Assembly: GCA_017643395.1 (NCBI GenBank)
Contig: JAEPNP010000004.1
Coordinates: 233,745 to 297,744 of the forward strand
Origin: Rhodothermales bacterium
GTDB taxonomy: Bacteria; Bacteroidota; Rhodothermia; Rhodothermales; UBA10348
Reading direction: 5' to 3'
Length of the DNA stretch: 64,000 bases
The notes below the pieces were generated by a model. It saw only the letters and a list, made by a program, of their open reading frames with translations, made no database searches and had not been told where the DNA came from. A program made the position numbers and the translations under genes. Shown here in pieces: positions 1 through 64,000 of this stretch (position 1 is the stretch's first letter; each line of letters starts with the position of its first letter).

Positions 1-2025
1 GTCAGTCTGTCCGAAGGCCTGGATGACCTGCGCACCTCCTTCCTGGACGTTTGGTATCGAGTATTGCCTGGAGCCGGTTTCGCCCCACCCGACCCCGACT
101 GCTGCCTGATCACAGAACGTCGATGGCTGCCGATCCCGGACGACCCTGGAGACCGGTTCCGAGTCCCTGCCCTGGATATCGCCGTGCCGGATGGATGGTC
201 CGTACCCACGGCGCAGGCGCTCGCGGACACCAGCAATGTGTATCGCATCACACCGGCCCGTGCGGTCCACCTGCAGCAGCTCGGCTTTGTGGCCGGCCCC
301 TTCGAGGCGCAGGGAGAAGACGCGGTCGTCCTGCATCTGGCGCCAGGGACTGATGGGGATGCGGATCGCCTGCGAGACGACATCGCCCAGGCCCATGCCT
401 TCTTTGAGCGCCGTACGGGATTTCGCCTGCCGTGGCAGGGTCTCGCCGTGGCCCTGGTCCCCGGGTCTTCAGAACGCGTCTTGCCAGGCCTGCTGATTCT
501 GAGCCAACAACGTGTGCGCAGCGCCCGCTCCGGACTGACAGACCAGGACCTGGAGTTGGCGGCAGCCACCGCACGGCAGTGGACCCACATTGCGTTGGCA
601 CCGGACTGGTGGGCTGAACGCTGGGTGGGCGAGGCGCTCGCGGGTGCGATGGCCCTCAGCTACCTGGCGGATAGCGTGGGGCCGGCAGCGACAGTTGAGG
701 CTCGATTCGCCCTGATGGCGGCGTATCTCCAGGAAACGCGTTCCTTCCGCCGGCCCCTGGTGTGGGACCGCTACGTGCAACCGGAGGACCTGCTGGACCT
801 GCATGCGCTGGCCAAGGCCCCTCTGGTCATGTACCGGGTACTGGAGTTCGTGGGCGAGTCCGCATTCTGGGCGGATGTCAGACGTCTGCTGGCGCGGCAC
901 GGCTTTGAAGCGATTGACTCGGGCATCCTGCTCGAGGTCCTCGAGCCGGACGGGCCCGGACCGGTTGCTGCGCTTTTTGACACCTGGGTCTTCGCGGCCG
1001 GTCACCCTGAGCTGCAGGTCGCCTATCGGTGGGACGCGGACGCCGAACACACCGTGGTCGAAATCACACAGACACAGGAAGGCCCGCTGGTACCCTCCAG
1101 ATTTCCGCTGCAAACGGAGATCGAATGGCTTCCCTTTGGGGAGCCGGATCGCGCAGCCGCCACGCTGGACGAGCGCGAGGCCACGGTGGCCCTGAACACC
1201 GGTTTCGCGCCTCGGTACGTGACGCTGGACCCTGACGGACTGCTCATCGCCGAGGTGCACCCCCCGCCCGGAGATATTGCGGACGTTTCTGCGCGACTGC
1301 GCTACGGCGGGTTGGGCGTGCGACTGCGCGCAGCCGCGGACCTCAGCCGTGTTGCGGCGGATCCTGCGGCGGGCATTACGCTCCGCCTGGCCCTCCAACA
1401 GGAAGAACGCGCATCGGTCCGGGCGCGGCTGGCGGCAGCGGCGGCCTCTCTCCCGCCCTCGGCGTCCCTCACCAGCTTGCTGGCCACGCTGCTCGAGGAT
1501 TTCGACCCTGCAGTGCGTCATGCGGCTATTGGCGCCCTCGTTTCCCGGTATCCGGAAGGGGATGCCGATGGCCTGATCGAGGCGGTCGCGCAGCGCGACA
1601 CAGCCTTCGCGGTCCAGGCGGCCGCCGTGAGCTCCATGCGCGGACCGGGCGCGGAAGGCCTGGCCCGGGCTGCCCTGATCACGCCGTCCGAGGAGGGCGT
1701 AGTCAGGGCAGCAGGCCTGGCCCAACTCGTGCGCCTCGGGGTCGCTACAGCGGCCGACTTCCTCACACATACTGCGCCGGAATCGCCCGCCGAGTTCGTA
1801 CGCGATGGACTGATGCTGGCCGACGGTCTAGAGACGACCAGGCCGCTTCGCATCCGTGTGCTCGAATTGCTCGGCGCCAGGGCCTGGACTGTCAGGTGGA
1901 ACGCATGCCGACAAGCGGGACATCTGTTGATTTCCGGCAATCGGCCTGCCGTTGAACGACTGGCAGAAATGGAATCCCATGCAGGCGTGCGCGGGTGTCT
2001 GGAGGATCTGGCGGCAGGGCTCTGA
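1..2025 (+). CDS. M1 aminopeptidase-like pseudoenzyme with C-terminal HEAT-like repeats (5' end outside window)
   Basis: The frame is open from base 1, so the N terminus, probably including the beta-sandwich domain, lies outside the window; a TTG at 64 is the first start-like codon but is not convincing. The stretch coded at about 540-680 aligns without gaps to the M1 zinc site: the Q-W, W-W and W-x-x-E positions match. The HExxH residues, however, read A-A-T-A-R (about 556-575), so both zinc histidines and the catalytic Glu are lost; only the third-ligand Glu remains, in WVGEALA. Further downstream, the region coded at 800-1010 (LVMYRVLEFVGESAFW, then FDTWVFAAGHPEL) follows the usual M1 helical domain. 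From about 1440 to the end it becomes Ala/Leu-rich helical repeats resembling HEAT repeats. A scaffold or binding role is inferred. No signal peptide can be judged. Confidence 0.8.
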   Translation, partial: VSLSEGLDDLRTSFLDVWYRVLPGAGFAPPDPDCCLITERRWLPIPDDPGDRFRVPALDIAVPDGWSVPTAQALADTSNVYRITPARAVHLQQLGFVAGPFEAQGEDAVVLHLAPGTDGDADRLRDDIAQAHAFFERRTGFRLPWQGLAVALVPGSSERVLPGLLILSQQRVRSARSGLTDQDLELAAATARQWTHIALAPDWWAERWVGEALAGAMALSYLADSVGPAATVEARFALMAAYLQETRSFRRPLVWDRYVQPEDLLDLHALAKAPLVMYRVLEFVGESAFWADVRRLLARHGFEAIDSGILLEVLEPDGPGPVAALFDTWVFAAGHPELQVAYRWDADAEHTVVEITQTQEGPLVPSRFPLQTEIEWLPFGEPDRAAATLDEREATVALNTGFAPRYVTLDPDGLLIAEVHPPPGDIADVSARLRYGGLGVRLRAAADLSRVAADPAAGITLRLALQQEERASVRARLAAAAASLPPSASLTSLLATLLEDFDPAVRHAAIGALVSRYPEGDADGLIEAVAQRDTAFAVQAAAVSSMRGPGAEGLARAALITPSEEGVVRAAGLAQLVRLGVATAADFLTHTAPESPAEFVRDGLMLADGLETTRPLRIRVLELLGARAWTVRWNACRQAGHLLISGNRPAVERLAEMESHAGVRGCLEDLAAGL

Positions 2026-2194
2026 GACTGGTTTGTTGCCGCTCGGACCGCCCCGGCGTGACTGCAACTCGCGCCATGGGCCGCACCATTCAGGTCAATT
2101 CACTTTGCAGGGGTCAGGGGCTGCCCTACCCTCTTTTTGCGAAGTCCCCCGACGGGCGCTTCCGTCCCAAACGTTCCATTTTCAGCGAAACGAT

Positions 2195-2455
2195 ATGCAA
2201 GCCGTGGCTGATACGGACCTCAAGAATCCGCTTTCCGGCCTGATAAGCGACGAGGTCTACAGCGTCCTCGAAGATCACAATCTCCTTAGCGAAAAGGGCG
2301 TGCGTGATTTCCAGATCCGGCAGCGTTTCCGAAGGATGCGTGACCAAAACGTCACCGCCTACGACGCCATCGAGAATCTGCGAGAATCCTACCCCTACCT
2401 GCAGTTCGATACGATCCGGAAGATCGTCTACAAACTGAACGGCAAACGCCACTAG
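2195..2455 (+). CDS. small conserved helical protein of unknown function (86 aa)
   Basis: An 86-residue reading frame starting ATGCAAGCC; the longer upstream extension of this frame has no coding look and crosses a probable promoter region. The protein is charged and predicted all-helical, with paired segments (SDEVYSVLEDHNLL, DFQIRQRFRRMR, YDAIENLRESYPYLQFD, IRKIVYKL). It has no signal peptide, membrane segment or cysteine. The composition and size suggest a small DNA- or RNA-binding or adaptor protein, but I do not recognise a named family. It lies alone between the M1-like gene and the convergent rlmB gene. Confidence that it is a real gene rests on its codon-consistent, low-glycine composition. 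Confidence 0.6.
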   Translation: MQAVADTDLKNPLSGLISDEVYSVLEDHNLLSEKGVRDFQIRQRFRRMRDQNVTAYDAIENLRESYPYLQFDTIRKIVYKLNGKRH

Positions 2456-2540
2456 AAGCCCGGTCGACGGCGTCCCACCGCCCTGTCAAAGGGCCCTCTC
2501 TCGGACGACGCACTTCCCTCCCTTGGGACGCTCTCGACTT

Positions 2541-3314
2541 TCAAGGCTTGTCGCGGCCACGCACCGCGGCGAACAGGAGAATCCCGGCCGCAACCGACAC
2601 ATTGAGCGACTCGGCTGGACCGCGCATGGGGATTGACACCCGATAATCGCATGCCTTTGCGACACCTGCGCGCATGCCTTCCCCCTCGCTGCCCATGACC
2701 AGCGCTGTGGGACGGTCCCAATCCATAGTCCAGACCGTTTCCTCTCCTCCTCCGTCCGCGCCGGCGACCCAGTAGCCTCGCTCCTTCAGCTGCTGGATCA
2801 CATCCGTCACGTTGTCCACCCGGGCGATGGGGATGCGGCGTGCCGTGCCGGCACTTGTTTTGATCACCGCCGTGTTCACTCCGGCCGATCCACGGGTCGG
2901 CAGGATGACACCGCTGACGCCTGCGGCGACGGCAGAGCGCAGAATGGCTCCGAGGTTATGCGAATCCTGGACCCCGTCCAGGATGAGGACCAGCGGCTTG
3001 CTGGACTTCACCGCATCATGATCCGGCGCAATCTCCCGCAGCATCTCGTCGACGTCGCGGTACGCGACTTCGGCGACCACGGCGGCACAGCCTTGATGGT
3101 TGACACCGGGAGCCAGCCGCTCAAGACGCTGTCCGGGGACCGACTGCACGGGGGTGCCCGACTGCTTCGCCAACGTGCGCAGCTGGGCAGCCACCCTCCC
3201 GTCCATGCCGTTCTGGAGGTAGAGCTTCTCCAACTGCTGACCACGCTCGAGGGCTTCCCGCACCGGGTTTCTGCCCGCGATTACGGTGGCTTCAGGCTGC
3301 TTTTTTCGGGCCAC
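2541..3314 (-). CDS. rlmB: 23S rRNA 2'-O-methyltransferase RlmB-type (TrmH/SpoU family)
   Basis: A 257-residue SpoU-family methyltransferase that transfers a methyl group from AdoMet to a ribose 2'-OH. The N-terminal part (IAGRNPVREALERG) is the L30e-like substrate-binding domain typical of RlmB. The three SpoU motifs are present: DGVQDSHNLGAILRSA (near residue 112), LVMGSEGEGM (near 205) and IPMRGPAESLNVSVAAGI (near 227), forming the trefoil-knot cofactor site. Length is normal for RlmB, which methylates the 23S rRNA G2251 equivalent; the exact nucleotide is inferred from family. The start is GTG (complement of 3312-3314); only about 22 bp separate it from the likely start of the divergent gene at 3337. 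Confidence 0.88.
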   Translation of the reverse strand: MARKKQPEATVIAGRNPVREALERGQQLEKLYLQNGMDGRVAAQLRTLAKQSGTPVQSVPGQRLERLAPGVNHQGCAAVVAEVAYRDVDEMLREIAPDHDAVKSSKPLVLILDGVQDSHNLGAILRSAVAAGVSGVILPTRGSAGVNTAVIKTSAGTARRIPIARVDNVTDVIQQLKERGYWVAGADGGGEETVWTMDWDRPTALVMGSEGEGMRAGVAKACDYRVSIPMRGPAESLNVSVAAGILLFAAVRGRDKP

Positions 3315-3336
3315 GATGGGGCTCGTATACTGGTTG

Positions 3337-4209
3337 ATGCTGACCGATCAACTTACGATCTCCTGCCGCTCGAACACCGCCCCGCTCCGCGAGGCACTGA
3401 TGAAACATCCGGACGCGGCATGGACCCAGGTCCACCGGGACTGGCAAACGCTGGGTTTCGTATCGGAGCCGGACCTACAGGCCGCCGGCCGGGAGTTTGA
3501 CGCGCTTGTGGCGCTCCTCGAGGCGGAAGGCGTGCGGGTCAGCCTTCTGCAGGGCAATGACTCCACAGATGCGGACAGCCTGTACACGCACGACCCCGGA
3601 ACGACCATAGGTCACGGCCTGGTACTGGGAAGCATGGGAAAGCCCAACCGGCGTCACGAGCCGGCTGCACTGCTCACCTGGGCACGGGAAGCAGGGGTCG
3701 ATGTACTGGGCGCCGTTGAAGCTCCAGGACTGTTGGAAGGAGGTGATCTGATCTGGCTCGACCACAAGACCGTTGCACTTGGCATCGGATTCCGGTCCAA
3801 CGAATCCGGGGCGCGACAACTCGAGGAACTGACCGGACTGAAGGTGATCCGCGTGCCCTTGCCGTGGTTTCAGGGACCCGGCGATGTGCTTCACCTCATG
3901 TCTCTGATATCGCCTCTGGCCGAAGACCTGGCGCTGGTCCATCGCCCGTTGCTGCCGGTCCCGTTTCTTCAGGAGCTTCAGGCACGAGGAATCCGCACCG
4001 TAGACCTCCCGCCTCACGAATACGACTCACTGGGCTGTAATGTGCTCGCGCTCGCACCGCGGCGCTGCCTGATGGTGCACGGTAATCCAGACACGAGAGC
4101 CGTTCTGGAATCGGCCGGGTGTGAGGTGCTGACTTTTCAGGGGGATGAAATCGCTCGAAAAGGATTGGGTGGCCCCACCTGCCTCACTCGGCCGCTGGTG
4201 CGGGGCTGA
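3337..4209 (+). CDS. amidinotransferase-superfamily hydrolase, dimethylarginine dimethylaminohydrolase-like
   Basis: About 290 residues with the pentein fold signature of the DDAH/arginine deiminase superfamily. A GGDLIW segment follows PGLLE near the middle, the region PGDVLHLMSLISPL holds the likely catalytic His, and GGPTCLTRPL at the C terminus holds the likely nucleophilic Cys. Enzymes of this group hydrolyse guanidino groups, for example dimethylarginine to citrulline and dimethylamine; the true substrate is not visible from sequence. The ATG at 3337 (MLTDQLTISC) is chosen because it avoids overlap with divergent rlmB; an in-frame ATG at 3316 is possible. The gene is convergent with the MFS gene, with stop codons 2 nt apart. 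Confidence 0.8.
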   Translation: MLTDQLTISCRSNTAPLREALMKHPDAAWTQVHRDWQTLGFVSEPDLQAAGREFDALVALLEAEGVRVSLLQGNDSTDADSLYTHDPGTTIGHGLVLGSMGKPNRRHEPAALLTWAREAGVDVLGAVEAPGLLEGGDLIWLDHKTVALGIGFRSNESGARQLEELTGLKVIRVPLPWFQGPGDVLHLMSLISPLAEDLALVHRPLLPVPFLQELQARGIRTVDLPPHEYDSLGCNVLALAPRRCLMVHGNPDTRAVLESAGCEVLTFQGDEIARKGLGGPTCLTRPLVRG

Positions 4210-4211
4210 GG

Positions 4212-5414
4212 CTACCGGTTTCCGCCGGCCATGCGCGCGGCAGCGGGCAGACGGCGCAGTCTGAGCATGCTGGCCGTACCGAACAGGGGACCCAATGCCA
4301 GGACCGCCAGAGCGATACCCCATCCCGGCCCCTCGGCAAGTACCGGAGTCAGACGCAGGGTCACCAGGGTCAGCAGAAATCCGATGCTGGTCTGTACCGT
4401 CAGCGCGGTACCGACGTAACGCCGGTCCGCCAACTCGCTGACCGCGGCGGAAAACTGGGCTGAATCGGCTATCACGGCGAAACCCCAAACCATGGCGACC
4501 GCCGTCAGCAAGCCGGGCGCGGCGAAGAGGAATCCAGCCACCAGTGCACAGGCGCCAGACAGCACCATGGCCGCCGACGTCACGCGCGTGCGTCCCCATC
4601 GATCAGCCCATCGCCCGGCCAACGCACATGAAATGCCACCGGACGCCATCATGAAGAAGGCGGCCAGCCGCGCCGCGCCCGGCGACCATCCGGCTGCCGC
4701 GTAGCTCTCCAGCAGCAGGACCGGGACCCAGGCCCAAACCGCGTACAGCTCCCACATGTGGCCGAAGTAACCAAAGTTCGCCAGTCGTGTTGGGCGATGG
4801 GTGAGTCCGGCAAGCGCCTGCGTCCAGTCGAAGGGGGCCGATCGCGCGACGTGCGGCCCCATGCGCACAAAACCGAAGCACAGGATCGCTGCGACCACCG
4901 AGCATGCGGAGGTCGCCCACATCACGGAGCGCCACGGCGGCAGCCCCCCTCCGACGGCATTGAGAAGATGAGGGGCGGCCGAGCCGACCGCGAGCGCGCC
5001 GACCAGCACTCCGATCCACAATCCCCGGTCAAGTCTCGTCCACGACGCGACGATTTTCATTCCGGGCGGATAGACAAGCGCCAGAAACGCTCCCGTCAGA
5101 AATCGGAGGCCTATGGCACCCCCGGCCGCGCTTGCGACCAGGGGTATGAGGCCATTGCTCACCGCCGCACCAAGCGCACCCACGGCAATGACTCGGGGAG
5201 CCGGCCAGCGATCCGGCAGGTTTCCGAACGCCGAGAGCACCGCGCCCACCACGAACCCCAGCTGCACACTCATGGTCATCCAGGCTGCTCCGGACGCGTT
5301 CAGGTTCCACTCGACCTCCAACTGGGGAACGAGCGCGGACGCGGAGAACCACACGCCCATCGCCAGCAGTTCGGCGCCGGCAAGCAACATGAGTTGTGGA
5401 GTTTTCCCAGACAT
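4212..5414 (-). CDS. MFS transporter, about 12 transmembrane segments
   Basis: A 400-residue inner-membrane protein with the major facilitator pattern: two halves of about six hydrophobic helices separated by a loop near residue 200 (VRMGPHVARSAPFDW). A loop 2-3 motif is present in weak form (GNLPDRWPAPR), and the repeated motif in the second half (GRWADRWGRTR) is clearer. The N terminus (MLLAGAELLAMGVWFSASALVPQL) resembles the CynX/nitrate-type MFS branch. Substrate cannot be predicted. The gene stands between a terminator at 5437-5467 and the convergent DDAH-like gene, so it probably has its own promoter or depends on read-through. Confidence 0.85.
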   Translation of the reverse strand: MSGKTPQLMLLAGAELLAMGVWFSASALVPQLEVEWNLNASGAAWMTMSVQLGFVVGAVLSAFGNLPDRWPAPRVIAVGALGAAVSNGLIPLVASAAGGAIGLRFLTGAFLALVYPPGMKIVASWTRLDRGLWIGVLVGALAVGSAAPHLLNAVGGGLPPWRSVMWATSACSVVAAILCFGFVRMGPHVARSAPFDWTQALAGLTHRPTRLANFGYFGHMWELYAVWAWVPVLLLESYAAAGWSPGAARLAAFFMMASGGISCALAGRWADRWGRTRVTSAAMVLSGACALVAGFLFAAPGLLTAVAMVWGFAVIADSAQFSAAVSELADRRYVGTALTVQTSIGFLLTLVTLRLTPVLAEGPGWGIALAVLALGPLFGTASMLRLRRLPAAARMAGGNR

Positions 5415-5436
5415 CTGGCAGCAGGGGCAAACGAAA

Positions 5437-5467
5437 GCGGGGTCGCCGAACAGTTCGGCGACCCCGC
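5437..5467 (-). terminator. intrinsic terminator, 14-bp perfect stem
   Basis: The left arm GCGGGGTCGCCGAA (5437-5450) pairs perfectly with 5454-5467 around a 3-nt loop. On the minus strand the stem is followed by TTTCGTTTG. It lies 20 bp past the stop of the metalloprotease gene and closes the minus-strand envelope block. Confidence 0.85.
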
Positions 5468-5487
5468 AAACTCGGCAACAGGCCTGA

Positions 5488-7968
5488 TCAGTCGTCCGTA
5501 TCGAGGATCGCCTCGATACGGGCTTCCACGTCCCGGAGATGGAGCCTCGTCGTGCGATCGCGCGTCCGGGTCAATGCCCGGCCCACGTCCCGATTGATCT
5601 CCTCGAGCTCGCCGCGCACGTAGGCCCGGATGTCGCTCTGGCTGACGGAAATGGGTGCAAACCCGAAGGACGCGAAGAAGCTCGGCACCGGCGGAGCCTC
5701 ATTCTCCATCAGGTACTCGAGACGCGCCAAATGGCCCCGCTGCAGGTTGCGACGGAACGTCGAGATCGGCTCGCCTCCGTCCAGCTCACGCCAGATGGAA
5801 GTCCGGAGGTCGCCGAACATCTCGCCGACGGTGTAGGTGTCGTCCATCATCACCTCAGCCTCGATCATGCGACCGAGCCGCTGCGGATCGAGTAGACGAT
5901 TGACCGCGCCGACCTGAAAACGACGGATCCGGTCGACCGCACCCACGCCCTCGACGCGGCGCAGCACGTCCTGGTTCAGCATCCAGTCCGGAGTGGTGAA
6001 CACCTGGCGATCCAGCCAATCCATGGCGGCACGCTGCTTGTCCTCCGCGGCCATCTCGTGCACGGGACCCTCCTGATCGTACGTCTTGGGCGTGGTCAGC
6101 ATGCCGCCGACCCAGGCACCTACGTGCCCCACGTAGCGGTTCCACTGGCCCGCCACATTGCCGTACAGTTCGTTCAGGTCTCCGTAGTCCTTCGCCTCTT
6201 CCTCGGTCCATTCCACGAGGTTGTCGAGAATGCGCTTGAGGTTCTCCACGCCGAGGTCGGACGCATAGACCGCATCGTCGCCGAGGTCTTCGTTCTGATT
6301 GCGTGGATCAATGCGCGGTCCCTGAGCGCCATAGAAGTAGCGCGGATCGTCTGCGCGCTCCACCACCCAGTCGTTGAGAAACTTGCGTTCCTCGTCCGGG
6401 TCGTCCATGCCGGTCCATGAGTACCCCCACTTGGCATTCCAGTCATCGTACTCGCCGAGCTTGGCGTAAAAATTGGTCACGCCGTCCCCCGGCTGAGCGA
6501 TGTAGTTGAACCGGGCATAGTCCATGATGGACGGGGCGGTGCCGTGCGTCGCCGTAAAGGTCGGGGAACGCAGGGAGTCCACCGGGTAGCCGTAGCTGAC
6601 GCCCCAGTTGTGTGGGAAGCCCAGCGTGTGTCCGACTTCGTGCGCCGACACGAAACGGATGAGCTCGCCCATCACCTCATCGTCAAACTCCACGCTGCGG
6701 GCATCAGGATTGACGGCTGCGGTTTGCACAAAGAACCAATTCCGCAGCAGGTTCATGACGTTGTGGAACCAGCCGATGTCGGACTCCAGGATTTCGCCCG
6801 TGCGGGGATCGTGCACGTGAGGGCCGTAGGCATTCTGCACGTCCGATGCGAAGTACCGGATCACCGAATAGCGCACATCTTCCGGGCTGAATTCGGGGTC
6901 TTCCTCTTCCGTCGGTGGGTCCATGCCCATGATGGCGTTCGAGAAGCCGGCGGCCTCGAAGGCACGCTGCCAGTCATCCACGCCCTGCTTGAGGTAAGGG
7001 CGCCACTTCTCGGGGGTGGCCGGATCGATGTAGTAGACAATCGGCTTTACCGGGTCTACCAGTTCGCCGCGAGCGTAAGCCTCAGGATCGGAGGGCTCGA
7101 GGCGCCAGCGCGTGATGTAGCAACGCTGCTCGGCTTTCTGGGCATCGCGGCCGTAGTCGGTCAGCTGCACGCTGAAGAACCCAACGCGCGCATCGCACAG
7201 ACGCGGAGTCATGGGGTCCTCCGGCAACTCGATCATCGACTGGTTCATCTCCAGGGAGATGGCACCTGTCGAGGACTGGCTGGGAGGCTGGCTGGCCTCG
7301 TAGGTCAGCACATGCCGCACTTCGATGTTCTGCGGGTACGACTTGGCCGACACCAGGTACGTGCGACTGCCGTCTACCCGTCGCACCTGGTAGTTGGAGC
7401 GCCGTCCCCGCTGCAATCCGAGCGAGGGCACATCGGACGTGAACAGGTTCGACACGTCGATCACAACGCCGGTGGTATCCTCATTGTAGGCCTTGATGTC
7501 GAACGACATGATGATGGGCTCGAAATTCGAGTTCAGCACCGCCTGGTAGATGGGCTCATCCTCGCTCGCCACGTTCTGGTAGGCCACCGTGCGCAGCAGC
7601 ACATTGTCGTCCACGCGCTCCCAGCGAACGACCTGGGTGTTTGCCTTTTCGCCACCGTACCCAATGTTGTCCGCGGTCTTGGCGATTCGGGTTACGAGCA
7701 GCAGTTCGCGCCCCAGCAGGTCGTCAGGAATCTCGTAGTACAGGGTCTGGTCATCCCGGTACACGTTGAAGAGGCCTTCGTCAGAGTCGAAGTCGTCCTT
7801 GATGACGTCCTTGAAAGCCTTGGGACCGTCGCCGTTGTCACCACCGCGGGTCGGGCGCTGGGGCGTCGTCTGCTCAGCGGCCGCCGTATCCGGCGTGGCT
7901 GACTTCTGAAACGTGCTACAGCCTGCCATGAGAAAGATGGTCAGGCAGACTGCTGTCAATCGCGTCAT
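5488..7968 (-). CDS. zinc-dependent metalloprotease lipoprotein (DUF5117/DUF4953 type, metzincin)
   Basis: An 826-residue lipoprotein: the signal peptide ends at a lipobox, LMAGC, near residue 16, followed by a Thr/Ala/Gln-rich linker. The zinc site HEVGHTLGFPH (near residue 442) fits the metzincin pattern HExxHxxGxxH, and a Met-turn SIMDYAR lies about 40 residues later. The large N-terminal part matches the DUF5117/DUF5118 architecture common in Bacteroidota. The likely role is proteolysis at the outer membrane or periplasm; substrate unknown. The start is the ATG at 7968. It is the last gene of a minus-strand envelope block and is followed by a strong terminator. Confidence 0.87.
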   Translation of the reverse strand: MTRLTAVCLTIFLMAGCSTFQKSATPDTAAAEQTTPQRPTRGGDNGDGPKAFKDVIKDDFDSDEGLFNVYRDDQTLYYEIPDDLLGRELLLVTRIAKTADNIGYGGEKANTQVVRWERVDDNVLLRTVAYQNVASEDEPIYQAVLNSNFEPIIMSFDIKAYNEDTTGVVIDVSNLFTSDVPSLGLQRGRRSNYQVRRVDGSRTYLVSAKSYPQNIEVRHVLTYEASQPPSQSSTGAISLEMNQSMIELPEDPMTPRLCDARVGFFSVQLTDYGRDAQKAEQRCYITRWRLEPSDPEAYARGELVDPVKPIVYYIDPATPEKWRPYLKQGVDDWQRAFEAAGFSNAIMGMDPPTEEEDPEFSPEDVRYSVIRYFASDVQNAYGPHVHDPRTGEILESDIGWFHNVMNLLRNWFFVQTAAVNPDARSVEFDDEVMGELIRFVSAHEVGHTLGFPHNWGVSYGYPVDSLRSPTFTATHGTAPSIMDYARFNYIAQPGDGVTNFYAKLGEYDDWNAKWGYSWTGMDDPDEERKFLNDWVVERADDPRYFYGAQGPRIDPRNQNEDLGDDAVYASDLGVENLKRILDNLVEWTEEEAKDYGDLNELYGNVAGQWNRYVGHVGAWVGGMLTTPKTYDQEGPVHEMAAEDKQRAAMDWLDRQVFTTPDWMLNQDVLRRVEGVGAVDRIRRFQVGAVNRLLDPQRLGRMIEAEVMMDDTYTVGEMFGDLRTSIWRELDGGEPISTFRRNLQRGHLARLEYLMENEAPPVPSFFASFGFAPISVSQSDIRAYVRGELEEINRDVGRALTRTRDRTTRLHLRDVEARIEAILDTDD

Positions 7969-8017
7969 GTCTGGTTCGTTTGGGATCTGGATGGGAGTTA
8001 GCGTACTAGAATAGCCC

Positions 8018-9307
8018 TCAACGAGCTACAACGGAAACGGCTGAAATCAGGCGGTCGCTGCCCACTCGGATGTCGTCGAAGTAGACGAAGGCCGTAATGG
8101 TATTGTCAAAGCGTGGGGATGCGCCGCGGGAGGCCCGCGCGGTGGCCGGGTCGGAAAAGGCGTAGCGGTACTCGTAGCTCCCCTGCTTCAGCAGCAGAGT
8201 CGCTTCATACCGGCCTCGTTCGGGTACCCAGGTCATGCGGTTTTCGTCCCGGGCCTGCCAGGCGGAGAAGCCGCCGATCACCGTCACGCTGCCCGATACC
8301 GGCAGTTCGTTCTCCGGCACCAGCGAAAAGGTGACTTCGACGTATTCCGCCCCGGTGCCCGCCTCCGGCAGATTGCGACTCGCCTGGTCCACCACGATCT
8401 GGCCATTCTGCAGGGGTGCGGTGGCCGTGCCGGGAAAGCGGAAATAGTCGGGTTCCAGGAGAACGTGATAGGGCACGTCCAGCAGGTCCACGCGCTCGAT
8501 CCGACCGCCGGGCCGCAAGTCCGAGACATCCACGAAATAGTCCGAAGCATCGGCAAGAAAGGACTCTCGCGGCTCCAGGTAGTAGCGCAGGGCGGGCTGG
8601 TAGTCCAGAGCGGGATCATCCGTGCAGCGCGCTCCGGGAATCTGACCGTTCCTCAGGAAACACACCGAGTAGTCGAAGGCGGAGGTGGCCGCGGCATTCG
8701 GCGGCGTAAAGCGAACGGCGGGCTGTACCGCTGGAAACGGCTCCCCGATCACGCGGACCTCATCCAGCACGAAGTCCAGCGGCGTGCTTTGTTCGGTCAC
8801 GTGGAACGGCCGCTCAAACAGTGGCTGCTCTTCCATCCCCTGCTCCGTGACCCGAATGACGTAGTTGCCGCTGAGGCGGAAGTCGATGGTCTCGTTCGGG
8901 AAGACGTAGCGGTAGTGCACATAGGGCACGTGGGTAGCCCGCGAAGACTGGTAGTCGAACAACTGGTCTCGCTGAAACGACGTCAGATACTCCGCCGGTA
9001 CCAGATCGCGCCGCCAGGTGCGGTCCGCGTGGTAGAAGTAGACCGATAACGGACGGGGGTCATTGCCCATCACGTCGAAGGCCAGGGTCAGCGACTGCCC
9101 CCTCCCCATGGGCAGGATGGGCAATCCGGACTCGTCGCCCGTGCGATACAACTGCACGGTGCGCACCGAAGACGCTTCCGGAGCAAGCTGCAGGCCGGGA
9201 GCGTCCACCCGAGGAGGCGATCTCCTTTCCTCACCGGCCCTGCCTGCCTCCTCCGCGGAGGCGCAGCCGGAGAGCAAGAGGACGACCAGAACCAGACTAC
9301 GCGTCAT
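8018..9307 (-). CDS. type IX secretion system plug-domain lipoprotein (DUF5103)
   Basis: A 429-residue lipoprotein with lipobox LLLSGC near residue 15. It has the DUF5103 pattern: an N-terminal beta-domain (TVQLYRTGDESGLPILPMG, LTLAFDVMGNDPRPLSVYFYHADRTW), a middle strand-rich domain, and a C-terminal immunoglobulin-like or carbohydrate-module-like domain (VIGGFSAWQ, RYEATLLLKQGSYEYRYAF). In Flavobacterium the related Plug protein closes the periplasmic side of the SprA translocon; that role is known for the family and inferred here. No other T9SS component is in the window. Its start overlaps the stop of the upstream membrane protease by 4 bp, indicating translational coupling. Confidence 0.82.
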   Translation of the reverse strand: MTRSLVLVVLLLSGCASAEEAGRAGEERRSPPRVDAPGLQLAPEASSVRTVQLYRTGDESGLPILPMGRGQSLTLAFDVMGNDPRPLSVYFYHADRTWRRDLVPAEYLTSFQRDQLFDYQSSRATHVPYVHYRYVFPNETIDFRLSGNYVIRVTEQGMEEQPLFERPFHVTEQSTPLDFVLDEVRVIGEPFPAVQPAVRFTPPNAAATSAFDYSVCFLRNGQIPGARCTDDPALDYQPALRYYLEPRESFLADASDYFVDVSDLRPGGRIERVDLLDVPYHVLLEPDYFRFPGTATAPLQNGQIVVDQASRNLPEAGTGAEYVEVTFSLVPENELPVSGSVTVIGGFSAWQARDENRMTWVPERGRYEATLLLKQGSYEYRYAFSDPATARASRGASPRFDNTITAFVYFDDIRVGSDRLISAVSVVAR

Positions 9308-11313
9308 GGGAGGAGTTCGGTGTGGCGGACGGCGGCGAAGCGGTAGCGATCAGCGAGGTACCGAACGTGCCGTGCCATGGTCAGGTCCCCGATTCGTCTA
9401 TAGGCTGCGACCGCTCGCAGTGCGGAATCTGCGGCCGCCTGATAGGCACCGGCCACGAATGCTTCGTGCGCTGCCTCCCGTGCGTCATAGGCAGGCTTTC
9501 GCAGCTCCAGCCATACGGGCAGGTCGCCGCCTGCGGCCAGGCGGGCGCGTGTACGCTCCGGCCGGGCCCATCGCGGAAGGCGGTCGGCGACTTTCCTGAG
9601 CTCCTCTACGGCCTCCGGTCCCGGGAGCAGGCGTGCGCGCAACCAGGCGAGCTCGATGGTCAGGCTGTCTGCCGCGAATTCGGCAAGCCGTGCCTGCACC
9701 AGGGCCGTATCGCCAATCGCCAGACGCATGCGACTCCAGACAGCCAGGATCTCCGGCGCTTCAGGCGCTAGTTCCAGGGCCCGTTCTGCCCCGGCAAGGG
9801 CGCGCGAGGAATCGCGCTCCGCCCAGGCCCGGGATGCCTCAGACAGATTCTGAAGTGGGGGCGGCAGATAATGCGGGCAGTCTCGCTCAAACAAGGATGG
9901 ACTTCCCAGCCGTCGAGCCGACCGGATGCGCGCGTCCGCATCCACCCAGGTCCGCTCGACCAGGCTGGCCCGCCACCCGGCCGTCAGGTCGGCCACCGGA
10001 GCGCCGTAGTTACCTGCCAGACGCCCCGTGCGGTAGGCTTCCTGCAGCACGTCGGTCCCTGCCACCCTGATGAGATACCGGGTGAATGCGCCCGTGATGG
10101 TATAGGACACGCCGCCCCTGCCTGTCCAGAAGCCCCACGGGGAGAGTGCCGCGGGTAGCGCCTTTTCGACATCCAGCCCCGTTGCAGCCAGAGCAGCAGC
10201 AGACAAGTCCTCCTCAGATGGTCGAGGGCCCGGAGGCTCCAGGGCCACGGCCAGGCCTTCCACGAGTCCGACAGCTGGTGAGGCGCGCAGGACCGGCATG
10301 CCGAACTCGCGTGAGAAGGCGTGCACCAACTCGTGCGGCATGATCTGCTCCAGGCTGCCCTGCTCCACGTGGATCTGAGGGCGCGCGAGCCAGACCGGAG
10401 CGACGCTGGTGACCCGCGCCCCGGTCATGTCCTGACGCGCCCAGGGGTGGGGGTAGATGTAGGACGTTACCCTGGTTGCGGGCACCACCCCAAGGATCCC
10501 TGCGATGCGCTCAAACTCGTGTTCGTGCAGAATAACCGCGCGATCGAGCGCATCGGGCTCCAGATATTCCGGATCGAAGCGGATGTCGAAGTGCGGTGTC
10601 TGGACCAGACCCGGCAGTCGATGCTCGAGGGCGTCATAAGTGGTGTTGATGCCCAGCCGGCCGGAAAATGCGTACAAGCCACCCAGCACAAAGGTCAGTA
10701 CCACCAACGCCGCCGGCCTCCTGCCTGCCAGGGCGAACCCCCACAGGGCCCAGACCAGCGTCATGCCCCGAAACCAGAACAGACCCGGCCTGATCGCCAG
10801 TTCCTCGTCATACACGGGTCCCAGCACGCCACCGAATACGTGATTGTAGGTGTAGAACTGGGGATGCAGGCCAAGGTCGTACACCACTCCTGCGACGATG
10901 ACGCACACGCCAACCCCCACAAGGGTCCGGCCACCCAGGCCCAGACGTGTAAGCGCCGCCGCCACCCCGACCGCGAGCACACAGGTCACCACCGGAAAGA
11001 GCACAAAGAAGCCGAGGCCCGTCAGCCAGCCGCAGTTCGGCGCCCACAGCATGGGCAGAAGCATCAGCGCAAGGGGCAGCACCAAAGCCAGGAGTCGCCC
11101 CTGCAGCACTTCGGTCGGCTTTCCCCGGCGCAGGCGTGACAGGGCCGCAATCCCAGCAATGAAAAAAGTGGCCGCGGCCAGCACGGCCGCCGACTCCACG
11201 TGCAGCCGGTTGAGCAGCGGCACAGGCCACATCGCCAGGGAAATCACCCCATAGGCCAGCAACTCTGCCCGCCCAGGCGTGCTTCCCTGACGCGAAGCGA
11301 CTCGCCCGTTCAT
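9304..11313 (-). CDS. multi-pass membrane gluzincin protease with C-terminal TPR-like helices
   Basis: A 669-residue protein. Roughly seven hydrophobic segments occupy residues 1-220. A soluble domain follows with the zinc motif HELVHAFSREFG (near residue 328) and, about 20 residues later, VEGLAVALE. This HExxH plus downstream Glu is the gluzincin layout used by M1 and peptidase-MA families. The last third (about 460-669) is Ala/Leu/Arg-rich and helical, resembling TPR solenoids. The active-site residues look intact, unlike the M1-like gene at the left edge. It sits 10 bp downstream of the DUF3078 gene and overlaps the T9SS plug gene by 4 bp. Confidence 0.75.
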   Translation of the reverse strand: MNGRVASRQGSTPGRAELLAYGVISLAMWPVPLLNRLHVESAAVLAAATFFIAGIAALSRLRRGKPTEVLQGRLLALVLPLALMLLPMLWAPNCGWLTGLGFFVLFPVVTCVLAVGVAAALTRLGLGGRTLVGVGVCVIVAGVVYDLGLHPQFYTYNHVFGGVLGPVYDEELAIRPGLFWFRGMTLVWALWGFALAGRRPAALVVLTFVLGGLYAFSGRLGINTTYDALEHRLPGLVQTPHFDIRFDPEYLEPDALDRAVILHEHEFERIAGILGVVPATRVTSYIYPHPWARQDMTGARVTSVAPVWLARPQIHVEQGSLEQIMPHELVHAFSREFGMPVLRASPAVGLVEGLAVALEPPGPRPSEEDLSAAALAATGLDVEKALPAALSPWGFWTGRGGVSYTITGAFTRYLIRVAGTDVLQEAYRTGRLAGNYGAPVADLTAGWRASLVERTWVDADARIRSARRLGSPSLFERDCPHYLPPPLQNLSEASRAWAERDSSRALAGAERALELAPEAPEILAVWSRMRLAIGDTALVQARLAEFAADSLTIELAWLRARLLPGPEAVEELRKVADRLPRWARPERTRARLAAGGDLPVWLELRKPAYDAREAAHEAFVAGAYQAAADSALRAVAAYRRIGDLTMARHVRYLADRYRFAAVRHTELLP

Positions 11314-11323
11314 GGGCGCTCGT

Positions 11324-12199
11324 CTACAGGAAGATGTACGACAGGCCTACCGAAATGACTTCCTTCGCCTGCAGATCGTCCGTCACGTCCCGGTCGTAGA
11401 GCAGCGTCCATTCCACGTTGACGTTAAGGAAATCGTTGACCTTCATCGCGACAGCATTCTCCCAGATCAGGTCTGGAGCATCCTCGCTCCCAAAGGCTGC
11501 AAACAGGCCGAGGGTCGACGTGTAGTGCACATTCTCGGCAAGCTTGCGATCTATCTCCGAAAACGCCTCGAGACCGATCTCCGTTCTCATGCTCTTGTCG
11601 GGGTCGACTCCATAGAGCGGCCGCAGGCGTTCAATCATGACCACCGTCTCCTTGGCCGCCAGGCCAAATCGCTGGGTGAACCAGGATGACGGGACGTACG
11701 TCAGGCCAACAGTCTGCGTAAACGTGGCCGGCGAGAAGAAGTCAGATACCTTGACCGGAGGCGTTCTGCCCTCCTCGAACGGGTCCTTCTCAAAGTTCTT
11801 GCCCGGGGCGAACTGACTGCGAAAGCCCGCCGCGACCGTGGGTTGAAACGTGCCCAGGAAGCCGACCCCGCCTGCGTACTGGAAGTTGGACCGGAAACGG
11901 ATCAGATCTTCGGCTTTTCGGACTTCCAGCGTGTCCTGACGCACGACCCCAAACGTGAGCCGCATCGTATGCTTTTGATGCCAGGTGCCCACAACTTTCT
12001 CCGCCGAGCCTTCTGCCCCGACTGTCGCGGCCAGGGTGTTCACGCCGCCTTCAGCCCAGTTGCTGAAGCCCGCCTGCGCGCCAGACACACGTCCGATCAG
12101 CGAGCGAGTCCACGTCGGCGTTTCCGTCGTATCCGCGTCCTGAGCCAGCGTCACGGGCGCAGTCAGGAAAGCGGCGAGCAAAATCAGGGTAGCTCTCAT
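11324..12199 (-). CDS. DUF3078 outer-membrane beta-barrel protein
   Basis: A 291-residue exported protein with a cleavable signal peptide ending near LAQDA (residue 20). The N-terminal signature QAGFSNWAEGGVNTL and the alternating polar/hydrophobic strands through the body match DUF3078, a Bacteroidota outer-membrane family of unknown function. The C terminus SVGLSYIFL is a typical barrel beta-signal ending in a hydrophobic residue, though Leu rather than Phe is last. It is the first gene of the minus-strand envelope block; about 97 bp separate it from the histone-like gene, whose terminator lies in that gap. Confidence 0.82.
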   Translation of the reverse strand: MRATLILLAAFLTAPVTLAQDADTTETPTWTRSLIGRVSGAQAGFSNWAEGGVNTLAATVGAEGSAEKVVGTWHQKHTMRLTFGVVRQDTLEVRKAEDLIRFRSNFQYAGGVGFLGTFQPTVAAGFRSQFAPGKNFEKDPFEEGRTPPVKVSDFFSPATFTQTVGLTYVPSSWFTQRFGLAAKETVVMIERLRPLYGVDPDKSMRTEIGLEAFSEIDRKLAENVHYTSTLGLFAAFGSEDAPDLIWENAVAMKVNDFLNVNVEWTLLYDRDVTDDLQAKEVISVGLSYIFL

Positions 12200-12245
12200 C
12201 GTACATCAGGGGTGAATCCGTTCGGCAATATGGCCCAAAAAGAAG

Positions 12246-12273
12246 AAAGGCCACACCCCAGGGCGCGGCCTTT
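12246..12273 (-). terminator. intrinsic terminator after histone-like gene
   Basis: Arms 12246-12258 and 12261-12273 pair fully on the minus-strand RNA only when two G-U wobbles are allowed, which fixes the orientation. A CTTCTTTTT tract follows the stem. It lies 24 bp past the stop of the 57-residue gene. Confidence 0.85.
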
Positions 12274-12296
12274 CCAAGCTCGTGGAAAGCCGGAGA

Positions 12297-12470
12297 CTAG
12301 TTGTTCTTCATCTCCTGGACCTGGACGCGAATGTCCTGGGCCATGGCCTTCAGGTCCTGCATGGCTTTGCGGACACGCGTGCCTGCAGCTTTGTTGCCTT
12401 TGTCGAAGAACTTGTTGAAGTCCTCTTCGAGGCCGTCTACAAAGCTCTTCAGCTCACTGAACTTGCTCAT
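12297..12470 (-). CDS. histone H1-like (Hc1-type) small basic protein
   Basis: A 57-residue protein starting MSKFSELKSFVDGLEEDF. The start at 12470 is chosen because GGAGG lies 10 nt upstream and the longer frame adds an unrelated N-terminal tail. The segment FFDKGNKAAGTRVRKAMQDL is the hallmark of the short histone H1-like proteins found across Bacteroidota, whose relatives in Chlamydia (Hc1) condense DNA. It is helical, with an acidic N half and a basic C half, and has no cysteine or signal peptide. A nucleoid-associated role is inferred. The gene has its own Shine-Dalgarno and terminator, so it is probably a separate, strongly expressed transcript. Confidence 0.8.
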   Translation of the reverse strand: MSKFSELKSFVDGLEEDFNKFFDKGNKAAGTRVRKAMQDLKAMAQDIRVQVQEMKNN

Positions 12471-12605
12471 ACCACGAATCCTCCGTGATTGGGTTTGCTC
12501 GGAAGGTAAAAGATGGGCCTTGTTGCCCTGGGAGACGCCCAACTTACGGTGCTCGATTCCGGGTAGTCAAGAAAAAATCGGCCCAAACGCCCTTAAAATC
12601 GCAGA

Positions 12606-13259
12606 TTAAGCCTCTGCGAATACGAGTTCCGCGCCTCTGTCCGGGTCCACGGAACCCACCTCGGAAACTCCTAAAACGCGCAGACTTAGGTTCGGGAATG
12701 AGCTCGCTTTCGGAAGCGAAATTTCGCCACTGAGTTCCCTGACTTGTGCGGCCGATATTTTTCCGGCAACGCGGCTGTTTGTGACCCAAATCAACCGGAA
12801 ATGACCGGAATCGGACGCCGCGAGCGCCTCGCAGGCGTCGGCCAACGCGGGGATCGACAGCTTGCCGGGCTCTCCCATCGCGACTCCGAGCACCGGTACG
12901 GCCCCCATATCGGCGCTCTGCCGGAGCAATCTCACGCGCGCAGTGCCCGGCGTCAGCAGTTCGCGGTCGACCCCAAGGAATCCAACCGCCGGCAGTCCGT
13001 TGTCCGTCAGACCCTGCACCGCCTTGCGGTTTTCCTGACGCAGAGCGGCGATGATGGCCCGGTCGGTGACCGCATCCCGGCCCGCAAGATCGGCCGAGAG
13101 TCCATCGCCCTCGAGAATGCGCTCGGTAACCTCTCCGGCACCATGAAGCAGAATGGTCGGGTTTTCGGGCGATGCGGTCAGTGCCCGACCCAACCGGTCC
13201 CAGATCATGAGATCGCCGGTCAGTCGGGAGCCTATCACGAGTACGCGAAGGGGTCGCAT
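12606..13259 (-). CDS. degenerate acetylglutamate kinase-like (amino acid kinase fold) protein
   Basis: 217 residues with the order of segments seen in acetylglutamate kinase: strand 1 (LRVLVIGSRLTGD), the substrate loop (ILLHGAGEVTERILE), VTDRAIIAALRQENRKAV, then GLPAVGFLGVDRELL. Key residues are changed. The KxGG motif that binds the phosphates reads V-I-G-S, the HGGG loop reads HGAG, and the C-terminal nucleotide-binding part is shortened by about 40 residues. It may be an inactive paralogue, a divergent kinase, or a regulatory protein; no other arginine gene is nearby. The gene is divergent from dnaE with 115 bp between starts. Start ATG at 13259. Confidence 0.6.
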   Translation of the reverse strand: MRPLRVLVIGSRLTGDLMIWDRLGRALTASPENPTILLHGAGEVTERILEGDGLSADLAGRDAVTDRAIIAALRQENRKAVQGLTDNGLPAVGFLGVDRELLTPGTARVRLLRQSADMGAVPVLGVAMGEPGKLSIPALADACEALAASDSGHFRLIWVTNSRVAGKISAAQVRELSGEISLPKASSFPNLSLRVLGVSEVGSVDPDRGAELVFAEA

Positions 13260-13374
13260 GTGGTGTCGTTCAATCGATCAGCAAGATATCCACAAGGCCC
13301 CTCCGGACCGAACTCGCGGCCGATCTTGACCGTTGGTATTTGCGTTCCAACCCACTCCCCGAGCCCCCTGCCGC

Positions 13375-16300
13375 ATGGCGGATTTCTGCCACCTCCATTG
13401 CCATACCCAGTACTCGCTCCTTGACGGCGCAGCCCGCATCGAACGGCTTGTCGCGAGTGCCGCTGAAATGGAGATGCCGGCCCTTGCCATCACCGACCAC
13501 GGCAATCTGTTCGGGGTCCCGGAGTTCTATACCAAGGCCCGTCGCGCGGGCGTCAAGCCCATCATCGGCTGTGAGTTCTACGTCACGCCGAGTGGCATGG
13601 ATGACCGCTCCGACCGCACGCGGTATCACCAGGTGTTGCTTGCGCGTAATGAGGAGGGATATCGCAACCTGATCAGGCTCTCCAGCCTGTCATACACGGA
13701 CGGCTACTACTACAAGCCGCGCCTGGACCTGGAGGCCATTCGGGCGCACTCGGGCGGTCTCGTGGCGACGACCTGCTGCCTGCAGGGGCACGTGCCACAG
13801 ATGATTCTCAAGCAGGGCGAAGCGGCGGCACGACCGGTCTTTGAGACCTATCTGGAGATCTTCGGCAAGGACTACCTGATAGAAATCCAGGACCACGGCA
13901 TCGAGGATCAGCACCGGGCAAACGCTGTCCTGCTGAAGTGGGCCAGGGAGTACGACGTCAAGGTCGTCGCGACGAATGACGTGCACTACGTCGAGCGCGA
14001 GGACCATGCGGCCCAGGACGTGCTGCTCTGCCTGCAGACCGGCAAGGATCTCTACGATCCGAACCGGATGCGTTTTGAGAACGACCAGTTCTTTCTCAAG
14101 ACCAGCGCTCAGATGGAGGCCGCGCTGGGTTCGCTGGAACCGGACCAGCGCACGCAGAGCCTGGTGACCACGCTGGAGGTCGCGGATCGATGCGACCTGG
14201 AGCTGGAGATGGGCAAACTGCTCATGCCGCACTACCCCCTGCCGGAGCAGTTCGGCGGGGACATGGACGGCTACCTGCGCCACCTGGTGTACGAGCGGGC
14301 ACGTTCCCGCTACGGTGAATTGACCCAGGCGGTGACCGAACGGTTGGACCTGGAGCTCGGCATCATTCGCGACATGGGCTATGCCGGGTATTTCCTGATC
14401 GTGCAGGACTTCACGACGGCGGCCCGGGATCTGGGTGTGTCGGTCGGTCCCGGTCGAGGCTCGGCGGCCGGCAGCGCCGTGGCCTACTGTCTGGGCATCA
14501 CCAACATCGACCCGCTGGAGTACGATCTCCTGTTCGAGCGCTTTCTGAATCCGGAGCGCGTATCGATGCCGGATATCGACATCGACTTTGACGATCGGGG
14601 ACGGTCGAAGGTGATCGACTACGTGGTGCAGAAGTACGGCAGGCAAAATGTCTGTCAGATCATCACGTTCGGCACAATGGGCGCACGCAGCGTGATCCGG
14701 GACGTTTCCCGCGTGCTTGGCGTGCCCCTCCCCGAGGCGGACCGCATCGCCAAGATGATTCCGGAGGGACCTGGACAGTCGCTGGCGAGCGCCATCAAGG
14801 ATGTGCCCGAATTCCGGCGGCTGCTCACCGATCAGAACGAGCAGATCCGCAACCTCATGCACTACTCGCAGGTGCTGGAGGGGTCGGCCCGGCACACCGG
14901 TGTGCATGCTGCCGGGGTGATCATTGCCCCCGGCGAGGTCAGTGAGTACGTGCCGGTGGCGGTGGCCAAGGGCAAGTCAGGCGCGGACGATGTGGTCACG
15001 ACCCAGTATGACGGCAACTGGGTGGAGTCCTTCGGTCTGCTGAAGATGGACTTCCTGGGGCTGAAGACCCTTACCGTGCTGGACGATGCGCTTGCGGAGA
15101 TCAAGCGCAACCACGGAGTGGAGATCGACCTGGACGCCATTCCGCTGGATGATCCGGCCACGTTCGAGCTGTTCCAGCGGGCGGACACGGTGGCCATCTT
15201 CCAGTTTGAATCCTCCGGGATGCGCGAGTGGCTTCGCAAGCTGAAGCCCACATCGATCGACGATCTGATCGCGATGAACGCCCTGTACCGACCGGGGCCG
15301 ATGGATCTGATTCCGAACTACATCGCCCGAAAGCACGGGCAGGAGGACGTCGATTTCCCCCATGAGATGCTCAAGGAGGTGCTGGAGCCCACCTACGGGA
15401 TTCCGGTCTACCAGGAGCAGGTGATGAAGATGGCGCAGGTCATGGGCGGGTACTCGCTCGGCGGCGCCGACCTGCTCCGGCGGGCGATGGGGAAGAAGAA
15501 GCAGTCCGAAATGGACAAGCAGCGCGGCATCTTCGTGACCGGCGCGCTGGATCGTGGGGTGGACGAGAAGACGGCGAACGACGTCTTCGACATGATGGCG
15601 AAGTTCGCCTCCTATGGCTTTAACAAGTGCGTCGTGGGGTCCACGGAGATCCATGACGCAGACACCGGGCGACGCACCACTGTCGCGCAGCTCTTTGCGC
15701 AGAAGCGGCCCATGCGCATCCATGCGCTTGGTGAAGACGGCAAGCTTCGTCCCCGACGCGTCGAGGACGTGGTGTGGAACGGGGTCAAGCCCGTGTTTGA
15801 GCTTCGCACGCGCCTCGGAAATCGCATTGTTGCGACCGGAAACCACCCGTTCAAAACTTTCGGCGGCTGGACCAATCTGGAAGACCTCGAGCCCGGCACG
15901 CGCATCGCCGCGCCGAGGCGGCTCTCGTTTGGTGCCGAGGAGTCGTGGTCGGACCACGAACTGATTGCGCTGGGTGGGCTGCTCTCGGAGGGGAATACGT
16001 GCCATCCCACAACACTATACTTCTACAACAATGATCTCGCGGCGTGCGAGGACTTTGCTCAATCTGCTGAGCAATTCCCGAACTCGATAGCTCGCATATA
16101 CCACAGGGGTGATGGGCGACATGAGGTCGCCGTCAACACCGGCAAGGGTGGCCGCTTTCACGCGGGCCAGGTGCCCTGGAACAAGCATGGAGTAGCCGTT
16201 CGCAAGCGCGTGAGATCCGGCGCTTTCCTGTGGGCTGAGGGTCTCGGCCTGATTGGTGCCACCGCCCGGGACAAGCGCGTTCCGGATGGTGTATTCCGGC

Positions 16301-18210
16301 TATGCGATGACAACATCGCCCTGCTGCTGGGCCGCATGTGGGCGGGAGACGGCTATATCTACGGCAAGAGCTCGGCAACGCCCTACTACGCCACGTCCAG
16401 CCGCCAGCTGGCTGAAGACGTGCAGCACCTACTGCTGAGGCTGGGCATGCTCTCCCGGGTGTCGGTGAAGCGGTTCAAGTACCGGGGAGGAAAACGCACC
16501 GGCTACACGGTACACCTGCTGGGCACGGGTACCCTGCGACGGTTCCTCGACAGAGTCGCACCCCACATCGTCTGTCGGGACGCCCAGGTGGCGGCGCTTG
16601 AAGACTATGTCGCCTCAACGGACCGCGACTCCACAGCGTCCGATACGCTGCCTCGCGAGGTGCGAGACTGGGTGGCGGCAGAGCGCGAGACGGCCGGCTG
16701 GACGTGGAAGGAACTGGGTCGCCGCGCAGGAGCATCGGTGCGGGAGTTTTATGGGTCGGGGTCGTCTGGAAAGCGCGGATTCCGTCGGTCGACTGTCGAA
16801 CGGTTCGCCTGGGCCCTGGGCAGCCAGCGCCTCCTCGACGCGGCACGCTCCGACATTTACTGGGACGAGGTGGTCTCCATCACTCCCCTCGGCGAGCAGG
16901 ACACCTATGACCTGACTGTCGAGCAGGACCACAACTTTGTGGCGGACGGGCTGATTGTGCACAACAGCCACAGTGCCGCCTACTCCGTGGTCGCCTATCA
17001 GACGGCGTACCTCAAGGCCAACTACCCGGCTGAGTTCATGGCGGCGGCGCTCACGAACGAGATGTCCGACACCAAGAAGTTGTCGGTGGTGCTGGATGAG
17101 GCGAGGCATCTCGAAATCGAGATCCTGCCGCCGTCCATCAACAAGAGCCTGGCTCAGTTCACGGTGGAGAACGGGGCCGTGCGCTTTGGACTCGGCGCCA
17201 TCAAGGGCGCCGGTCTGGGGGCGATCGAATGCATCATCGAGGCGCGGGAGGAAGAGGAGGCCTTCACCTCGCTCTTCCACCTGTCGGAGTCGGTTGATCC
17301 CCGTACGGTCAACAAGAAGGCGCTGGAGTCGCTCATCCGGGCCGGTGCGCTGGACGAACTTGAAGGCCACCGCGCCCAGCTGATCGAGGCGCTTGACGGC
17401 GCCATCCAGCATGCCCACAAGGTGCAGGCAGACAAGGCGGCTGGTCAGAACTCGCTCTTCGGCCCAGCCGGCGGGGACGGCTCGGTCCTGATGCCGCCTC
17501 AATTGCCGGTCATCGATCCGTGGCCCAAGGGCCGCACGCTGAAAGAAGAGCGTGAGGTGATCGGCTTCTACGTCTCCGGGCATCCCCTTGAGGCCGTCTT
17601 GCCGGAGATCCGGGCGTTCGCGTCCACGCGCGTGGCCGACATCCCGGGCTTGTTGGCTGACGCGCCGCCTCGGGAAGACGAGCGCGGATACACGCGCGGT
17701 CCGACGCACACGCTGTGCGGCATCGTGACGGACGTCAATCACCGTCGCACAAAGACCGGCAAGCCAATGCTCACCGCCACGATTGAGGACTTCACCGGAC
17801 AGGCAGAACTGGTGGCCTTCTCAAACTCCTACGACCGGGTGCAGCGCTACCTCGAGCCCGACCAGATCGTGTTCGCTCGGGGCGAGGTCGAAATGCGTGG
17901 CGGCGCCGTGAAGATGGTCGTGCAGGATGCCACCCCGATCTGGAAAGTCCGGGATTCGATGGTGAAGTCCGTGGTGCTGCACGTGAACCCCTATGACCTT
18001 GACGAAGACTCGGTAGAGGAGCTGCACAAGCTCGCAGATGCCCACCGCGGCCACGCCAAACTCTACTTCGCGGTCGCTTTGCCCGGCATGGCGGAGCCCC
18101 AGCGCATCCTGAGCCGCACCTGCGTAATCGAGCCGAACGGCGAGTTTATGAAGGGTCTGGCACGAATCGTCGGGCGGGATGCAGTTCAAGTTGAGGGTGA
18201 CAAGGCTTAG
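13375..18210 (+). CDS. dnaE: DNA polymerase III alpha subunit precursor, interrupted by an intein
   Basis: The replicative polymerase subunit, encoded as a 1611-residue precursor; removing the 446-residue intein leaves 1165 residues, the normal DnaE length. The start ATG at 13375 gives the standard N terminus MADFCHLHCHTQYSLLDG, the PHP domain. The catalytic aspartates are in MPDIDIDFDDRGR (near residue 400). The thumb/fingers region runs up to FASYGFNK, where the intein interrupts; after it, SHSAAYSVVAYQTAYLKANYP continues the highly conserved helix. QNSLF (coded at 17446-17460) is a clamp-binding motif. An OB domain (TLCGIVTDVNHRRTKTG onward) and a C-terminal tau-binding-like region complete the protein. 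It is followed closely by the PAP2 gene. Confidence 0.96.
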   Translation: MADFCHLHCHTQYSLLDGAARIERLVASAAEMEMPALAITDHGNLFGVPEFYTKARRAGVKPIIGCEFYVTPSGMDDRSDRTRYHQVLLARNEEGYRNLIRLSSLSYTDGYYYKPRLDLEAIRAHSGGLVATTCCLQGHVPQMILKQGEAAARPVFETYLEIFGKDYLIEIQDHGIEDQHRANAVLLKWAREYDVKVVATNDVHYVEREDHAAQDVLLCLQTGKDLYDPNRMRFENDQFFLKTSAQMEAALGSLEPDQRTQSLVTTLEVADRCDLELEMGKLLMPHYPLPEQFGGDMDGYLRHLVYERARSRYGELTQAVTERLDLELGIIRDMGYAGYFLIVQDFTTAARDLGVSVGPGRGSAAGSAVAYCLGITNIDPLEYDLLFERFLNPERVSMPDIDIDFDDRGRSKVIDYVVQKYGRQNVCQIITFGTMGARSVIRDVSRVLGVPLPEADRIAKMIPEGPGQSLASAIKDVPEFRRLLTDQNEQIRNLMHYSQVLEGSARHTGVHAAGVIIAPGEVSEYVPVAVAKGKSGADDVVTTQYDGNWVESFGLLKMDFLGLKTLTVLDDALAEIKRNHGVEIDLDAIPLDDPATFELFQRADTVAIFQFESSGMREWLRKLKPTSIDDLIAMNALYRPGPMDLIPNYIARKHGQEDVDFPHEMLKEVLEPTYGIPVYQEQVMKMAQVMGGYSLGGADLLRRAMGKKKQSEMDKQRGIFVTGALDRGVDEKTANDVFDMMAKFASYGFNKCVVGSTEIHDADTGRRTTVAQLFAQKRPMRIHALGEDGKLRPRRVEDVVWNGVKPVFELRTRLGNRIVATGNHPFKTFGGWTNLEDLEPGTRIAAPRRLSFGAEESWSDHELIALGGLLSEGNTCHPTTLYFYNNDLAACEDFAQSAEQFPNSIARIYHRGDGRHEVAVNTGKGGRFHAGQVPWNKHGVAVRKRVRSGAFLWAEGLGLIGATARDKRVPDGVFRLCDDNIALLLGRMWAGDGYIYGKSSATPYYATSSRQLAEDVQHLLLRLGMLSRVSVKRFKYRGGKRTGYTVHLLGTGTLRRFLDRVAPHIVCRDAQVAALEDYVASTDRDSTASDTLPREVRDWVAAERETAGWTWKELGRRAGASVREFYGSGSSGKRGFRRSTVERFAWALGSQRLLDAARSDIYWDEVVSITPLGEQDTYDLTVEQDHNFVADGLIVHNSHSAAYSVVAYQTAYLKANYPAEFMAAALTNEMSDTKKLSVVLDEARHLEIEILPPSINKSLAQFTVENGAVRFGLGAIKGAGLGAIECIIEAREEEEAFTSLFHLSESVDPRTVNKKALESLIRAGALDELEGHRAQLIEALDGAIQHAHKVQADKAAGQNSLFGPAGGDGSVLMPPQLPVIDPWPKGRTLKEEREVIGFYVSGHPLEAVLPEIRAFASTRVADIPGLLADAPPREDERGYTRGPTHTLCGIVTDVNHRRTKTGKPMLTATIEDFTGQAELVAFSNSYDRVQRYLEPDQIVFARGEVEMRGGAVKMVVQDATPIWKVRDSMVKSVVLHVNPYDLDEDSVEELHKLADAHRGHAKLYFAVALPGMAEPQRILSRTCVIEPNGEFMKGLARIVGRDAVQVEGDKA
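15628..16965 (+). mobile_element. DnaE intein with LAGLIDADG homing endonuclease (446 aa)
   Basis: The intein starts at Cys1 (CVVGSTEI, block A). Block B is RIVATGNHPFKTF, with the TxxH motif. It ends with block F (DTYDLTVEQDHNFVADG) and block G (LIVHN), followed by Ser+1 of the C-extein. All self-splicing residues (Cys1, block-B His, penultimate His, terminal Asn, Ser+1) are present. Two LAGLIDADG-like motifs, ELIALGGLLSEG (intein residues 111-122) and IALLLGRMWAGDGYI (230-244), keep an acidic residue each, so the endonuclease may be active. A helix-turn-helix-like stretch (WTWKELGRRAGAS, near 357) could aid DNA recognition. It sits four residues downstream of the cyanobacterial split DnaE intein site. 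Confidence 0.95.
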
Positions 18211-18240
18211 GTCTTAGGTTTTCCGCGCGATACGAGTGTC

Positions 18241-18987
18241 ATGCGCGCTTCCTGTTTTCTGATCCTCAGTCTGACCTGTCTCACCGCGGACGGGCAGTCC
18301 CGCTTTGTCGAGTGGGCCGTTGATGACGCCCGGGCTTTGGGCGTCACCGCCTTCCGATACGCCCCGGCTGCCGGCGGCACGGCCGCCACCTACCTGCTGG
18401 CCACCCGCAACCTGGATCCCGCGTTCAACCAGACCATCCAGACCTGGGCATCCGGCCCGGTCGATGGGTTTCTGGAGCGCACGAACCCGCTCGGTGGCCC
18501 TTCGATGACGCGTCATGCTGCGGCGATCTTCGCCGGAACGCTGCTGCTGGGTGACGAACGCTCGCAGGACGCCGCCTTTACGGCGCTGGAGTCCATCCTT
18601 TACGCAGGTGGGCTGTCCTACGCGCTCAAGTACGCCTTCGGCCGTGGCCGCCCCGGCGAAGGCTATGCCGCAGATCATTTTCAGCCGTTCTCCGGCCACT
18701 CCTCGTTTCCTTCGGGCCACACCACGACTGCGTTCGCCTTCATCACTCCATGGGTGCTCTACTACGACACCCCCGCGGCGCGCGCCCTGCTGGTGCTGCC
18801 CATTGGCACAGCGCTGGCCCGAATGGATCGCGACAAGCACTGGGTCAGCGACATCCTGGCGGGCGGCACACTCGGCATTCTGACGGCGCGGTACCTGACC
18901 AGACGGCATCAGGGACGCAGCACCGGTGGCTCCCGTCCGCGCGTTCGCGTGTCGCCCACCAGCGCATCGCTCGCCTGGTCCTTCTGA
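18241..18987 (+). CDS. PAP2-family phosphatase (membrane/exported)
   Basis: A 248-residue protein with the three PAP2 (type 2 phosphatidic acid phosphatase) motifs: KYAFGRGRP (motif 1, residues about 137-145), SSFPSGHTTTAFAF (motif 2, about 158-171) and ARMDRDKHWVSDILAG (motif 3, about 196-211). The conserved Arg, the two catalytic His and the Asp are in place. The N terminus looks like a signal peptide ending near TADGQS. Family members dephosphorylate undecaprenyl pyrophosphate, lipid A or phosphatidate at the periplasmic face; which of these is not decidable. It follows dnaE by 30 bp and precedes a cell-wall hydrolase gene by 47 bp. Confidence 0.87.
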   Translation: MRASCFLILSLTCLTADGQSRFVEWAVDDARALGVTAFRYAPAAGGTAATYLLATRNLDPAFNQTIQTWASGPVDGFLERTNPLGGPSMTRHAAAIFAGTLLLGDERSQDAAFTALESILYAGGLSYALKYAFGRGRPGEGYAADHFQPFSGHSSFPSGHTTTAFAFITPWVLYYDTPAARALLVLPIGTALARMDRDKHWVSDILAGGTLGILTARYLTRRHQGRSTGGSRPRVRVSPTSASLAWSF

Positions 18988-19034
18988 CGGAACGCCCTTT
19001 GCGGCTGGTCCGGGACGAACCAATCCCCGGCCCG

Positions 19035-19808
19035 ATGCGGAAGCTCCTTCCCCTAGTTGCAGTTTTGATCACGGCAATTCCTGCCTCAGCGCAGGATGAC
19101 GGCACCATCCTCGATGAGGTGCAGGCACTGGACCCGCTTGAGATGGACGAACTCCTCTGGATGGCGCGCGGGGTTTACTCGGAGAGCGATCGGGCCAATG
19201 AACAGGAACTCGTCGCGTGGGTGATTCGCAACCGTGTGGAAACCGGCTTTCGCGGCGACAGCTATCGCCAGGTGGTGCTTGAACGCAAGCAGTTCAGCGC
19301 CTTCAACGAGCCATCGAAACGGCGCACCTACATCCTGGGTCTCGACCAAACGGATGTCGTGCCCAGCTGGATGCGTGCCCTCGAGGTGTCGATGAAGGTC
19401 TTCCAGGCCAGCCCCACCGAGCGGCCCTTCGCCATCGATACTCGCCACTTCTACAGTCCCGTCTCCATGGTCGGTCGGTCGGAGCCCGTGTGGGCCAAGG
19501 CTGGCGTGCCGATCTCTTCCGTCTCGCTTGGTGTGGACCCGGACCGTTTTCGGTTTTTTTCCGGCATCGACAAGTCTCAGGACATGGTCGCGGCCACCGT
19601 GAATCCGACCACCTTTGCCGAGGGCGCGAGTGTCGAGGAGCGCATCGACCAGCAGAAAAGCGCGTCCGAGAAGATTGACGAGCAGCGCATCGAGCAGCAG
19701 CAGCGTGCAGCGGATCGCGCCAAAACGTTGCGGCGGAGCACCCGTGTGCGCCGCTTCAGCGGCAGGGTCCAGCGGCCGAGTCGGCCCAAGCGCGGCACCG
19801 GCGGGTGA
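19035..19808 (+). CDS. exported cell-wall hydrolase (SleB/hydrolase-2-like)
   Basis: 257 residues with a signal peptide (MRKLLPLVAVLITAIPASAQ). The domain LLWMARGVYSESDRANEQEL, VAWVIRNRVETGF, ERKQFSAFNEP matches the hydrolase-2 (SleB) fold of lytic transglycosylase-like enzymes, with the catalytic Glu expected in the YSES segment. The C terminus is a charged Glu/Arg/Gln-rich helix (EERIDQQKSASEKIDEQRIEQ) ending in an Arg-rich tail, perhaps for cell-wall binding. The start at 19035 is selected because it opens the signal peptide; the longer frame upstream overlaps the PAP2 gene. The stop codon lies inside the first copy of a short direct repeat (19798-19841). Confidence 0.75.
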   Translation: MRKLLPLVAVLITAIPASAQDDGTILDEVQALDPLEMDELLWMARGVYSESDRANEQELVAWVIRNRVETGFRGDSYRQVVLERKQFSAFNEPSKRRTYILGLDQTDVVPSWMRALEVSMKVFQASPTERPFAIDTRHFYSPVSMVGRSEPVWAKAGVPISSVSLGVDPDRFRFFSGIDKSQDMVAATVNPTTFAEGASVEERIDQQKSASEKIDEQRIEQQQRAADRAKTLRRSTRVRRFSGRVQRPSRPKRGTGG

Positions 19809-19841
19809 GGCCGGAGCGTCCCGGCGGGTGAAGCCGGAGCG
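19798..19841. repeat. two-copy direct repeat spanning the hydrolase stop codon
   Basis: CCGGCGGGTGA, then a variable base, then GCCGGAGCG, occurs at 19798-19818 and again at 19821-19841, differing at one base. The TGA of the first copy is the stop codon of the cell-wall hydrolase. Likely a local duplication. Confidence 0.7.
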
Positions 19842-20220
19842 CTGAGTCCCGAGTGGGTCCAGACTACTTTACCGGCCTCGGGCCACCGGCGAAGGCAACT
19901 TTGCGCCAGGCTGCTTGCAAACCCGGCACAATTCGCGACCTGGGTTACGCTGGCTCCGGACAGCCCAGGGAGCGGAATCTGGCACCTGTTTTCCGCATGG
20001 AGCCAACTCTGGCGTTGTCACATGTGGAATCCGAGCGTCTACTCCACTCGAGGTCCGTTCCAGACCAGCGATGAGTGGAATCTGGGGGCCGTTTTCCACT
20101 CGGCGCGCCCTCGACCGAGCGCGCCAGCCCGAACCGCGCGCCACCCACGCGCCAGCCCCGCACCCCGCGCACCCACCACGCCCCCAGGAACCGCACCGCA
20201 TCCCCCCGCTTCAACCGCGC
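19809..20220. other. 412-bp gene-free stretch carrying an inverted-repeat array
   Basis: This is the only gene-free stretch over 300 bp in the window. From left to right it holds the second copy of the 23-bp-period direct repeat (to 19841), a CCTGGG...CCCAGG inverted repeat (19939-19969), the three-unit array at 19972-20100, and a proline-codon-rich GC-rich leader (20101-20220) before yidD in which no coding or promoter signal stands out. Confidence 0.7.
19972..20100. repeat. array of three imperfect inverted repeats (24-25 bp) at 51-52 bp period
   Basis: Units start at 19972, 20024 and 20075. Unit 1 (19972-19996) has arms GCGGAA and TTCCGC; unit 2 (20024-20047) begins GTGGAATCC and ends TCCAC; unit 3 (20074-20100) has arms AGTGGAA and TTCCACT. 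Each unit begins G(T/C)GGAATC. The two spacers are 27 bp each, unrelated to one another, and each contains a smaller inverted repeat (GCCA...TGGC, GGTC...GACC). Units 1 and 3 differ by a paired C-G to T-A exchange in the arms, which keeps the stem. A related array is at 51045-51174. Confidence 0.8.
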
Positions 20221-20493
20221 ATGGTGCAGCATCTGATCGCCTTGCCCAAGCGCGCGCTGATTCTGCTGGTACGTGGCTACCAGCTGATCCTTTCCCCGCA
20301 CCTGGCCACATCCTGCAACTTCACCCCCACCTGCTCGGGATACGCCATCCAGGCGCTGGAGAAGTACGGCGCGGTGAAGGGTTCCGTTCTGGCCGCGCAT
20401 CGCATCCTGCGCTGCCACCCCTGGGGCGGTCACGGCTACGATCCACCCATCTGGTACTCCGAACGCAAGGAACTCCATGAGCACGGTTCCTGA
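20221..20493 (+). CDS. yidD: membrane protein insertion efficiency factor YidD
   Basis: A 90-residue protein with the complete YidD signature: LILLVRGYQLILSP, then CNFTPTCSGYAIQALEKYG, then HRILRCHPWGGHGYDP. Three conserved cysteines are present. YidD is an inner-membrane-associated helper of YidC/SecYEG insertion. The ATG at 20221 is preferred because the frame upstream is proline-rich, noncoding-looking sequence running back through the repeat array. It overlaps moaB by 17 bp, so the two are probably cotranscribed. The usual neighbours rpmH, rnpA and yidC are absent. Confidence 0.9.
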   Translation: MVQHLIALPKRALILLVRGYQLILSPHLATSCNFTPTCSGYAIQALEKYGAVKGSVLAAHRILRCHPWGGHGYDPPIWYSERKELHEHGS

Positions 20494-20983
20494 CGCCCAC
20501 CGGCAGGCGGCGGGCGCCGCCGGGCTGCCCTGCGCGATCATCACCTGCAGCGACACCCGGTCCGAGGTGGACGACCGCAGCGGGCCGATCATGAAGTCCC
20601 TGCTCGAACTCGCCGGCCACGAGATCGTCAGCTATGAGGTTGTGCGCGAGGACCCGGCGTTGATCCGGAGCGCGCTCGAGCGGGCCGCCGCCAGGGCCCG
20701 CATTGTGCTGCTGAACGGCGGCACCGGCGTATCTCCACGCGACAATACGGTCGATGTGGTCCGCGCCTTTGTTGAGCGGGATCTGCCCGGATTCGGCGAG
20801 CTGTTCCGCACGCTCTCGTATCAGGAAATCGGGGCGGCCGCGATGCTGTCACGCGCCGTTGCGGGCACGCGCGGCGCCACCGCGGTATTCGCGACGCCGG
20901 GCAGTTCGGCAGCCGTCACGCTGGCCATGGAAAAACTGATACTGCCGGAAATTCGGCATCTGGCGAGCCTGCTGGACGGGTAG
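20477..20983 (+). CDS. moaB: molybdenum cofactor biosynthesis protein MoaB/MogA-type
   Basis: 168 residues of the MoaB/MogA fold, which binds molybdopterin and carries out its adenylylation. Visible motifs are AIITCSDTRSEVDDRSGP at the N terminus, LLNGGTGVSPRDNTVDV (the substrate loop, near residue 78), FRTLSYQEIGAAAMLSRA and FATPGSSAAVTLAMEKLI. Size and domain match single-domain MoaB proteins. No other molybdenum gene is in the window. It overlaps yidD and is convergent with the ABC permease gene 10 bp downstream. Confidence 0.88.
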   Translation: MSTVPDAHRQAAGAAGLPCAIITCSDTRSEVDDRSGPIMKSLLELAGHEIVSYEVVREDPALIRSALERAAARARIVLLNGGTGVSPRDNTVDVVRAFVERDLPGFGELFRTLSYQEIGAAAMLSRAVAGTRGATAVFATPGSSAAVTLAMEKLILPEIRHLASLLDG

Positions 20984-20993
20984 CCGCCCCGGT

Positions 20994-22211
20994 CTACTCG
21001 TAGCGCAGCGCCTCGATCGGATTCAGCGCCGCAGCCTTGCGCGCCGGGTAGAACCCGAAGAAGATGCCCACGGCACCGCTGAAGACGATGGCAACGAGCA
21101 CGGTATCGCTGTTCACCAGCGTCTGCCACCCCATCACATCGCCCAGCACCTGAGCGCCCGCAAACCCGAGTCCGACACCGATGGCGCCGCCCAGGATGCT
21201 CATCACAATGCTCTCGATCAGAAACTGGGTAAGCACATCACGACCACGGGCACCAATGGCCATGCGGATTCCGATTTCCCGCGTGCGTTCGGTCACAGAT
21301 ACGAGCATGATGTTCATGATGCCGATCCCGCCCACGAGCAGCGAAATCCCCGCGATCGCCGCCAGCAGCAGGGTCATGACCTCGGTGGTCCCGGCCGCCG
21401 CCTCGGTCAGCTCAGCCTGGTTGCGCACCTCAAAATCGTCTGCCTCCCAGGAGGCGAGGCCGTGCGCTTCGCGCATGATCGCCTTGATCTCATCCTGGGC
21501 CGCCGGGATGTCATTCGGGGATGAAGTGGAGGCCAGGATCTGCGACACGAAATTCCATCGACTGAGGCGGGTGCCTACCGTCGTGTACGGCGCCAGCATG
21601 ACGTCATCCTGGTCGTTGCCCTCGGCCGTCTGTCCTTTCGGGGCAAGCACGCCGATGACCTGAATGGGCACATTGCGTACACGAATGGTCTGGCCGATGG
21701 GGTCATCGCTGCCAAAGAGCTGCTCTGCAACGGTTGCACCGATCAGGGCGACCTTCTTGCCCTGCCGTACATCGGCAGCCGTGAAGAACGAGCCGCTCGA
21801 GACGGGCCAGTCGCGGATGAGCGGATAATCGACGTCCACGCCGTTGATGCGTGTGCGCCAGTTGCCGCGTGGGCCGACCGCCTGCGTAAATGTGGTTACG
21901 ACCGGGGAGATGGCCGACAGAAACATGCTTTCGTTGCGCAGTTTCTCGGCATCGTCCAACTGCAACCGGTTGAAACTGCCTGCGCCCCGGCTGACGCCTC
22001 CACTGGAGCTTGCCCCCGGGGTGATGACAAGCATGTTGGTGCCCAAGTTCTGGATCTGCCGCTCGATCTGGCTCTTGGCACCGTCGCCGACGGCAACCAT
22101 CACGATTACGGCACCCACGCCGATGATGATGCCGAGCATGGTGAGCAGGGTGCGCATCTTGTTCTTGATGATGCTCTTCCCGGCTACCTTGATAAGGTTG
22201 GAAGCTCTCAT
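20994..22211 (-). CDS. MacB-type ABC transporter permease
   Basis: A 405-residue permease with the MacB/FtsX layout: one N-terminal transmembrane helix (MRTLLTMLGIIIGVGAVIVMVAV), a periplasmic MacB_PCD domain (about 45-250), then three helices at the C terminus. The loop VTERTREIGIRMAIGARGRDVLTQF is characteristic. It begins 2 bp after the ATPase gene and completes a macA-ATPase-permease operon, where ATP hydrolysis in the cytoplasm drives periplasmic conformational change for export through an outer-membrane TolC partner. No TolC gene is in the window. Substrate unknown. Confidence 0.9.
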   Translation of the reverse strand: MRASNLIKVAGKSIIKNKMRTLLTMLGIIIGVGAVIVMVAVGDGAKSQIERQIQNLGTNMLVITPGASSSGGVSRGAGSFNRLQLDDAEKLRNESMFLSAISPVVTTFTQAVGPRGNWRTRINGVDVDYPLIRDWPVSSGSFFTAADVRQGKKVALIGATVAEQLFGSDDPIGQTIRVRNVPIQVIGVLAPKGQTAEGNDQDDVMLAPYTTVGTRLSRWNFVSQILASTSSPNDIPAAQDEIKAIMREAHGLASWEADDFEVRNQAELTEAAAGTTEVMTLLLAAIAGISLLVGGIGIMNIMLVSVTERTREIGIRMAIGARGRDVLTQFLIESIVMSILGGAIGVGLGFAGAQVLGDVMGWQTLVNSDTVLVAIVFSGAVGIFFGFYPARKAAALNPIEALRYE

Positions 22212-22213
22212 GG

Positions 22214-22963
22214 TCAGGCCAGCACGCTTTCAGTGGGCAGGGACTCCATGACGTGCGCGGCGCGGCGCGGCGTCTGGGTCTCGTCCCGGATGATGCGACC
22301 GTCGCGCAGTTCCACTACGCGCTTGGCGTACTCGGCGACGTCGTGTTCGTGGGTTACCAGCAGAATCGTGATCCCCTGATCGTTCAACTGCTGGAAGAGG
22401 TCCATCACCTCGACGGATGTGCGAGAATCAAGGTTGCCTGTGGGCTCGTCCGCCAGCAGGATGGCAGGTTTGGTCACCAGAGCGCGGGCGATGGCCACGC
22501 GCTGTTGCTGACCGCCCGACAGCTCGCTGGGCACATGGTCCAAGCGTTCTCCAAGTCCGACCATCTCCAGTGCCTCGCGGGCCAGCGCCTTGGTGTCTTT
22601 CTTGCCGGGCGTACGGTCGTAGAGCAGCGGCAGCTCGACGTTTTCAACCGCCGTGGTGCGCGCCAGCAGATTGAAGCCCTGGAAGACGAATCCAATCTTC
22701 TGGTTGCGGATGTCGGCCAGCTTGTTCTTGCCGAGGGTCTCTACGCGCACACCATCAAGCTGATAGGAGCCTCCCGTCGGGTAGTCCAGGCAGCCAATGA
22801 TGTTCATCATGGTGGACTTGCCGGATCCCGACGCGCCCATGATGGCAATCATTTCTCCGGGGTACACATCCAGATCCACGCCGGCAAGGGCGTGCACCTT
22901 GTTGGTGCCCATTTCGTAGGTCTTGCGCAGGTCGCGGACCTGAATGACAGCGTCTTGCGCCAT
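22214..22963 (-). CDS. MacB/LolD-type ABC transporter ATPase
   Basis: About 250 residues with Walker [11 protein letters not shown]-loop [10 protein letters not shown], signature [15 protein letters not shown], Walker [14 protein letters not shown] and H-loop VTHEHD. The [16 protein letters not shown] segment is typical of MacB/LolD/FtsE-like ATPases. The start at 22963 ([19 protein letters not shown]) is chosen because it lies 1 nt after the stop of the upstream adaptor gene; a longer frame would overlap that gene. It pairs with the permease immediately downstream. Confidence 0.92.
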
Positions 22964-22964
22964 G

Positions 22965-24257
22965 CTAGAACCCGCCTCCGCGGAAGCGCCCGCCACTCTG
23001 GTTGTTCTGCTGGAACGGATTGGCCGTGGAGCCGCCCTCGGTGATCGTCACCCCTGCGATGATCTCCATGCCGGCCTCGATGTTGCGACCCTGCACTTCC
23101 GTCATCGTGCCGTCGGAAAGCCCGGTGCGTACAAACGCCGCCGAAAGCTGTCCTTGCTCGTCAAGGTACCAGAGCATGCCCCGGTTCGCGGCACCGAAGC
23201 CGCCGCCACCAAATCCGCCGCGTGCCGCGGCCCCGGCGGCCTGGCCGCCTCCCTGTCCGGCTGCTCCGCCACGACGAGTGGAGTCCGACGGCGCGCCCTG
23301 TGCTTCCCGGGCCGCCATCATGCGCTCTCTGAACTCCGTCATCATCTCTTCCGTCGGGCGGAAGCGAAGCGCCGCGTTCGGCACCTTGTACACGTCGGAG
23401 ACCGTCTCCACCAGGAACTCCACGGTGGCCGTCATGCCTGGAAGCAGACGACCGTCGGTATTGTCGACGTCGACCACGGCCGTGTACGTCACCACGTTGT
23501 CTTGCGTGGCGGACTGCAACCGTACCTGTCGCACGCGTCCCTCAAAGGTCTCGTCGTCGTAGGCCTGGACGGTGAACCGCACCTGCTGTCCTTCCTGAAT
23601 CTGGCCAATGTCGGATTCGTCGACGGAAGCCAGGATTTCCAACTCGGAAAGATCGTTGGCCAGCAGAAAAAGTTGTGGCGTCGACATACTGGCTGCCACG
23701 GTCTGGCCCTGCTCCACACTCCGCTCGATGACCACGCCGCTCATGGGCGCGTAGATGCGGGAGTATCCGAGGTTGCGCTCGGCTCGTTCCTGCGCGATCT
23801 CGGCAGATTCAAGGTTCGCCTCGGCAAGCTCCAGATCATACTTGGCCTGGTTGAGCTCCACTTCGGTTGCGAACTGCTGATCGGCCAGTCGCTGGATGCG
23901 AGCCAGTTCGGTGGCTGCAAAGTTGCGTTGAGCTGTGTTGCGACGCAGCGTGGCGCGGGCATCCTGCACAGCCGAGACCAGCAATGTGGTGTCGATCAGC
24001 GCCATAAGCTGTCCGCGACGCACCGTGTCGTTGAAGTCCACAAATAGCCGATCGATACGACCGGAGACCTGCGTGCCCACCTGCACGGTGGTAACCGCAT
24101 CCAGATTACCGGTGGAGGTCACGACGGCCTCCAGATCTCCGCGCTCCATGGTCACGAACCGGTAGCTGGTGGTGGGCTCACCCTGTCCGCTGGTGAAGCG
24201 CCAGATCGCGGCTCCCGAGAGCACGACAACGACGCCGATGGCAACAATTTTTTTCAT
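22965..24257 (-). CDS. MacA-like periplasmic adaptor (HlyD/RND family)
   Basis: 430 residues with an N-terminal membrane anchor (MKKIVAIGVVVVLSGAAIW). A lipoyl-like segment (VTSTGNLDAVTTVQVGTQVSGRI), a coiled-coil hairpin (residues about 100-170, rich in Ala/Glu/Leu) and its second lipoyl half (APMSGVVIERSVEQGQTV) follow. Then come the beta-barrel domain and a Gly/Gln/Asn-rich C terminus. A Gly/Ala-rich insert (near residues 330-355) is unusual for the family. The start at 24257 has AGGTGG about 10 nt upstream. It heads the macA-ATPase-permease operon and is divergent from cysS. Confidence 0.9.
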   Translation of the reverse strand: MKKIVAIGVVVVLSGAAIWRFTSGQGEPTTSYRFVTMERGDLEAVVTSTGNLDAVTTVQVGTQVSGRIDRLFVDFNDTVRRGQLMALIDTTLLVSAVQDARATLRRNTAQRNFAATELARIQRLADQQFATEVELNQAKYDLELAEANLESAEIAQERAERNLGYSRIYAPMSGVVIERSVEQGQTVAASMSTPQLFLLANDLSELEILASVDESDIGQIQEGQQVRFTVQAYDDETFEGRVRQVRLQSATQDNVVTYTAVVDVDNTDGRLLPGMTATVEFLVETVSDVYKVPNAALRFRPTEEMMTEFRERMMAAREAQGAPSDSTRRGGAAGQGGGQAAGAAARGGFGGGGFGAANRGMLWYLDEQGQLSAAFVRTGLSDGTMTEVQGRNIEAGMEIIAGVTITEGGSTANPFQQNNQSGGRFRGGGF

Positions 24258-24466
24258 GGGGTACCCCACCTGACGGGGTTGTTCTCTAGGGAACGCTCTA
24301 TGCGTTTGGGGCCCCGTACGCGAGGCCGGGTGGGCCGTTTCGCACGCTATAGAGTTGGAGCAGAAGCGTGACAGTTCCGTGACCAGCCGCCGGGACCGCC
24401 GGATGCGCCCGTATGGCGAACCGGCCGCCGCATCAACGCGTTGTGGGCGGGCCAAGCCTTTTGCCC

Positions 24467-25960
24467 ATGCCCCACCCCTCCATCCGGCTCTACAACACGC
24501 TCACGAATTCCCCCGAGGAACTGCAGCTGATCGAGCCCGGACATCTGCGTTTCTATTCCTGCGGCCCCACGGTGTACTCCTATGCGCACATTGGGAATTT
24601 CCGGTCGTTCTTGACAGCTGACCTGATTTTCCGGCTGGGGCAGGCCGTCGGTCTGGACGTGACGTACGTCACCAACGTCACCGATGTTGGGCACCTGACG
24701 GAGGACGATGCGGCCGATGCGGGCGGAGAAGACCGCATGGCCAAGGCGCTCAAGTCCAAGGAAGGCGAACGATTCGCCAACGTCTGGGACCTTGCGCGCT
24801 ATTACACGGAATCGCTGCTCGGCGACTGGCGCCGACTGAATCTGCTCGAGCCCACCGTGCGGCCCCGCGCAACCGAGCACATGCGGGAGCAGATCACCGC
24901 AGTGAGCGTGCTGCTCGAGCGCGGACACGCCTACGAAACGGAGCAAGGCATCTATTTCTCGGTGGCCTCCTTCCCTGAGTACGGCAAGCTGTCGGGCAAC
25001 CTCAACGCCGACGCCCTCGACCAGGAAGTGCGCGAGGTGGTCTCCGATCCCGGAAAACGGGACCCCCGCGACTTTGCACTCTGGAAAAAGGACGAAAAGC
25101 ACCTGATGCAATGGCATAGCCCGTGGGGGTGGGGGTTTCCCGGCTGGCACATTGAGTGTTCCGTGATGGCCTCCGCATACCTGGGAGAAACCATCGACCT
25201 GCACGCCGGGGGTGAGGATCTCATTTTCCCACACCATGAGTGCGAGATCGCCCAGGCGGAGGCCCTTTCCGGTGAGCCTTTCGCCAGGCACTGGGTGCAC
25301 ACTCGCTTTCTCCAGGTCGAGGGCGAGAAGATGTCCAAGAGCAAGGGCAACTTCCTGACGGTGCGACGGCTCACGGCCCCTCGCGACGACGACGGCTGGG
25401 GTGTCGATCCCCTGGCGCTCCGCCTGGCCTTGATGTCCGGGCACTATCGCAAGCCGTTCAACTTCACAAAGGCCACGCTGAAGGCATCGGGCAAGCATCG
25501 CGAGCGCATCGCCAGTGCAATCGAACTGTTGCGCACAGCCGACGGCGACGGGCCTGATCGCATCGGTGAGCGACTGGACGCCCTGTATGACCGCATGCTG
25601 GCGGCCCTTTGCGACGACCTGAACACCCCGGAGGCCATCGCCGCACTCATCGAGGGTGTCAAGTTGATCCACGGGATGTCCCGCGGCCTGAACGCCGAAA
25701 GCGCCCGGTCCGGTCTGGCCTGGTTTGACCGGGTAAACGCACTGTTAGGCGTCATCGAACCCGACACGGACGAACCGGCCTCGGACGCGGACGATCCGCA
25801 TGTAGCCCGCATCGACGGTCTGCTCGCGGAGCGGCAGCAGGCACGAGCCGACCGCGACTTTGCCCGCGCCGACGCCATCCGCGATGAACTTGCCGCCGAA
25901 GGCATCGAAATCATGGACACTCCCGAAGGACCCCGCTGGAAACGCCGTCAGGACCTGTGA
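24467..25960 (+). CDS. cysS: cysteine--tRNA ligase
   Basis: 497 residues of class I aminoacyl-tRNA synthetase specific for cysteine. The HIGH-equivalent lies in CGPTVYSYAHIGNF near the N terminus, and the zinc ligands that select cysteine include the Cys in that motif, the Cys of HIECSVMA and the His/Glu of HHECE. KMSKS is present in EGEKMSKSKGNF. The C-terminal DALR-like helical domain follows. The ATG at 24467 is chosen since it starts the conserved RLYNTLT segment; the longer frame reaches into the divergent promoter region. A possible -10 (TATAGA) lies about 120 bp upstream. Confidence 0.96.
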   Translation: MPHPSIRLYNTLTNSPEELQLIEPGHLRFYSCGPTVYSYAHIGNFRSFLTADLIFRLGQAVGLDVTYVTNVTDVGHLTEDDAADAGGEDRMAKALKSKEGERFANVWDLARYYTESLLGDWRRLNLLEPTVRPRATEHMREQITAVSVLLERGHAYETEQGIYFSVASFPEYGKLSGNLNADALDQEVREVVSDPGKRDPRDFALWKKDEKHLMQWHSPWGWGFPGWHIECSVMASAYLGETIDLHAGGEDLIFPHHECEIAQAEALSGEPFARHWVHTRFLQVEGEKMSKSKGNFLTVRRLTAPRDDDGWGVDPLALRLALMSGHYRKPFNFTKATLKASGKHRERIASAIELLRTADGDGPDRIGERLDALYDRMLAALCDDLNTPEAIAALIEGVKLIHGMSRGLNAESARSGLAWFDRVNALLGVIEPDTDEPASDADDPHVARIDGLLAERQQARADRDFARADAIRDELAAEGIEIMDTPEGPRWKRRQDL

Positions 25961-26490
25961 GCAACGCCCCTCCAACGCAACCCATGGACTACGGCACCCT
26001 GGACGGGGGCCTGGTTCGCATGATGAACCGCTTTTGGGCGGAGGGCACCCTGACTGGAGAGCCCGAGGAAGACCTGTATCTCAGGTCGAATGCCAACGCC
26101 GTGCTGTTCGGCATGCTCTACGACCAGCGCATGCTCGCGGAGCAGGCCTTCATGGGCGCCCGGCGTTTGCACGAGCGGCTTGGCCACCTCGACCCGGGAA
26201 AGATCGCACAGCATGATCCGGACGAGTTCCGCACGCTCTTTGCCCAGACGCCTGCGGTCCATCGTTTCACGAACAAGATGGCCGCCTACACGCAGCAGGT
26301 AGCGCAGGTCCTGGTCGACCAATATGACGGCGATGCCGGCAACATCTGGGCCGAGGATCGTTCGGCCGATGAGGTCGCAAAACTCCTGGAAAAACTGCCA
26401 GGATTTGGCAAGATGAAGGCCTACAAGATGCGCTTCGCCCTGCACTACTTCGGGTGGCGGGACTTCTCGGACGTGCCGGCGAAGGTCTGA
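25957..26490 (+). CDS. HhH-GPD family base-excision protein (TIGR03252-like)
   Basis: 177 residues. The helical body FGMLYDQRMLAEQAFMGARRLHERLG and the helix-hairpin-helix KLLEKLPGFGKMKAYKMRFALHYFG resemble the uncharacterised HhH-GPD DNA-repair family TIGR03252. A clear catalytic Lys-Asp pair cannot be assigned, and no iron-sulphur cluster cysteines are present, so glycosylase activity is an inference. A GTG start overlaps the cysS stop by 3 bp (GTGA), suggesting coupling; an ATG at 25984 is an alternative. Confidence 0.75.
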   Translation: MSNAPPTQPMDYGTLDGGLVRMMNRFWAEGTLTGEPEEDLYLRSNANAVLFGMLYDQRMLAEQAFMGARRLHERLGHLDPGKIAQHDPDEFRTLFAQTPAVHRFTNKMAAYTQQVAQVLVDQYDGDAGNIWAEDRSADEVAKLLEKLPGFGKMKAYKMRFALHYFGWRDFSDVPAKV

Positions 26491-26592
26491 CCGGGGGTGC
26501 CCGCAGCTCATGCGGCGGCCTGACGGCCGGCGACCGCCAAGGGGGCGCGGGCTGACCGCTCGCGGCGCAAAGCGTTCAGGCGCGGTCGGCAG

Positions 26593-26610
26593 TTCGGGCT
26601 TCGGCCCGAA
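26593..26610. other. 7-bp hairpin with TTCG tetraloop
   Basis: TTCGGGC, then TTCG, then GCCCGAA is a stable hairpin between the HhH gene and the stop of the small minus-strand frame at 26613. No T-run follows on either strand, so terminator function is uncertain. Confidence 0.4.
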
Positions 26611-26612
26611 GC

Positions 26613-26846
26613 TCAGGCGCGCCCGCCCAGCCGAAAGACGAGCAAGCGCCCTTCGTTGTTGATCGCAAGATTCCTGGTAGCCACGGAGGCACCCTGAATC
26701 AGACGCTCCCAGGCGATATCTACCGCAGCGTCGAGCAGTCGGCTGGAATCGTGATCCTGGGAAGCGTTGAAAATGGAGTTTTCCCAGGCGATGCCTCCTC
26801 CCGGCACGCGGCGGGCAAAGCGCTCCATGTGATCCTTCGCAGTCAT
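26613..26846 (-). CDS. possible small protein (77 aa), unknown
   Basis: A 77-residue frame from an ATG at 26846, reading DHMERFARRVPGGG, then SRLLDAAVDIAWERLIQG, then ATRNLAINNEGRLLVFRLGG. It has balanced charge and no low-complexity look, and follows trkH on the same strand by about 116 bp. There is no clear Shine-Dalgarno (the upstream bases on the minus strand are C-rich), and no family is recognised. Treat as a candidate gene only. Confidence 0.35.
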   Translation of the reverse strand: MTAKDHMERFARRVPGGGIAWENSIFNASQDHDSSRLLDAAVDIAWERLIQGASVATRNLAINNEGRLLVFRLGGRA

Positions 26847-26962
26847 GACAGAGGGGGGTGAGTGATGACTGCAGGCCTTACAAGCCGTGTGCCGCCGCAA
26901 AACAGCCCCAAACGCACGCCCAGGGGCCCTGAAGCCCTGACCGACCCGGCAAAATCTGCCGG

Positions 26963-28465
26963 TCACCGCCTCCAGAACGAGGGTGCGAAGATGATCAGCA
27001 TGGTGAAAATCTCCAGACGACCAGCCACCATCAGGAAGGAAAGCACCCACTTCCCTGCGGCGGGTATGTGCGCGTAGTTCTCTGCAGGCCCGAGCGTTCC
27101 AAACGCCGGCCCGACATTGCCCACGCTGGACAGGGCGCCTCCGAATGCAGTCAGGATATCCGCGCCGACGACCGTCATCGCGAGCGTGCCAAGGCCGATA
27201 AGCGCAAAGTAGAGCACAATGAAGCTCAGGACATTGCGCATCACTTCCTGCGGCACCACACGGTCATTCAGCCGCACATTGAGAACTGCCTGCGGGTGCA
27301 CGAGCTGCTTCACTTCCTTGAAGGAGTTCTTGAACAGCAGTACATGCCGCACCACCTTCACTCCGCCTCCGGTCGAGCCGGCCATGCCCCCGACGAAAAA
27401 CAGCACGAACAGCACGCCGATAGCCACCGGGGGCCACAGTTCGTAGTCCGCCGTGGCGAAGCCGGTCGTCGTGACGATGGCGGTGGACTGGAACGCACCA
27501 AACCGCAGGGCTTCCGTGAAGTCGGCATATCCCTGGCTGACTCCGCCCCCCGGCATCGCCAGGCGAACAGGGTCCCAAAGCGCCAGAGCAGTCACAACCG
27601 AAGCGACCAGCACGATTAGCGTGTAGACGCGGAATTCCGTGTCACGGAACACCGTGATGGCCTGCCCGCGCAGCAGCCGAAAGTGCAGGGCAAAGTTGAC
27701 GCCCGCCACATACATGAACAGCGTGATCACCCAGTCCACGTAGGCTGATGAAAAGTGGCCCACAGAAGCGTTTCGGGTAGAGAAGCCGCCAGTCGCCATG
27801 GTCGCGAAAGCATGGTTCACGGCCTCGAACAATCCCAGCGCGGGGGCGAGAACCGCCACCTGAACCGCCGTGATGCCCACATAAATCAGCCACAATCGCC
27901 GGGCCGTCTCGCGCACTCGCGGAGTGAGCTTGTCGGCCGTCGGTCCGGGCACTTCAGCCTTGAAGAGCTGCATGCTACCCACGCCCAGGATCGGCAAAAT
28001 GGCCAGCGTCAGCACAATGATGCCCATACCTCCCAGCCAGTGGGTCAGGCTGCGCCAGAACAGAAAGGCGTTGGGAAGCGATTCGATATCCGGATTTCCG
28101 CCCCCGCCCAGAATCGTCGCGCCTGTGGTCGTAAACCCGGAGACGGTCTCGAAAAAGGCATCCGTAAACGAAGCGGTCACCCCTCCCAGCAGGAGCGGAA
28201 CGGCACCGGCCAGCGAGATCACAATCCAGGCAAGCGCGACAATGGCGAAGCCCTCCCGAATGCGAATCGCGTCCCCTTCGCCGCGGCCCCATCGCAACCA
28301 CACGCCACCGCCTACTCCCATGGCTCCGAGCGCCGTCACGAGGAACGGCCACCAGGCCTCCTCCCCGTAAAAGGCCGCAACGCCGACGGGCGCCAGCATC
28401 GCAACTCCGGCAAACCCGACCAGGGCAGCCAGCGTGCCCAGCACAGCGCGCAGGTTGAGTACCAT
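26963..28465 (-). CDS. trkH: TrkH-family potassium uptake channel subunit
   Basis: A 500-residue inner-membrane protein with four repeated membrane-pore-membrane units. The selectivity-filter regions are visible as SGFTTTGATI, FATMATGGFSTRN, AIVTTTGFATADY and SSVGNVGPAFG, each with the conserved Gly. Trk systems move K+ with Na+ or H+, gated by the cytoplasmic TrkA ring. It shares one base with the trkA stop (TGATG), so the two are translationally coupled, and the pair is almost certainly a working Trk system. Confidence 0.95.
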   Translation of the reverse strand: MVLNLRAVLGTLAALVGFAGVAMLAPVGVAAFYGEEAWWPFLVTALGAMGVGGGVWLRWGRGEGDAIRIREGFAIVALAWIVISLAGAVPLLLGGVTASFTDAFFETVSGFTTTGATILGGGGNPDIESLPNAFLFWRSLTHWLGGMGIIVLTLAILPILGVGSMQLFKAEVPGPTADKLTPRVRETARRLWLIYVGITAVQVAVLAPALGLFEAVNHAFATMATGGFSTRNASVGHFSSAYVDWVITLFMYVAGVNFALHFRLLRGQAITVFRDTEFRVYTLIVLVASVVTALALWDPVRLAMPGGGVSQGYADFTEALRFGAFQSTAIVTTTGFATADYELWPPVAIGVLFVLFFVGGMAGSTGGGVKVVRHVLLFKNSFKEVKQLVHPQAVLNVRLNDRVVPQEVMRNVLSFIVLYFALIGLGTLAMTVVGADILTAFGGALSSVGNVGPAFGTLGPAENYAHIPAAGKWVLSFLMVAGRLEIFTMLIIFAPSFWRR

Positions 28466-29817
28466 CAGGGCCGCGAGAAGAAGGACTCGACTTCTGCAAG
28501 CGCCGATTGACGCGCAAACACGAAGGCACGGTCACCCGCCGCAATGCGGGTCGAGCCCGTGGCGATTTCTACCGACTTGCCGTGATGCACACCCGCTACC
28601 AACATGTCTTTCGGCAGCGTCAACTCCTCCAGAGGGGCGCGCGTCACGGCTGACCGGGGCTGGGCTTCGATCTCCAGGATCTCGGCATCCAGCCCAGGCA
28701 CCGACGCCACGCTCATGACATGCTGTCCTCGCAGGCTGCTGATGACCTCGCGGGATACCGTCAGCTTCATATTGACGGCTGAATCAAGACCAATCGACTG
28801 GCTGATGGGGATGTAGGCCGGCTTCGACAGGAGCGCGACCGTCTTGCGCACGCCCAGGTGTTTGGCCAGCAGACACGACACCAGGTTGGATTCCTCATCG
28901 TCCGTAAGTGCCACGACGGCGTCCATGTCCGGCATGCCCTCCATGACAAGCAGGTCGATGTCCGTGGGGGCGCCATGGATCACCAGTACCCCTCCCAGCA
29001 GCTCGGAGAGGTTTTGTGCCCGCTTTCGGTCCTCCTCCACCAGTTTGATCTGCCGATATCGCCCTGCCGACAATCGCTGGGCAACGCGCGCAGCCACCTG
29101 CGAGCCACCGATAATCATGATGTGTTCGATCCGGTGGTCCTTCTTGCCCATCACCTCGAGCACATGCGGTACGTGCTTCGGCTGCGCCGCCACAAAGACC
29201 ACGTCGTTCTTGCGCAGCGTGTCTGCCGGACCCGGCAGAATGGTGCGAATGCCGCGGGTGATGGCCATCACGCCGATGTGTGGTGACGGATGCTCCTGCT
29301 GGAGCTGCTCGAGCGTGTAGCCCAGCACCGGAGAGTCCTCATCGAGCCGCAGCCCGACCAGATGCAGCTTGCCTTCGGCGAGCGTCACCACATCGGAAGC
29401 CCCCGCCCGGCGAATCAGGCGCTCCACTTCGGCTGCGGCGGCCTCCTCAGGGTGGATGACCGTGTCGATGCCGAAGTCCTCGTTGCTCAGCACCGACTCC
29501 TGGTGAGACAACTCTCCTGACCGCACGCGGGCGATGGTCGAGCGCGTGCCCAGCCGACTTGCCAGCATGCAGGCGACAATGTTCACCTCGTCGATCGTGG
29601 TGACTGCAATCAGCAGCTCCGCCGACGGCGCACCAGCCCTCTTGAGAATGTCCGCAGACGTGCCATTTCCGGTCACGGTCATCACGTCCAGCTTCTCGCG
29701 AACGACCGCCAGGGCGTCATCGTCCTTGTCGATGACCACCACGTCGTGCTCCTCCATCGCCAGCAGCCGGGCTACGTCGAATCCTACTTCGCCGGCACCG
29801 ACGACAATTGCGCGCAT
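28465..29817 (-). CDS. trkA: TrkA-type potassium channel regulatory protein
   Basis: 450 residues with two RCK units. The first Rossmann motif is MRAIVVGAGEVGFDVARLLA, with the second repeat at HIMIIGGSQVAARVAQRLS (near residue 230). Each is followed by a TrkA_C domain (LRLDEDSPVLGYTLEQL; PLEELTLPKDMLVAGV). It binds NAD(H) or ATP and gates TrkH. The start at 29817 is set by the Rossmann motif; the frame runs open for 247 more codons upstream, but that portion is antiparallel-frame shadow inside the kinase gene. It follows the kinase gene by 41 bp. Confidence 0.94.
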   Translation of the reverse strand: MRAIVVGAGEVGFDVARLLAMEEHDVVVIDKDDDALAVVREKLDVMTVTGNGTSADILKRAGAPSAELLIAVTTIDEVNIVACMLASRLGTRSTIARVRSGELSHQESVLSNEDFGIDTVIHPEEAAAAEVERLIRRAGASDVVTLAEGKLHLVGLRLDEDSPVLGYTLEQLQQEHPSPHIGVMAITRGIRTILPGPADTLRKNDVVFVAAQPKHVPHVLEVMGKKDHRIEHIMIIGGSQVAARVAQRLSAGRYRQIKLVEEDRKRAQNLSELLGGVLVIHGAPTDIDLLVMEGMPDMDAVVALTDDEESNLVSCLLAKHLGVRKTVALLSKPAYIPISQSIGLDSAVNMKLTVSREVISSLRGQHVMSVASVPGLDAEILEIEAQPRSAVTRAPLEELTLPKDMLVAGVHHGKSVEIATGSTRIAAGDRAFVFARQSALAEVESFFSRP

Positions 29818-29858
29818 GGGGATGGAGATGGGGACCTGAGTCGGTCCGCAAAATACGG

Positions 29859-32800
29859 CTAGTCGCTCTGCCCGGTATGGGAAAGCAGTGGGAATCGCGC
29901 CCAGAACACGGACCCCTCTCCCTCTTTGGTGTCGAATCCGATGCGGCCTCGAAGCTCCTCCACCGTGTTCTTGGCGATGGCCAGGCCCAGGCCGGTTCCA
30001 CTTGTCTTGGTGGAAAAGGACGGGTTGAAGATCCGGTCCCGCAGCTCCTCCGGCACGCCCGAACCGTTGTCCGAGACCTCCCCCACTGCGACCTCGAGTT
30101 GCAGGTCCGTGTCGAATTCCCGCCGCGTGCAGACTTCGATGTGACCCGGCCGGTCGCCGTCGAGTGCCTCCAGCGCGTTCTTGATAAAGTTGATGTACAG
30201 GCGCCGCACGGCCTCGTGATCCGCCTCGATGAGCAGTGCCTCCTCCGTCAGACGCAGTTCGATCTGCACGGATGCATGCTCCTGCATCAGGGTGACGGCC
30301 TCGCGCACGATGTCGTTCAGATCCTCCCGCTCCGGCTTCTGAAGCGGCATGCGCGCAAAGCTCGAGAACTCGTCTGCAATGCGCGCGAGGCTGTCCATCT
30401 GCTCGATCAGTGTCTTGGTGATGCGGTCCAGAGTGTCCCGAAACGCCGAGCCTCCTCCGTCCCGATCGAACGCCCGCCTCAGGTGCTGCACAGACAGACG
30501 CATCGGCGTCAGCGGATTCTTGATCTCGTGCGCGACCTGCTGTGCCATCTCGCGCCACGCCAGCTGCCGCTCCTGGTGCGCGAGCAGGCGCCGGCTGTCC
30601 GCCAGCTGGTCCTGCATCGTATTGAAGGTGCCCACCAGATCTGCGATTTCGTCGCGGGATTTCAGGGGGCCGATGCGCTCGAACCGACCCTCCGCCACGC
30701 GTTGCAGGCCACGCTGGAGCCGGGCCACAGGCCGGGCCAGCGTGTCCGCAACAATCGAAGCGGTGACCATAACCACGATCATCAGCAGGAGGAGCGCACC
30801 GAAGAGGTACGCCGCGGTACGCGCGCGTTCCTCTTCGATGCGCTCCTGCTCGGGCAGGGTCGGCACAGACACGACGTACCGGGGCACGCCCTGCTCGTCG
30901 GGCAGGGCGCGGTACCCGGCCGTGTAGACAAAACGGCCCAGCCGCTCTTCCACCGACGCGAACCGGAAACCGGACACAAAGAGGTTCTCGTACGCCTCGA
31001 TGGGGATGCGCGAAGAGATCAGCCGGTCGCGGACCAGCTGTGGGCGACTCGTCGATTCCAGCTCGACGCCGAGATACACGTTCAGGTCCAGGCCCACCTG
31101 GGCCGCCAGGGAGTCGACGTCCAGCCGTTCCAGCACCCGGTACGGCATCTCGTTCGGTCCAGCGCGCAGGGCCAACGTGTTCTCGACTCGGTCCAGGTGC
31201 TGCCGCAGCCAGCTTTCGACGGCCCGGTCGGTTTCGCCCGTGACCACACGCAGGCCTACCCAGCCCATCGCCACAACGACGACAAGGCCCACCGCAAAGA
31301 ATGCATTCACCACCTTGTCGCGGAAACGCACCTTGCTTGCCGGCAGCTCACCCCGCCGCAGACGTGTCAGCGCCCCTGCCAGATACAGCGGAATGCCCAG
31401 CAGCAGTCCGGCGACCGTGAGGCGCAACAGGTAGTAGAGCCGGTCAAACAGGTTGACCGCCGAACGGCGTACGGCGATTACGGAGCGGTCGAACACGCCG
31501 GATCCGGAGGTTACTCCCGCTGTCCTCCCCACGCGGGTATATAGCGTCAGGTAGCTCCGGTCGCGGATGGTTTCCGAGGCCCAGAACTGCTCGCGCACCT
31601 GCATGCGGTCCGCGATGGCCTGGTCCAGAAAACTTCGCCCGAAGGCCGAACCAAAGCTGCGAACGAGCACGTCCTCCCGGAACTCCGCAATCGACAGATC
31701 CGGGTACAGGCTGCCGTAGTACCCGGCAGGCACCAGGACCCTTGGAAACGGGGTGTTGCCGGAGGGCAGGTGCTCGTGCTGGGAGGCCCGAACCAGCGCC
31801 CATCCACCAGCACTGGTCGGCCCGATTCCGATATAGTCGAAGCGGTCCAGCTCCACCGCGCTGGTGATCTTTTCGATGGTGACGCCGGATTCCGACTTGT
31901 CGGAGCGAATCCCGCGTAACAGGTCCAGATCCTCCTGGTCCTGTTGGATCGCGCGTGCGACGGCGGTTGGGGTGCGCGCGGCCGAACTCCGGGCAACCAG
32001 CTCATCGTCCGGACCAAATACGGTTACCGAGACCTCATAGGTGCCCAGTGAGGCGAGCAACGACCCGCGAAGGCCGGCTTCCAGGCGGCCGGGTGCCTCA
32101 AGGTTTTCCATGGCCCCGAGGCCGGTAACCACCTGGGAGATGGCCAGCAGAACCCGGGGATCCCGCTCCTCCACAAACGAGACTGCGGCGTCTTGCATGC
32201 GCAGTCTCTCCTTGGCATCGACGCCACGGTCTACCAGGGGATAGAGGACCATGGCCAGCAGCACCACAAACAGCAGGATGCTGCGCAGGTAGAACCCGGC
32301 TGCCGGCCACCGTACGCTGTAGGGCAGCGTCAGGGCAGCCAGGAAGGAGAGCACTGTAAACAGTAGCAGGGCCGTCCATTCGGCCGGGCTGATGGCCACC
32401 GGCCCAAGTCCAAGGAGGACCCCCATGCCGAGCATGCCCAGTCCAGCGCCCCCGAGCGCCAACAGGGTGTCGCGACGGCGCAGGCCCTCCAACTCCCGGA
32501 CGACCGGCAGCCACACGGAGCCGATCCCGATGGAGATCAGCGCCGCCGCCAGCGTGAGCAACAAGAGTGCGCCAAACACAACGGCAACCAGCCGGTCCGG
32601 CAGGAGACCCGATCGGGCGAAATAGTCCAGCGTCGAGTCCATGACCAGGGCGCGCACCGTTCCGGCCAAAACCGCAAACAGTAGTGCGGCGCCCACGCCA
32701 AACTGAATGCCTGCACGAAATGCCCCCGGCCGTGACCGAGCCACCCGGGCACAGCGCACCGAATTGCGCAGAATCAGCACCGCCGCAACGAGGGCGGCAA

Positions 32801-33818
32801 GCGCAGTCAGCACGAGGTCTCCGGTTGTGGAGAACAGCCCCCACCCCCACCCGGATGCCAGGTGTACCGGATCGAACAGCGGAGAGAGCGGGTCCTTGCC
32901 GGTCTGGTAGCGCCCGGGGACCCGGATGAGCAACCACACCAGCCGGACGGCCAGAACCAGAGCAACGATTCCCAGCGAGCGTTGCCAGCCGGGGCGCAAT
33001 CGAGGCAGCACCACCTGCCCCGTTCGCAGCGCAGCCAGGAACGCCAACAGGCTCAGCCAGAGAGCCGCCACATGATCGTATCGCAAGCGGGTGGAGCGTA
33101 TCAACTCCTCCTGGGAGGGCGGAATCGCGGCCACCGAGATCAACGCGGTGCCGTCCGTGTCGGAAATCACTGTTCGGCCAGGGGCCGCCGCGGCACTGTA
33201 GTCGACCTGCATCGTCAGGCCGGTCTTCCTCCGCCAGTCGTCCGCAAGCGAGACGTCGCTGAGGTATTCATTGCGCACCGGCATGCGAACCCGCACCAGC
33301 TCCATCACGCGCACGGCCCCTACGGCCCGACCACTCTCCAGGACCGGATGCCACGCCACAAGCGCAGCGCGACGATCTCCGTCCAACGCCATGCGCACCT
33401 GGGGCTCGCTCAGGAATGACGGATCCTGCGGCGCCGAATCCATCGGCATGGATACGCCGTGCCACGCCCGCAGGCGCGGCGCCGGATCGTAGATCTCGAT
33501 GGAAATGAGCTCGGGCGTGGAGGCATCCGCCATGAGCTGCACCAGCTCGGAGACCGCCGCCTCCTCGTCGTCGCCAAGCCGGGCCAGGGCGCGAGACAGT
33601 TCGGGATTCGACGCCTCGGAGCGCGCTCGTCTGGTGAGCCGGTCGATGCGGTTCTGGAAGTCTGCAGAGGCGTCGGAGAGGGCGGCCTGCACCAGTTCGT
33701 CCTGCTGCCTGGGAAGCGCGTCGTCAACCAGCCCGCCTCCCATCTGCCGGAGCAGGAGGGTGCCCGCAAGCAGCAACGCCAGGGCCACGAGCAGCCAGTT
33801 CCAGGACCGCGTACTCAT
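29859..33818 (-). CDS. large multi-pass sensor histidine kinase (NtrY-like)
   Basis: 1319 residues, far longer than typical kinases. Roughly 12 hydrophobic segments are interspersed with two extracytoplasmic regions: one after the first helix (about 30-245) and one at about 550-800, then another sensor-like loop at about 860-1000. The C-terminal part has HAMP (PVARLQRGLQRVAEGRF, near 1030), the phosphoacceptor box AHEIKNPLTPMRLS (near 1095), N-box INFIKNALEAL, G1 VSDNGSGVP and G2 GTGLGLAIAKN. No response regulator is adjacent. Its start overlaps the DUF4783 stop by 4 bp, and trkA follows, so a link to envelope or osmotic signalling is plausible but inferred. Confidence 0.9.
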   Translation of the reverse strand: MSTRSWNWLLVALALLLAGTLLLRQMGGGLVDDALPRQQDELVQAALSDASADFQNRIDRLTRRARSEASNPELSRALARLGDDEEAAVSELVQLMADASTPELISIEIYDPAPRLRAWHGVSMPMDSAPQDPSFLSEPQVRMALDGDRRAALVAWHPVLESGRAVGAVRVMELVRVRMPVRNEYLSDVSLADDWRRKTGLTMQVDYSAAAAPGRTVISDTDGTALISVAAIPPSQEELIRSTRLRYDHVAALWLSLLAFLAALRTGQVVLPRLRPGWQRSLGIVALVLAVRLVWLLIRVPGRYQTGKDPLSPLFDPVHLASGWGWGLFSTTGDLVLTALAALVAAVLILRNSVRCARVARSRPGAFRAGIQFGVGAALLFAVLAGTVRALVMDSTLDYFARSGLLPDRLVAVVFGALLLLTLAAALISIGIGSVWLPVVRELEGLRRRDTLLALGGAGLGMLGMGVLLGLGPVAISPAEWTALLLFTVLSFLAALTLPYSVRWPAAGFYLRSILLFVVLLAMVLYPLVDRGVDAKERLRMQDAAVSFVEERDPRVLLAISQVVTGLGAMENLEAPGRLEAGLRGSLLASLGTYEVSVTVFGPDDELVARSSAARTPTAVARAIQQDQEDLDLLRGIRSDKSESGVTIEKITSAVELDRFDYIGIGPTSAGGWALVRASQHEHLPSGNTPFPRVLVPAGYYGSLYPDLSIAEFREDVLVRSFGSAFGRSFLDQAIADRMQVREQFWASETIRDRSYLTLYTRVGRTAGVTSGSGVFDRSVIAVRRSAVNLFDRLYYLLRLTVAGLLLGIPLYLAGALTRLRRGELPASKVRFRDKVVNAFFAVGLVVVVAMGWVGLRVVTGETDRAVESWLRQHLDRVENTLALRAGPNEMPYRVLERLDVDSLAAQVGLDLNVYLGVELESTSRPQLVRDRLISSRIPIEAYENLFVSGFRFASVEERLGRFVYTAGYRALPDEQGVPRYVVSVPTLPEQERIEEERARTAAYLFGALLLLMIVVMVTASIVADTLARPVARLQRGLQRVAEGRFERIGPLKSRDEIADLVGTFNTMQDQLADSRRLLAHQERQLAWREMAQQVAHEIKNPLTPMRLSVQHLRRAFDRDGGGSAFRDTLDRITKTLIEQMDSLARIADEFSSFARMPLQKPEREDLNDIVREAVTLMQEHASVQIELRLTEEALLIEADHEAVRRLYINFIKNALEALDGDRPGHIEVCTRREFDTDLQLEVAVGEVSDNGSGVPEELRDRIFNPSFSTKTSGTGLGLAIAKNTVEELRGRIGFDTKEGEGSVFWARFPLLSHTGQSD

Positions 33819-34225
33819 GAATCCGGGGCGTCGAGCACGACGATCTCGCGAACCACCCAGCTGCCGTCGCGCAGCGCACGCAGTCGCAGATAGACCCTGA
33901 GTGGCGAGCGACCGCCCAGCCGGTAGTAATCGCCGGCGGCAAACCAGCCGGTCTCCGTGGACACCGACTCCCCGATCTCCAGACGCTGCGGCGGATGCTG
34001 CCGAAAGAAATCCGACAGCACGTAGGCCGCCTGGGCACGACTGAACAGCCGGGCCGCCCCGAACAGGCCTACCTCGATACGCCCCTCACCCAGCGCCAGA
34101 AGCGACTCAACATCCGCTGCGTCCACGGATGAGCGTACCTGCTCCACCAGAGAATCCGGCACCTGGCCGGAGGCCGTTGGCGCCATCGCCCAAACAAGAA
34201 GGCCCAAAAACAGCATGCGCAGCAT
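33815..34225 (-). CDS. exported DUF4783 protein
   Basis: 136 residues starting MLRMLFLGLLVWAMAPTASGQ, a signal peptide. The mature part, VSSLL-like GLFGAARLFSRAQAAYVLSDFF followed by HPPQRLEIGESVSTETGWFAAGDYYRLGG and a final beta-segment, matches the Bacteroidota family DUF4783, a small NTF2-like periplasmic fold of unknown role. The start at 34225 is chosen for the signal peptide; the longer frame overlaps mutS2. It is coupled to the sensor kinase gene by a 4-bp overlap, which suggests it could be a ligand-binding partner of that kinase. Confidence 0.78.
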   Translation of the reverse strand: MLRMLFLGLLVWAMAPTASGQVPDSLVEQVRSSVDAADVESLLALGEGRIEVGLFGAARLFSRAQAAYVLSDFFRQHPPQRLEIGESVSTETGWFAAGDYYRLGGRSPLRVYLRLRALRDGSWVVREIVVLDAPDS

Positions 34226-34310
34226 GAGGCTGGCGGCGGCAAGAACCGATCCATCGGCCGTCAGGCATCGTGGATCACGGCGGCCGTGCTGCATTGTGGA
34301 CATGAAGGCG

Positions 34311-36680
34311 TCAGAAGGAGACAATGGTGACGCCCGCCCCTCCCTGGTCGATGGGCGCCTCGTCAAACGTAACGTCCCGACGTGCTTCAAGGTAGTCGTG
34401 AATCGAGGCGCGCAGCGCGCCCGTGCCCTTGCCATGCAGAATCTCCGCCCGCTCCAGTCCGGCAGACAGGCCCTCGTCCACAAATCGCTCCACTTCAGCC
34501 ACAGCCTCGAGTGCTCGCTTTCCACGAACGTCAATGCGCAGCCGTGCTGCCGACGGTTCGAGCCTGGCTTTGACGAGCACCTTCTGTGCTGCCTTCCCGC
34601 CGACCTTCACAAGACGGGCGAGCTTTACGCGGCTGTGGGCCGGACCAATTGCCACCACGGCCTCGGAATCCTTGATCTCAAGTACTTCCCCGACCGGACC
34701 GTCCCTTCCCACGCGCACCTGATCTCCAAGACCGATGGGCCCCTGCCTCGCAGGTGCCTTCTCGCGCTTCCTGGACTGCTTGCGACGTGAGCTCTTGCGC
34801 TGCGCCTTGCCCACCTTCTCCCGCGTGGCGTCCAGACGCTGACGGGCCTTTCGCACGGTCTCGGGATTGGCCTGGGACTCACGGATCTCCCGGATGGCAC
34901 GCTCGACCTCCGCATTGACGCCGCCTAGAAGGTCCTCGGCCTCCCCGAGCGCCTTCTCCCTGATATCGTCGCGCGCACCGGTCAGTGCCTCCAGCCGATC
35001 CTCGAGGGTCCTGCGCCGATCGGCGGCCTTGCGGGCCTCAATGACTTGCCGGTCCACCTGCTCCTGGAGCTGCCGATTCCGTTCTTCCAGGTCGGCGAGC
35101 AACCGCTCGAAGGAAACATGGTCGCTGCCCAGCAGCTCCCGGCTGCGCCCGACAAGCGTCGCCGGCAGCCCCATGCGATCCGCAATCTCGAAGGCATACG
35201 AGGCCCCAGGCAGGCCGGGCTCGAACTCATAGGTCGGGCGCAGTGATGCCTCGTCAAAGCGCATCATGGCGTTCACAGCACCCTCGGTCTCATGGGCAAA
35301 GCGCTTGAGTGCGGCATGATGCGTGGTCACCACTACCCGCGCGCCGACGTCATGCAGAAGTTCGAGCGTCGCCTGGGCCAGCGCCGAGCCCTCCTGGGGA
35401 TCCGTGCCCGTCCCGGCCTCATCGATGAGCACCAGCGTGCGCGCGTCCGCCTGTTCGACCATCACCCGGGTGCGCGCCAGTCGGGACGAGAACGTGGACA
35501 GGTCATCCTCTACCGACTGCTCGTCCCCGATATCGGCAAGCAGGCGATCAAATCGGTCCAGGCGGGAGCCCGCTTCGACGGGTATCGGGACTCCGCAGGA
35601 CAGCATCAACGCAAACAGGCCCACCGTCTTCATGGCAACAGACTTGCCGCCTGCGTTGGGGCCCGAGATGACCAGCATGGAGGCACCCGAATGCAGATCC
35701 AGGCTCAAGGGCACCACATCGCGGGCGTCGTCCCTGGCCAGGAGCATCAATTCGGCATTGCGCGCCGTCACCAGTCGAATGACCCCATCGTCCGCACGCT
35801 CCGGAACGCGGGCATCCAGGGCGTGCGCCAGCAGAGCCTTGGCTCTTCGCGCGTCATAGTGCGCCAGCAGCTCCACATTCCGGGCGATGTCGTCTGAGTG
35901 AGCCCGAACCATGTCAGATACCAGTGTCAGGAGACGGACCACCTCCCTGCGCTCGGCGGCCTCCAGTTCGCGCACCTCGTTGTTGAGTTCGACGGACTCG
36001 GCCGGTTCTACGAAGGCCGTCTGGCCCGTGGCGGATACGTCGTGAACGATGCCGCCAAGTTGACGCTTCGCCTCCGCGCGCACCGGAATCACCATGCGGC
36101 CGCCACGCAATGTGGGTTGATCCTCGGTGGCCCACCCTTCGCCCGTCGCCTTGCGGAGCGCATCCATCAGCGAGCGCCGCACATGGGACTGTGCCGTGCG
36201 CATGCGGCGTCGGATGTCACGCAACTCCCTGGAGGCGGAGTCCTTGACGGACCCGTCCGCCTCGATGAGGTCCTCGATGGCGGTCCGCAGGTCGTCCAGC
36301 GGCGCGAACCGCGCTCCTTCTGATCGCAGCGCGCGCGGGGCCGATTCCCTTACCAGGACGCGGGCCACATCCGTGGTCGCGACGCACACGCGACGGACCT
36401 CCAGCAGGCCGTCCGGATCGAGGAAGGCTCCGCGCGGGCGCACCGAGGCCAGCAGGTCGTCGACGGGATCGAACAAGGCTTCCGGCAACAGATCGCCGGC
36501 CTGGAGCAGGCCCTGAAGACCGGAAACCTGGTCCAGCTCAGCTGTGGCCACGTCGAACGGAAGGGGCTCAAGTCCTTCCAGTACCGAGCGGCCCACATCA
36601 CTCGCAGCACGTTTCAGCAGGTGCTTGCGAATGACATCGAAGCCGAGGCGCTCACCGATATGCGATGGATACAGGTCCAT
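34311..36680 (-). CDS. mutS2: endonuclease MutS2 (MutS-like ATPase with Smr domain)
   Basis: 789 residues. The MutS-type ATPase has Walker A GPNAGGKSVAMKT (near residue 340), and DEAGTGTDPQEGSAL carries the Walker B aspartate. A long coiled-coil follows (about 510-640), then a basic linker and a C-terminal Smr nuclease domain with RIDVRGKRALEA and ILHGKGTGALR. MutS2 lacks the mismatch-recognition domain and acts on branched recombination intermediates or stalled ribosomes, depending on species. The ATG at 36680 is preferred over an in-frame TTG three codons upstream. The next gene upstream ends 12 bp away. Confidence 0.94.
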   Translation of the reverse strand: MDLYPSHIGERLGFDVIRKHLLKRAASDVGRSVLEGLEPLPFDVATAELDQVSGLQGLLQAGDLLPEALFDPVDDLLASVRPRGAFLDPDGLLEVRRVCVATTDVARVLVRESAPRALRSEGARFAPLDDLRTAIEDLIEADGSVKDSASRELRDIRRRMRTAQSHVRRSLMDALRKATGEGWATEDQPTLRGGRMVIPVRAEAKRQLGGIVHDVSATGQTAFVEPAESVELNNEVRELEAAERREVVRLLTLVSDMVRAHSDDIARNVELLAHYDARRAKALLAHALDARVPERADDGVIRLVTARNAELMLLARDDARDVVPLSLDLHSGASMLVISGPNAGGKSVAMKTVGLFALMLSCGVPIPVEAGSRLDRFDRLLADIGDEQSVEDDLSTFSSRLARTRVMVEQADARTLVLIDEAGTGTDPQEGSALAQATLELLHDVGARVVVTTHHAALKRFAHETEGAVNAMMRFDEASLRPTYEFEPGLPGASYAFEIADRMGLPATLVGRSRELLGSDHVSFERLLADLEERNRQLQEQVDRQVIEARKAADRRRTLEDRLEALTGARDDIREKALGEAEDLLGGVNAEVERAIREIRESQANPETVRKARQRLDATREKVGKAQRKSSRRKQSRKREKAPARQGPIGLGDQVRVGRDGPVGEVLEIKDSEAVVAIGPAHSRVKLARLVKVGGKAAQKVLVKARLEPSAARLRIDVRGKRALEAVAEVERFVDEGLSAGLERAEILHGKGTGALRASIHDYLEARRDVTFDEAPIDQGGAGVTIVSF

Positions 36681-36692
36681 CGCGCCCAAACG

Positions 36693-37691
36693 TTAGCCGA
36701 TCGTGGAGTGATCCCCCACATTTGCCGAGCCGGAGAAGCCCCGGACCTCGGCGTTCTGGCCGACCAGGCTATCGTCCAGGCGGGCGTGTTCCACAACCGC
36801 ATTGGCAAACAGGATGGAGTTCGTCACCACCGAATCCCGAACCACGGCACCGGCCTCCACGGACACGTTCGGCCCCACCACGGAGTTTTCGACACGGGCC
36901 CCCTCCGCGAGGAACACCGGCTCGATTACGGTGGAATTCAGCGCCTCGCCACCGCCCGGCTTCTCTTTCTCGTAGTCGAGCACGAACCGGGTGGTGTCCT
37001 TCAGAGCCGGGATGGTTCCGCAGTCCAGCCACTCGGTAACGTTGGCCGTGCGAAACAGGTCACCCTGCTTGAGCATCCAGTCAAAGGCGTCAGTCAGGTA
37101 GTACTCGCCGCCTTTGCCGTGAATCTTGTTCTCGAACAGGTAATCGATGCCCTGCTTCATGCGGGCCAGGTCCTTCACGTAGTAGATGCCGATGAGGGCC
37201 TCATTGGAAATGATCGTATCGGGCTTCTCCACGAACTCGACCACCCGATCTCCCTCCCGCACGGCCACGCCAAATCTGCGGGGGTCGTCGACATGCTTGA
37301 CCCACGCCACGACATCGGCCTCGTCGAGACTCACTCCGGGCTCCATGTAGAACAGCGTGTCTGCGAACACGACGATCCCTTCTCCTTCAAGCGCGTCACC
37401 GGCCACTCCGACGGCATGCGCCGTGCCCAGCGGCGGATCCTGCACGGCGAACGAGGCAGTCATGCCGTGTCGTTCGCAGATTCCGGTGAGGGTGTCTCGG
37501 ACCGCATCGCCAAAATCAGGGCCGAGAATGAACACTCCGGAGTCGAGCGGACGCGGCAACACGGCATTGAACGTATCGACAATGCGCTCCACCATGCTGG
37601 TGCCCCGAACGTTGAGCAGGGGCTTCGGCGTGACGTGGGAGTGAGGCCGCACGCGCGTACCGCGACCGGCCATGGGAATAATGAGCTTCAT
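36693..37691 (-). CDS. sugar-phosphate nucleotidyltransferase with hexapeptide-repeat tail
   Basis: 332 residues. The N-terminal nucleotidyltransferase motif LIIPMAGRGTRVRPHSHVTPKPLLNV is intact. The middle has FVEKPDTI and GEYYLTDAFDWML, and the C terminus (NSVVGPNVSVEAGAVVRDSVV) is a left-handed beta-helix. Such enzymes make nucleotide-activated sugars such as dTDP- or UDP-glucose from sugar 1-phosphate; the tail is non-catalytic or adds acyltransferase-like oligomerisation. It is divergent from the LOG gene, with about 104 bp between starts, and heads the long minus-strand run ending at trkH. Confidence 0.88.
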   Translation of the reverse strand: MKLIIPMAGRGTRVRPHSHVTPKPLLNVRGTSMVERIVDTFNAVLPRPLDSGVFILGPDFGDAVRDTLTGICERHGMTASFAVQDPPLGTAHAVGVAGDALEGEGIVVFADTLFYMEPGVSLDEADVVAWVKHVDDPRRFGVAVREGDRVVEFVEKPDTIISNEALIGIYYVKDLARMKQGIDYLFENKIHGKGGEYYLTDAFDWMLKQGDLFRTANVTEWLDCGTIPALKDTTRFVLDYEKEKPGGGEALNSTVIEPVFLAEGARVENSVVGPNVSVEAGAVVRDSVVTNSILFANAVVEHARLDDSLVGQNAEVRGFSGSANVGDHSTIG

Positions 37692-37795
37692 GCGTCAGAA
37701 CTACTGCTGAGGCGGCAAAATAGATCGGGGCCTTGCGACACGTGGGAACTTTGGGTCAAACCTCCTATCGTGTCGGCCAACCCGATCGATTGTCC

Positions 37796-38515
37796 ATGGA
37801 CCCCCGCAAACGCTCCCAATTTCTACGGTCGATGAGCCCGACCGAAATCGACACCTGGCACGAGACCCGGATTCGGGACCTCTGGCGGGTCTTCCGGATC
37901 ATGGGCGAGTTTGTGGACGGGTTTGAGAAGCTGTCGGAGGTCGGGCCGTGCGTATCCATCTTCGGCTCTGCCCGCACCAAGCCCGACCATCCGGAATATC
38001 AGCAGGCCGTTGACCTGGCCAAGGAACTGGTCCGCCGCGGTTTCGGAGTCATCACGGGCGGCGGTCCCGGCATCATGGAGGCCGGCAACAAGGGCGCGAA
38101 CGAGGCCGGAGGCGTGTCGGTGGGCCTCAACATCGTGATCCCCCATGAGCAGTCGGGCAACATCTACGTTGACTCCGACAAGAGCATCGATTTCGACTTC
38201 TTCTTCGTGCGCAAGGTGATGTTCGTCAAGTATGCGATGGGCTTCATCGTGATGCCGGGCGGTTTCGGGACGCTCGACGAACTTTTCGAAGCGCTCACCC
38301 TGATCCAGACGCAGAAGTCGACGCGATTCCCGGTGGTACTGGTCGGCAGCTCATACTGGGGCGGCCTGGTGGACTGGCTGCACGAGACCATGCTGGCCGA
38401 CGGGAAGATCTCCCCGGGCGACCCGGATCTGTTCCACGTGACGGACAGTGTGTCCGAAGCAGTGGACATTGTGGAGCGGTTTTACCGCGAACATTCCATG
38501 GTTCCGAATTTCTGA
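37796..38515 (+). CDS. LOG-family protein (cytokinin-type phosphoribohydrolase fold)
   Basis: 239 residues. Two family motifs are clear: GGGPGIMEAGNKGA (near residue 85) and MPGGFGTLDELFE (near 155), where PGGxGTxxE defines the LOG active site that releases a purine base from its ribose 5'-monophosphate. An N-terminal extension of about 40 residues (SPTEIDTWHETRIRDLWRVF) precedes the Rossmann core, as in long LOG members. The start at 37796 gives this extension; an upstream in-frame ATG lies in the divergent promoter region. In bacteria the true substrate is usually AMP or unknown. Confidence 0.88.
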   Translation: MDPRKRSQFLRSMSPTEIDTWHETRIRDLWRVFRIMGEFVDGFEKLSEVGPCVSIFGSARTKPDHPEYQQAVDLAKELVRRGFGVITGGGPGIMEAGNKGANEAGGVSVGLNIVIPHEQSGNIYVDSDKSIDFDFFFVRKVMFVKYAMGFIVMPGGFGTLDELFEALTLIQTQKSTRFPVVLVGSSYWGGLVDWLHETMLADGKISPGDPDLFHVTDSVSEAVDIVERFYREHSMVPNF

Positions 38516-38738
38516 CCACCGAAATGGGAAACCGGCGCACTCCTTGCGTGTCCACCTTGTACGGGTGACCGTTCGCTTCCGGAACCACGCGTTTCGGAGT
38601 CGCGTAATGACACGCTCTGCAGCAAGTGCGCTGCATAAGTGACTGGCTTTCCTACGCATGGTTAGTCCGGCAGGTGGAACCCACCCGGTCACTGAGCCCG
38701 TCATCCCCCCGACTGCAATCAAACCAACATCTACCGTT

Positions 38739-39581
38739 ATGACCGGCACTAGCACCCTGAGGATGCTGACGCTGCTCCTGCTGGCCGTAATCCTGGCCGT
38801 TCCCGCTACCGCGCAGGACTACAAAGAGGCTTACAACGCAGGCCTCGTCGCTGCTGAGGCGAAGAACTACACCGAAGCGCTGAAGAAATTTACCGAGGCA
38901 GCTTCAGGTGCCCGGGCTGAGGGGGACTCCGATGTGGAATCCCGCGCCAACCGCATCATCGGACAGATCGAATACTCGTTTGGTGTTCGTCAGACCCGCG
39001 CGGAAAATTTCGACGCTGCACTGGCCCACTTCGAGAACGGCATTACGCGCCACCCCACGTACGCCAAGAACTTCCTTGGCAAAGCGCTCGCTCTGAAAAA
39101 AATGGAGCGCATTGACGATGCGATGGCCGCCTTTACCCAGGCCGTCGAAGTTGGCAACGCCAACGCGGATCGGGCGACTGCCCGCAAGGCCGAGAGTGCC
39201 GTGCGCGAGCATTTTGTCTATGTCGCATCCACAGCGCTGAGCCGGAACGCCAATGGTGCCACATCTGCCGATGCGGATGAAGCCATCGCCGCCCTGGATC
39301 AGGTTGCGCAGTACGTCGAGCCTGACGCCGACGTGCTCTATTACCGAGCCGTCGCTCTGCACGCCAAAGGCCAGACGGCCGATGCCGTGGCAGCCGCGGA
39401 CCAGGCGCTGGAACTGCACCGCGGTTCTCGCACCGACAAGGCCAAGATCTATTTCGTGAAAGGTGAGGCGCTGATGCGTGCCGGCGACGCCGACGGCGCT
39501 CGCGCCGCCTTCCAGAGCGCCGCCGTGGGCAGCTACCGCGCTTCGGCCGAGCACTTCCTTGAAGTTCTCGGGACCAACTAA
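38739..39581 (+). CDS. exported tetratricopeptide-repeat protein
   Basis: 280 residues with a signal peptide (MLTLLLLAVILAVPATAQ). Four to five TPR-like helix pairs follow, for example AYNAGLVAAEAKNYTEALKKF (near residue 30), ALAHFENGITRHPTYAKNFLGKAL, and YYRAVALHAKGQTADAVAAADQAL near the C terminus. Such periplasmic TPR proteins are protein-interaction scaffolds; no catalytic motif is seen. The start may be 38739 or the ATG at 38763. It is followed by a strong terminator. The 223-bp gap before it carries no recognisable gene. Confidence 0.75.
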   Translation: MTGTSTLRMLTLLLLAVILAVPATAQDYKEAYNAGLVAAEAKNYTEALKKFTEAASGARAEGDSDVESRANRIIGQIEYSFGVRQTRAENFDAALAHFENGITRHPTYAKNFLGKALALKKMERIDDAMAAFTQAVEVGNANADRATARKAESAVREHFVYVASTALSRNANGATSADADEAIAALDQVAQYVEPDADVLYYRAVALHAKGQTADAVAAADQALELHRGSRTDKAKIYFVKGEALMRAGDADGARAAFQSAAVGSYRASAEHFLEVLGTN

Positions 39582-39608
39582 GCGCGACGCGTTCATCGCG
39601 TAGATTTG

Positions 39609-39643
39609 AGGCCCGCACCCGTTTGGGGTGCGGGCCTTTTTTT
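39609..39643 (+). terminator. intrinsic terminator after TPR gene
   Basis: AGGCCCGCACCC (39609-39620) pairs perfectly with 39626-39637 around GTTTG, and a run of seven T follows (39637-39643). It lies 28 bp past the TPR stop codon and only about 20 bp before the acyltransferase start. Confidence 0.95.
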
Positions 39644-39663
39644 GTCCCTCAGGTTTCTACACC

Positions 39664-40467
39664 ATGCGTCACATAGATCCCAGCGCATCGCTCGCAGACG
39701 GAGTTTCCACAGGAATCGGCACCATCGTCTCGTCGGGTGTGCGCATCGGCCAGGGCACCCGGATCGGCCACCTGTGCGTTATTCATGACGGAGTAAGCAT
39801 CGGCGAGGGTTGTGAGATCGGCGATCAGGTGGTTCTCCACCCCGGCACCACCATTGGAGATGCCGTCCGGATCGACGAACACAGCAGTGTCGGCAAACAG
39901 CCCATGCGGGCGCCGAACTCCGCCGTCACGAAGGATCGTCAACTCGCGCCCGCACAGATCGGCGACCGCTGCCTGATTGGGGCAAACGTGGTGGTATATG
40001 CCGGCTGTGTGCTGGGCGAAAAGGTGCTGGTCGCCGACCTGGCCACGGTACGCGAGGATGTCACGGTGGGCAGCTTTACCATTGTCGGCCGCGGCGTGGC
40101 CATCGAGAACCACTGCGCCATCGGCAACTATGTCAAGCTCGAGACCAACGTCTACATCACGGCCTATTCCACGGTGGAGGATCGTGTGTTCGTAGCGCCC
40201 GGCACGCTGACCTCGAATGACAATTACATGGGCCGCACCGAGGAGCGCTTCAGGCACTTCAAGGGGGTGCACATCAAGCGTGGTGGCCGACTTGGTGTTG
40301 GCAGCGTGATTCTGCCGGGCAAGACCATCGAAAAGGATGCGGTGGTCGCTGCCGGAGCGCTTCTGACACGCGATGCCGAACAGGCTCAGATGTACGCCGG
40401 CCTGCCAGCTCGCCGCTTCCGAGCCGTACCCGACGACCAGCTGCTCGACAACCAGGGCTGGGACTGA
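39664..40467 (+). CDS. left-handed beta-helix acyltransferase (WbpD/LpxD-like)
   Basis: 267 residues made almost wholly of hexapeptide repeats (IGxxV-type) with loops, for example VRIGQGTRIGHLCVIHDGVS and VKLETNVYITAYSTVEDRVF. A C-terminal helical tail (AGLPARRFRAVPDDQL) follows the HIKRGGRLGVGSVILPG segment seen in sugar N- and O-acetyltransferases. Length is greater than WbpD (about 190 aa). With the aminotransferase and dehydrogenase genes next to it, the inferred role is N-acetylation of an amino-sugar nucleotide. Start ATG at 39664, right after the terminator. Confidence 0.82.
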   Translation: MRHIDPSASLADGVSTGIGTIVSSGVRIGQGTRIGHLCVIHDGVSIGEGCEIGDQVVLHPGTTIGDAVRIDEHSSVGKQPMRAPNSAVTKDRQLAPAQIGDRCLIGANVVVYAGCVLGEKVLVADLATVREDVTVGSFTIVGRGVAIENHCAIGNYVKLETNVYITAYSTVEDRVFVAPGTLTSNDNYMGRTEERFRHFKGVHIKRGGRLGVGSVILPGKTIEKDAVVAAGALLTRDAEQAQMYAGLPARRFRAVPDDQLLDNQGWD

Positions 40468-40521
40468 ACACCCCCCGCCGCCCCGCGTTCGCCCCCCACC
40501 AATCATTCGGGAGCACACACT

Positions 40522-41670
40522 TTGAAGACTGACGCGACCTCCGTGCCGGCCAACCTCACGATGGTTGACCTTGCCAGCCAGTATGCCCACATCCGCGACG
40601 AAGTCAACGCGGAGATCCAGGCCGTACTGGACAATACCGCTTTCATTCGCGGCCCGGTCGTCGGCGAGTTCGAATGCAAACTCGCGGGCTACCTGGGAAT
40701 CCCCTACGTGCACGGCGTGGCCAACGGCACAGACGCTCTCCAGGTGGCCATGATGGCGCTGGACATCGGTCCGGGCGATGAGGTCATCACCACGGCCTTC
40801 ACGTTCATCGCGACGGCCGAGGCGGCAGCGTTGCTCGGCGCGGTGCCGGTGTTTGCCGATATCAACCCCGAGACGTTCAACATCGACGCGGCATCCATCG
40901 AGTCGCTGATTACCGAGCGCACCAAAGCCATCGTTCCGGTGCACCTCTTCGGCCAGCCGGCTGACATGGATGCCATCATGGACGTAGCCAACCGGCATGG
41001 CATCCCCGTGATTGAGGACAATGCCCAGGCCATCGGCGCGCACTATAAGGGCACGCGAGTCGGAGCCCTCGGTGCCTGCGGCACCACCAGCTTCTTTCCT
41101 TCCAAGAATCTCGGCTGCTACGGCGACGGCGGTGCGGTGACCACGGCGGACGAAGCGCTCTATCAGCGCATGAAGCTCATCGCCAATCACGGCTCCGCAA
41201 AGAAATACCACAACGAAGTGGTCGGTATCAACTCGCGCTTGGACGCCATGCAGGCCGCCGTGCTGAAGGTGAAGCTCAAGCACCTCGACGCCTACAGCGC
41301 TGCCCGAGTGGCCGCCGCGGACCGGTACGATGCGCTCCTTGCCGACAATCCGGCCGTGGTGACGCCCTTCCGTGCGGAAGACCGGGACCACGTCTTTCAC
41401 CAGTACACGCTACGCGTTCGGGGAGGGCGCCGTGACGCGCTGGCCGTGCATCTGAAGGAGCGGGGTGTACCGCACGCGACCTACTACCCCATCCCGCTCC
41501 AACGTCTGGAGGTGTTTGCCGGAGGGGGCTGCCGCACGGGCGATATGACGCATACGAACCAGGCCGCGGCAGAGGTGATCAGTCTTCCGATGCACACTGA
41601 ACTCACCGAAGAGCAGCAGGCCTACGTCGCCGCCGCCGTGAACGACTTCCTGCTCGAGGTGCACGCCTGA
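40522..41670 (+). CDS. DegT/DnrJ/EryC1-type sugar aminotransferase
   Basis: 382 residues, PLP-dependent. GTDALQVAMMALDIGPGDEV is the cofactor-phosphate region, and SFFPSKNLGCYGDGGAV holds the PLP lysine (near residue 195). NSRLDAMQAAVLKVKL and the C-terminal domain are typical. It converts a keto-sugar nucleotide to an amino sugar using glutamate. A TTG start at 40522 is preferred because GGGAG lies 9 nt upstream; an in-frame ATG at 40561 is possible. The stop overlaps the dehydrogenase ATG (TGATG). It resembles the WbpE step of diacetamido-sugar synthesis; the exact substrate is inferred. Confidence 0.9.
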   Translation: MKTDATSVPANLTMVDLASQYAHIRDEVNAEIQAVLDNTAFIRGPVVGEFECKLAGYLGIPYVHGVANGTDALQVAMMALDIGPGDEVITTAFTFIATAEAAALLGAVPVFADINPETFNIDAASIESLITERTKAIVPVHLFGQPADMDAIMDVANRHGIPVIEDNAQAIGAHYKGTRVGALGACGTTSFFPSKNLGCYGDGGAVTTADEALYQRMKLIANHGSAKKYHNEVVGINSRLDAMQAAVLKVKLKHLDAYSAARVAAADRYDALLADNPAVVTPFRAEDRDHVFHQYTLRVRGGRRDALAVHLKERGVPHATYYPIPLQRLEVFAGGGCRTGDMTHTNQAAAEVISLPMHTELTEEQQAYVAAAVNDFLLEVHA

Positions 41671-42686
41671 TGCAGCGGGTCGGCCTTGCGCAGGTAGGCA
41701 TCGGGTACTGGGGCAAAAACCTGCTCCGCAACTTCGCGGCTATTCCGGGGGTGGACCTCGTGATGGCCTGTGACCAGCGGCAGGACGTGCTGGACCGGGT
41801 GGCGGACTCCCATCCGGGCACGCAGACCACGTCGATCTACGATGACCTGCTTTCCAGCGACGATGTCGATGCGGTGGTTATCGCCACCGAGACCCCGCAG
41901 CACGCCCCCCTGGCCAAGCTGGCGCTGGCAGCGGGCAAGCACGTGTTCGTGGAGAAGCCGATGGCGCAGACCACGGACAATGCCCGCGAACTCGTGCGCC
42001 TGTCCGAGGAAAAGGATCTACGCCTGATGGTCGGGCACCTCCTCCTCTACCACCCCGCGTTCCGATACGTGGAGGACCTGGCGCAGTCGGGCGAACTCGG
42101 AGACGTTTACTACCTGTATTCCCAGCGGGTGAACCTGGGCATCATCCGGCAGAACGAAAACGCGTTCGAAAGCCTGGCCCCGCATGACCTGTCGGTGGCG
42201 CTGCAGCTCATGGACGCGAAGCCGGTCGGCGTCTCCGCCAGCGGCCAGGCCTATCTGCAGCCGGGCGTTCAGGACGTCGTGTTTGCCACGGTGCACTTCG
42301 AGGGAGGCAAGATGGCCCACCTGCACACCTCCTGGCTCGACCCGCACAAGACGCGCAAGGTCACAGTGGTGGGCAGCCGCAAGATGGCCGTCATCGACGA
42401 CGTGGCGACCTCCGAGAAGGTGCGCCTGTACGACAAGGGCGTGGACATCGCCGAAGCCGGCTACGCCGATTACACGCAGGCGATGACCCTGCGAAGCGGC
42501 GACATCCACATCCCCAAGATCACCATGGCCGAGCCACTGCGGCTGGAGTGCGAGCACTTCATCGACTGCGTGCGCACCGGCGAGACGCCACGCTCGGACG
42601 GACGAAACGGACTCGCTGTCGTGGAGATGATGGATGCTGCCGCGCGTTCCCTGGCGGCAGGCGGTGTGCGGGCAGACTTGCCCTGA
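41670..42686 (+). CDS. Gfo/Idh/MocA-family sugar oxidoreductase (WbpB-like)
   Basis: 338 residues. The NAD(P) motif VGIGYWGKNLLRNFA opens the Rossmann domain, and the catalytic-lysine region is FVEKPMAQTTDNA (near residue 95). The C-terminal alpha/beta domain includes LAPHDLSVALQLM. In WbpB-type pathways the enzyme oxidises UDP-GlcNAcA at C3 before transamination by WbpE and acetylation by WbpD. The three genes here (acyltransferase, aminotransferase, dehydrogenase) form that set in one operon, pointing to a surface polysaccharide amino sugar. Convergent with pilB. Confidence 0.88.
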   Translation: MQRVGLAQVGIGYWGKNLLRNFAAIPGVDLVMACDQRQDVLDRVADSHPGTQTTSIYDDLLSSDDVDAVVIATETPQHAPLAKLALAAGKHVFVEKPMAQTTDNARELVRLSEEKDLRLMVGHLLLYHPAFRYVEDLAQSGELGDVYYLYSQRVNLGIIRQNENAFESLAPHDLSVALQLMDAKPVGVSASGQAYLQPGVQDVVFATVHFEGGKMAHLHTSWLDPHKTRKVTVVGSRKMAVIDDVATSEKVRLYDKGVDIAEAGYADYTQAMTLRSGDIHIPKITMAEPLRLECEHFIDCVRTGETPRSDGRNGLAVVEMMDAAARSLAAGGVRADLP

Positions 42687-42728
42687 CCACGCTCAGCGGC
42701 GCGCGGCCGCCTCAGGGCCCATCGCCCG

Positions 42729-45700
42729 TTACTCGGAGGCCGTGACCCGCATCATTTCCTCGATACTGGTCTCGCCGTCCTTGACGAGTTGCCGCGCACA
42801 ATCCTGCAGCGACAGCATGCCTTCCTTCTGGGCCTGCTTCATGATGGCCTCCTCGTCGATGTCTTCGCCCGACTCGGCCACCAGGTGGCGGATTTCCTGG
42901 GAGAAGTACAGGGTCTCCGAGATCGCGCGGCGGCCCTTGTAGCCCGCCCCGCTGCACTTGGGACATGCCTTCTCCCGTGCCGGCTCCATGATTTCGAGGT
43001 TCTCGATCTCGTCATCGGTGAAGCCGAGCCGCTTCATCATGACACTGTCCTTCTTCGCGGCAGGCCGCTTGCAGACCGGGCACAACTTGCGGATCAGACG
43101 CTGGGCTACGACCAGATTGATGGCGTATGCCAGCAGGAAAGGCTCGACTCCCATTTTGTACAGTCGGGAGACGGCACTCGGCGCATCGTTGGTGTGCAGT
43201 GTCGAGAACGTGAGGTGACCTGTGTTGGCGAGCTTGATGGCGAGATCGGCGGTCGCCTTGTCGCGCATCTCACCGACCATCACGATATCGGGATCGTGGC
43301 GCAGGACGGCGCGAATGGCGTCCTCCAGCCCCAGCTTGTGCGAGAGTTTGATCTGCCGGACCCCGTTGATGATGTACTCCACCGGGTCCTCAATCGTGAG
43401 CACGTTAACCTCGGGGGAAATCACCTGGTGCAGCGCGGCCACGAGGGTGGTGGACTTACCCGAACCGGTCGGACCGGTCAGAATCACCATGCCGTGCGGC
43501 TGGCTGATGGCGTGGTTCACGCTCTCCAGAGCGCTGGGCAACATGCCGAGCTTGGAGAGGTCGGTCAACACCTTCCTGTCGTCCAGCACACGAATGACCA
43601 CACTCTCTGCCCGAATCTCCTGGTTAGCGGAGGCGATGGGCAGCACGCTGACACGGAAGCGGATCAGCACATCGTCAATCCGGCGCTGAATGAACCCGTC
43701 CTGGGCCATTTCACGCTCAAACCGGTCGACGTTGGTTGAGTTGTCCTTCACCACGGCCAGGAAGGCCTCGGCGGCCACCTTCTCGTCCACATGCCACCGT
43801 CGCAGACGACCGTCTACGCGGAAATGGATTTCGATGTGGCGCTTGGGATTCGGGAAGACATGGATGTCCGAGGCTCCCTGTCGGACCGCTTCGATAAGCG
43901 AGGCCTCGAACAGGTTGATGAGTACGGACCGGCTCATCTCCGCCTCGAGGGCGGTTTCGTCTACCAGCTCGGACTCGTCAGCTTCAAAGTCGGCTCCAAA
44001 ATCAAACGCCGGCTCGTCGCTCGCCGTCATGCGGTCGAGATACTCGTTCCGCTTCGGGAAAATCTCTGTGATCACCCGGGTGAGCTCGGCTTCCGAAGCG
44101 TAGCGCAGCTCGAAGCGACCGACCTTCAGCTGAGCGAGCAGGCGATGCACGTCCGAGCGCGCCGGGTCGTGCGTGACGAACATCAGACGAGCTCCGCCCG
44201 TCTCGGCATCAATCGCGTACTCGAACGGAAGAAGATTGAGGCGCAGGAGATCCTCCCGGCGCTCCTCAGCAATCGTCTCCATGATGAGCATCACGAACTC
44301 GTGGTCCGGACGCCCTTCCCCGAGTTCCACGCGGGGGAACGCGTACACCTTCGCCGCCATGGAGAAGACGCGTTCTCTGTCTACTCCCGGCACGGCGGCC
44401 AGAATGCGCCAGATGGCTTCCTTGCCGCCCTCCTGACCGTATTTGGTCAGGGCCTTTTCCACCTGTTCGATGGAGATGCTGCCCTCCTTGAAAAGGGCTG
44501 CCACCACGCGATCCTTTTTGGCGCGGCGATCCAGGAGCGAAATGTCCTGCTCTACGCCCGGTTTCTCCACCGGAACCACGGGTTCGGCAGGCGGCGCGGC
44601 AACGGGCTCCGCCGGGGCAGCCTGCTCGCCCTGGGTGTCTCCTTTCTTGGGCCAGGGTCGATTCCGCGCGCGCTCTTCGGCGCTTGCAGAAGCCGCGGGA
44701 CCGCGGTCAGACCTGGGCGATCCGTCGTCTGGCGCCTCCTGAACCTCGGGCTCACGATGTGTGCGCGGAAGCCGATCAGGGTGTACCTCGTCCAGGTACG
44801 CATCGATCGCCGTGGTCGGCATATACCGCAACTCGGTTTCCACCGGAAGCGCGGCCGCGGCCGCGGCTACCCGGCGGGAAACCGGGTCGTCGGTGGCAAG
44901 AATGAGGCGATAATCGAGCGTCTCCGGGTTCAGGCCGATCTCTACAGGTATGGCGCCGGCGTCCAGAACAGCATCCAGTGCTTCCGGAGTGACGGTTTCC
45001 CGCATGTTCTCGACGAGGTTCTTGACCGGCAGGTCTTCCCTGTCCTCGTACGCTTCATATCCGGACTGCCGGGCGACCTCGGCCAGGAGCACGCCACGGT
45101 CCACTTCTTCCACCTCCAGCATCGCCCGCCAGAGCGGTTCGCCGGGGCGGCGGTGCCGCGACGCGTCGTAAACCTGTGCCACCCGGATCACGCCCGCGTG
45201 CATCAGCGCCAGCACGATCTCGTCGCTGACGACGCCCGAGGTGGCGGCGTCCGGCTGCGAGGGTGCATCCGGCACCGGTCCTTCCTGCGGGGTTGCATCA
45301 GGCTCTTCCTCATGGAAGTTGCGCAGGATGTCTCCCGCGAGTTCCATGCTGTCCTTCACGAGCGTGCGCTCGGTTTCGGTCGGCTCGTCTCTTGGACCGC
45401 CCGAATCCTCTTCCATCAGATCGTTGAGCAGGTCGGCCGCCGCCAGCATGGCGTTGTTGGGCTGCTCCACCGGCACGTCGGAGGATACTCCGGTCGGGCC
45501 AGGAGCCGGCTCACCTGCGGCGCTGCCCTGCTCCAGGGCCTGCAGGGTGGCCAGGAAGGCGTTCTCGTCAAAACTCTCGGGGTCGAATTCAGCATCGGCC
45601 GCCGCATAGAAATCGTCGGCCCCGGGTAGTTCTTCTACGGACTCATCCTGGAAAGCGGCGGCGGCATTCGCGTCGAAGTCGTGACTCGTGCCGTACTCGT

Positions 45701-46115
45701 CCTCATCCTCCGCCGCGTTGGATGCCCCGATTGGCTCCTGACTGTGCGCGTCAGAATCGGCCGAGCCTTGAGCTGTGTTGCCGTGTGCCGTCTCTGCGGC
45801 GCGCGAATCGCCGGTGTAGGCATCGACCAAGGCCTTCAGGGCCTCCTCGTCCTCTGCCTCGGCCCACTCCTGGAGCTCGGCCGCAATCTCGGGGGCCTCC
45901 GTTAGCTGGTCCTCCAGCTCGTCCAGGCTGAGTTCGTCAATCTCCTCCGCCAGCGCGTCCCAGAGGTCGGTCAGATCCTCGCCGGTCAGCGGTGCATTCT
46001 CCGACTCGTCCACCACCACCTGCGGTTCTTCCCTCGCATCAACGGAAACAGCATCCGGAGATTTCTCCGGATGCCTGTCGCGTTTCCTTTTGAAGTCGAA
46101 GAGTCCTAGTCGCAT
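42729..46115 (-). CDS. pilB: type IV pilus/type II secretion assembly ATPase (PilB/GspE), extended
   Basis: 1128 residues, about twice the usual length. Residues 1-290 are acidic, low-complexity and Glu/Asp-rich. Two MshEN-like N domains follow (about 290-430 and 525-680), separated by a Pro/Ala-rich linker. The ATPase core has Walker A TGPTGSGKSTT (near 880), Asp box LTIEDPVEYI, Walker B VMVGEMRDKAT and the His box TGHLTFSTLHTND. A zinc motif CPVC...CPKC is near 1030-1060. It powers pilin polymerisation at the inner membrane. Its start lies 43 bp downstream of the pilC stop. Confidence 0.93.
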   Translation of the reverse strand: MRLGLFDFKRKRDRHPEKSPDAVSVDAREEPQVVVDESENAPLTGEDLTDLWDALAEEIDELSLDELEDQLTEAPEIAAELQEWAEAEDEEALKALVDAYTGDSRAAETAHGNTAQGSADSDAHSQEPIGASNAAEDEDEYGTSHDFDANAAAAFQDESVEELPGADDFYAAADAEFDPESFDENAFLATLQALEQGSAAGEPAPGPTGVSSDVPVEQPNNAMLAAADLLNDLMEEDSGGPRDEPTETERTLVKDSMELAGDILRNFHEEEPDATPQEGPVPDAPSQPDAATSGVVSDEIVLALMHAGVIRVAQVYDASRHRRPGEPLWRAMLEVEEVDRGVLLAEVARQSGYEAYEDREDLPVKNLVENMRETVTPEALDAVLDAGAIPVEIGLNPETLDYRLILATDDPVSRRVAAAAAALPVETELRYMPTTAIDAYLDEVHPDRLPRTHREPEVQEAPDDGSPRSDRGPAASASAEERARNRPWPKKGDTQGEQAAPAEPVAAPPAEPVVPVEKPGVEQDISLLDRRAKKDRVVAALFKEGSISIEQVEKALTKYGQEGGKEAIWRILAAVPGVDRERVFSMAAKVYAFPRVELGEGRPDHEFVMLIMETIAEERREDLLRLNLLPFEYAIDAETGGARLMFVTHDPARSDVHRLLAQLKVGRFELRYASEAELTRVITEIFPKRNEYLDRMTASDEPAFDFGADFEADESELVDETALEAEMSRSVLINLFEASLIEAVRQGASDIHVFPNPKRHIEIHFRVDGRLRRWHVDEKVAAEAFLAVVKDNSTNVDRFEREMAQDGFIQRRIDDVLIRFRVSVLPIASANQEIRAESVVIRVLDDRKVLTDLSKLGMLPSALESVNHAISQPHGMVILTGPTGSGKSTTLVAALHQVISPEVNVLTIEDPVEYIINGVRQIKLSHKLGLEDAIRAVLRHDPDIVMVGEMRDKATADLAIKLANTGHLTFSTLHTNDAPSAVSRLYKMGVEPFLLAYAINLVVAQRLIRKLCPVCKRPAAKKDSVMMKRLGFTDDEIENLEIMEPAREKACPKCSGAGYKGRRAISETLYFSQEIRHLVAESGEDIDEEAIMKQAQKEGMLSLQDCARQLVKDGETSIEEMMRVTASE

Positions 46116-46158
46116 TCCTGGCGGTGGTGATGCGGAGGCGCTTGGGGTGTGATTTCGT

Positions 46159-47514
46159 CTATCCCATGAAGTCCGTCGAGGACGGCGAGATCATGGCGAT
46201 CTCAGACGAGATCAGGGTGAGAATCATGATGGCGATGGTGATGAATACGGCCACCGCCGTCTGGATGAGCTCCACCGTCGAACGCAACTTCATGGAGGTC
46301 TCGTTTTCGTAGTAGTCCGCCATCTGGCGTGCTGCGTTGCGCACGTTACCAGTCTCTGCACCCGAGCGGAATCGAGCGAGTGCCATGCCCGTGAACACCT
46401 GTGAGGCTTCCATGGCCTTCACAAGCTCGGCGCCCTGGGCGACCATCATCGGCACGGTGACCGTTTTGATGCGATGCTCCATGTAGGAGTTGCCGCAGGC
46501 CTCGGAGGCCACCTTGATAACGGAAATATTGTCGCCGCTTCCGGAATAGAGTACGGCGAACACCCTGCAGAAAATCTCGATGTTGAGCTTGTGCAGCAGG
46601 CTTCCGATCACGGGAATGCGGATGAGGTAACGATGGATGAGAAATTGGCCCCTTTGGGACCGAACAAACAGGAAGCAGGCAAGGAACATGCCGAAGAGCA
46701 GTGCCCCCAGCCACATCCAGTTGCCGTCCAGCCATCGTGAAAAGTTGAGCGTTGCCTGCGTCATCGGGGGCAGCGCAATGTTGAAGCCCTCAAACAGTCC
46801 GGCGGTCTCGGGGAAGATCCACCAGATGTACCAGATGAAGGCGGCCGTCAGCACCGCGATGGTGAGCGCCGGTGTGGTCATCGCACTCTTGACGCTCTTC
46901 TTGAACTCGTCCTGGCGCTCGAGAAAGCGGGCAGTGGCCTCGTAGATCTCAGCCATGTTGCCGGACTTCGAGGCGATGCCGAGCATGTAGGCCGTAAACT
47001 TGCCCAGCATGTGCTGGTGCTTCATGAACGCCTGCTGCGCCTCCATGCCGCCTTTCAGGTCCGCATTCAAGTCACGGATGACCTGCTTCAGACTGCGAGA
47101 CGACACATCGTTGACAAGCAGGTTCAACACCTCGTCAAAGGGCAGTTTTTCCTTGAGCAGGTTCGCCGACAGCCGCACGAACATGATCATGTCCGTATTC
47201 GGCGGCTTGCGCTGAAAGTCGAGCAGCTTCTTCTCGACCTTGACCACTTCCAGGCCGAGGTTGCGTAGCGCTGCCGAGATTTCCTCTGCCGAAAACGCTT
47301 TCTGCTCCCCCTGCTGCAGCTTCCCGTTGGGGTGCTTGACCTTGTACAGGTAGACGCGTCGCTGCAGGACGTCCTGCTTGCGGAATCCGTGTTTGTCCGC
47401 CAGCGCGTCGACCTTTTTCTCTGCGGCGCGCTGTCCCTTGGCGAAGACCGTTCCCTGGACGGGCTGGCCTACGCGACTGATACCGGAAAACCGAAACTCC
47501 TTGACGGATGCCAT
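46159..47514 (-). CDS. pilC: type IV pilus/T2SS inner-membrane platform protein (PilC/GspF)
   Basis: 451 residues. Two homologous helical cytoplasmic domains are visible, near 110-210 (MFVRLSANLLKEKLPFDEVL) and 310-420 (IEIFCRVFAVLYSGSGDNIS), each followed by membrane helices (TIAVLTAAFIWYIWWIF; MWLGALLFGMFLACFLF; and a C-terminal helix AVAVFITIAIMILTLI). An N-terminal region of about 100 residues resembles a PilC leader (FRFSGISRVGQPVQGTVFAKG). It transmits force from PilB to pilins. Stop 43 bp before pilB; its ATG is 6 bp after the stop of the shorter pilin-like gene. Confidence 0.92.
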   Translation of the reverse strand: MASVKEFRFSGISRVGQPVQGTVFAKGQRAAEKKVDALADKHGFRKQDVLQRRVYLYKVKHPNGKLQQGEQKAFSAEEISAALRNLGLEVVKVEKKLLDFQRKPPNTDMIMFVRLSANLLKEKLPFDEVLNLLVNDVSSRSLKQVIRDLNADLKGGMEAQQAFMKHQHMLGKFTAYMLGIASKSGNMAEIYEATARFLERQDEFKKSVKSAMTTPALTIAVLTAAFIWYIWWIFPETAGLFEGFNIALPPMTQATLNFSRWLDGNWMWLGALLFGMFLACFLFVRSQRGQFLIHRYLIRIPVIGSLLHKLNIEIFCRVFAVLYSGSGDNISVIKVASEACGNSYMEHRIKTVTVPMMVAQGAELVKAMEASQVFTGMALARFRSGAETGNVRNAARQMADYYENETSMKLRSTVELIQTAVAVFITIAIMILTLISSEIAMISPSSTDFMG

Positions 47515-47520
47515 GGCTGC

Positions 47521-47931
47521 CTACTCGAGCGTGATCGAGCCGTCGAATCGCACGATCGTGGAGTCGATGCTGTAGTTGTTCACGTAGGTCCGCACACCGA
47601 TGTTGGCGTTGCGCTTGGAGACGCCTGAGATCTCAATCGATGTGGCCGTGGCGTTGGTGATCGCCCAGTTTGCGAGCTCGGTCTCGGTATCCATTGCGAG
47701 AGTCGCCAATCCGTTGGAGCCCAGCAGTGAGTAGGACTGGTTGCCACCGGCGAACGGGTCCGACTTGGTTTTCCAGAACACTGCGTTTGAAGCGATAGCG
47801 AGATTGCGGCTCATGATGCCGTCCGCTTCGCTCTTCCCAAAGCCGTCTGTAGCGGCCTGGATTCCGGCGATAACGGCAATCCCAACGAGGATGACACCGA
47901 TTACCAGAAGAAGAAGTTGTTGCTGACCCAT
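47521..47931 (-). CDS. pilin-like protein, noncanonical N terminus (136 aa)
   Basis: 136 residues. The N terminus MGQQQLLLLVIGVILVGIAVIAGIQ is one long hydrophobic helix preceded only by Met-Gly. The remainder is a Ser/Thr/Asn-rich beta-type domain (IASNAVFWKTKSDPFAGG, NANIGVRTYVNNYS) without cysteines. It is a paralogue of the gene upstream, sharing the first 10 residues exactly and the ASNAVFWK/ASDAQAWK region. Position directly before pilC and pilB supports a pilin or pseudopilin role. The usual prepilin leader and Glu5 are missing, so processing is uncertain. No good Shine-Dalgarno is within 15 nt; GGAGGAGG lies about 35 nt upstream. Confidence 0.8.
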   Translation of the reverse strand: MGQQQLLLLVIGVILVGIAVIAGIQAATDGFGKSEADGIMSRNLAIASNAVFWKTKSDPFAGGNQSYSLLGSNGLATLAMDTETELANWAITNATATSIEISGVSKRNANIGVRTYVNNYSIDSTIVRFDGSITLE

Positions 47932-48013
47932 GGTTCGGGGCTATGGGTAGATTGCGGGGGTACCTCCTCCGGTATCGCCCCTTTTTGGTGGGCCTAAAGC
48001 CCTGTAAAACAGA

Positions 48014-48045
48014 AACGGCGGCATGCCGTGAGGCATGCCGCCGTT
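48014..48045 (-). terminator. intrinsic terminator or attenuator between the two pilin-like genes
   Basis: AACGGCGGCATGCC (48014-48027) pairs perfectly with 48032-48045 around GTGA; the minus strand continues TTCTGTTTTA. It lies 31 bp past the stop of the first pilin-like gene and would limit read-through into the second pilin-like gene, pilC and pilB, favouring high pilin output. Confidence 0.85.
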
Positions 48046-48076
48046 CGTAGTCTCGTGCGACTACTGGTTGCCCGAC

Positions 48077-48523
48077 TTAGGAGCTCGGGTTGACCAGCGT
48101 GGTGATGTCGCTCGGCTCCGTGCCCGTTACCGTGACGCGGACCGTGTTGAACGCGGTAGAGCCGTTATAGCCCGTGCCGAGAATCGTCAGGGTCGCGCCG
48201 GAGGCGGACATGTCAAAGATGCCATTCAGATTTTCGTACTGATCATCATCGGCTTCGCCCTGCGTGGACGTGTTGTCGCCGACATCATAGCCAAGCTGCA
48301 GCAGGGTGAGACCGGTCCAGTTGGTAGCGCTTGCGCCTCCACCAAATGCTGCCGGCTTCAGTTTCCAAGCCTGTGCGTCGCTTGCAATACGAATCGCGTC
48401 GTTAACGAGTGCGTCGGCATTCGCCTTTTTCTGGTTCTCAGAAAAGGCCTGGATGCCTACCACCACCGCCAGACCGACGATGACGATACCCAGTACGAGA
48501 AGAAGAAGTTGCTGCTGACCCAT
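48077..48523 (-). CDS. pilin-like protein, noncanonical N terminus, probable major subunit (148 aa)
   Basis: 148 residues with the same start as its paralogue, MGQQQLLLLVLGIVIVGLAVVVGIQ, then a polar helix (NADALVNDAIRIASDAQAWKL) and a Gly/Thr/Asn-rich beta domain with AAFGGGASATNWTG. No cysteine, no Glu5, and a leader of at most two residues. GGAGG (48531-48535) lies 7 nt before the ATG, and a strong terminator follows, features of a highly expressed subunit gene; hence the inference that this is the major pilin. The 281-bp region upstream is shared with the divergent DUF4342 gene. Confidence 0.8.
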   Translation of the reverse strand: MGQQQLLLLVLGIVIVGLAVVVGIQAFSENQKKANADALVNDAIRIASDAQAWKLKPAAFGGGASATNWTGLTLLQLGYDVGDNTSTQGEADDDQYENLNGIFDMSASGATLTILGTGYNGSTAFNTVRVTVTGTEPSDITTLVNPSS

Positions 48524-48804
48524 CGATCAACCTCCGTGGTGTTTTCCTGTTCGGTTTCCTGTGTGATTCAGGCTGCTCCGCGGACTGTATCGGACAGACC
48601 CCGGATTGACTTGAGCTATGCTTATGTCAAGATCCCGTGAAGGAACCGCCTGGTCATCTCCACGGACTCACTCTGTTTCGGCTCCTTGGCAGAGCCACTT
48701 AAGCGAAGAACCAAACTTGTGCCGAAAAACCGCCTCGCAACCCGGTCAGCGCGGTCGCGTATTAGAGGTGTCAGTACTCTTTTTTTAACCAACTGGTAAG
48801 AAAT
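48524..48804. promoter_or_regulatory. divergent control region between pilin-like and DUF4342 genes
   Basis: 281 bp with no coding frame. On the minus strand a TTGACA-like box (complement of about 48632-48637) lies about 110 bp before the pilin ATG, and the Shine-Dalgarno is at 48531-48535. On the plus side TACTCTTTTTTT (48775-48786) precedes DUF4342. The promoter calls are tentative; no sigma-54 match was found. Confidence 0.35.
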
Positions 48805-49110
48805 ATGACCAAGTGGGAATCCACCGTAGAAGAAGTCAAAGTCAAGGGCAATCAGCTCGTTGACAAGGTCAAGGAACTCATCGAAGAAGGGAACGCCCGT
48901 AGCGTCAGCATCCGTAAAGATGGCCGTACGCTGCTTGAATTCCCCCTTTCGGTCGGTGTCGGCGGTGCAGCTGCAGCCGTCATCTTCACCCCGATCCTGG
49001 CTGCTGTCGGAGCCCTCGCCGCCCTCGTCACGGATGTCTCCGTGATCGTCGAACGCGAGCCGGAAACCGTGGCCGAAGTCGTCGAGGAGATCGTCGAAGA
49101 CAAGGCCTGA
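48805..49110 (+). CDS. DUF4342 family protein
   Basis: 101 residues matching DUF4342: VKGNQLVDKVKELIEEGN, then RKDGRTLLEFPLSVGVGG, a hydrophobic stretch (VIFTPILAAVGALAALVTDVSV), and an acidic C terminus. The family is found next to varied genes and has no assigned function; a ubiquitin-associated-like or membrane-associated fold has been suggested by its pattern. The start at 48805 lacks a strong Shine-Dalgarno. Divergent from the pilin genes; the threonine dehydratase gene follows by 30 bp. Confidence 0.82.
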   Translation: MTKWESTVEEVKVKGNQLVDKVKELIEEGNARSVSIRKDGRTLLEFPLSVGVGGAAAAVIFTPILAAVGALAALVTDVSVIVEREPETVAEVVEEIVEDKA

Positions 49111-49140
49111 CCGGACCCGAATATTCCTTCGCCCGCGCCC

Positions 49141-50139
49141 ATGACAGGGAAAAACGATTCCGTGGCGGAGGCAATTCATGCCGTGACACATGCTGATGTA
49201 GTCGCGGCGGCAGAACGCATCGCAGGCGTCGCTCATCGCACGCCTGTGATGCGTTCTCGTCATTTGGACCAGGAGGTAGGAGCGCGCCTCCACCTGAAGT
49301 GCGAGAATCTGCAGCGAACGGGCGCCTTTAAATTCCGAGGCGCCTACAACGCACTGAGTCGGCTGTCGCACGTCGACAGAGCACGAGGCGTGCTCACCTA
49401 CTCGTCGGGGAACCACGCCCAGGCCGTTGCGCTGGCCGGAAGGCTGACAGGCACCCCGGCGACGATCATCATGCCTGAGGACGCGCCCTCGGTGAAGCTT
49501 CGGGCCACCGCAGGCTACGGGGCGGAGATCATCACCTACGACCGCTCACGCGTTACCCGCGAGACCCTTGCTGCCGAACTTTCGCAGGACCGCGGCCTGC
49601 CCATCGTGCCCCCCTACGATCATCCGGACATTGTTGCGGGTCAGGGCACTGCAGGACTGGAGCTTATGCGGGCGGTGCCTGACCTGGACGTCCTGCTGGT
49701 CTGCTGTGGAGGGGGCGGCCTCCTGTCGGGCTGTGCCCTGGCTGCCAAGGGCATCAACCCTCATGTCAGGGTAGTAGGCGTCGAGCCCGAAAATGCTGAC
49801 GACGCCACCCGCTCCTTCGCAACAGGGACCCTGCACACCGTGGAGAATCCCGACACCATCGCGGACGGAGCCCGCACTCCGTTTCTGGGAACTGTGACAT
49901 TCCCGCTGGTGATGCAGCATGTGGACGCGATGGTGACCGTCCCTGACAGCGCTCTCATCGATACCATGCGGTTTGTCTGGGAGCGCATGAAACTGATCAT
50001 CGAACCTACCGGCGCCCTCGCTCTTGCCGCCGCGAGAACGGGGGCTTACGACGTGCGGGGAGCGCGCGTCGGAGCCATCATCAGTGGTGGCAACGTGGAC
50101 ATCCGCACGGCCGCGACCTGGATGTACGGAAACGGATGA
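49141..50139 (+). CDS. threonine/serine dehydratase (fold type II PLP enzyme)
   Basis: 332 residues. ENLQRTGAFKFRGAYNAL contains the PLP lysine (near residue 60), SSGNHAQAVALAG is the substrate loop and CCGGGGLLSGCA the phosphate-binding Gly loop. It lacks the C-terminal ACT regulatory domain of biosynthetic IlvA, so it may be catabolic threonine ammonia-lyase or serine racemase. The start ATG is 49141. It overlaps the next gene by 4 bp. Confidence 0.9.
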   Translation: MTGKNDSVAEAIHAVTHADVVAAAERIAGVAHRTPVMRSRHLDQEVGARLHLKCENLQRTGAFKFRGAYNALSRLSHVDRARGVLTYSSGNHAQAVALAGRLTGTPATIIMPEDAPSVKLRATAGYGAEIITYDRSRVTRETLAAELSQDRGLPIVPPYDHPDIVAGQGTAGLELMRAVPDLDVLLVCCGGGGLLSGCALAAKGINPHVRVVGVEPENADDATRSFATGTLHTVENPDTIADGARTPFLGTVTFPLVMQHVDAMVTVPDSALIDTMRFVWERMKLIIEPTGALALAAARTGAYDVRGARVGAIISGGNVDIRTAATWMYGNG

Positions 50140-50945
50140 CCTCGGGCGTGCTTGCCACACCTGGGCTGGCGGATTATCTGGACAAACTTGTCGCGAGGTA
50201 TGAGTCGCCGGCGTTCATCAATGCGGACCCGATCTCGGTCCCACTGGCCTTCGACGACCCCCGTGACCAGGAGATCATTGGTCTGTACGCTGCGCTGCTG
50301 GCCTGGGGCCGCAGAGAGACCATCCTGAAGAAGATGGCGGAGCTTTGTGCACGCATGGAGTATCGGCCGCACCGGTTTGTGCGCGGATTCGATCCGGCAC
50401 GCAGCCGGGCCCTGGAAGGTTTTGGGCACCGCACGTTTCGTCCGGACGATGCGGTCTCGCTTACCGCAGCCCTTTCTGTCCTTCTCGACCGATTCGGGTC
50501 CATCGAAGGAGCGTTTCAGGCCGGCATGGACGATGAGGACCAGGATGTGGGCCCGGCGATTCAGCACTTCTCGACCGCCGTCATGCAGGCCCGCCCCGAC
50601 ACACCGCCGCGACTGCAGAAGCACCTTGCGCGCCCCGCGGCCGGCAGCGCCTGCAAGCGGCTGTGCATGTATCTGCGCTGGATGGTGCGCACGGGCCCTG
50701 TTGACCTGGGAATCTGGACGGGGCTCCGCGCCAGTCAGCTGGTTCTGCCGCTGGACGTGCACTCGGGCAGACAGGCCAGGGCGCTCGGACTGCTCAGCAG
50801 ACCATCGAACGACTGGAAAGCGGCGATGGAACTGACGGCAACCTGCCGTGCCCTTGACCCCGATGATCCGTGCCGGTACGACTTCGCATTTTTCGGGCCG
50901 GGAGCATTCGCGGATCCGCTGGACCCGCGATTCGTGGTGGAGTAG
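50136..50945 (+). CDS. TIGR02757 (DUF2400) family protein
   Basis: 269 residues matching the uncharacterised family TIGR02757: ADYLDKLVARYESPAFINADPI at the N terminus, YAALLAWGRRETILKKMAEL (near residue 48), and KRLCMYLRWMVRTG (near 174), then LDVHSGRQARALGLLSRPSNDWKAA, which resembles the HhH-GPD repair fold in layout, so a DNA-repair role has been proposed but is unproven. Coupled to the dehydratase by a 4-bp overlap. Downstream lies a 245-bp convergent gap with a GC-rich tandem repeat and the second inverted-repeat array. Confidence 0.8.
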   Translation: MTSGVLATPGLADYLDKLVARYESPAFINADPISVPLAFDDPRDQEIIGLYAALLAWGRRETILKKMAELCARMEYRPHRFVRGFDPARSRALEGFGHRTFRPDDAVSLTAALSVLLDRFGSIEGAFQAGMDDEDQDVGPAIQHFSTAVMQARPDTPPRLQKHLARPAAGSACKRLCMYLRWMVRTGPVDLGIWTGLRASQLVLPLDVHSGRQARALGLLSRPSNDWKAAMELTATCRALDPDDPCRYDFAFFGPGAFADPLDPRFVVE

Positions 50946-50978
50946 GAGGCAGCGCGCGGGGGCCGCCAGGGTCGCGCC

Positions 50979-51020
50979 GGGGCGGGACGGGGCGGGACGG
51001 GGCCGGGGCCTGCAGGCCCC
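50979..51020. repeat. GC-rich tandem decamer and 16-bp perfect palindrome
   Basis: GGGGCGGGAC occurs twice in tandem (50979-50998). It is followed by the perfect palindrome GGGGCCTGCAGGCCCC (51005-51020), about 60 bp past the TIGR02757 stop. It may act as a hairpin terminator, but no T-run follows. Confidence 0.6.
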
Positions 51021-51044
51021 GCGGACGAACGCTTTACCCCCCAC

Positions 51045-51174
51045 GTGGGATCAAGGGCCAGTATTCCACTTCCCGGGCCGAAACAGACCGCTGCAACGTG
51101 GAATCGTACCCCCCAATTCCGAGCCGACGCCCCTGCCGAGCAGGGCGATATGGAATCCAGGTACCAGATCCCAC
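51045..51174. repeat. second array of three imperfect inverted repeats (25 bp) at 52-53 bp period
   Basis: Units at 51045-51069, 51098-51122 and 51150-51174, all 25 bp. Unit 1 runs from GTGGGAT to ATTCCAC; unit 2 begins GTGGAATC and ends AATTCCGA; unit 3 begins ATGGAATCC and ends GATCCCAC. Spacers are 28 and 27 bp and unrelated; the second holds CCCTG...CAGGG. Unit size, period and arm sequence match the array at 19972-20100, so both belong to one repeat family. It lies between two convergent gene ends. Confidence 0.78.
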
Positions 51175-51190
51175 CTGCGTTCAGGACCGC

Positions 51191-51712
51191 TTACTCTTCG
51201 GCGTCTACATCCACGTCGAGGTGGTGGTAGTCGCGATTGAGATACAGCAGCGCGTGGCCGCTCGTCCGGGAAGACAGCTTCTCCACGCGACCTAGAACCA
51301 GCGTGTGGTCGCCGGCGGGAAAACTGGCTTCGGGTCGGCACTCAAACCGCACCAGACACTCCTTCAGCATCGGCACGCCGTGTTCGTCCAACACGGCCCC
51401 TCCGGCAGTCAGCTGCGCTTCCGCATCCAGGTCAGGATCCGCGAAGACTTCCGAGATACGGTCCTGCCCCTCCATGAGCACATGCACCGCAAAGCGGGTC
51501 GAATCCAGGAGGAGGTCATGCACGCGTGCCGAACGCTGCACGTTGAAGCTGACCAACGGCGGCTCAAGCGATACCGTCACGAAACTGCCGATGGTGATGC
51601 CACGGGGCTCTGCCCCACCCACCGTAACAACGGTCACCGCAGACGGCACTCGCCGCATGGCGGCGCGGATCGCATCGCCCGTCACTGCGGGGAAGGATGC
51701 CGCGCGCGTCAC
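51191..51712 (-). CDS. flavin reductase-like FMN-binding protein
   Basis: 173 residues of the flavin reductase (FlaRed) family: [39 protein letters not shown] (FMN phosphate site), STRFAVHVL and [14 protein letters not shown]. Such proteins reduce free FMN with NAD(P)H, often for a two-component oxygenase; no partner oxygenase is nearby. A GTG start overlaps the dnaJ stop by 4 bp, an odd operon partner for heat-shock genes. Confidence 0.85.
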
Positions 51713-52878
51713 GAAAAAACGTCCTTGACGCGGCTGAAGAACGACTTGCGATCCTCCACAGAGTCGGGGTCGGGAGTGAACGAATCTGACTGACGGAGGG
51801 ACTCCAGCACCTCCCGCTCGTCGTCAGACATGGATCGAGGCGTCCACACCTGAATGCGCACAATCTGATCTCCGCGTCGCGACGACTCGATGTCGGGTAT
51901 ACCGCGCTCCCGCATGCGGAGCAGCTTGCCGGATTGAACGCCGGCATCGATCTGCAGGCGAGCCCGACCCTTGAGCGTCGGCACCTCGACTTCGGTGCCG
52001 AGTGCCGCGTCCGGGAAGGAGAGATAGAGGTCGTAGACCACGTCGAGTCCATCGCGTGAGAAATGCTCATGCGCTACCTCTTCAATCTCAACCCGCAGAT
52101 CCCCGGATACACCACCGCGGATCCCGGCGTTGCCGGCCCCACGCACGGTCAGGTAGTGGCCCTCCAGGACTCCGGCGGGCACGGAGATTGAAATCGTCTC
52201 CTCATCCTTGAGCCGACCTTCGCCGCGACATTCGGCGCAGGGATTTCGAATCACGCGCCCTTCTCCCCGACAGGTCGGGCATGGCTGCACGTTGACAAAC
52301 TGCCCGAAGACGGAGCGGCTGACCTGGCGGATCTCGCCAGACCCCTGGCACGTCCCGCAGGTGTCATAGCCGTCGGACTCGTCCTCTACTCCCCTTCCTT
52401 CGCACGTGTCGCAGAGCCCGAACTTCTTGACCTTGATCTTCTTGTCGACGCCCTCGGCGATTTCTTCGAGGGTGAGCGGCAGCTTGATCCGCAGATCGCT
52501 GCCCGGCCGCCCACGTCGACGCTGACGGCGGCCTCCGCGGGCTCCCCCGCCGAAAACCTCGTCGAAGATGCTGCCGCCTCCGCCAAAGATGTCGGAAAAC
52601 GCGCTGAAGATGTCGTTGATGTCCTGGAAACCCGCTCCACCCGCGGCGCCGCCGTTGCCACGCACGCCGGCATGGCCGAACCGGTCGTAGCGCTGCCGCT
52701 TCTCGGGACTGGAGAGCACCTCGTAGGCCTCCGCCGCCTCCTTGAATCGATTCTCGGCCTCCTCGTCGCCAGGATTGCGATCCGGATGGTACTTCAGGGC
52801 CAGCTTGCGATAGGCTTTCTTCAGGTCGTCCGCGGAAGCGGAACGGTCCACGCCCAGTATTTCGTAGTAGTCGCGCAT
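51709..52878 (-). CDS. dnaJ: chaperone DnaJ
   Basis: 389 residues: J domain with the HPD triad in [17 protein letters not shown], a Gly/Phe-rich segment (about 75-130), the four zinc motifs [24 protein letters not shown] and CAECRGEG, then the C-terminal peptide-binding domains. It stimulates DnaK ATPase; dnaK itself is not in the window. It starts 1 nt after the grpE stop codon. Confidence 0.96.
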
Positions 52879-52879
52879 G

Positions 52880-53428
52880 TCAGGCTGTCACCACCACCCG
52901 CGCGTGGCGGATGACGCGATCTCCCATGCGGTACCCGGCCTGAATCTCGCCGACCACATGCCCCGGCTCCTGGCCGTCCGATACCGGCTGGGACATGAGT
53001 GCCTCGTGCTCGGCCTCATCAAAGGGTTTTCCTACCGCATCGATCTGCTCGACACCCAGCTTCGCCAGTTCGCCGAGCAGCTTGCCGTAGACCATGGCAA
53101 CGCCGGTATGCAGCGACTTGAAGGCTGCCTCGTCCACCTCACCGTTCTCCACCTGTCCGGCAGCATCCAGCGTGCGGCGGAAGTCGTCCAGCACGTCGAG
53201 CAGTTGCGTGACCACGTCCTGCCGGCCGTAGTCTGCCATCTGCACTTTCTCCTGCTCCGTGCGTCGGCGGTAGTTCTGGAACTCCGCGGCCTGTCGCATC
53301 ACCTGATCGCGCAGGGTGCCGAGTTCCTCTTCCTGTCGCGCAAGACGGGCCTCGAGGGACTCTTCCTCGGTAGCAGCGCCGTCCATGGCGTTCTCTATTT
53401 CCTTATCCAGTTCTTCCATGTGTTGCAT
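52880..53428 (-). CDS. grpE: nucleotide exchange factor GrpE
   Basis: 182 residues: an acidic N-terminal arm ([13 protein letters not shown]), a long coiled coil ([21 protein letters not shown]), and the beta-wing domain ending in [23 protein letters not shown], the standard GrpE signature. It releases ADP from DnaK. 12 bp follow hrcA before the start; 1 bp precedes dnaJ. Confidence 0.95.
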
Positions 53429-53440
53429 TCGTTGAGCCGC

Positions 53441-54547
53441 CTAGACGGCAGGCGCGTCGTCATCCGGAGACCAGGACAGCAGCGCCGCCATCCCCTCTAC
53501 CAGCGATATGACGCGGGCGTAGTCCATTCGGGTGGGGCCAATCACACCAATCGTGCCACGCATGTTGTGCCGCTGATAGGGCGCCGTGACCACAGAGTAT
53601 CGTGTTGCCGATTCGGCATCGGCCGTTGAAAAGTTCTCACTGCCGATGCGCACACGGGCGGACCCGACGCTTCCCGCATCAGCATCCGTTCCATTGAGCA
53701 GTCCCAGCACGGCGGTCTCGTCATCTACCAACTTGATCAGATCCCGCAACTCGTCCGGTTGCTGGAATTCCGGCTGCGCGAGGATCTGCTCGGTTCCGCC
53801 TACCTCGACCCGGCGATCCGCAGGCGGCTCGCTGAACAGCATCGAACTCGAATCCATGAGCAGCTGCACAATGCCTGTGTCCTCCTGCTGGAGGTCTCGC
53901 ACACGCTCGCGACACGACTTGCGGATTTCCTCAAGGGTCAATCCCGCCAGGCGTTCGTTCAGCAGTTGAACCACCCGGTCCAGGGCCTGACGCGACAGAT
54001 CCGACTCGATATGCAGAATGATGGTGCGAATCAGGCCTCCGCGCACGCTGATCACGAACATCGCACGGCTTGAGGAGAGCGGCACGACTTCGAGCCGTTC
54101 GAGGATGCCCGTCGACAGCCTCGGACTGATTGCCACACCCAGCAGGTTGGCAAACTGGCCCAGCAGCCGCGAACTCTCCCGAACCAGCCGTTCGGTATCG
54201 GTGACCGATTCGTTGAGCTGGCTTCGAAGCACCGTCTTCTCCTCCTCGGAGAGGCTGATCTGCTCCATCAACTCGTCCACATACGCGCGATAGCCCCGGT
54301 CAGTCGGGACCCGGCCCGCGGACGTGTAGGGATGATCCAGAAAGCCGCGAGCTTCCAGGTCACTGAGCGTATTGCGAATCGAAGCCGGACTCAGCCCAAG
54401 CTGATACTGCGTGGACAGGAATCGCGAACCTACCGGTCCAGCCGTGCTGATAAAGCTCTGCACGACCAGCCGCAGGATGCTGCGATCCCGCTCGCTGAGC
54501 CCGTAAATGCGATTCTCTGATGCTGACGCGCGATCCATTGCCGGCAT
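53441..54547 (-). CDS. hrcA: heat-inducible transcription repressor HrcA
   Basis: 368 residues. The N-terminal winged helix-turn-helix (LSPASIRNTLSDLEARGFL, near residues 53-71; HPYTSAGRVPTDRGYRAYVD) precedes a GAF-like domain and the C-terminal IGVIGPTRMDYARVISLVEGMA. HrcA represses class I heat-shock operons through CIRCE elements and needs GroEL to fold. No CIRCE was seen upstream of this operon, so it may act elsewhere, for example on groESL. The start at 54547 is preferred because the longer frame adds proline-rich, noncoding-looking residues. Confidence 0.93.
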   Translation of the reverse strand: MPAMDRASASENRIYGLSERDRSILRLVVQSFISTAGPVGSRFLSTQYQLGLSPASIRNTLSDLEARGFLDHPYTSAGRVPTDRGYRAYVDELMEQISLSEEEKTVLRSQLNESVTDTERLVRESSRLLGQFANLLGVAISPRLSTGILERLEVVPLSSSRAMFVISVRGGLIRTIILHIESDLSRQALDRVVQLLNERLAGLTLEEIRKSCRERVRDLQQEDTGIVQLLMDSSSMLFSEPPADRRVEVGGTEQILAQPEFQQPDELRDLIKLVDDETAVLGLLNGTDADAGSVGSARVRIGSENFSTADAESATRYSVVTAPYQRHNMRGTIGVIGPTRMDYARVISLVEGMAALLSWSPDDDAPAV

Positions 54548-54635
54548 GGCGATTGTAGCCGCTTTCGTACAGGATCCTGCTGGTCGGGTTTCACTCACGG
54601 AGCGGCCCGGAGTATTGAAATAGGCCGAAAAAAGA

Positions 54636-54667
54636 CCACGCCGAACCCCCGAAAGGGTCCGGCGTGG
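54636..54667 (-). terminator. intrinsic terminator after repeat-rich protein gene
   Basis: Arms 54636-54648 and 54655-54667 pair over 13 bp on the minus strand with one G-U wobble, followed by TCTTTTTTC. It lies 26 bp past the stop at 54694. Confidence 0.9.
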
Positions 54668-54693
54668 CTCCGCGCGTTCGGATTGAGGGTCCG

Positions 54694-56376
54694 TTATTGA
54701 ACGCGCTGGATATGGCTCTCGCGCTTGAAGCTGACGTCGGCACCGTCGCGCGACCAGGTCCACTGGTCCTCCTGCCGGTATGGTTCCGTGGAAAGCGTGC
54801 GCGGCGCGCGACTTCCGTAGGCACCGTAGTACCAGTCGTAGTCGTCCACGGCAGCAGAAATCGCGTCCACGCCGTAGTCCCACAGCCAGCCCTCGTCCGA
54901 CGGCAAGAGGGAGATCGGCACATGCGCCTGAGACCTGTGCGGCTTGAAGAGGCGGGAGTTCTTCTTGGTCGTCACCTTGTGACGCCGCAGGTCCACGCGT
55001 CCCACACGGTACCCGTCATCGTAGTGATAGTCGTCCAGCACGTACCCGTCGTACGCGTGGGTCGAGAGGACCTCAAACCCCGAGTAGGTGTCACCCAGGA
55101 TGAAGATCTCCCGGTCGAAGTACACTTCGCCATTCCGATAGACGGTAGCCGTCATCTCGCTCAGGCGCGCCGGCAGCCGGTCCACATAGCCGAGGTAGCG
55201 ACCGTTTTGGTACAGATCGAAACGTTCGATTTCGATGTCGATCTCGGCATAGTCGTCGTTCGCGTAGACCAGATTGTGGCTGTACACGGTCTCGACTTCC
55301 ACCTGGGCACGGGACGGTCTGCCCCGAACCACGGTTTCCACATAGACCACCTGCCGGTACCGGTAACGCGGGGCCCAGTGGCGCTGATAGCGCACCACCC
55401 ACGGCCAGTCGATGTGCACGTAGATGTTCGGGCGATGGACTCTCAGCAGACGCGGCGTGTGGTAGCGGATGCGCGGGTAGTGCGGCCGTCTGTAGACCCA
55501 GCGTCGACTGGGAGCAATCAGGCGTCGGCCGTTGCGGTGCTTGAGCTTGGAGCGCCGCCCGTCGATGCGCACACCGTGCCGGTAGTCGGCCCCGTGGCGA
55601 GGCCGGCGGCTCTCGATGCGGCCGCCATAACCTGATCCGCCCCGGCGATTGTTGTTCAACCTGCCGTCTCCGCGGCGCCGATCGTCGTCCCCGCGGCGGG
55701 TGCCCTGGCCGCGGCGGTCGTCGTCGTTCCCGCGGCGCGTGCCCTGGCCGCGGGCGTCGCCGCGCCCACGGTTGCGATCCACGGCCGTCCCGCCGGTGCC
55801 TCGATTGGGGGTTGCCCGCGTGCGGTCGTCGCGACGTGGCACCGTGGCACCACGAGAGCCACGCTCCTGCGGCGTGCTGCGCGTACGACTGTCCCGCTGC
55901 GGCGTGCTGCGCGTACGACTGTCCCGCTGCGGTGCGCTGCGCGTACGACTGTCCCGCTGCGGGGTGCTGCGCGTACGGCTATCCCGCTGCGGGGTGCTGC
56001 GCGTACGGCTATCCCGCTGCGGCGTGCTGCGCGTACGGCTGTCCCGCTGCGGCGCGCTGCGCGTGCGGCTGTCCCGCTTGGGCGCGCTGCGCGTGCGGCT
56101 GTCCCGCTTGGGTGCGCTGCGCGTACGACTGTCCCGCTGCGGTGTGCTGCGCGTGCGGCTGTCCCGCTTGGGCGCGCTACGCGTGCGGGCGCTGCTGCGC
56201 CGCTCGACGCGAGGTTTGGATTTCCCGGTGCGCTGCTCGCGCTTCTCGACCTTGGAGCCCCGTGAGCTCGTTGTTCCAGCCCGCTGCGCCACCGCATCGC
56301 CCGCCGTGGCGAGCATGAGGATCAGCGCCAGGACGAACCCGAACGCGGGTCTCGCTGCGTGTACCATCTTCGTCAT
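54694..56376 (-). CDS. exported basic protein with decapeptide RDSRTRSxPx repeats
   Basis: 560 residues. The start at 56376 has AAGGAG 8 nt upstream and opens a signal peptide (FGFVLALILMLATAGDAVAQ). Residues about 60-175 are roughly 11 tandem copies of a decapeptide of form RDSRTRS(A/T)P(Q/K), strongly basic and Ser/Arg-rich. An Arg/Gly/Asp-rich segment follows (about 175-290). The C-terminal 270 residues form a Tyr/Arg-rich, beta-type domain (YSHNLVYANDDYAEIDIEIERF, EVLSTHAYDGYVLDDYHYDDGYRVG). I do not recognise a family. The repeats could bind polyanions such as DNA, polysaccharide or polyphosphate; this is inference. Own terminator downstream. Confidence 0.75.
   Translation of the reverse strand: MTKMVHAARPAFGFVLALILMLATAGDAVAQRAGTTSSRGSKVEKREQRTGKSKPRVERRSSARTRSAPKRDSRTRSTPQRDSRTRSAPKRDSRTRSAPKRDSRTRSAPQRDSRTRSTPQRDSRTRSTPQRDSRTRSTPQRDSRTRSAPQRDSRTRSTPQRDSRTRSTPQERGSRGATVPRRDDRTRATPNRGTGGTAVDRNRGRGDARGQGTRRGNDDDRRGQGTRRGDDDRRRGDGRLNNNRRGGSGYGGRIESRRPRHGADYRHGVRIDGRRSKLKHRNGRRLIAPSRRWVYRRPHYPRIRYHTPRLLRVHRPNIYVHIDWPWVVRYQRHWAPRYRYRQVVYVETVVRGRPSRAQVEVETVYSHNLVYANDDYAEIDIEIERFDLYQNGRYLGYVDRLPARLSEMTATVYRNGEVYFDREIFILGDTYSGFEVLSTHAYDGYVLDDYHYDDGYRVGRVDLRRHKVTTKKNSRLFKPHRSQAHVPISLLPSDEGWLWDYGVDAISAAVDDYDWYYGAYGSRAPRTLSTEPYRQEDQWTWSRDGADVSFKRESHIQRVQ
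55867..56188. repeat. about 10.7 tandem copies of a 30-bp coding repeat
   Basis: On the plus strand the unit begins CTGCGGCGTGCTGCGCGTAC; it encodes the RDSRTRS decapeptide on the minus strand. Copies are nearly identical, differing mostly at two or three fixed positions (Ala/Thr and Gln/Lys), which suggests recent expansion by slippage or unequal crossing over. Confidence 0.92.
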
Positions 56377-56487
56377 GCTGACTTCTCCTTGTTGTCCGTA
56401 GCGGACCCTCGGCAAGTCGACAAGACAAACCTGTGCCATGACGGGCGATCGCGCCTGAGGCGCGCTGAGCGCACATCGCCCCCTCCG

Positions 56488-56511
56488 GCCTGTCCATCAT
56501 CCTGGACAGGC
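56488..56511 (-). terminator. 9-bp hairpin after DUF2231 gene, weak terminator candidate
   Basis: GCCTGTCCA and TGGACAGGC pair around TCATCC, 40 bp past the DUF2231 stop. No T-run follows on the minus strand, so it is either a rho-type or non-terminating hairpin. Confidence 0.4.
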
Positions 56512-56550
56512 GCGGCCAGTCCCTCGGGCGACCTCGACGCCGCCGCCCGG

Positions 56551-57015
56551 TCAGACTGGCGTGCCCCAGACCATGACGCCCCCGATGTGGCCGGTCCACG
56601 CCACCAGCAGCGCGGCGACCAGCGCCAACAGTGCCATCGAAATCCTTACTGGACGCGGCGTACCTGCACGATGCGGCCAGAGGCGATCCCCCAACAGGAA
56701 GGTGAGCAGCAACACCGCCAGGGCGACTGATACCAGCACGGTCCAGTCCGCCGCGGACTCGTGCAACTCGACAAAACGCTCCACCATCGGGGCGCCTTCC
56801 GAGTGCTCTGCCATTTTCTCCCCCGTGCGCTCGGCGAACACCGCCGCCGTCGCGCCCAGGACGGCAAGCGCCGCAGCCCCTCGCAGAGTGCTCTGGCGAT
56901 CATTCCAGGCCCACACCGCCACGACCAGCGCCGCAACAATCAGCAGCGCAATCGGGAAATGCACGGCAAGCGGATGCAACACCTCGATCTGGTACTCGAA
57001 TACCTCGTCCATCAA
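56551..57015 (-). CDS. DUF2231 membrane protein
   Basis: 154 residues with four hydrophobic segments and the DUF2231 signature HPLAVHFPIALLIVAAL near the N terminus, then RGAAALAVLGATAAVF, WTVLVSVALAVLLLTFL and ISMALLALVAALLVAWTGHIGG. Conserved histidines in the first and last helices may bind haem or metal, as proposed for this family, but the role is unknown. The start at 57015 is divergent from sppA with 70 bp between. Confidence 0.82.
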   Translation of the reverse strand: MMDEVFEYQIEVLHPLAVHFPIALLIVAALVVAVWAWNDRQSTLRGAAALAVLGATAAVFAERTGEKMAEHSEGAPMVERFVELHESAADWTVLVSVALAVLLLTFLLGDRLWPHRAGTPRPVRISMALLALVAALLVAWTGHIGGVMVWGTPV

Positions 57016-57085
57016 TTGGATACTGTTCGGCTGCTGGGCGTATCAGCCCCTTTGATCGCATCACCCCCCCACCCTTGTTCCCTCC

Positions 57086-58858
57086 ATGCGCTTCTTCTCG
57101 ACGCTGCTGGCCAGCTTCCTCGGCACACTGATCGGCCTGGGGCTTCTTGTCTTTTTCGGGCTCATTTTTGTTTTCGCGCTGGCCTCCTCGGCTGAACAGG
57201 CCCCTTCCGTCCGACCCGGCACGGTGGTCGTCGCCGAGCTGTCCGGCCTGGTGCCCGAGCGGGTCTCGGGCGATCCCGTCGCCCAGGCCTTTGGAGGCGA
57301 ACCTGCCCTTGGGCTGCACGACCTCACGCGAGCCTTGCGAATGGCCGCAGCCGATGACCGCGTCGATGGGCTCTGGCTGCAGTTCGGCGATGTTCAGGCA
57401 TCCTGGGCGGACCTCCAGACGCTCCGCCGCGAGATCCAGGCCGTGAGGTCCGCGGGCAAGCGTGTGATTGCCTCGTCTGACCTCTACTACATGAGTGAGG
57501 ACGAGCTTTTCCTTGCCTCGGCCGCAGACTCGGTTCTCCTTGACCCCGAGTCCATGTTCGAGTTCAACGGCTTTGCGCTCCAGGTGGCGTTCTTCGCCGA
57601 CCTGTTTGATGACCTCGGTATCAACCCGCAGACGGTCCAGGCCGGTCGCTTCAAGAGCGCCAACGAGCCTTTCACTCGCAGAGACCTCTCCGAAGAAAAC
57701 CGGGAGCAGCTCGCAGCGATGGCGCAGGACATTCACGCCACGTTCGTGTCCGCCATCGCCGAAGGACGAGGCCTCTCGGAAGCTGACGTGGACGGACTAC
57801 TCCAGGAAGGCACCATCATGACGGCTCGCCAGGCGCTTGATGCCGGCCTGATCGACGGGCTGGCCTTCCCGCCCCAAATGGCTGAGGCCTTTGGGGAAGA
57901 CCCTCGTCGCATCAGCATGAAACGCTACGCGCGCTCTTCGGCCACGGCCGCCGGTATTCCGGCCGGCAGAGACGGCGTCGTGGCTGTCGTGCACGCGCAG
58001 GGAACCATCATGCCCGGTGGAGACGGCGGGCTGGCCGGAGGCGGTGCTGCGATGATCGGCTCGGAGACCTTTGCCGCCGCAATGACGCAGGCCCGGGAGG
58101 ACGATGACGTCGACGCCGTGGTTGTGCGCATCAATTCTCCCGGTGGATTTGCCCCCGCAGCGGACGCGATGCGACACGCCATCGAGCGCACGCTCGAGGA
58201 AAAGCCTGTCGTGGTTTCCATGGGCAGCCTCGCGGCCTCCGGCGGCTACTGGATGGCTGCTCCCGCGGATACCATCGTGGCCGAGCCGCTCACCATCACA
58301 GGCTCGATCGGAGTGTTCAGCCTGTTCCTGGATGTCTCCGGGCTGCTGGAGGATCGGCTGGGCATTACGATCGACGAGGTCAAGACGGCCCCCGGCGCTG
58401 ACATGATGTCCGGCGTTCGCCCTCTCCGACCGGCAGAGCGGGAGGCGTTGCAGGCGTCGACGGACCAGACGTATCAGCGGTTTCTCGAGGTGGTCTCTGA
58501 AGGCCGCGGCATGACGACCGCCGAAGTCGATGCTGTCGGCCAGGGACGCGTCTGGACCGGGATGGACGCGCAGGAACTGGGTCTTGTCGATGTGCTGGGC
58601 GGCCTTGAGACGGCGCTCGATCTGGCAGCCGAACGGGCCAGCCTCGGCGCAGGCACGTACCGCGTGATGGAGCTGCCACGGCAGAAGACCTTTGTCGAAC
58701 GGCTGAGCGCATCCATGGAGGCCCGCATTCAGGGTCCAAACGTGACGAGCGTACTGCCGCAGCCACTGCGATCAGTCGTTGAGGCCCTTCAGGCGGTAGC
58801 AAGCACGCCGTCCCGCGGCGTGCAGGCGCGTCTGCCCTTCGAACTGCTGCTCCGCTAG
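57086..58858 (+). CDS. sppA: signal peptide peptidase SppA, 67K (long) type
   Basis: 590 residues: an N-terminal membrane anchor (TLIGLGLLVFFGLIFVFALASS), a first peptidase-like domain carrying the catalytic Lys in VQAGRFKSANEPFTRRDLS (near residue 190), and a second domain with the nucleophilic Ser in SMGSLAASGGYWMAAPADTI (near 385). The pattern matches the tandem-domain SppA that degrades cleaved signal peptides. Convergent with gpmI; the two stop codons share the palindrome CTAG at 58855-58858. Confidence 0.92.
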   Translation: MRFFSTLLASFLGTLIGLGLLVFFGLIFVFALASSAEQAPSVRPGTVVVAELSGLVPERVSGDPVAQAFGGEPALGLHDLTRALRMAAADDRVDGLWLQFGDVQASWADLQTLRREIQAVRSAGKRVIASSDLYYMSEDELFLASAADSVLLDPESMFEFNGFALQVAFFADLFDDLGINPQTVQAGRFKSANEPFTRRDLSEENREQLAAMAQDIHATFVSAIAEGRGLSEADVDGLLQEGTIMTARQALDAGLIDGLAFPPQMAEAFGEDPRRISMKRYARSSATAAGIPAGRDGVVAVVHAQGTIMPGGDGGLAGGGAAMIGSETFAAAMTQAREDDDVDAVVVRINSPGGFAPAADAMRHAIERTLEEKPVVVSMGSLAASGGYWMAAPADTIVAEPLTITGSIGVFSLFLDVSGLLEDRLGITIDEVKTAPGADMMSGVRPLRPAEREALQASTDQTYQRFLEVVSEGRGMTTAEVDAVGQGRVWTGMDAQELGLVDVLGGLETALDLAAERASLGAGTYRVMELPRQKTFVERLSASMEARIQGPNVTSVLPQPLRSVVEALQAVASTPSRGVQARLPFELLLR

Positions 58859-60372
58859 ATGAGGACCTCACCGGTCATTTCCGCCGGCTGATCTTCGCCG
58901 AGAAGGGCCAGGATCGTCGGGGCCACATCGCCCAGTTTTCCGTGCCGTATGGGCCCGGTAACCCCCGGCTTGATGATCAGATGCGGCACCGGCACCGTGG
59001 TGTGCGCCGTGTGCGGGGATCCGTCGGGGTTCTGCATGCGGTCCGCGTTTCCGTGGTCCGCGATGATGCTGACCCCGTAGCCATTGGCAAGCGCAGCTTC
59101 GACGACCACCCGAGTCCCGGCGTCGACAGCTTCGACGGCCTTGACCGCAGCCTCAAATACGCCTGTGTGACCGACCATGTCCGGATTGGCGAAATTCAGG
59201 ATGGCCAGATTCGGCCCATGCTCCCGCAGCGCCTCAGCTACGCGCTCAGCCAGTTCCGGAGCGCTCATTTCGGGCTGCATGTCGTAGGTGGCCACTTTGG
59301 GCGAAGGCACCAAGACGCGTGCTTCCCGCTCGAACGGAGCCTCCTGACCGCCGCTGAAGAAATACGTGACGTGTGGGTATTTCTCTGTTTCCGCGGCCCT
59401 CAGCTGGCTGCCACCGCGCTCCTCGATGACCTGCCCAAGCGTTCGTGTGAGGTTCACTTTGGGGAAGGCGATGGGGAAATCGAATTCCGCATCGTACGGG
59501 GTAAAGGTGCTGAGATTGATATCGAGCAGCCGGCGGTCGAAGCCCTCGAAGTCCGCGTCGGCAAGCGCCCGACACAGCTGGCGCGCCCGGTCTGCCCGGA
59601 AGTTATAGAACACGATCTCATCGCCGTCCTGAATCCGGGCACCGCCCTCGAGAGCGACCGGCTTTACGAACTCATCGGTGACGCCATCCTTGTAGCTGGC
59701 TTCAAGTGCCTCGGCGGCCTCGCTTGCGGAGGCACCCTCACCGTGCACGAGCAGGTCGTAGGCCAGCTTGGTGCGCTCCCACCGGTTGTCGCGATCCATG
59801 GCGTAGTACCGGCCGATTACACTGGCGATGCGGCCGACGCCGACCTCGGCCATGGATGCCTCGAGCAAGCGCACATACGCAGCCCCTCCCTGGGGATCGG
59901 TGTCGCGACCGTCAGTAAAGGCGTGGATCCAGACCTGATCCTCGGCCAATCCCTGGGACGCAGCGAGTCTGAGGAGCGCCACCAGGTGATTGATGTGGGA
60001 ATGCACGCCGCCGTCGGAAAACAGGCCAAGGAGGTGCAGCCGCGTTCCGTTTTCCTTTGCGCGTCGGGCCGCAGCAACAAGCACCTCGTTCTCCCCAAAC
60101 TCCCCGTCTGAAATCGCCTTGTCGATGCGGGTGATGTCCTGGTACACCACGCGACCCGCTCCCAGATTCATGTGACCGACTTCGGAGTTGCCCATCTGCC
60201 CCTCCGGCAGTCCCACTGCCAGACCGGACGCGTCCAGCGTACCGTGCGGACAAGTCGCAAAGAGGTGATCCAGGTACGGTTTTTCCGCCGCGTGGATGGC
60301 GCTCACGTCAGGATTTTCGGCGATCCCGTAGCCATCCAGGATAATGAGAATGTGGCGCTGATCAGGCCGCAT
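58855..60372 (-). CDS. gpmI: 2,3-bisphosphoglycerate-independent phosphoglycerate mutase
   Basis: 505 residues of the alkaline-phosphatase-like, two-metal GpmI family that interconverts 3- and 2-phosphoglycerate in glycolysis. The metal site IILDGYGI opens the protein, the phosphoserine is in QMGNSEVGHMNLGAGRV, and TDGRDTDP, FYNFRADRARQL and SIIADHGNADRM are all present. The start at 60372 overlaps the end of nth by 11 bp; a longer frame extends inside nth and is rejected. Confidence 0.95.
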   Translation of the reverse strand: MRPDQRHILIILDGYGIAENPDVSAIHAAEKPYLDHLFATCPHGTLDASGLAVGLPEGQMGNSEVGHMNLGAGRVVYQDITRIDKAISDGEFGENEVLVAAARRAKENGTRLHLLGLFSDGGVHSHINHLVALLRLAASQGLAEDQVWIHAFTDGRDTDPQGGAAYVRLLEASMAEVGVGRIASVIGRYYAMDRDNRWERTKLAYDLLVHGEGASASEAAEALEASYKDGVTDEFVKPVALEGGARIQDGDEIVFYNFRADRARQLCRALADADFEGFDRRLLDINLSTFTPYDAEFDFPIAFPKVNLTRTLGQVIEERGGSQLRAAETEKYPHVTYFFSGGQEAPFEREARVLVPSPKVATYDMQPEMSAPELAERVAEALREHGPNLAILNFANPDMVGHTGVFEAAVKAVEAVDAGTRVVVEAALANGYGVSIIADHGNADRMQNPDGSPHTAHTTVPVPHLIIKPGVTGPIRHGKLGDVAPTILALLGEDQPAEMTGEVLI

Positions 60373-61249
60373 GGGTTCTGTCGTCGGGCCGACCATACGC
60401 CATGTCTCCGATGCGGGCATCGAACACGCGGCGCAGGGTGCGGCCGGTCTTGGTGTCGAATAGATTGAAGCTGCCGCAGCGCGGACAGGATTCCTGCCGC
60501 ACGCCGGATCGGTCCTCGCGCGGCACGGTGTGGTCCACGTAGTGGCCGCGTGTACCGCACCAATACCGTGCACGACTGGTGTTCAGTTCCGTCCGGGGCT
60601 CGGGCAGGCGTTGCAGCGCCTGCCACTGTGGGCACAGGTCGGCCAACACGCAGGTACCGCACTTCGGCGACCGTGCGGTGCAGGTATACCGGCCGTGCAG
60701 GATAAACAGGTGGTGGGCCTCCGAAAGGTCCTCGCGGGGCACGATGCGCCGCAGATCTGCCTCGACCGCGTCCGGGGTGTGAGACGCACGACGCACGAGC
60801 CCCAGCCGATGCGCCACCCGGAAAACATGGGTGTCGACGGCCATGGCACTGGCCCCGAAGGCCGCACCGGCTACGACCAGGGCTGTTTTCCGACCTGCGC
60901 CAGGTAACTTTTGCAGTTCGGCCACCGTGCTCGGAATTTCACCGGCGAAGTCAGCCACCACCATGCGCGCCATGCCCGCGAGGTGCCGTGACTTGTTGTT
61001 CGGAAACGTGATGGACTGAATGAACGGGAAGATGTCGGCCGGAGCGGCCTTTGACAGCGCCTGCACGTCGGGATACTGCTCAAACAGAGCCGGAGTAACC
61101 AGGTTGACGCGCTCGTCGGTGCACTGGGCAGACAAAATGACGGCGACCAGCAACTCGTAGGGATCACGATGCTCCAGTTCAGTCACCGGTTCGTCAATCA
61201 CTTCCCGAAGGCGTTGTATGATGGCCGATGCGGCGCGGGCGCGTGCCAA
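60362..61249 (-). CDS. nth: endonuclease III (Nth) with C-terminal zinc-ribbon-like extension
   Basis: About 295 residues. The HhH motif LPGAGRKTALVVAGAAFG contains the catalytic Lys, AVDTHVFRVAHRLGL the catalytic Asp, and CTARSPKCGTCVLADLC is a perfect CX6CX2CX5C iron-sulphur loop. It removes oxidised pyrimidines and cleaves the abasic site. A further tail of about 70 residues contains YWCGTRGHYVDH and CPRCG, a likely zinc ribbon not found in E. coli Nth. The start is uncertain: a TTG at 61249 (ARARAASAIIQRLREV) is chosen since the upstream frame overlaps the divergent DUF4105 gene and is low-quality. No ATG is available. Confidence 0.88.
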   Translation of the reverse strand: MARARAASAIIQRLREVIDEPVTELEHRDPYELLVAVILSAQCTDERVNLVTPALFEQYPDVQALSKAAPADIFPFIQSITFPNNKSRHLAGMARMVVADFAGEIPSTVAELQKLPGAGRKTALVVAGAAFGASAMAVDTHVFRVAHRLGLVRRASHTPDAVEADLRRIVPREDLSEAHHLFILHGRYTCTARSPKCGTCVLADLCPQWQALQRLPEPRTELNTSRARYWCGTRGHYVDHTVPREDRSGVRQESCPRCGSFNLFDTKTGRTLRRVFDARIGDMAYGRPDDRTHAA

Positions 61250-61356
61250 CAGGCTTCGTCGGAATTTCTGAACGGGTTGTTGTTTGCCGCGTTTTCTTGC
61301 GCTGCGACGGCCGAAGTATAGTCTGCCCTGCGAACCGCTTCGTTGAACTTCTTCCA

Positions 61357-62532
61357 ATGATCCGTTCGATTCTCCCCCTCCTCGCTGCCCTGCTGGTCGC
61401 GCTGCCGGCCTCGGCACAGCTGCCGGACACACTGACCAGCTCCGGCAGGATCTATGTGCTGACCACCCTGCCCGGTGACCAGGTGCACAGCCGATATGGG
61501 CATACCGCCATCCGGGTGTTCGACCGCAGGCAGGGTATGGACGTGGTGTTCAATTTCGGCACGTTTGATTTCCAGCAGTCTGGATTCATATGGCGCTTTG
61601 CGCACGGCGAATTGGACTACATGCTGGATTTCGGGTCGATGCGGCGTGCCGCACAGAATGCCAACCTTGAGGAGCGCACGCTGCGTCAACAATTGCTCGA
61701 CATCAACCGCGAGCACCGCGACGCCATCTATGCGGCCCTGCTGGAGAATGCACGGCCCGAGAACGCCACCTACCGGTACGATTTTCTGTTCGACAACTGC
61801 GCAACCAGGCCCCGGGACGTGATTGCCGAGGCCATGGGAGACGCCCTGAAGTGGGATTCCACAACGGTACTGGGCCAGACGTTTCGGCAGCTGCTTGACC
61901 CCTATCACGCCGACGCTCCCGAACTGGATCTGGGCACGGACCTCGTGATGGGCGCGGAAATCGATCGCGTGGCGACGTTCGCCGAAGAGGCGTTTCTGCC
62001 GCTGCGATTCGAGGAAATGCTGGCCGCCGCCAGTGTCGACGATCAGTACGGCCTGAGGCCCCTGGTGCTTGTCGCGGACACGGTCATCTGGTCACCGCGA
62101 CCGGCTTTTCCCGAAAAGGCGTTCCCCTGGCCACTTGTGCTCGGCATTGTTGTCGCGGTGGGCGGACTGTGGGCCTCCTTCCGCAGAAAGTCGATGCGGA
62201 TCGGTGCCGGTGATCGCTGGCTGCTCGCCGCGCTGGGTGTGCTGGGCCTCTTCCTGCTCTACATGGGCACGATGACTGCGCACCAGGTCACCGAGAGCAA
62301 CTTCAACATGTTGTGGGCCGTGCCGGCGCACATCGTCGCAGCGGTTGTGCTCCATCGCCTCTCGAACAGACTTGCAGCCGGATATCTGCTACTCTCCGCA
62401 GCACTTGCTGCGCTATCCCTGACCGGCGGCTTCCTCCTGCCACAGCCGCTGCCTGAAGCCCTGGTTCCGATTGTCATCGCGCTGACGACGCACTGGGCCC
62501 GACTCGGCTTCAGCCTCCGGCAGGCAGACTAG
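61357..62532 (+). CDS. DUF4105 membrane-anchored exported protein
   Basis: 391 residues. Signal peptide MIRSILPLLAALLVALPASAQ, then the DUF4105 domain with LPGDQVHSRYGHTAIRVFDRR, VFNFGTFDFQQSGF, FAHGELDYML and RYDFLFDNCATRPRDVI; the H-x-x-x-R and D-N-C positions look like an NlpC/papain-type active site. Four to five C-terminal membrane segments follow. The family is found in Bacteroidota and Proteobacteria and is unassigned; a cysteine-hydrolase role in the envelope is inferred. Divergent from nth by about 107 bp between starts. Confidence 0.82.
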   Translation: MIRSILPLLAALLVALPASAQLPDTLTSSGRIYVLTTLPGDQVHSRYGHTAIRVFDRRQGMDVVFNFGTFDFQQSGFIWRFAHGELDYMLDFGSMRRAAQNANLEERTLRQQLLDINREHRDAIYAALLENARPENATYRYDFLFDNCATRPRDVIAEAMGDALKWDSTTVLGQTFRQLLDPYHADAPELDLGTDLVMGAEIDRVATFAEEAFLPLRFEEMLAAASVDDQYGLRPLVLVADTVIWSPRPAFPEKAFPWPLVLGIVVAVGGLWASFRRKSMRIGAGDRWLLAALGVLGLFLLYMGTMTAHQVTESNFNMLWAVPAHIVAAVVLHRLSNRLAAGYLLLSAALAALSLTGGFLLPQPLPEALVPIVIALTTHWARLGFSLRQAD

Positions 62533-62575
62533 CGGCAGGCCGCTTGGGCGCGCTGTTCAGAGGGCGAGCAGCCCG

Positions 62576-64000
62576 TCAGGCCGGCCGGTAGATGCCGGCC
62601 TGGGCCGGGGCACCTGGCTGCGGCGCGGCATGCGCGCCACCGTTGCCGTTCTGAAACACCGGCCGGAAAGGCGCAGGTCGGGACCGCATCACCGCGCGTC
62701 CGGCCGCAGGACCAAGGCGCTTCTCGCGACCGCTGCCGAATCGGCCGTAGTAGCTGCGATCGTTGAAATATCCGTACGCCTGGCGGGCGTTGAAGCCGTT
62801 GAGCACGGCATACGTGTTCCCTGCCCGGGCCTGATCCAGCAGATCCATGGCCTCGCGCAGGTCAGCCTGCTGGGTCTCACCGGCCCGAAGCACGACCAGA
62901 ACGGCATCGGCCAGATGAGACAGTGCGACGGTCCGACCGGCTGTGAGCAGCGGTCCCGCGTCAATCACAATGCGTGAGAAGCTCTTGCGCAGGTAGCCGA
63001 CCATCGCACGCAGATCCGGCGAAGCCAGAAAATGTCCGTTGGACACGTCAATGTCTCCCAGCGGCAGCACGTACAGTCCATCGACATCGGTGCCGTGCAC
63101 GCTTTCCCGAACCAGTCGCCCTTCATACAGCACGTTCGAGACGCCCGGTACGGCGGGAGTGCCCAGCATGCGATGCGCCGAAGGGTTCCACGCATTCAGG
63201 TCCAGCAGGAGCGTGCGGTGCCCGGCGGCCGCCATGGTGACCGCCATGTTCGAGGCTACCACCGACTTGCCGTCTCCGTTCGTCCCGGAAGTCACCAGCA
63301 CCGTTTGCACGGGACGACCATTGGAACCCATCTCGACGCTCATGGCGACGCGGGCAAAGGCGTCGGCGGCGGCCGACTGGGGAGCCGTAATGGTTACCAC
63401 CTCGGGTGCGGTCGCCGATCGCATACGCCGACGCTCGCCGGAAACCCGCTTCAGGTCCGGTATCACGCCGGCTACCGGCACGCCCAGGCGGCGCAACTCG
63501 TCGGGCTGGCGCAGACGCTCGTCCACGACCTCCCGGCCAAATACACCGGTCAGGCCCACGGCGAGCCCCAGCAGGGTAGCAAGCGCGAGGATGTAGATCG
63601 GCCGAGGCTCGACCGGCTCGTCCGGCAACTCCGCCACGTCAAGCACACGCACAGTGCCGAACTCCGAGGCCTCTGCGATACGCGCCTCCTGGTAGCGTTC
63701 CTGCAGCCAGTCATACGTCAGCTCCTGCGAGCGGCGAGCCCTCTCCAGACCGGCCAGCGCCACAGACTGTCGGGGAATACGATTGAATTCCTGCTGATCC
63801 CGGCCAATTCTCGAGTCGAGCACGCGGATGCGAGCCCGCAGCCCGGAGGCCTCGATCGTCTTGTCGGCGATCTGCTGGCGGAGCCGACTGACGTTGGCCA
63901 GCGCTCCGGTCAGACCCGCTCCATCTCCAAGACGCCTGGCCATGTCGGGATCCAGGCCGCCGGTGGCGAGCACCTCATCGACCAGACGACGCGCCCGCAT
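62576..64000 (-). CDS. Wzc/CapB-type exopolysaccharide tyrosine kinase (partial, N terminus outside window)
   Basis: 474 residues visible; the frame is open at base 64000, so the N terminus (Wzz domain) lies outside. It contains a coiled-coil and the GNVR-type segment (GLERARRSQELTYDWLQERYQEA), a transmembrane helix (YILALATLLGLAVGLTGVFG) and the BY-kinase domain: Walker A SGTNGDGKSVVASNMA, Walker A' LLLDLNAWNPSAH and Walker B RIVIDAGPLL. The A' and B motifs depart from the usual D-x-D-x-R-x-P and D-x-P-P. A Tyr cluster (AYGYFNDRSYYGRF) near the C terminus fits autophosphorylation. It controls polymer length or export of surface polysaccharide, in keeping with the sugar operon at 39.6-42.7 kb. 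Confidence 0.85.
   Translation of the reverse strand: MRARRLVDEVLATGGLDPDMARRLGDGAGLTGALANVSRLRQQIADKTIEASGLRARIRVLDSRIGRDQQEFNRIPRQSVALAGLERARRSQELTYDWLQERYQEARIAEASEFGTVRVLDVAELPDEPVEPRPIYILALATLLGLAVGLTGVFGREVVDERLRQPDELRRLGVPVAGVIPDLKRVSGERRRMRSATAPEVVTITAPQSAAADAFARVAMSVEMGSNGRPVQTVLVTSGTNGDGKSVVASNMAVTMAAAGHRTLLLDLNAWNPSAHRMLGTPAVPGVSNVLYEGRLVRESVHGTDVDGLYVLPLGDIDVSNGHFLASPDLRAMVGYLRKSFSRIVIDAGPLLTAGRTVALSHLADAVLVVLRAGETQQADLREAMDLLDQARAGNTYAVLNGFNARQAYGYFNDRSYYGRFGSGREKRLGPAAGRAVMRSRPAPFRPVFQNGNGGAHAAPQPGAPAQAGIYRPA

Follow-up and report, generated by a model that had tools for sequence, protein, structure and literature searches.

Dispersed triplets of palindromic sites and a linked HTH-PLD gene in genomes of the Rhodothermales

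The window (the whole stretch of 64,000 nucleotides of Rhodothermales bacterium DNA that we analyzed) carries two triplets of short palindromic sites, and we found that both belong to a family of arrays that recurs in many places in the genome of origin, here called G000. The family is probably a dispersed element with a dedicated HTH-PLD gene, that is, a REP/RAYT-like pairing on an unrelated enzyme class, in which we infer that the protein binds, cuts and mobilizes the arrays. Taken together, the data suggest an undescribed kind of genomic repeat system. The window triplets and the genes on either side of triplet 1 are as follows:

19035..19808, + strand: gene 5' of triplet 1 (own gene caller), ending 163 bp before the array; presumably cell-wall hydrolase-like
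19972..19996, no strand: triplet 1, unit 1, 25-bp palindrome GCGGAATC..TTTTCCGC (sequence and triplet scoring)
19997..20023, no strand: triplet 1, spacer 1, 27 bp
20024..20047, no strand: triplet 1, unit 2, 24-bp palindrome GTGGAATC..CTCCAC (sequence and triplet scoring)
20048..20074, no strand: triplet 1, spacer 2, 27 bp
20075..20099, no strand: triplet 1, unit 3, 25-bp palindrome GTGGAATC..TTTTCCAC (sequence and triplet scoring)
19972-20099: whole triplet 1, equal to G000:C4:253716-253843
20221..20493, + strand: gene 3' of triplet 1 (own gene caller), starting 121 bp past the array; we take it to resemble yidD
51045..51069, no strand: triplet 2, unit 1, GTGGGATC..ATTCCAC; the whole triplet equals G000:C4:284789-284918
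51098..51122, no strand: triplet 2, unit 2
51150..51174, no strand: triplet 2, unit 3, ATGGAATC..ATCCCAC

Number, geometry and placement of the arrays

The sequence does contain the three units that the original prediction placed at 19972, 20024 and 20075; they are 25, 24 and 25 bp long, and each of the two spacers measures exactly 27 bp. Scored against GTGGAAT..ATTCCAC in the observed spacing, triplet 1 reaches 37 of 42, as compared to a best score of 28 in 60 randomized 64-kb windows (second-order Markov). Triplet 2 (51045-51174), which is absent from the original prediction, is a class A triplet that lies between convergent genes and also scores 37 of 42. No Rfam family was found at the window locus (a single chance match, E 0.91, lies elsewhere in the stretch), and the plasmid DNA searched with this locus gave two short, weak matches. 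The window also holds a long ORF at 13375-18210 (1611 aa), which we take to be DNA polymerase III alpha-like, apparently with an inserted intein, and a tandem repeat at 55867-56188 (30-bp period, 10.7 copies, 91% matches) inside a called gene.

With a covariance model made from 26 triplets (R1), we found triplets in at least 88 places in G000, two of which overlap within one longer array; these places were collapsed from at least 150 matches with both strands counted. A loose pattern gave 39 forward and 40 reverse matches in G000, as compared to 0 and 1 in the control. The original prediction had named a lack of further copies in the genome and its relatives as evidence against it, and many copies were found.

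Exactly three units are present in 91 of 101 G000 arrays (counted by script in the fetched stretches, weak arrays included), with unit lengths of 25-24-25 in 53 of these and 25-25-25 in 29, and 185 of the 223 spacers in the fetched G000 stretches are 27 bp long. The centers of neighboring units lie 51.8 bp apart (sd 0.56; 156 neighboring pairs, 69 loci), which is about five helical turns. The element is a set of three palindromic sites of 24-25 bp, approximately 128 bp overall, and at some loci two or three near-identical triplets lie in tandem. The half-site consensus of 123 class A units is GTGGAAT. The pattern of conserved arms and variable unit middles that had been described from the window alone was borne out: the element is real, unusual and conserved. 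A further statement, that each spacer carries a small inverted repeat of its own, is literally true of 4-bp stems but means little, as such stems are barely above the shuffled level: stems of at least 4 bp occur in 63% of spacers as compared to 57% after shuffling (156 spacers, 69 loci), a slight excess (z 2.2), and the mean stem length was as high in 0 of 50 shuffled sets. Neighboring copies within 2 kb were removed for the spacing and spacer-stem counts and for the comparison of 34 triplets given below.

Among 60 genomes, its own included, R1 arrays are clear in four (G000, G001, G002 and G010), and two more genomes are marginal (E 0.03-0.04). G000, G001 and G002 belong to one genus, and G010 belongs to a different genus of the same family. 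A second model (R2), made from arrays with GTT-type arms, found the same four genomes among 113 in the order at E up to 1e-4; at this threshold G001 has two R2 matches alone, both on R1 sites. Both searches ran with stricter filters, at the cost of weak matches, and would miss arrays whose arms are quite different. A pattern scan of 84,980 species returned 19 stretches, of which 12 come from two relatives, 5 from a Thiotrichaceae MAG and 2 are single (L047 and L050); we set the last two aside as apparent single chance matches. The MAG, STC_44 (L049, L054, L057, L061 and L062), has a dispersed palindrome doublet, GTAGGGTGGAATAGCG..ATTCCACC, with a GTAG-like foot. By its look this is a different family, a classical REP doublet with a spacing that is similar by chance, and we rejected it as a member. 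The array family is patchy even inside one family of the order.

The arrays are intergenic, and convergent gaps are commoner than divergent ones. The 70 class A loci of G000 comprise 33 in co-directional, 24 in convergent and 10 in divergent gaps, 2 in contact with called genes and 1 located at the end of a contig, with genes called by a simple codon-usage caller; other gaps of at least 150 bp number about 40, 7 and 22, respectively (by subtraction, G000 and G010 stretches together). A tRNA gene is present no more than 320 bp from 11 arrays (G000 has 5 of these, G001 has 1 and G002 has 5, at 8 distinct tRNA sites), and in every case the array is 3' of the tRNA gene; the tRNA scan covered 95 sources, with class B stretches left out and the L185 array counted by its covariance-model place. 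The tRNA-Val, tRNA-Ser and tRNA-Glu gaps hold arrays in both G000 (L111, L132 and L120) and G002 (L184, L185 and L179), and at the tRNA-Val and tRNA-Ser gaps the arm class differs between the two genomes. These common positions may reflect inheritance, repeated insertion or concerted change. On the 3' side of tRNA-Thr(CGT), G001 has an HTH-PLD gene and an array (L170) and G002 has an array alone (L182). Several arrays in G000 and G001 lie about 1 kb or less from contig ends (e.g. G000:C1:718, G000:C7:148797 and G001:C69:154), as if breaking the assembly.

Arm pairing and spread of the triplet

From a paired exchange between units 1 and 3 of triplet 1, the original prediction had argued for a compensatory change and hence for selection on a hairpin. 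The exchange is real, but the hairpin argument fails for class A because class A arms do not covary. In 26 aligned class A triplets, 83.0% of cells are paired as compared to 83.9% after shuffling, with 4 double-change pairs as compared to 5.6 expected, and in 123 non-redundant class A units 634 cells are paired as compared to 639 expected. We rejected hairpin selection in class A on this arm pairing, which is no higher than shuffled in either set. Class A half-sites drift independently, like a dyad-symmetric protein site.

In contrast, the same covariation check, which the original prediction had proposed, gave pairing above the shuffled level in G002, where many arms are GTTGAAT or GTTCAAT. 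The 27 GTT-type units of this genome have 154 paired cells as compared to 145.8 expected (as high in 20 of 2000 shuffles), and the excess runs through position 4 (21 of 27 units as compared to 13.5; 3 of 2000 shuffles). With the two arm types pooled, the 36 units of G002 have 201 paired cells as compared to 174.8 (0 of 2000 shuffles). Arm pairing in G010 is weak (17 units, 95 as compared to 90.8; 64 of 2000 shuffles). Near-identical units were dropped before these G002 and G010 counts. Hairpin formation may be of importance in the GTT class of G002. Independent drift of class A half-sites and symmetric switches from one type to another are in keeping with dyad sites that are read by a homodimer whose specificity changes.

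The triplet as a whole seems to be the unit of spread. A copy of the gene-linked GTT triplet of G000 is found at C3:252391, with 81% identity over 163 bp, and the likeness stops approximately 15 and 20 bp beyond the triplet edges. Two class A loci have 74% in common over 131 bp, which is the triplet itself. Among 34 unlinked class A triplets, mean agreement outside the arms is 0.412 as compared to 0.33 after shuffling, and 122 of 561 pairs reach an agreement of at least 0.45 as compared to 2.5 expected; the flanks of the 12 best class A pairs are mostly near background, with one pair higher. This agreement is supportive of triplet-wise spread and short of proof, because shuffling does not keep the position-specific composition.

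The HTH-PLD gene and its arrays

When we compared neighbor genes across genomes, we found that one gene adjoins an array in three genomes. Its product is approximately 200-250 residues long and has a PLDc_2 domain at the C-terminal end (PF13091; of the six proteins three were scanned, with E 3.7e-17 to 6e-15). The HxKx4D and GSxN motifs are invariant in all six copies, which have mutual identities of 60-69%. The N-terminal part has predicted helices and a putative HTH, which counts as a prediction because AlphaFold, given six sequences, produced a poor model (pLDDT 60). The top Foldseek match of this weak model is the archaeal chromatin protein TrmBL2 (TM 0.30), which favors a binding-only role. 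One of three proteins matches PF11495 at 22.5 bits as compared to a cut-off of 22.2 (E 7.6e-5), and the other two are below it. The PLD domain resembles Nuc (1byr, E 5.8e-8) and is related to the DrmC and DpdK profiles, with scores below the NCBIfam cut-offs. A dedicated protein in copy-rich genomes had been suggested along with the palindromes, and the HTH-PLD gene is a candidate for it.

Among 60 genomes, G000 counted with them, the gene occurs in three, each of which bears arrays (2 copies in G000, 1 in G001 and 3 in G010). Searches of 114 genomes from the order and of 394 sampled from the phylum found it in 3 and 2 genomes, respectively; in the phylum sample, G001 is outside those listed. 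We rejected weak matches in G039 and G035, which are other PLD proteins by size and context. No HTH-PLD gene was found in array-bearing G002, a MAG that is 88% complete, and no homologues were found on plasmids, in viral contigs or, with one of the six proteins as query, in phages. Among the genomes searched, the family is restricted to a few related ones. A tree of the six proteins did not separate the classes by arm type, and the three G010 paralogs cluster at 83/87, under the support threshold.

All six genes lie within approximately 170 bp of a palindrome array with a 52-bp period, and in four the array is at or near the start. We estimate that a random gene has an array within 250 bp in about 2% of cases (about 90 loci in 4.5 Mb). 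The six genes have different neighborhoods with no common neighbor genes, and their arrays are placed as follows:

L210, L211 and L216: array overlaps the 5' region of the gene; the first usable start codon is inside a unit in L211 and L216, and the start in L210 is uncertain
L212: array approximately 100-150 bp upstream of the gene
L217/L272: palindrome 18 bp upstream of the gene
L215: array 165 bp downstream of the gene

Around the first HTH-PLD gene of G000, four separate arrays lie within 8 kb (G000:C1:1741773-1749731; L123 and L124).

The arms follow the paralog, and paralog-specific arms recur elsewhere in the same genome. The second G000 paralog (C7) has a GTT-type triplet across its start, and R2 found GTT-type (class B) arrays in at least 16 further places in G000. 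We inspected 14 of these; most are longer, with near-identical units and spacers, and every one lies in an intergenic gap (7 convergent, 6 co-directional and 1 divergent). One of the 14, the class B array L259, is under the threshold of the arm-agnostic scan, yet aligns with the gene-linked triplet. G001 has a GTGGAAT-type gene only, and no separate GTT-type array was found there at E up to 1e-4. One G010 gene has GTTGAAT arms, and a dispersed array of like type is present at G010 C40:24825.

The sharpest test of the gene-array pairing is a search with a motif from a gene leader, and the pairing passed it. We derived the palindrome CGATGTATT..AATACATCG solely from the leader of the third G010 paralog and then searched the four genomes with it. 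The motif has four copies, all in G010 (its own leader and three others), and none in G000, G001, G002 or the controls. All four copies are 36 bp long and their middles differ, though the search left the gap free between 12 and 22, and near the copies there are further units, partly decayed, at 52-bp steps.

Proposed mechanism, alternatives and known systems

PLD enzymes with one HKD motif, such as Nuc, have one active site per dimer. The HTH-PLD protein would bind the dyad as a homodimer and, as a single-HKD enzyme, would have one active site per dimer; it would nick or join at the array and in this way amplify and spread it, and an array across the gene start would provide autoregulation. 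A dimeric HTH-PLD protein on dyad sites repeated along one helix face would be a plausible nicking or joining complex. We tentatively propose, as a reading that is quite possible and less than probable, that this is a new class of mobile repeats, in which a transposase-like HTH-PLD protein uses phosphohistidine chemistry on helically phased, dyad-symmetric arrays with a 52-bp period and spreads them as triplets, with specificity that co-changes and with orthogonal pairs that coexist in one chromosome. We saw neither transposition nor cleavage, and no target duplication.

Among the alternatives, the strongest is a chromatin-like role limited to binding, in which the HTH-PLD protein would be an architectural or regulatory DNA binder, the arrays would be chromosomal sites (for chromatin, insulation or termination) spread by ordinary duplication, and the HKD motif would be secondary. 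Middles and spacers diverge, but the arms are preserved, as is the 51.8 bp spacing (sd 0.56), itself nearly five helical turns, and this long-term conservation could reflect a host function instead of selfish spread. The top fold match of the weak model is a chromatin protein, TrmBL2, and arrays overlap the gene's own start. However, the catalytic HKD residues are invariant in six of six proteins, the family has a patchy distribution even among genomes of a single family in the order, and the arm type switches with the paralog; we judge a pure host-function role to be unlikely, although it deserves serious weight.

It is improbable that the arrays are REP- or MITE-like repeats moved by another, unseen transposase, with the HTH-PLD gene hitchhiking beside them. 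Their intergenic context is REP-like, as PMC3733652 describes REPs as preferring convergent and co-directional gaps downstream of genes; in addition, dispersed copies end near the triplet, and the Y1 transposase profile PF01797 has three matches in G001. However, the transposase search, which was made with this profile, gave 0 matches in G000, G002 and G010, all six HTH-PLD genes are array-linked, and the arms vary by paralog, with the third motif predicted from its gene. The missing Y1 transposase in these three genomes also rules out REP/RAYT membership for the arrays, and no GTAG or CGTC tag common beside the units was seen by eye in the unit listing. A first lead, IS21-like ends, was rejected: no transposase is evident among the neighboring ORFs, and the triplets stand alone.

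RNA hairpins in 3' untranslated regions, which would serve termination or stability without a dedicated protein, are a very improbable explanation. Such hairpins would fit the 11 of 11 tRNA-near arrays that lie 3' of the tRNA (8 distinct tRNA sites), the folding of the - strand of triplet 1 (z -3.0) and the covariation of GTT-type units in G002. In contrast, the + strand of triplet 1 has a z of only -1.2, class A is without covariation, the window locus has no Rfam family, and 10 of 67 typed loci are divergent. Least probable of all is a use in defense, with a PLD nuclease and with arrays as a sponge, license or self mark, like a restriction enzyme without a methylase: the PLD domain is akin to the DrmC and DpdK profiles (below the NCBIfam cut-offs), but the six loci have no common neighbor genes, the arrays adjoin host genes, and no homologue was found in the phages, plasmids and viral contigs searched.

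The pairing of dispersed arrays with a dedicated HTH-PLD gene, which we favor, has likenesses in several known systems. According to PMC2817692, a RAYT gene has its own REPs on both sides and coevolves with them, and RAYT presence tracks REP abundance. The arrays resemble REP/BIME sequences with RAYT in that they are short, high-copy intergenic palindromes in clusters of regular spacing, with a preference for co-directional and convergent gaps; each repeat type has a dedicated single gene beside it, changes in the repeat go with changes in the enzyme, and the presence of the enzyme follows the abundance of the repeat. In contrast to REP/RAYT, the protein here is a PLD/HKD protein with a predicted HTH and not a Y1 HUH transposase, the array is on one side of the gene whereas RAYT is flanked by two REPs, and the palindromes, which are near-symmetric and differ in their middles, are grouped in threes at a fixed 51-52 bp period.

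PMC4081073 describes BfiI, a PLD-type enzyme, as a homodimer with one catalytic site that cleaves via a covalent enzyme-DNA intermediate. The HTH-PLD protein has the PLD domain with HxKx4D and GSxN in common with BfiI and Nuc (1byr, as above), but its predicted HTH is N-terminal whereas BfiI has a C-terminal B3-like domain, and it is an array-linked, putative nuclease. With TrmB and TrmBL2 it has in common an HTH and a PLD-like domain (the PF11495 match is just above the cut-off in one of three proteins); unlike them, it keeps the full HKD motif in six of six copies, is bacterial and is array-linked. The regular repeat and spacer geometry is also found in CRISPR arrays; here, in contrast, the arms and not the whole repeats are conserved, the arrays are dispersed triplets, and class A units are variable. 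Many class B arrays have spacers that are near-identical to one another and hence unlike acquired pieces in appearance.

The open-access literature that we searched gave no account of dispersed palindromes that are paired with a PLD protein and, to our knowledge, Y1 (HUH) enzymes are the only ones known to be dedicated to such palindromes. If the proposed pairing is true, the life style of a repeat with a dedicated enzyme would have arisen independently on a PLD nuclease, a phosphohistidine enzyme would join the chemistry of genome repeats, and several natural protein-site pairs of different specificity would exist within one genome. Because the proteins have approximately 200-250 residues and the sites 25-36 bp, it would become directly testable how short repeats acquire and retain a cognate enzyme.
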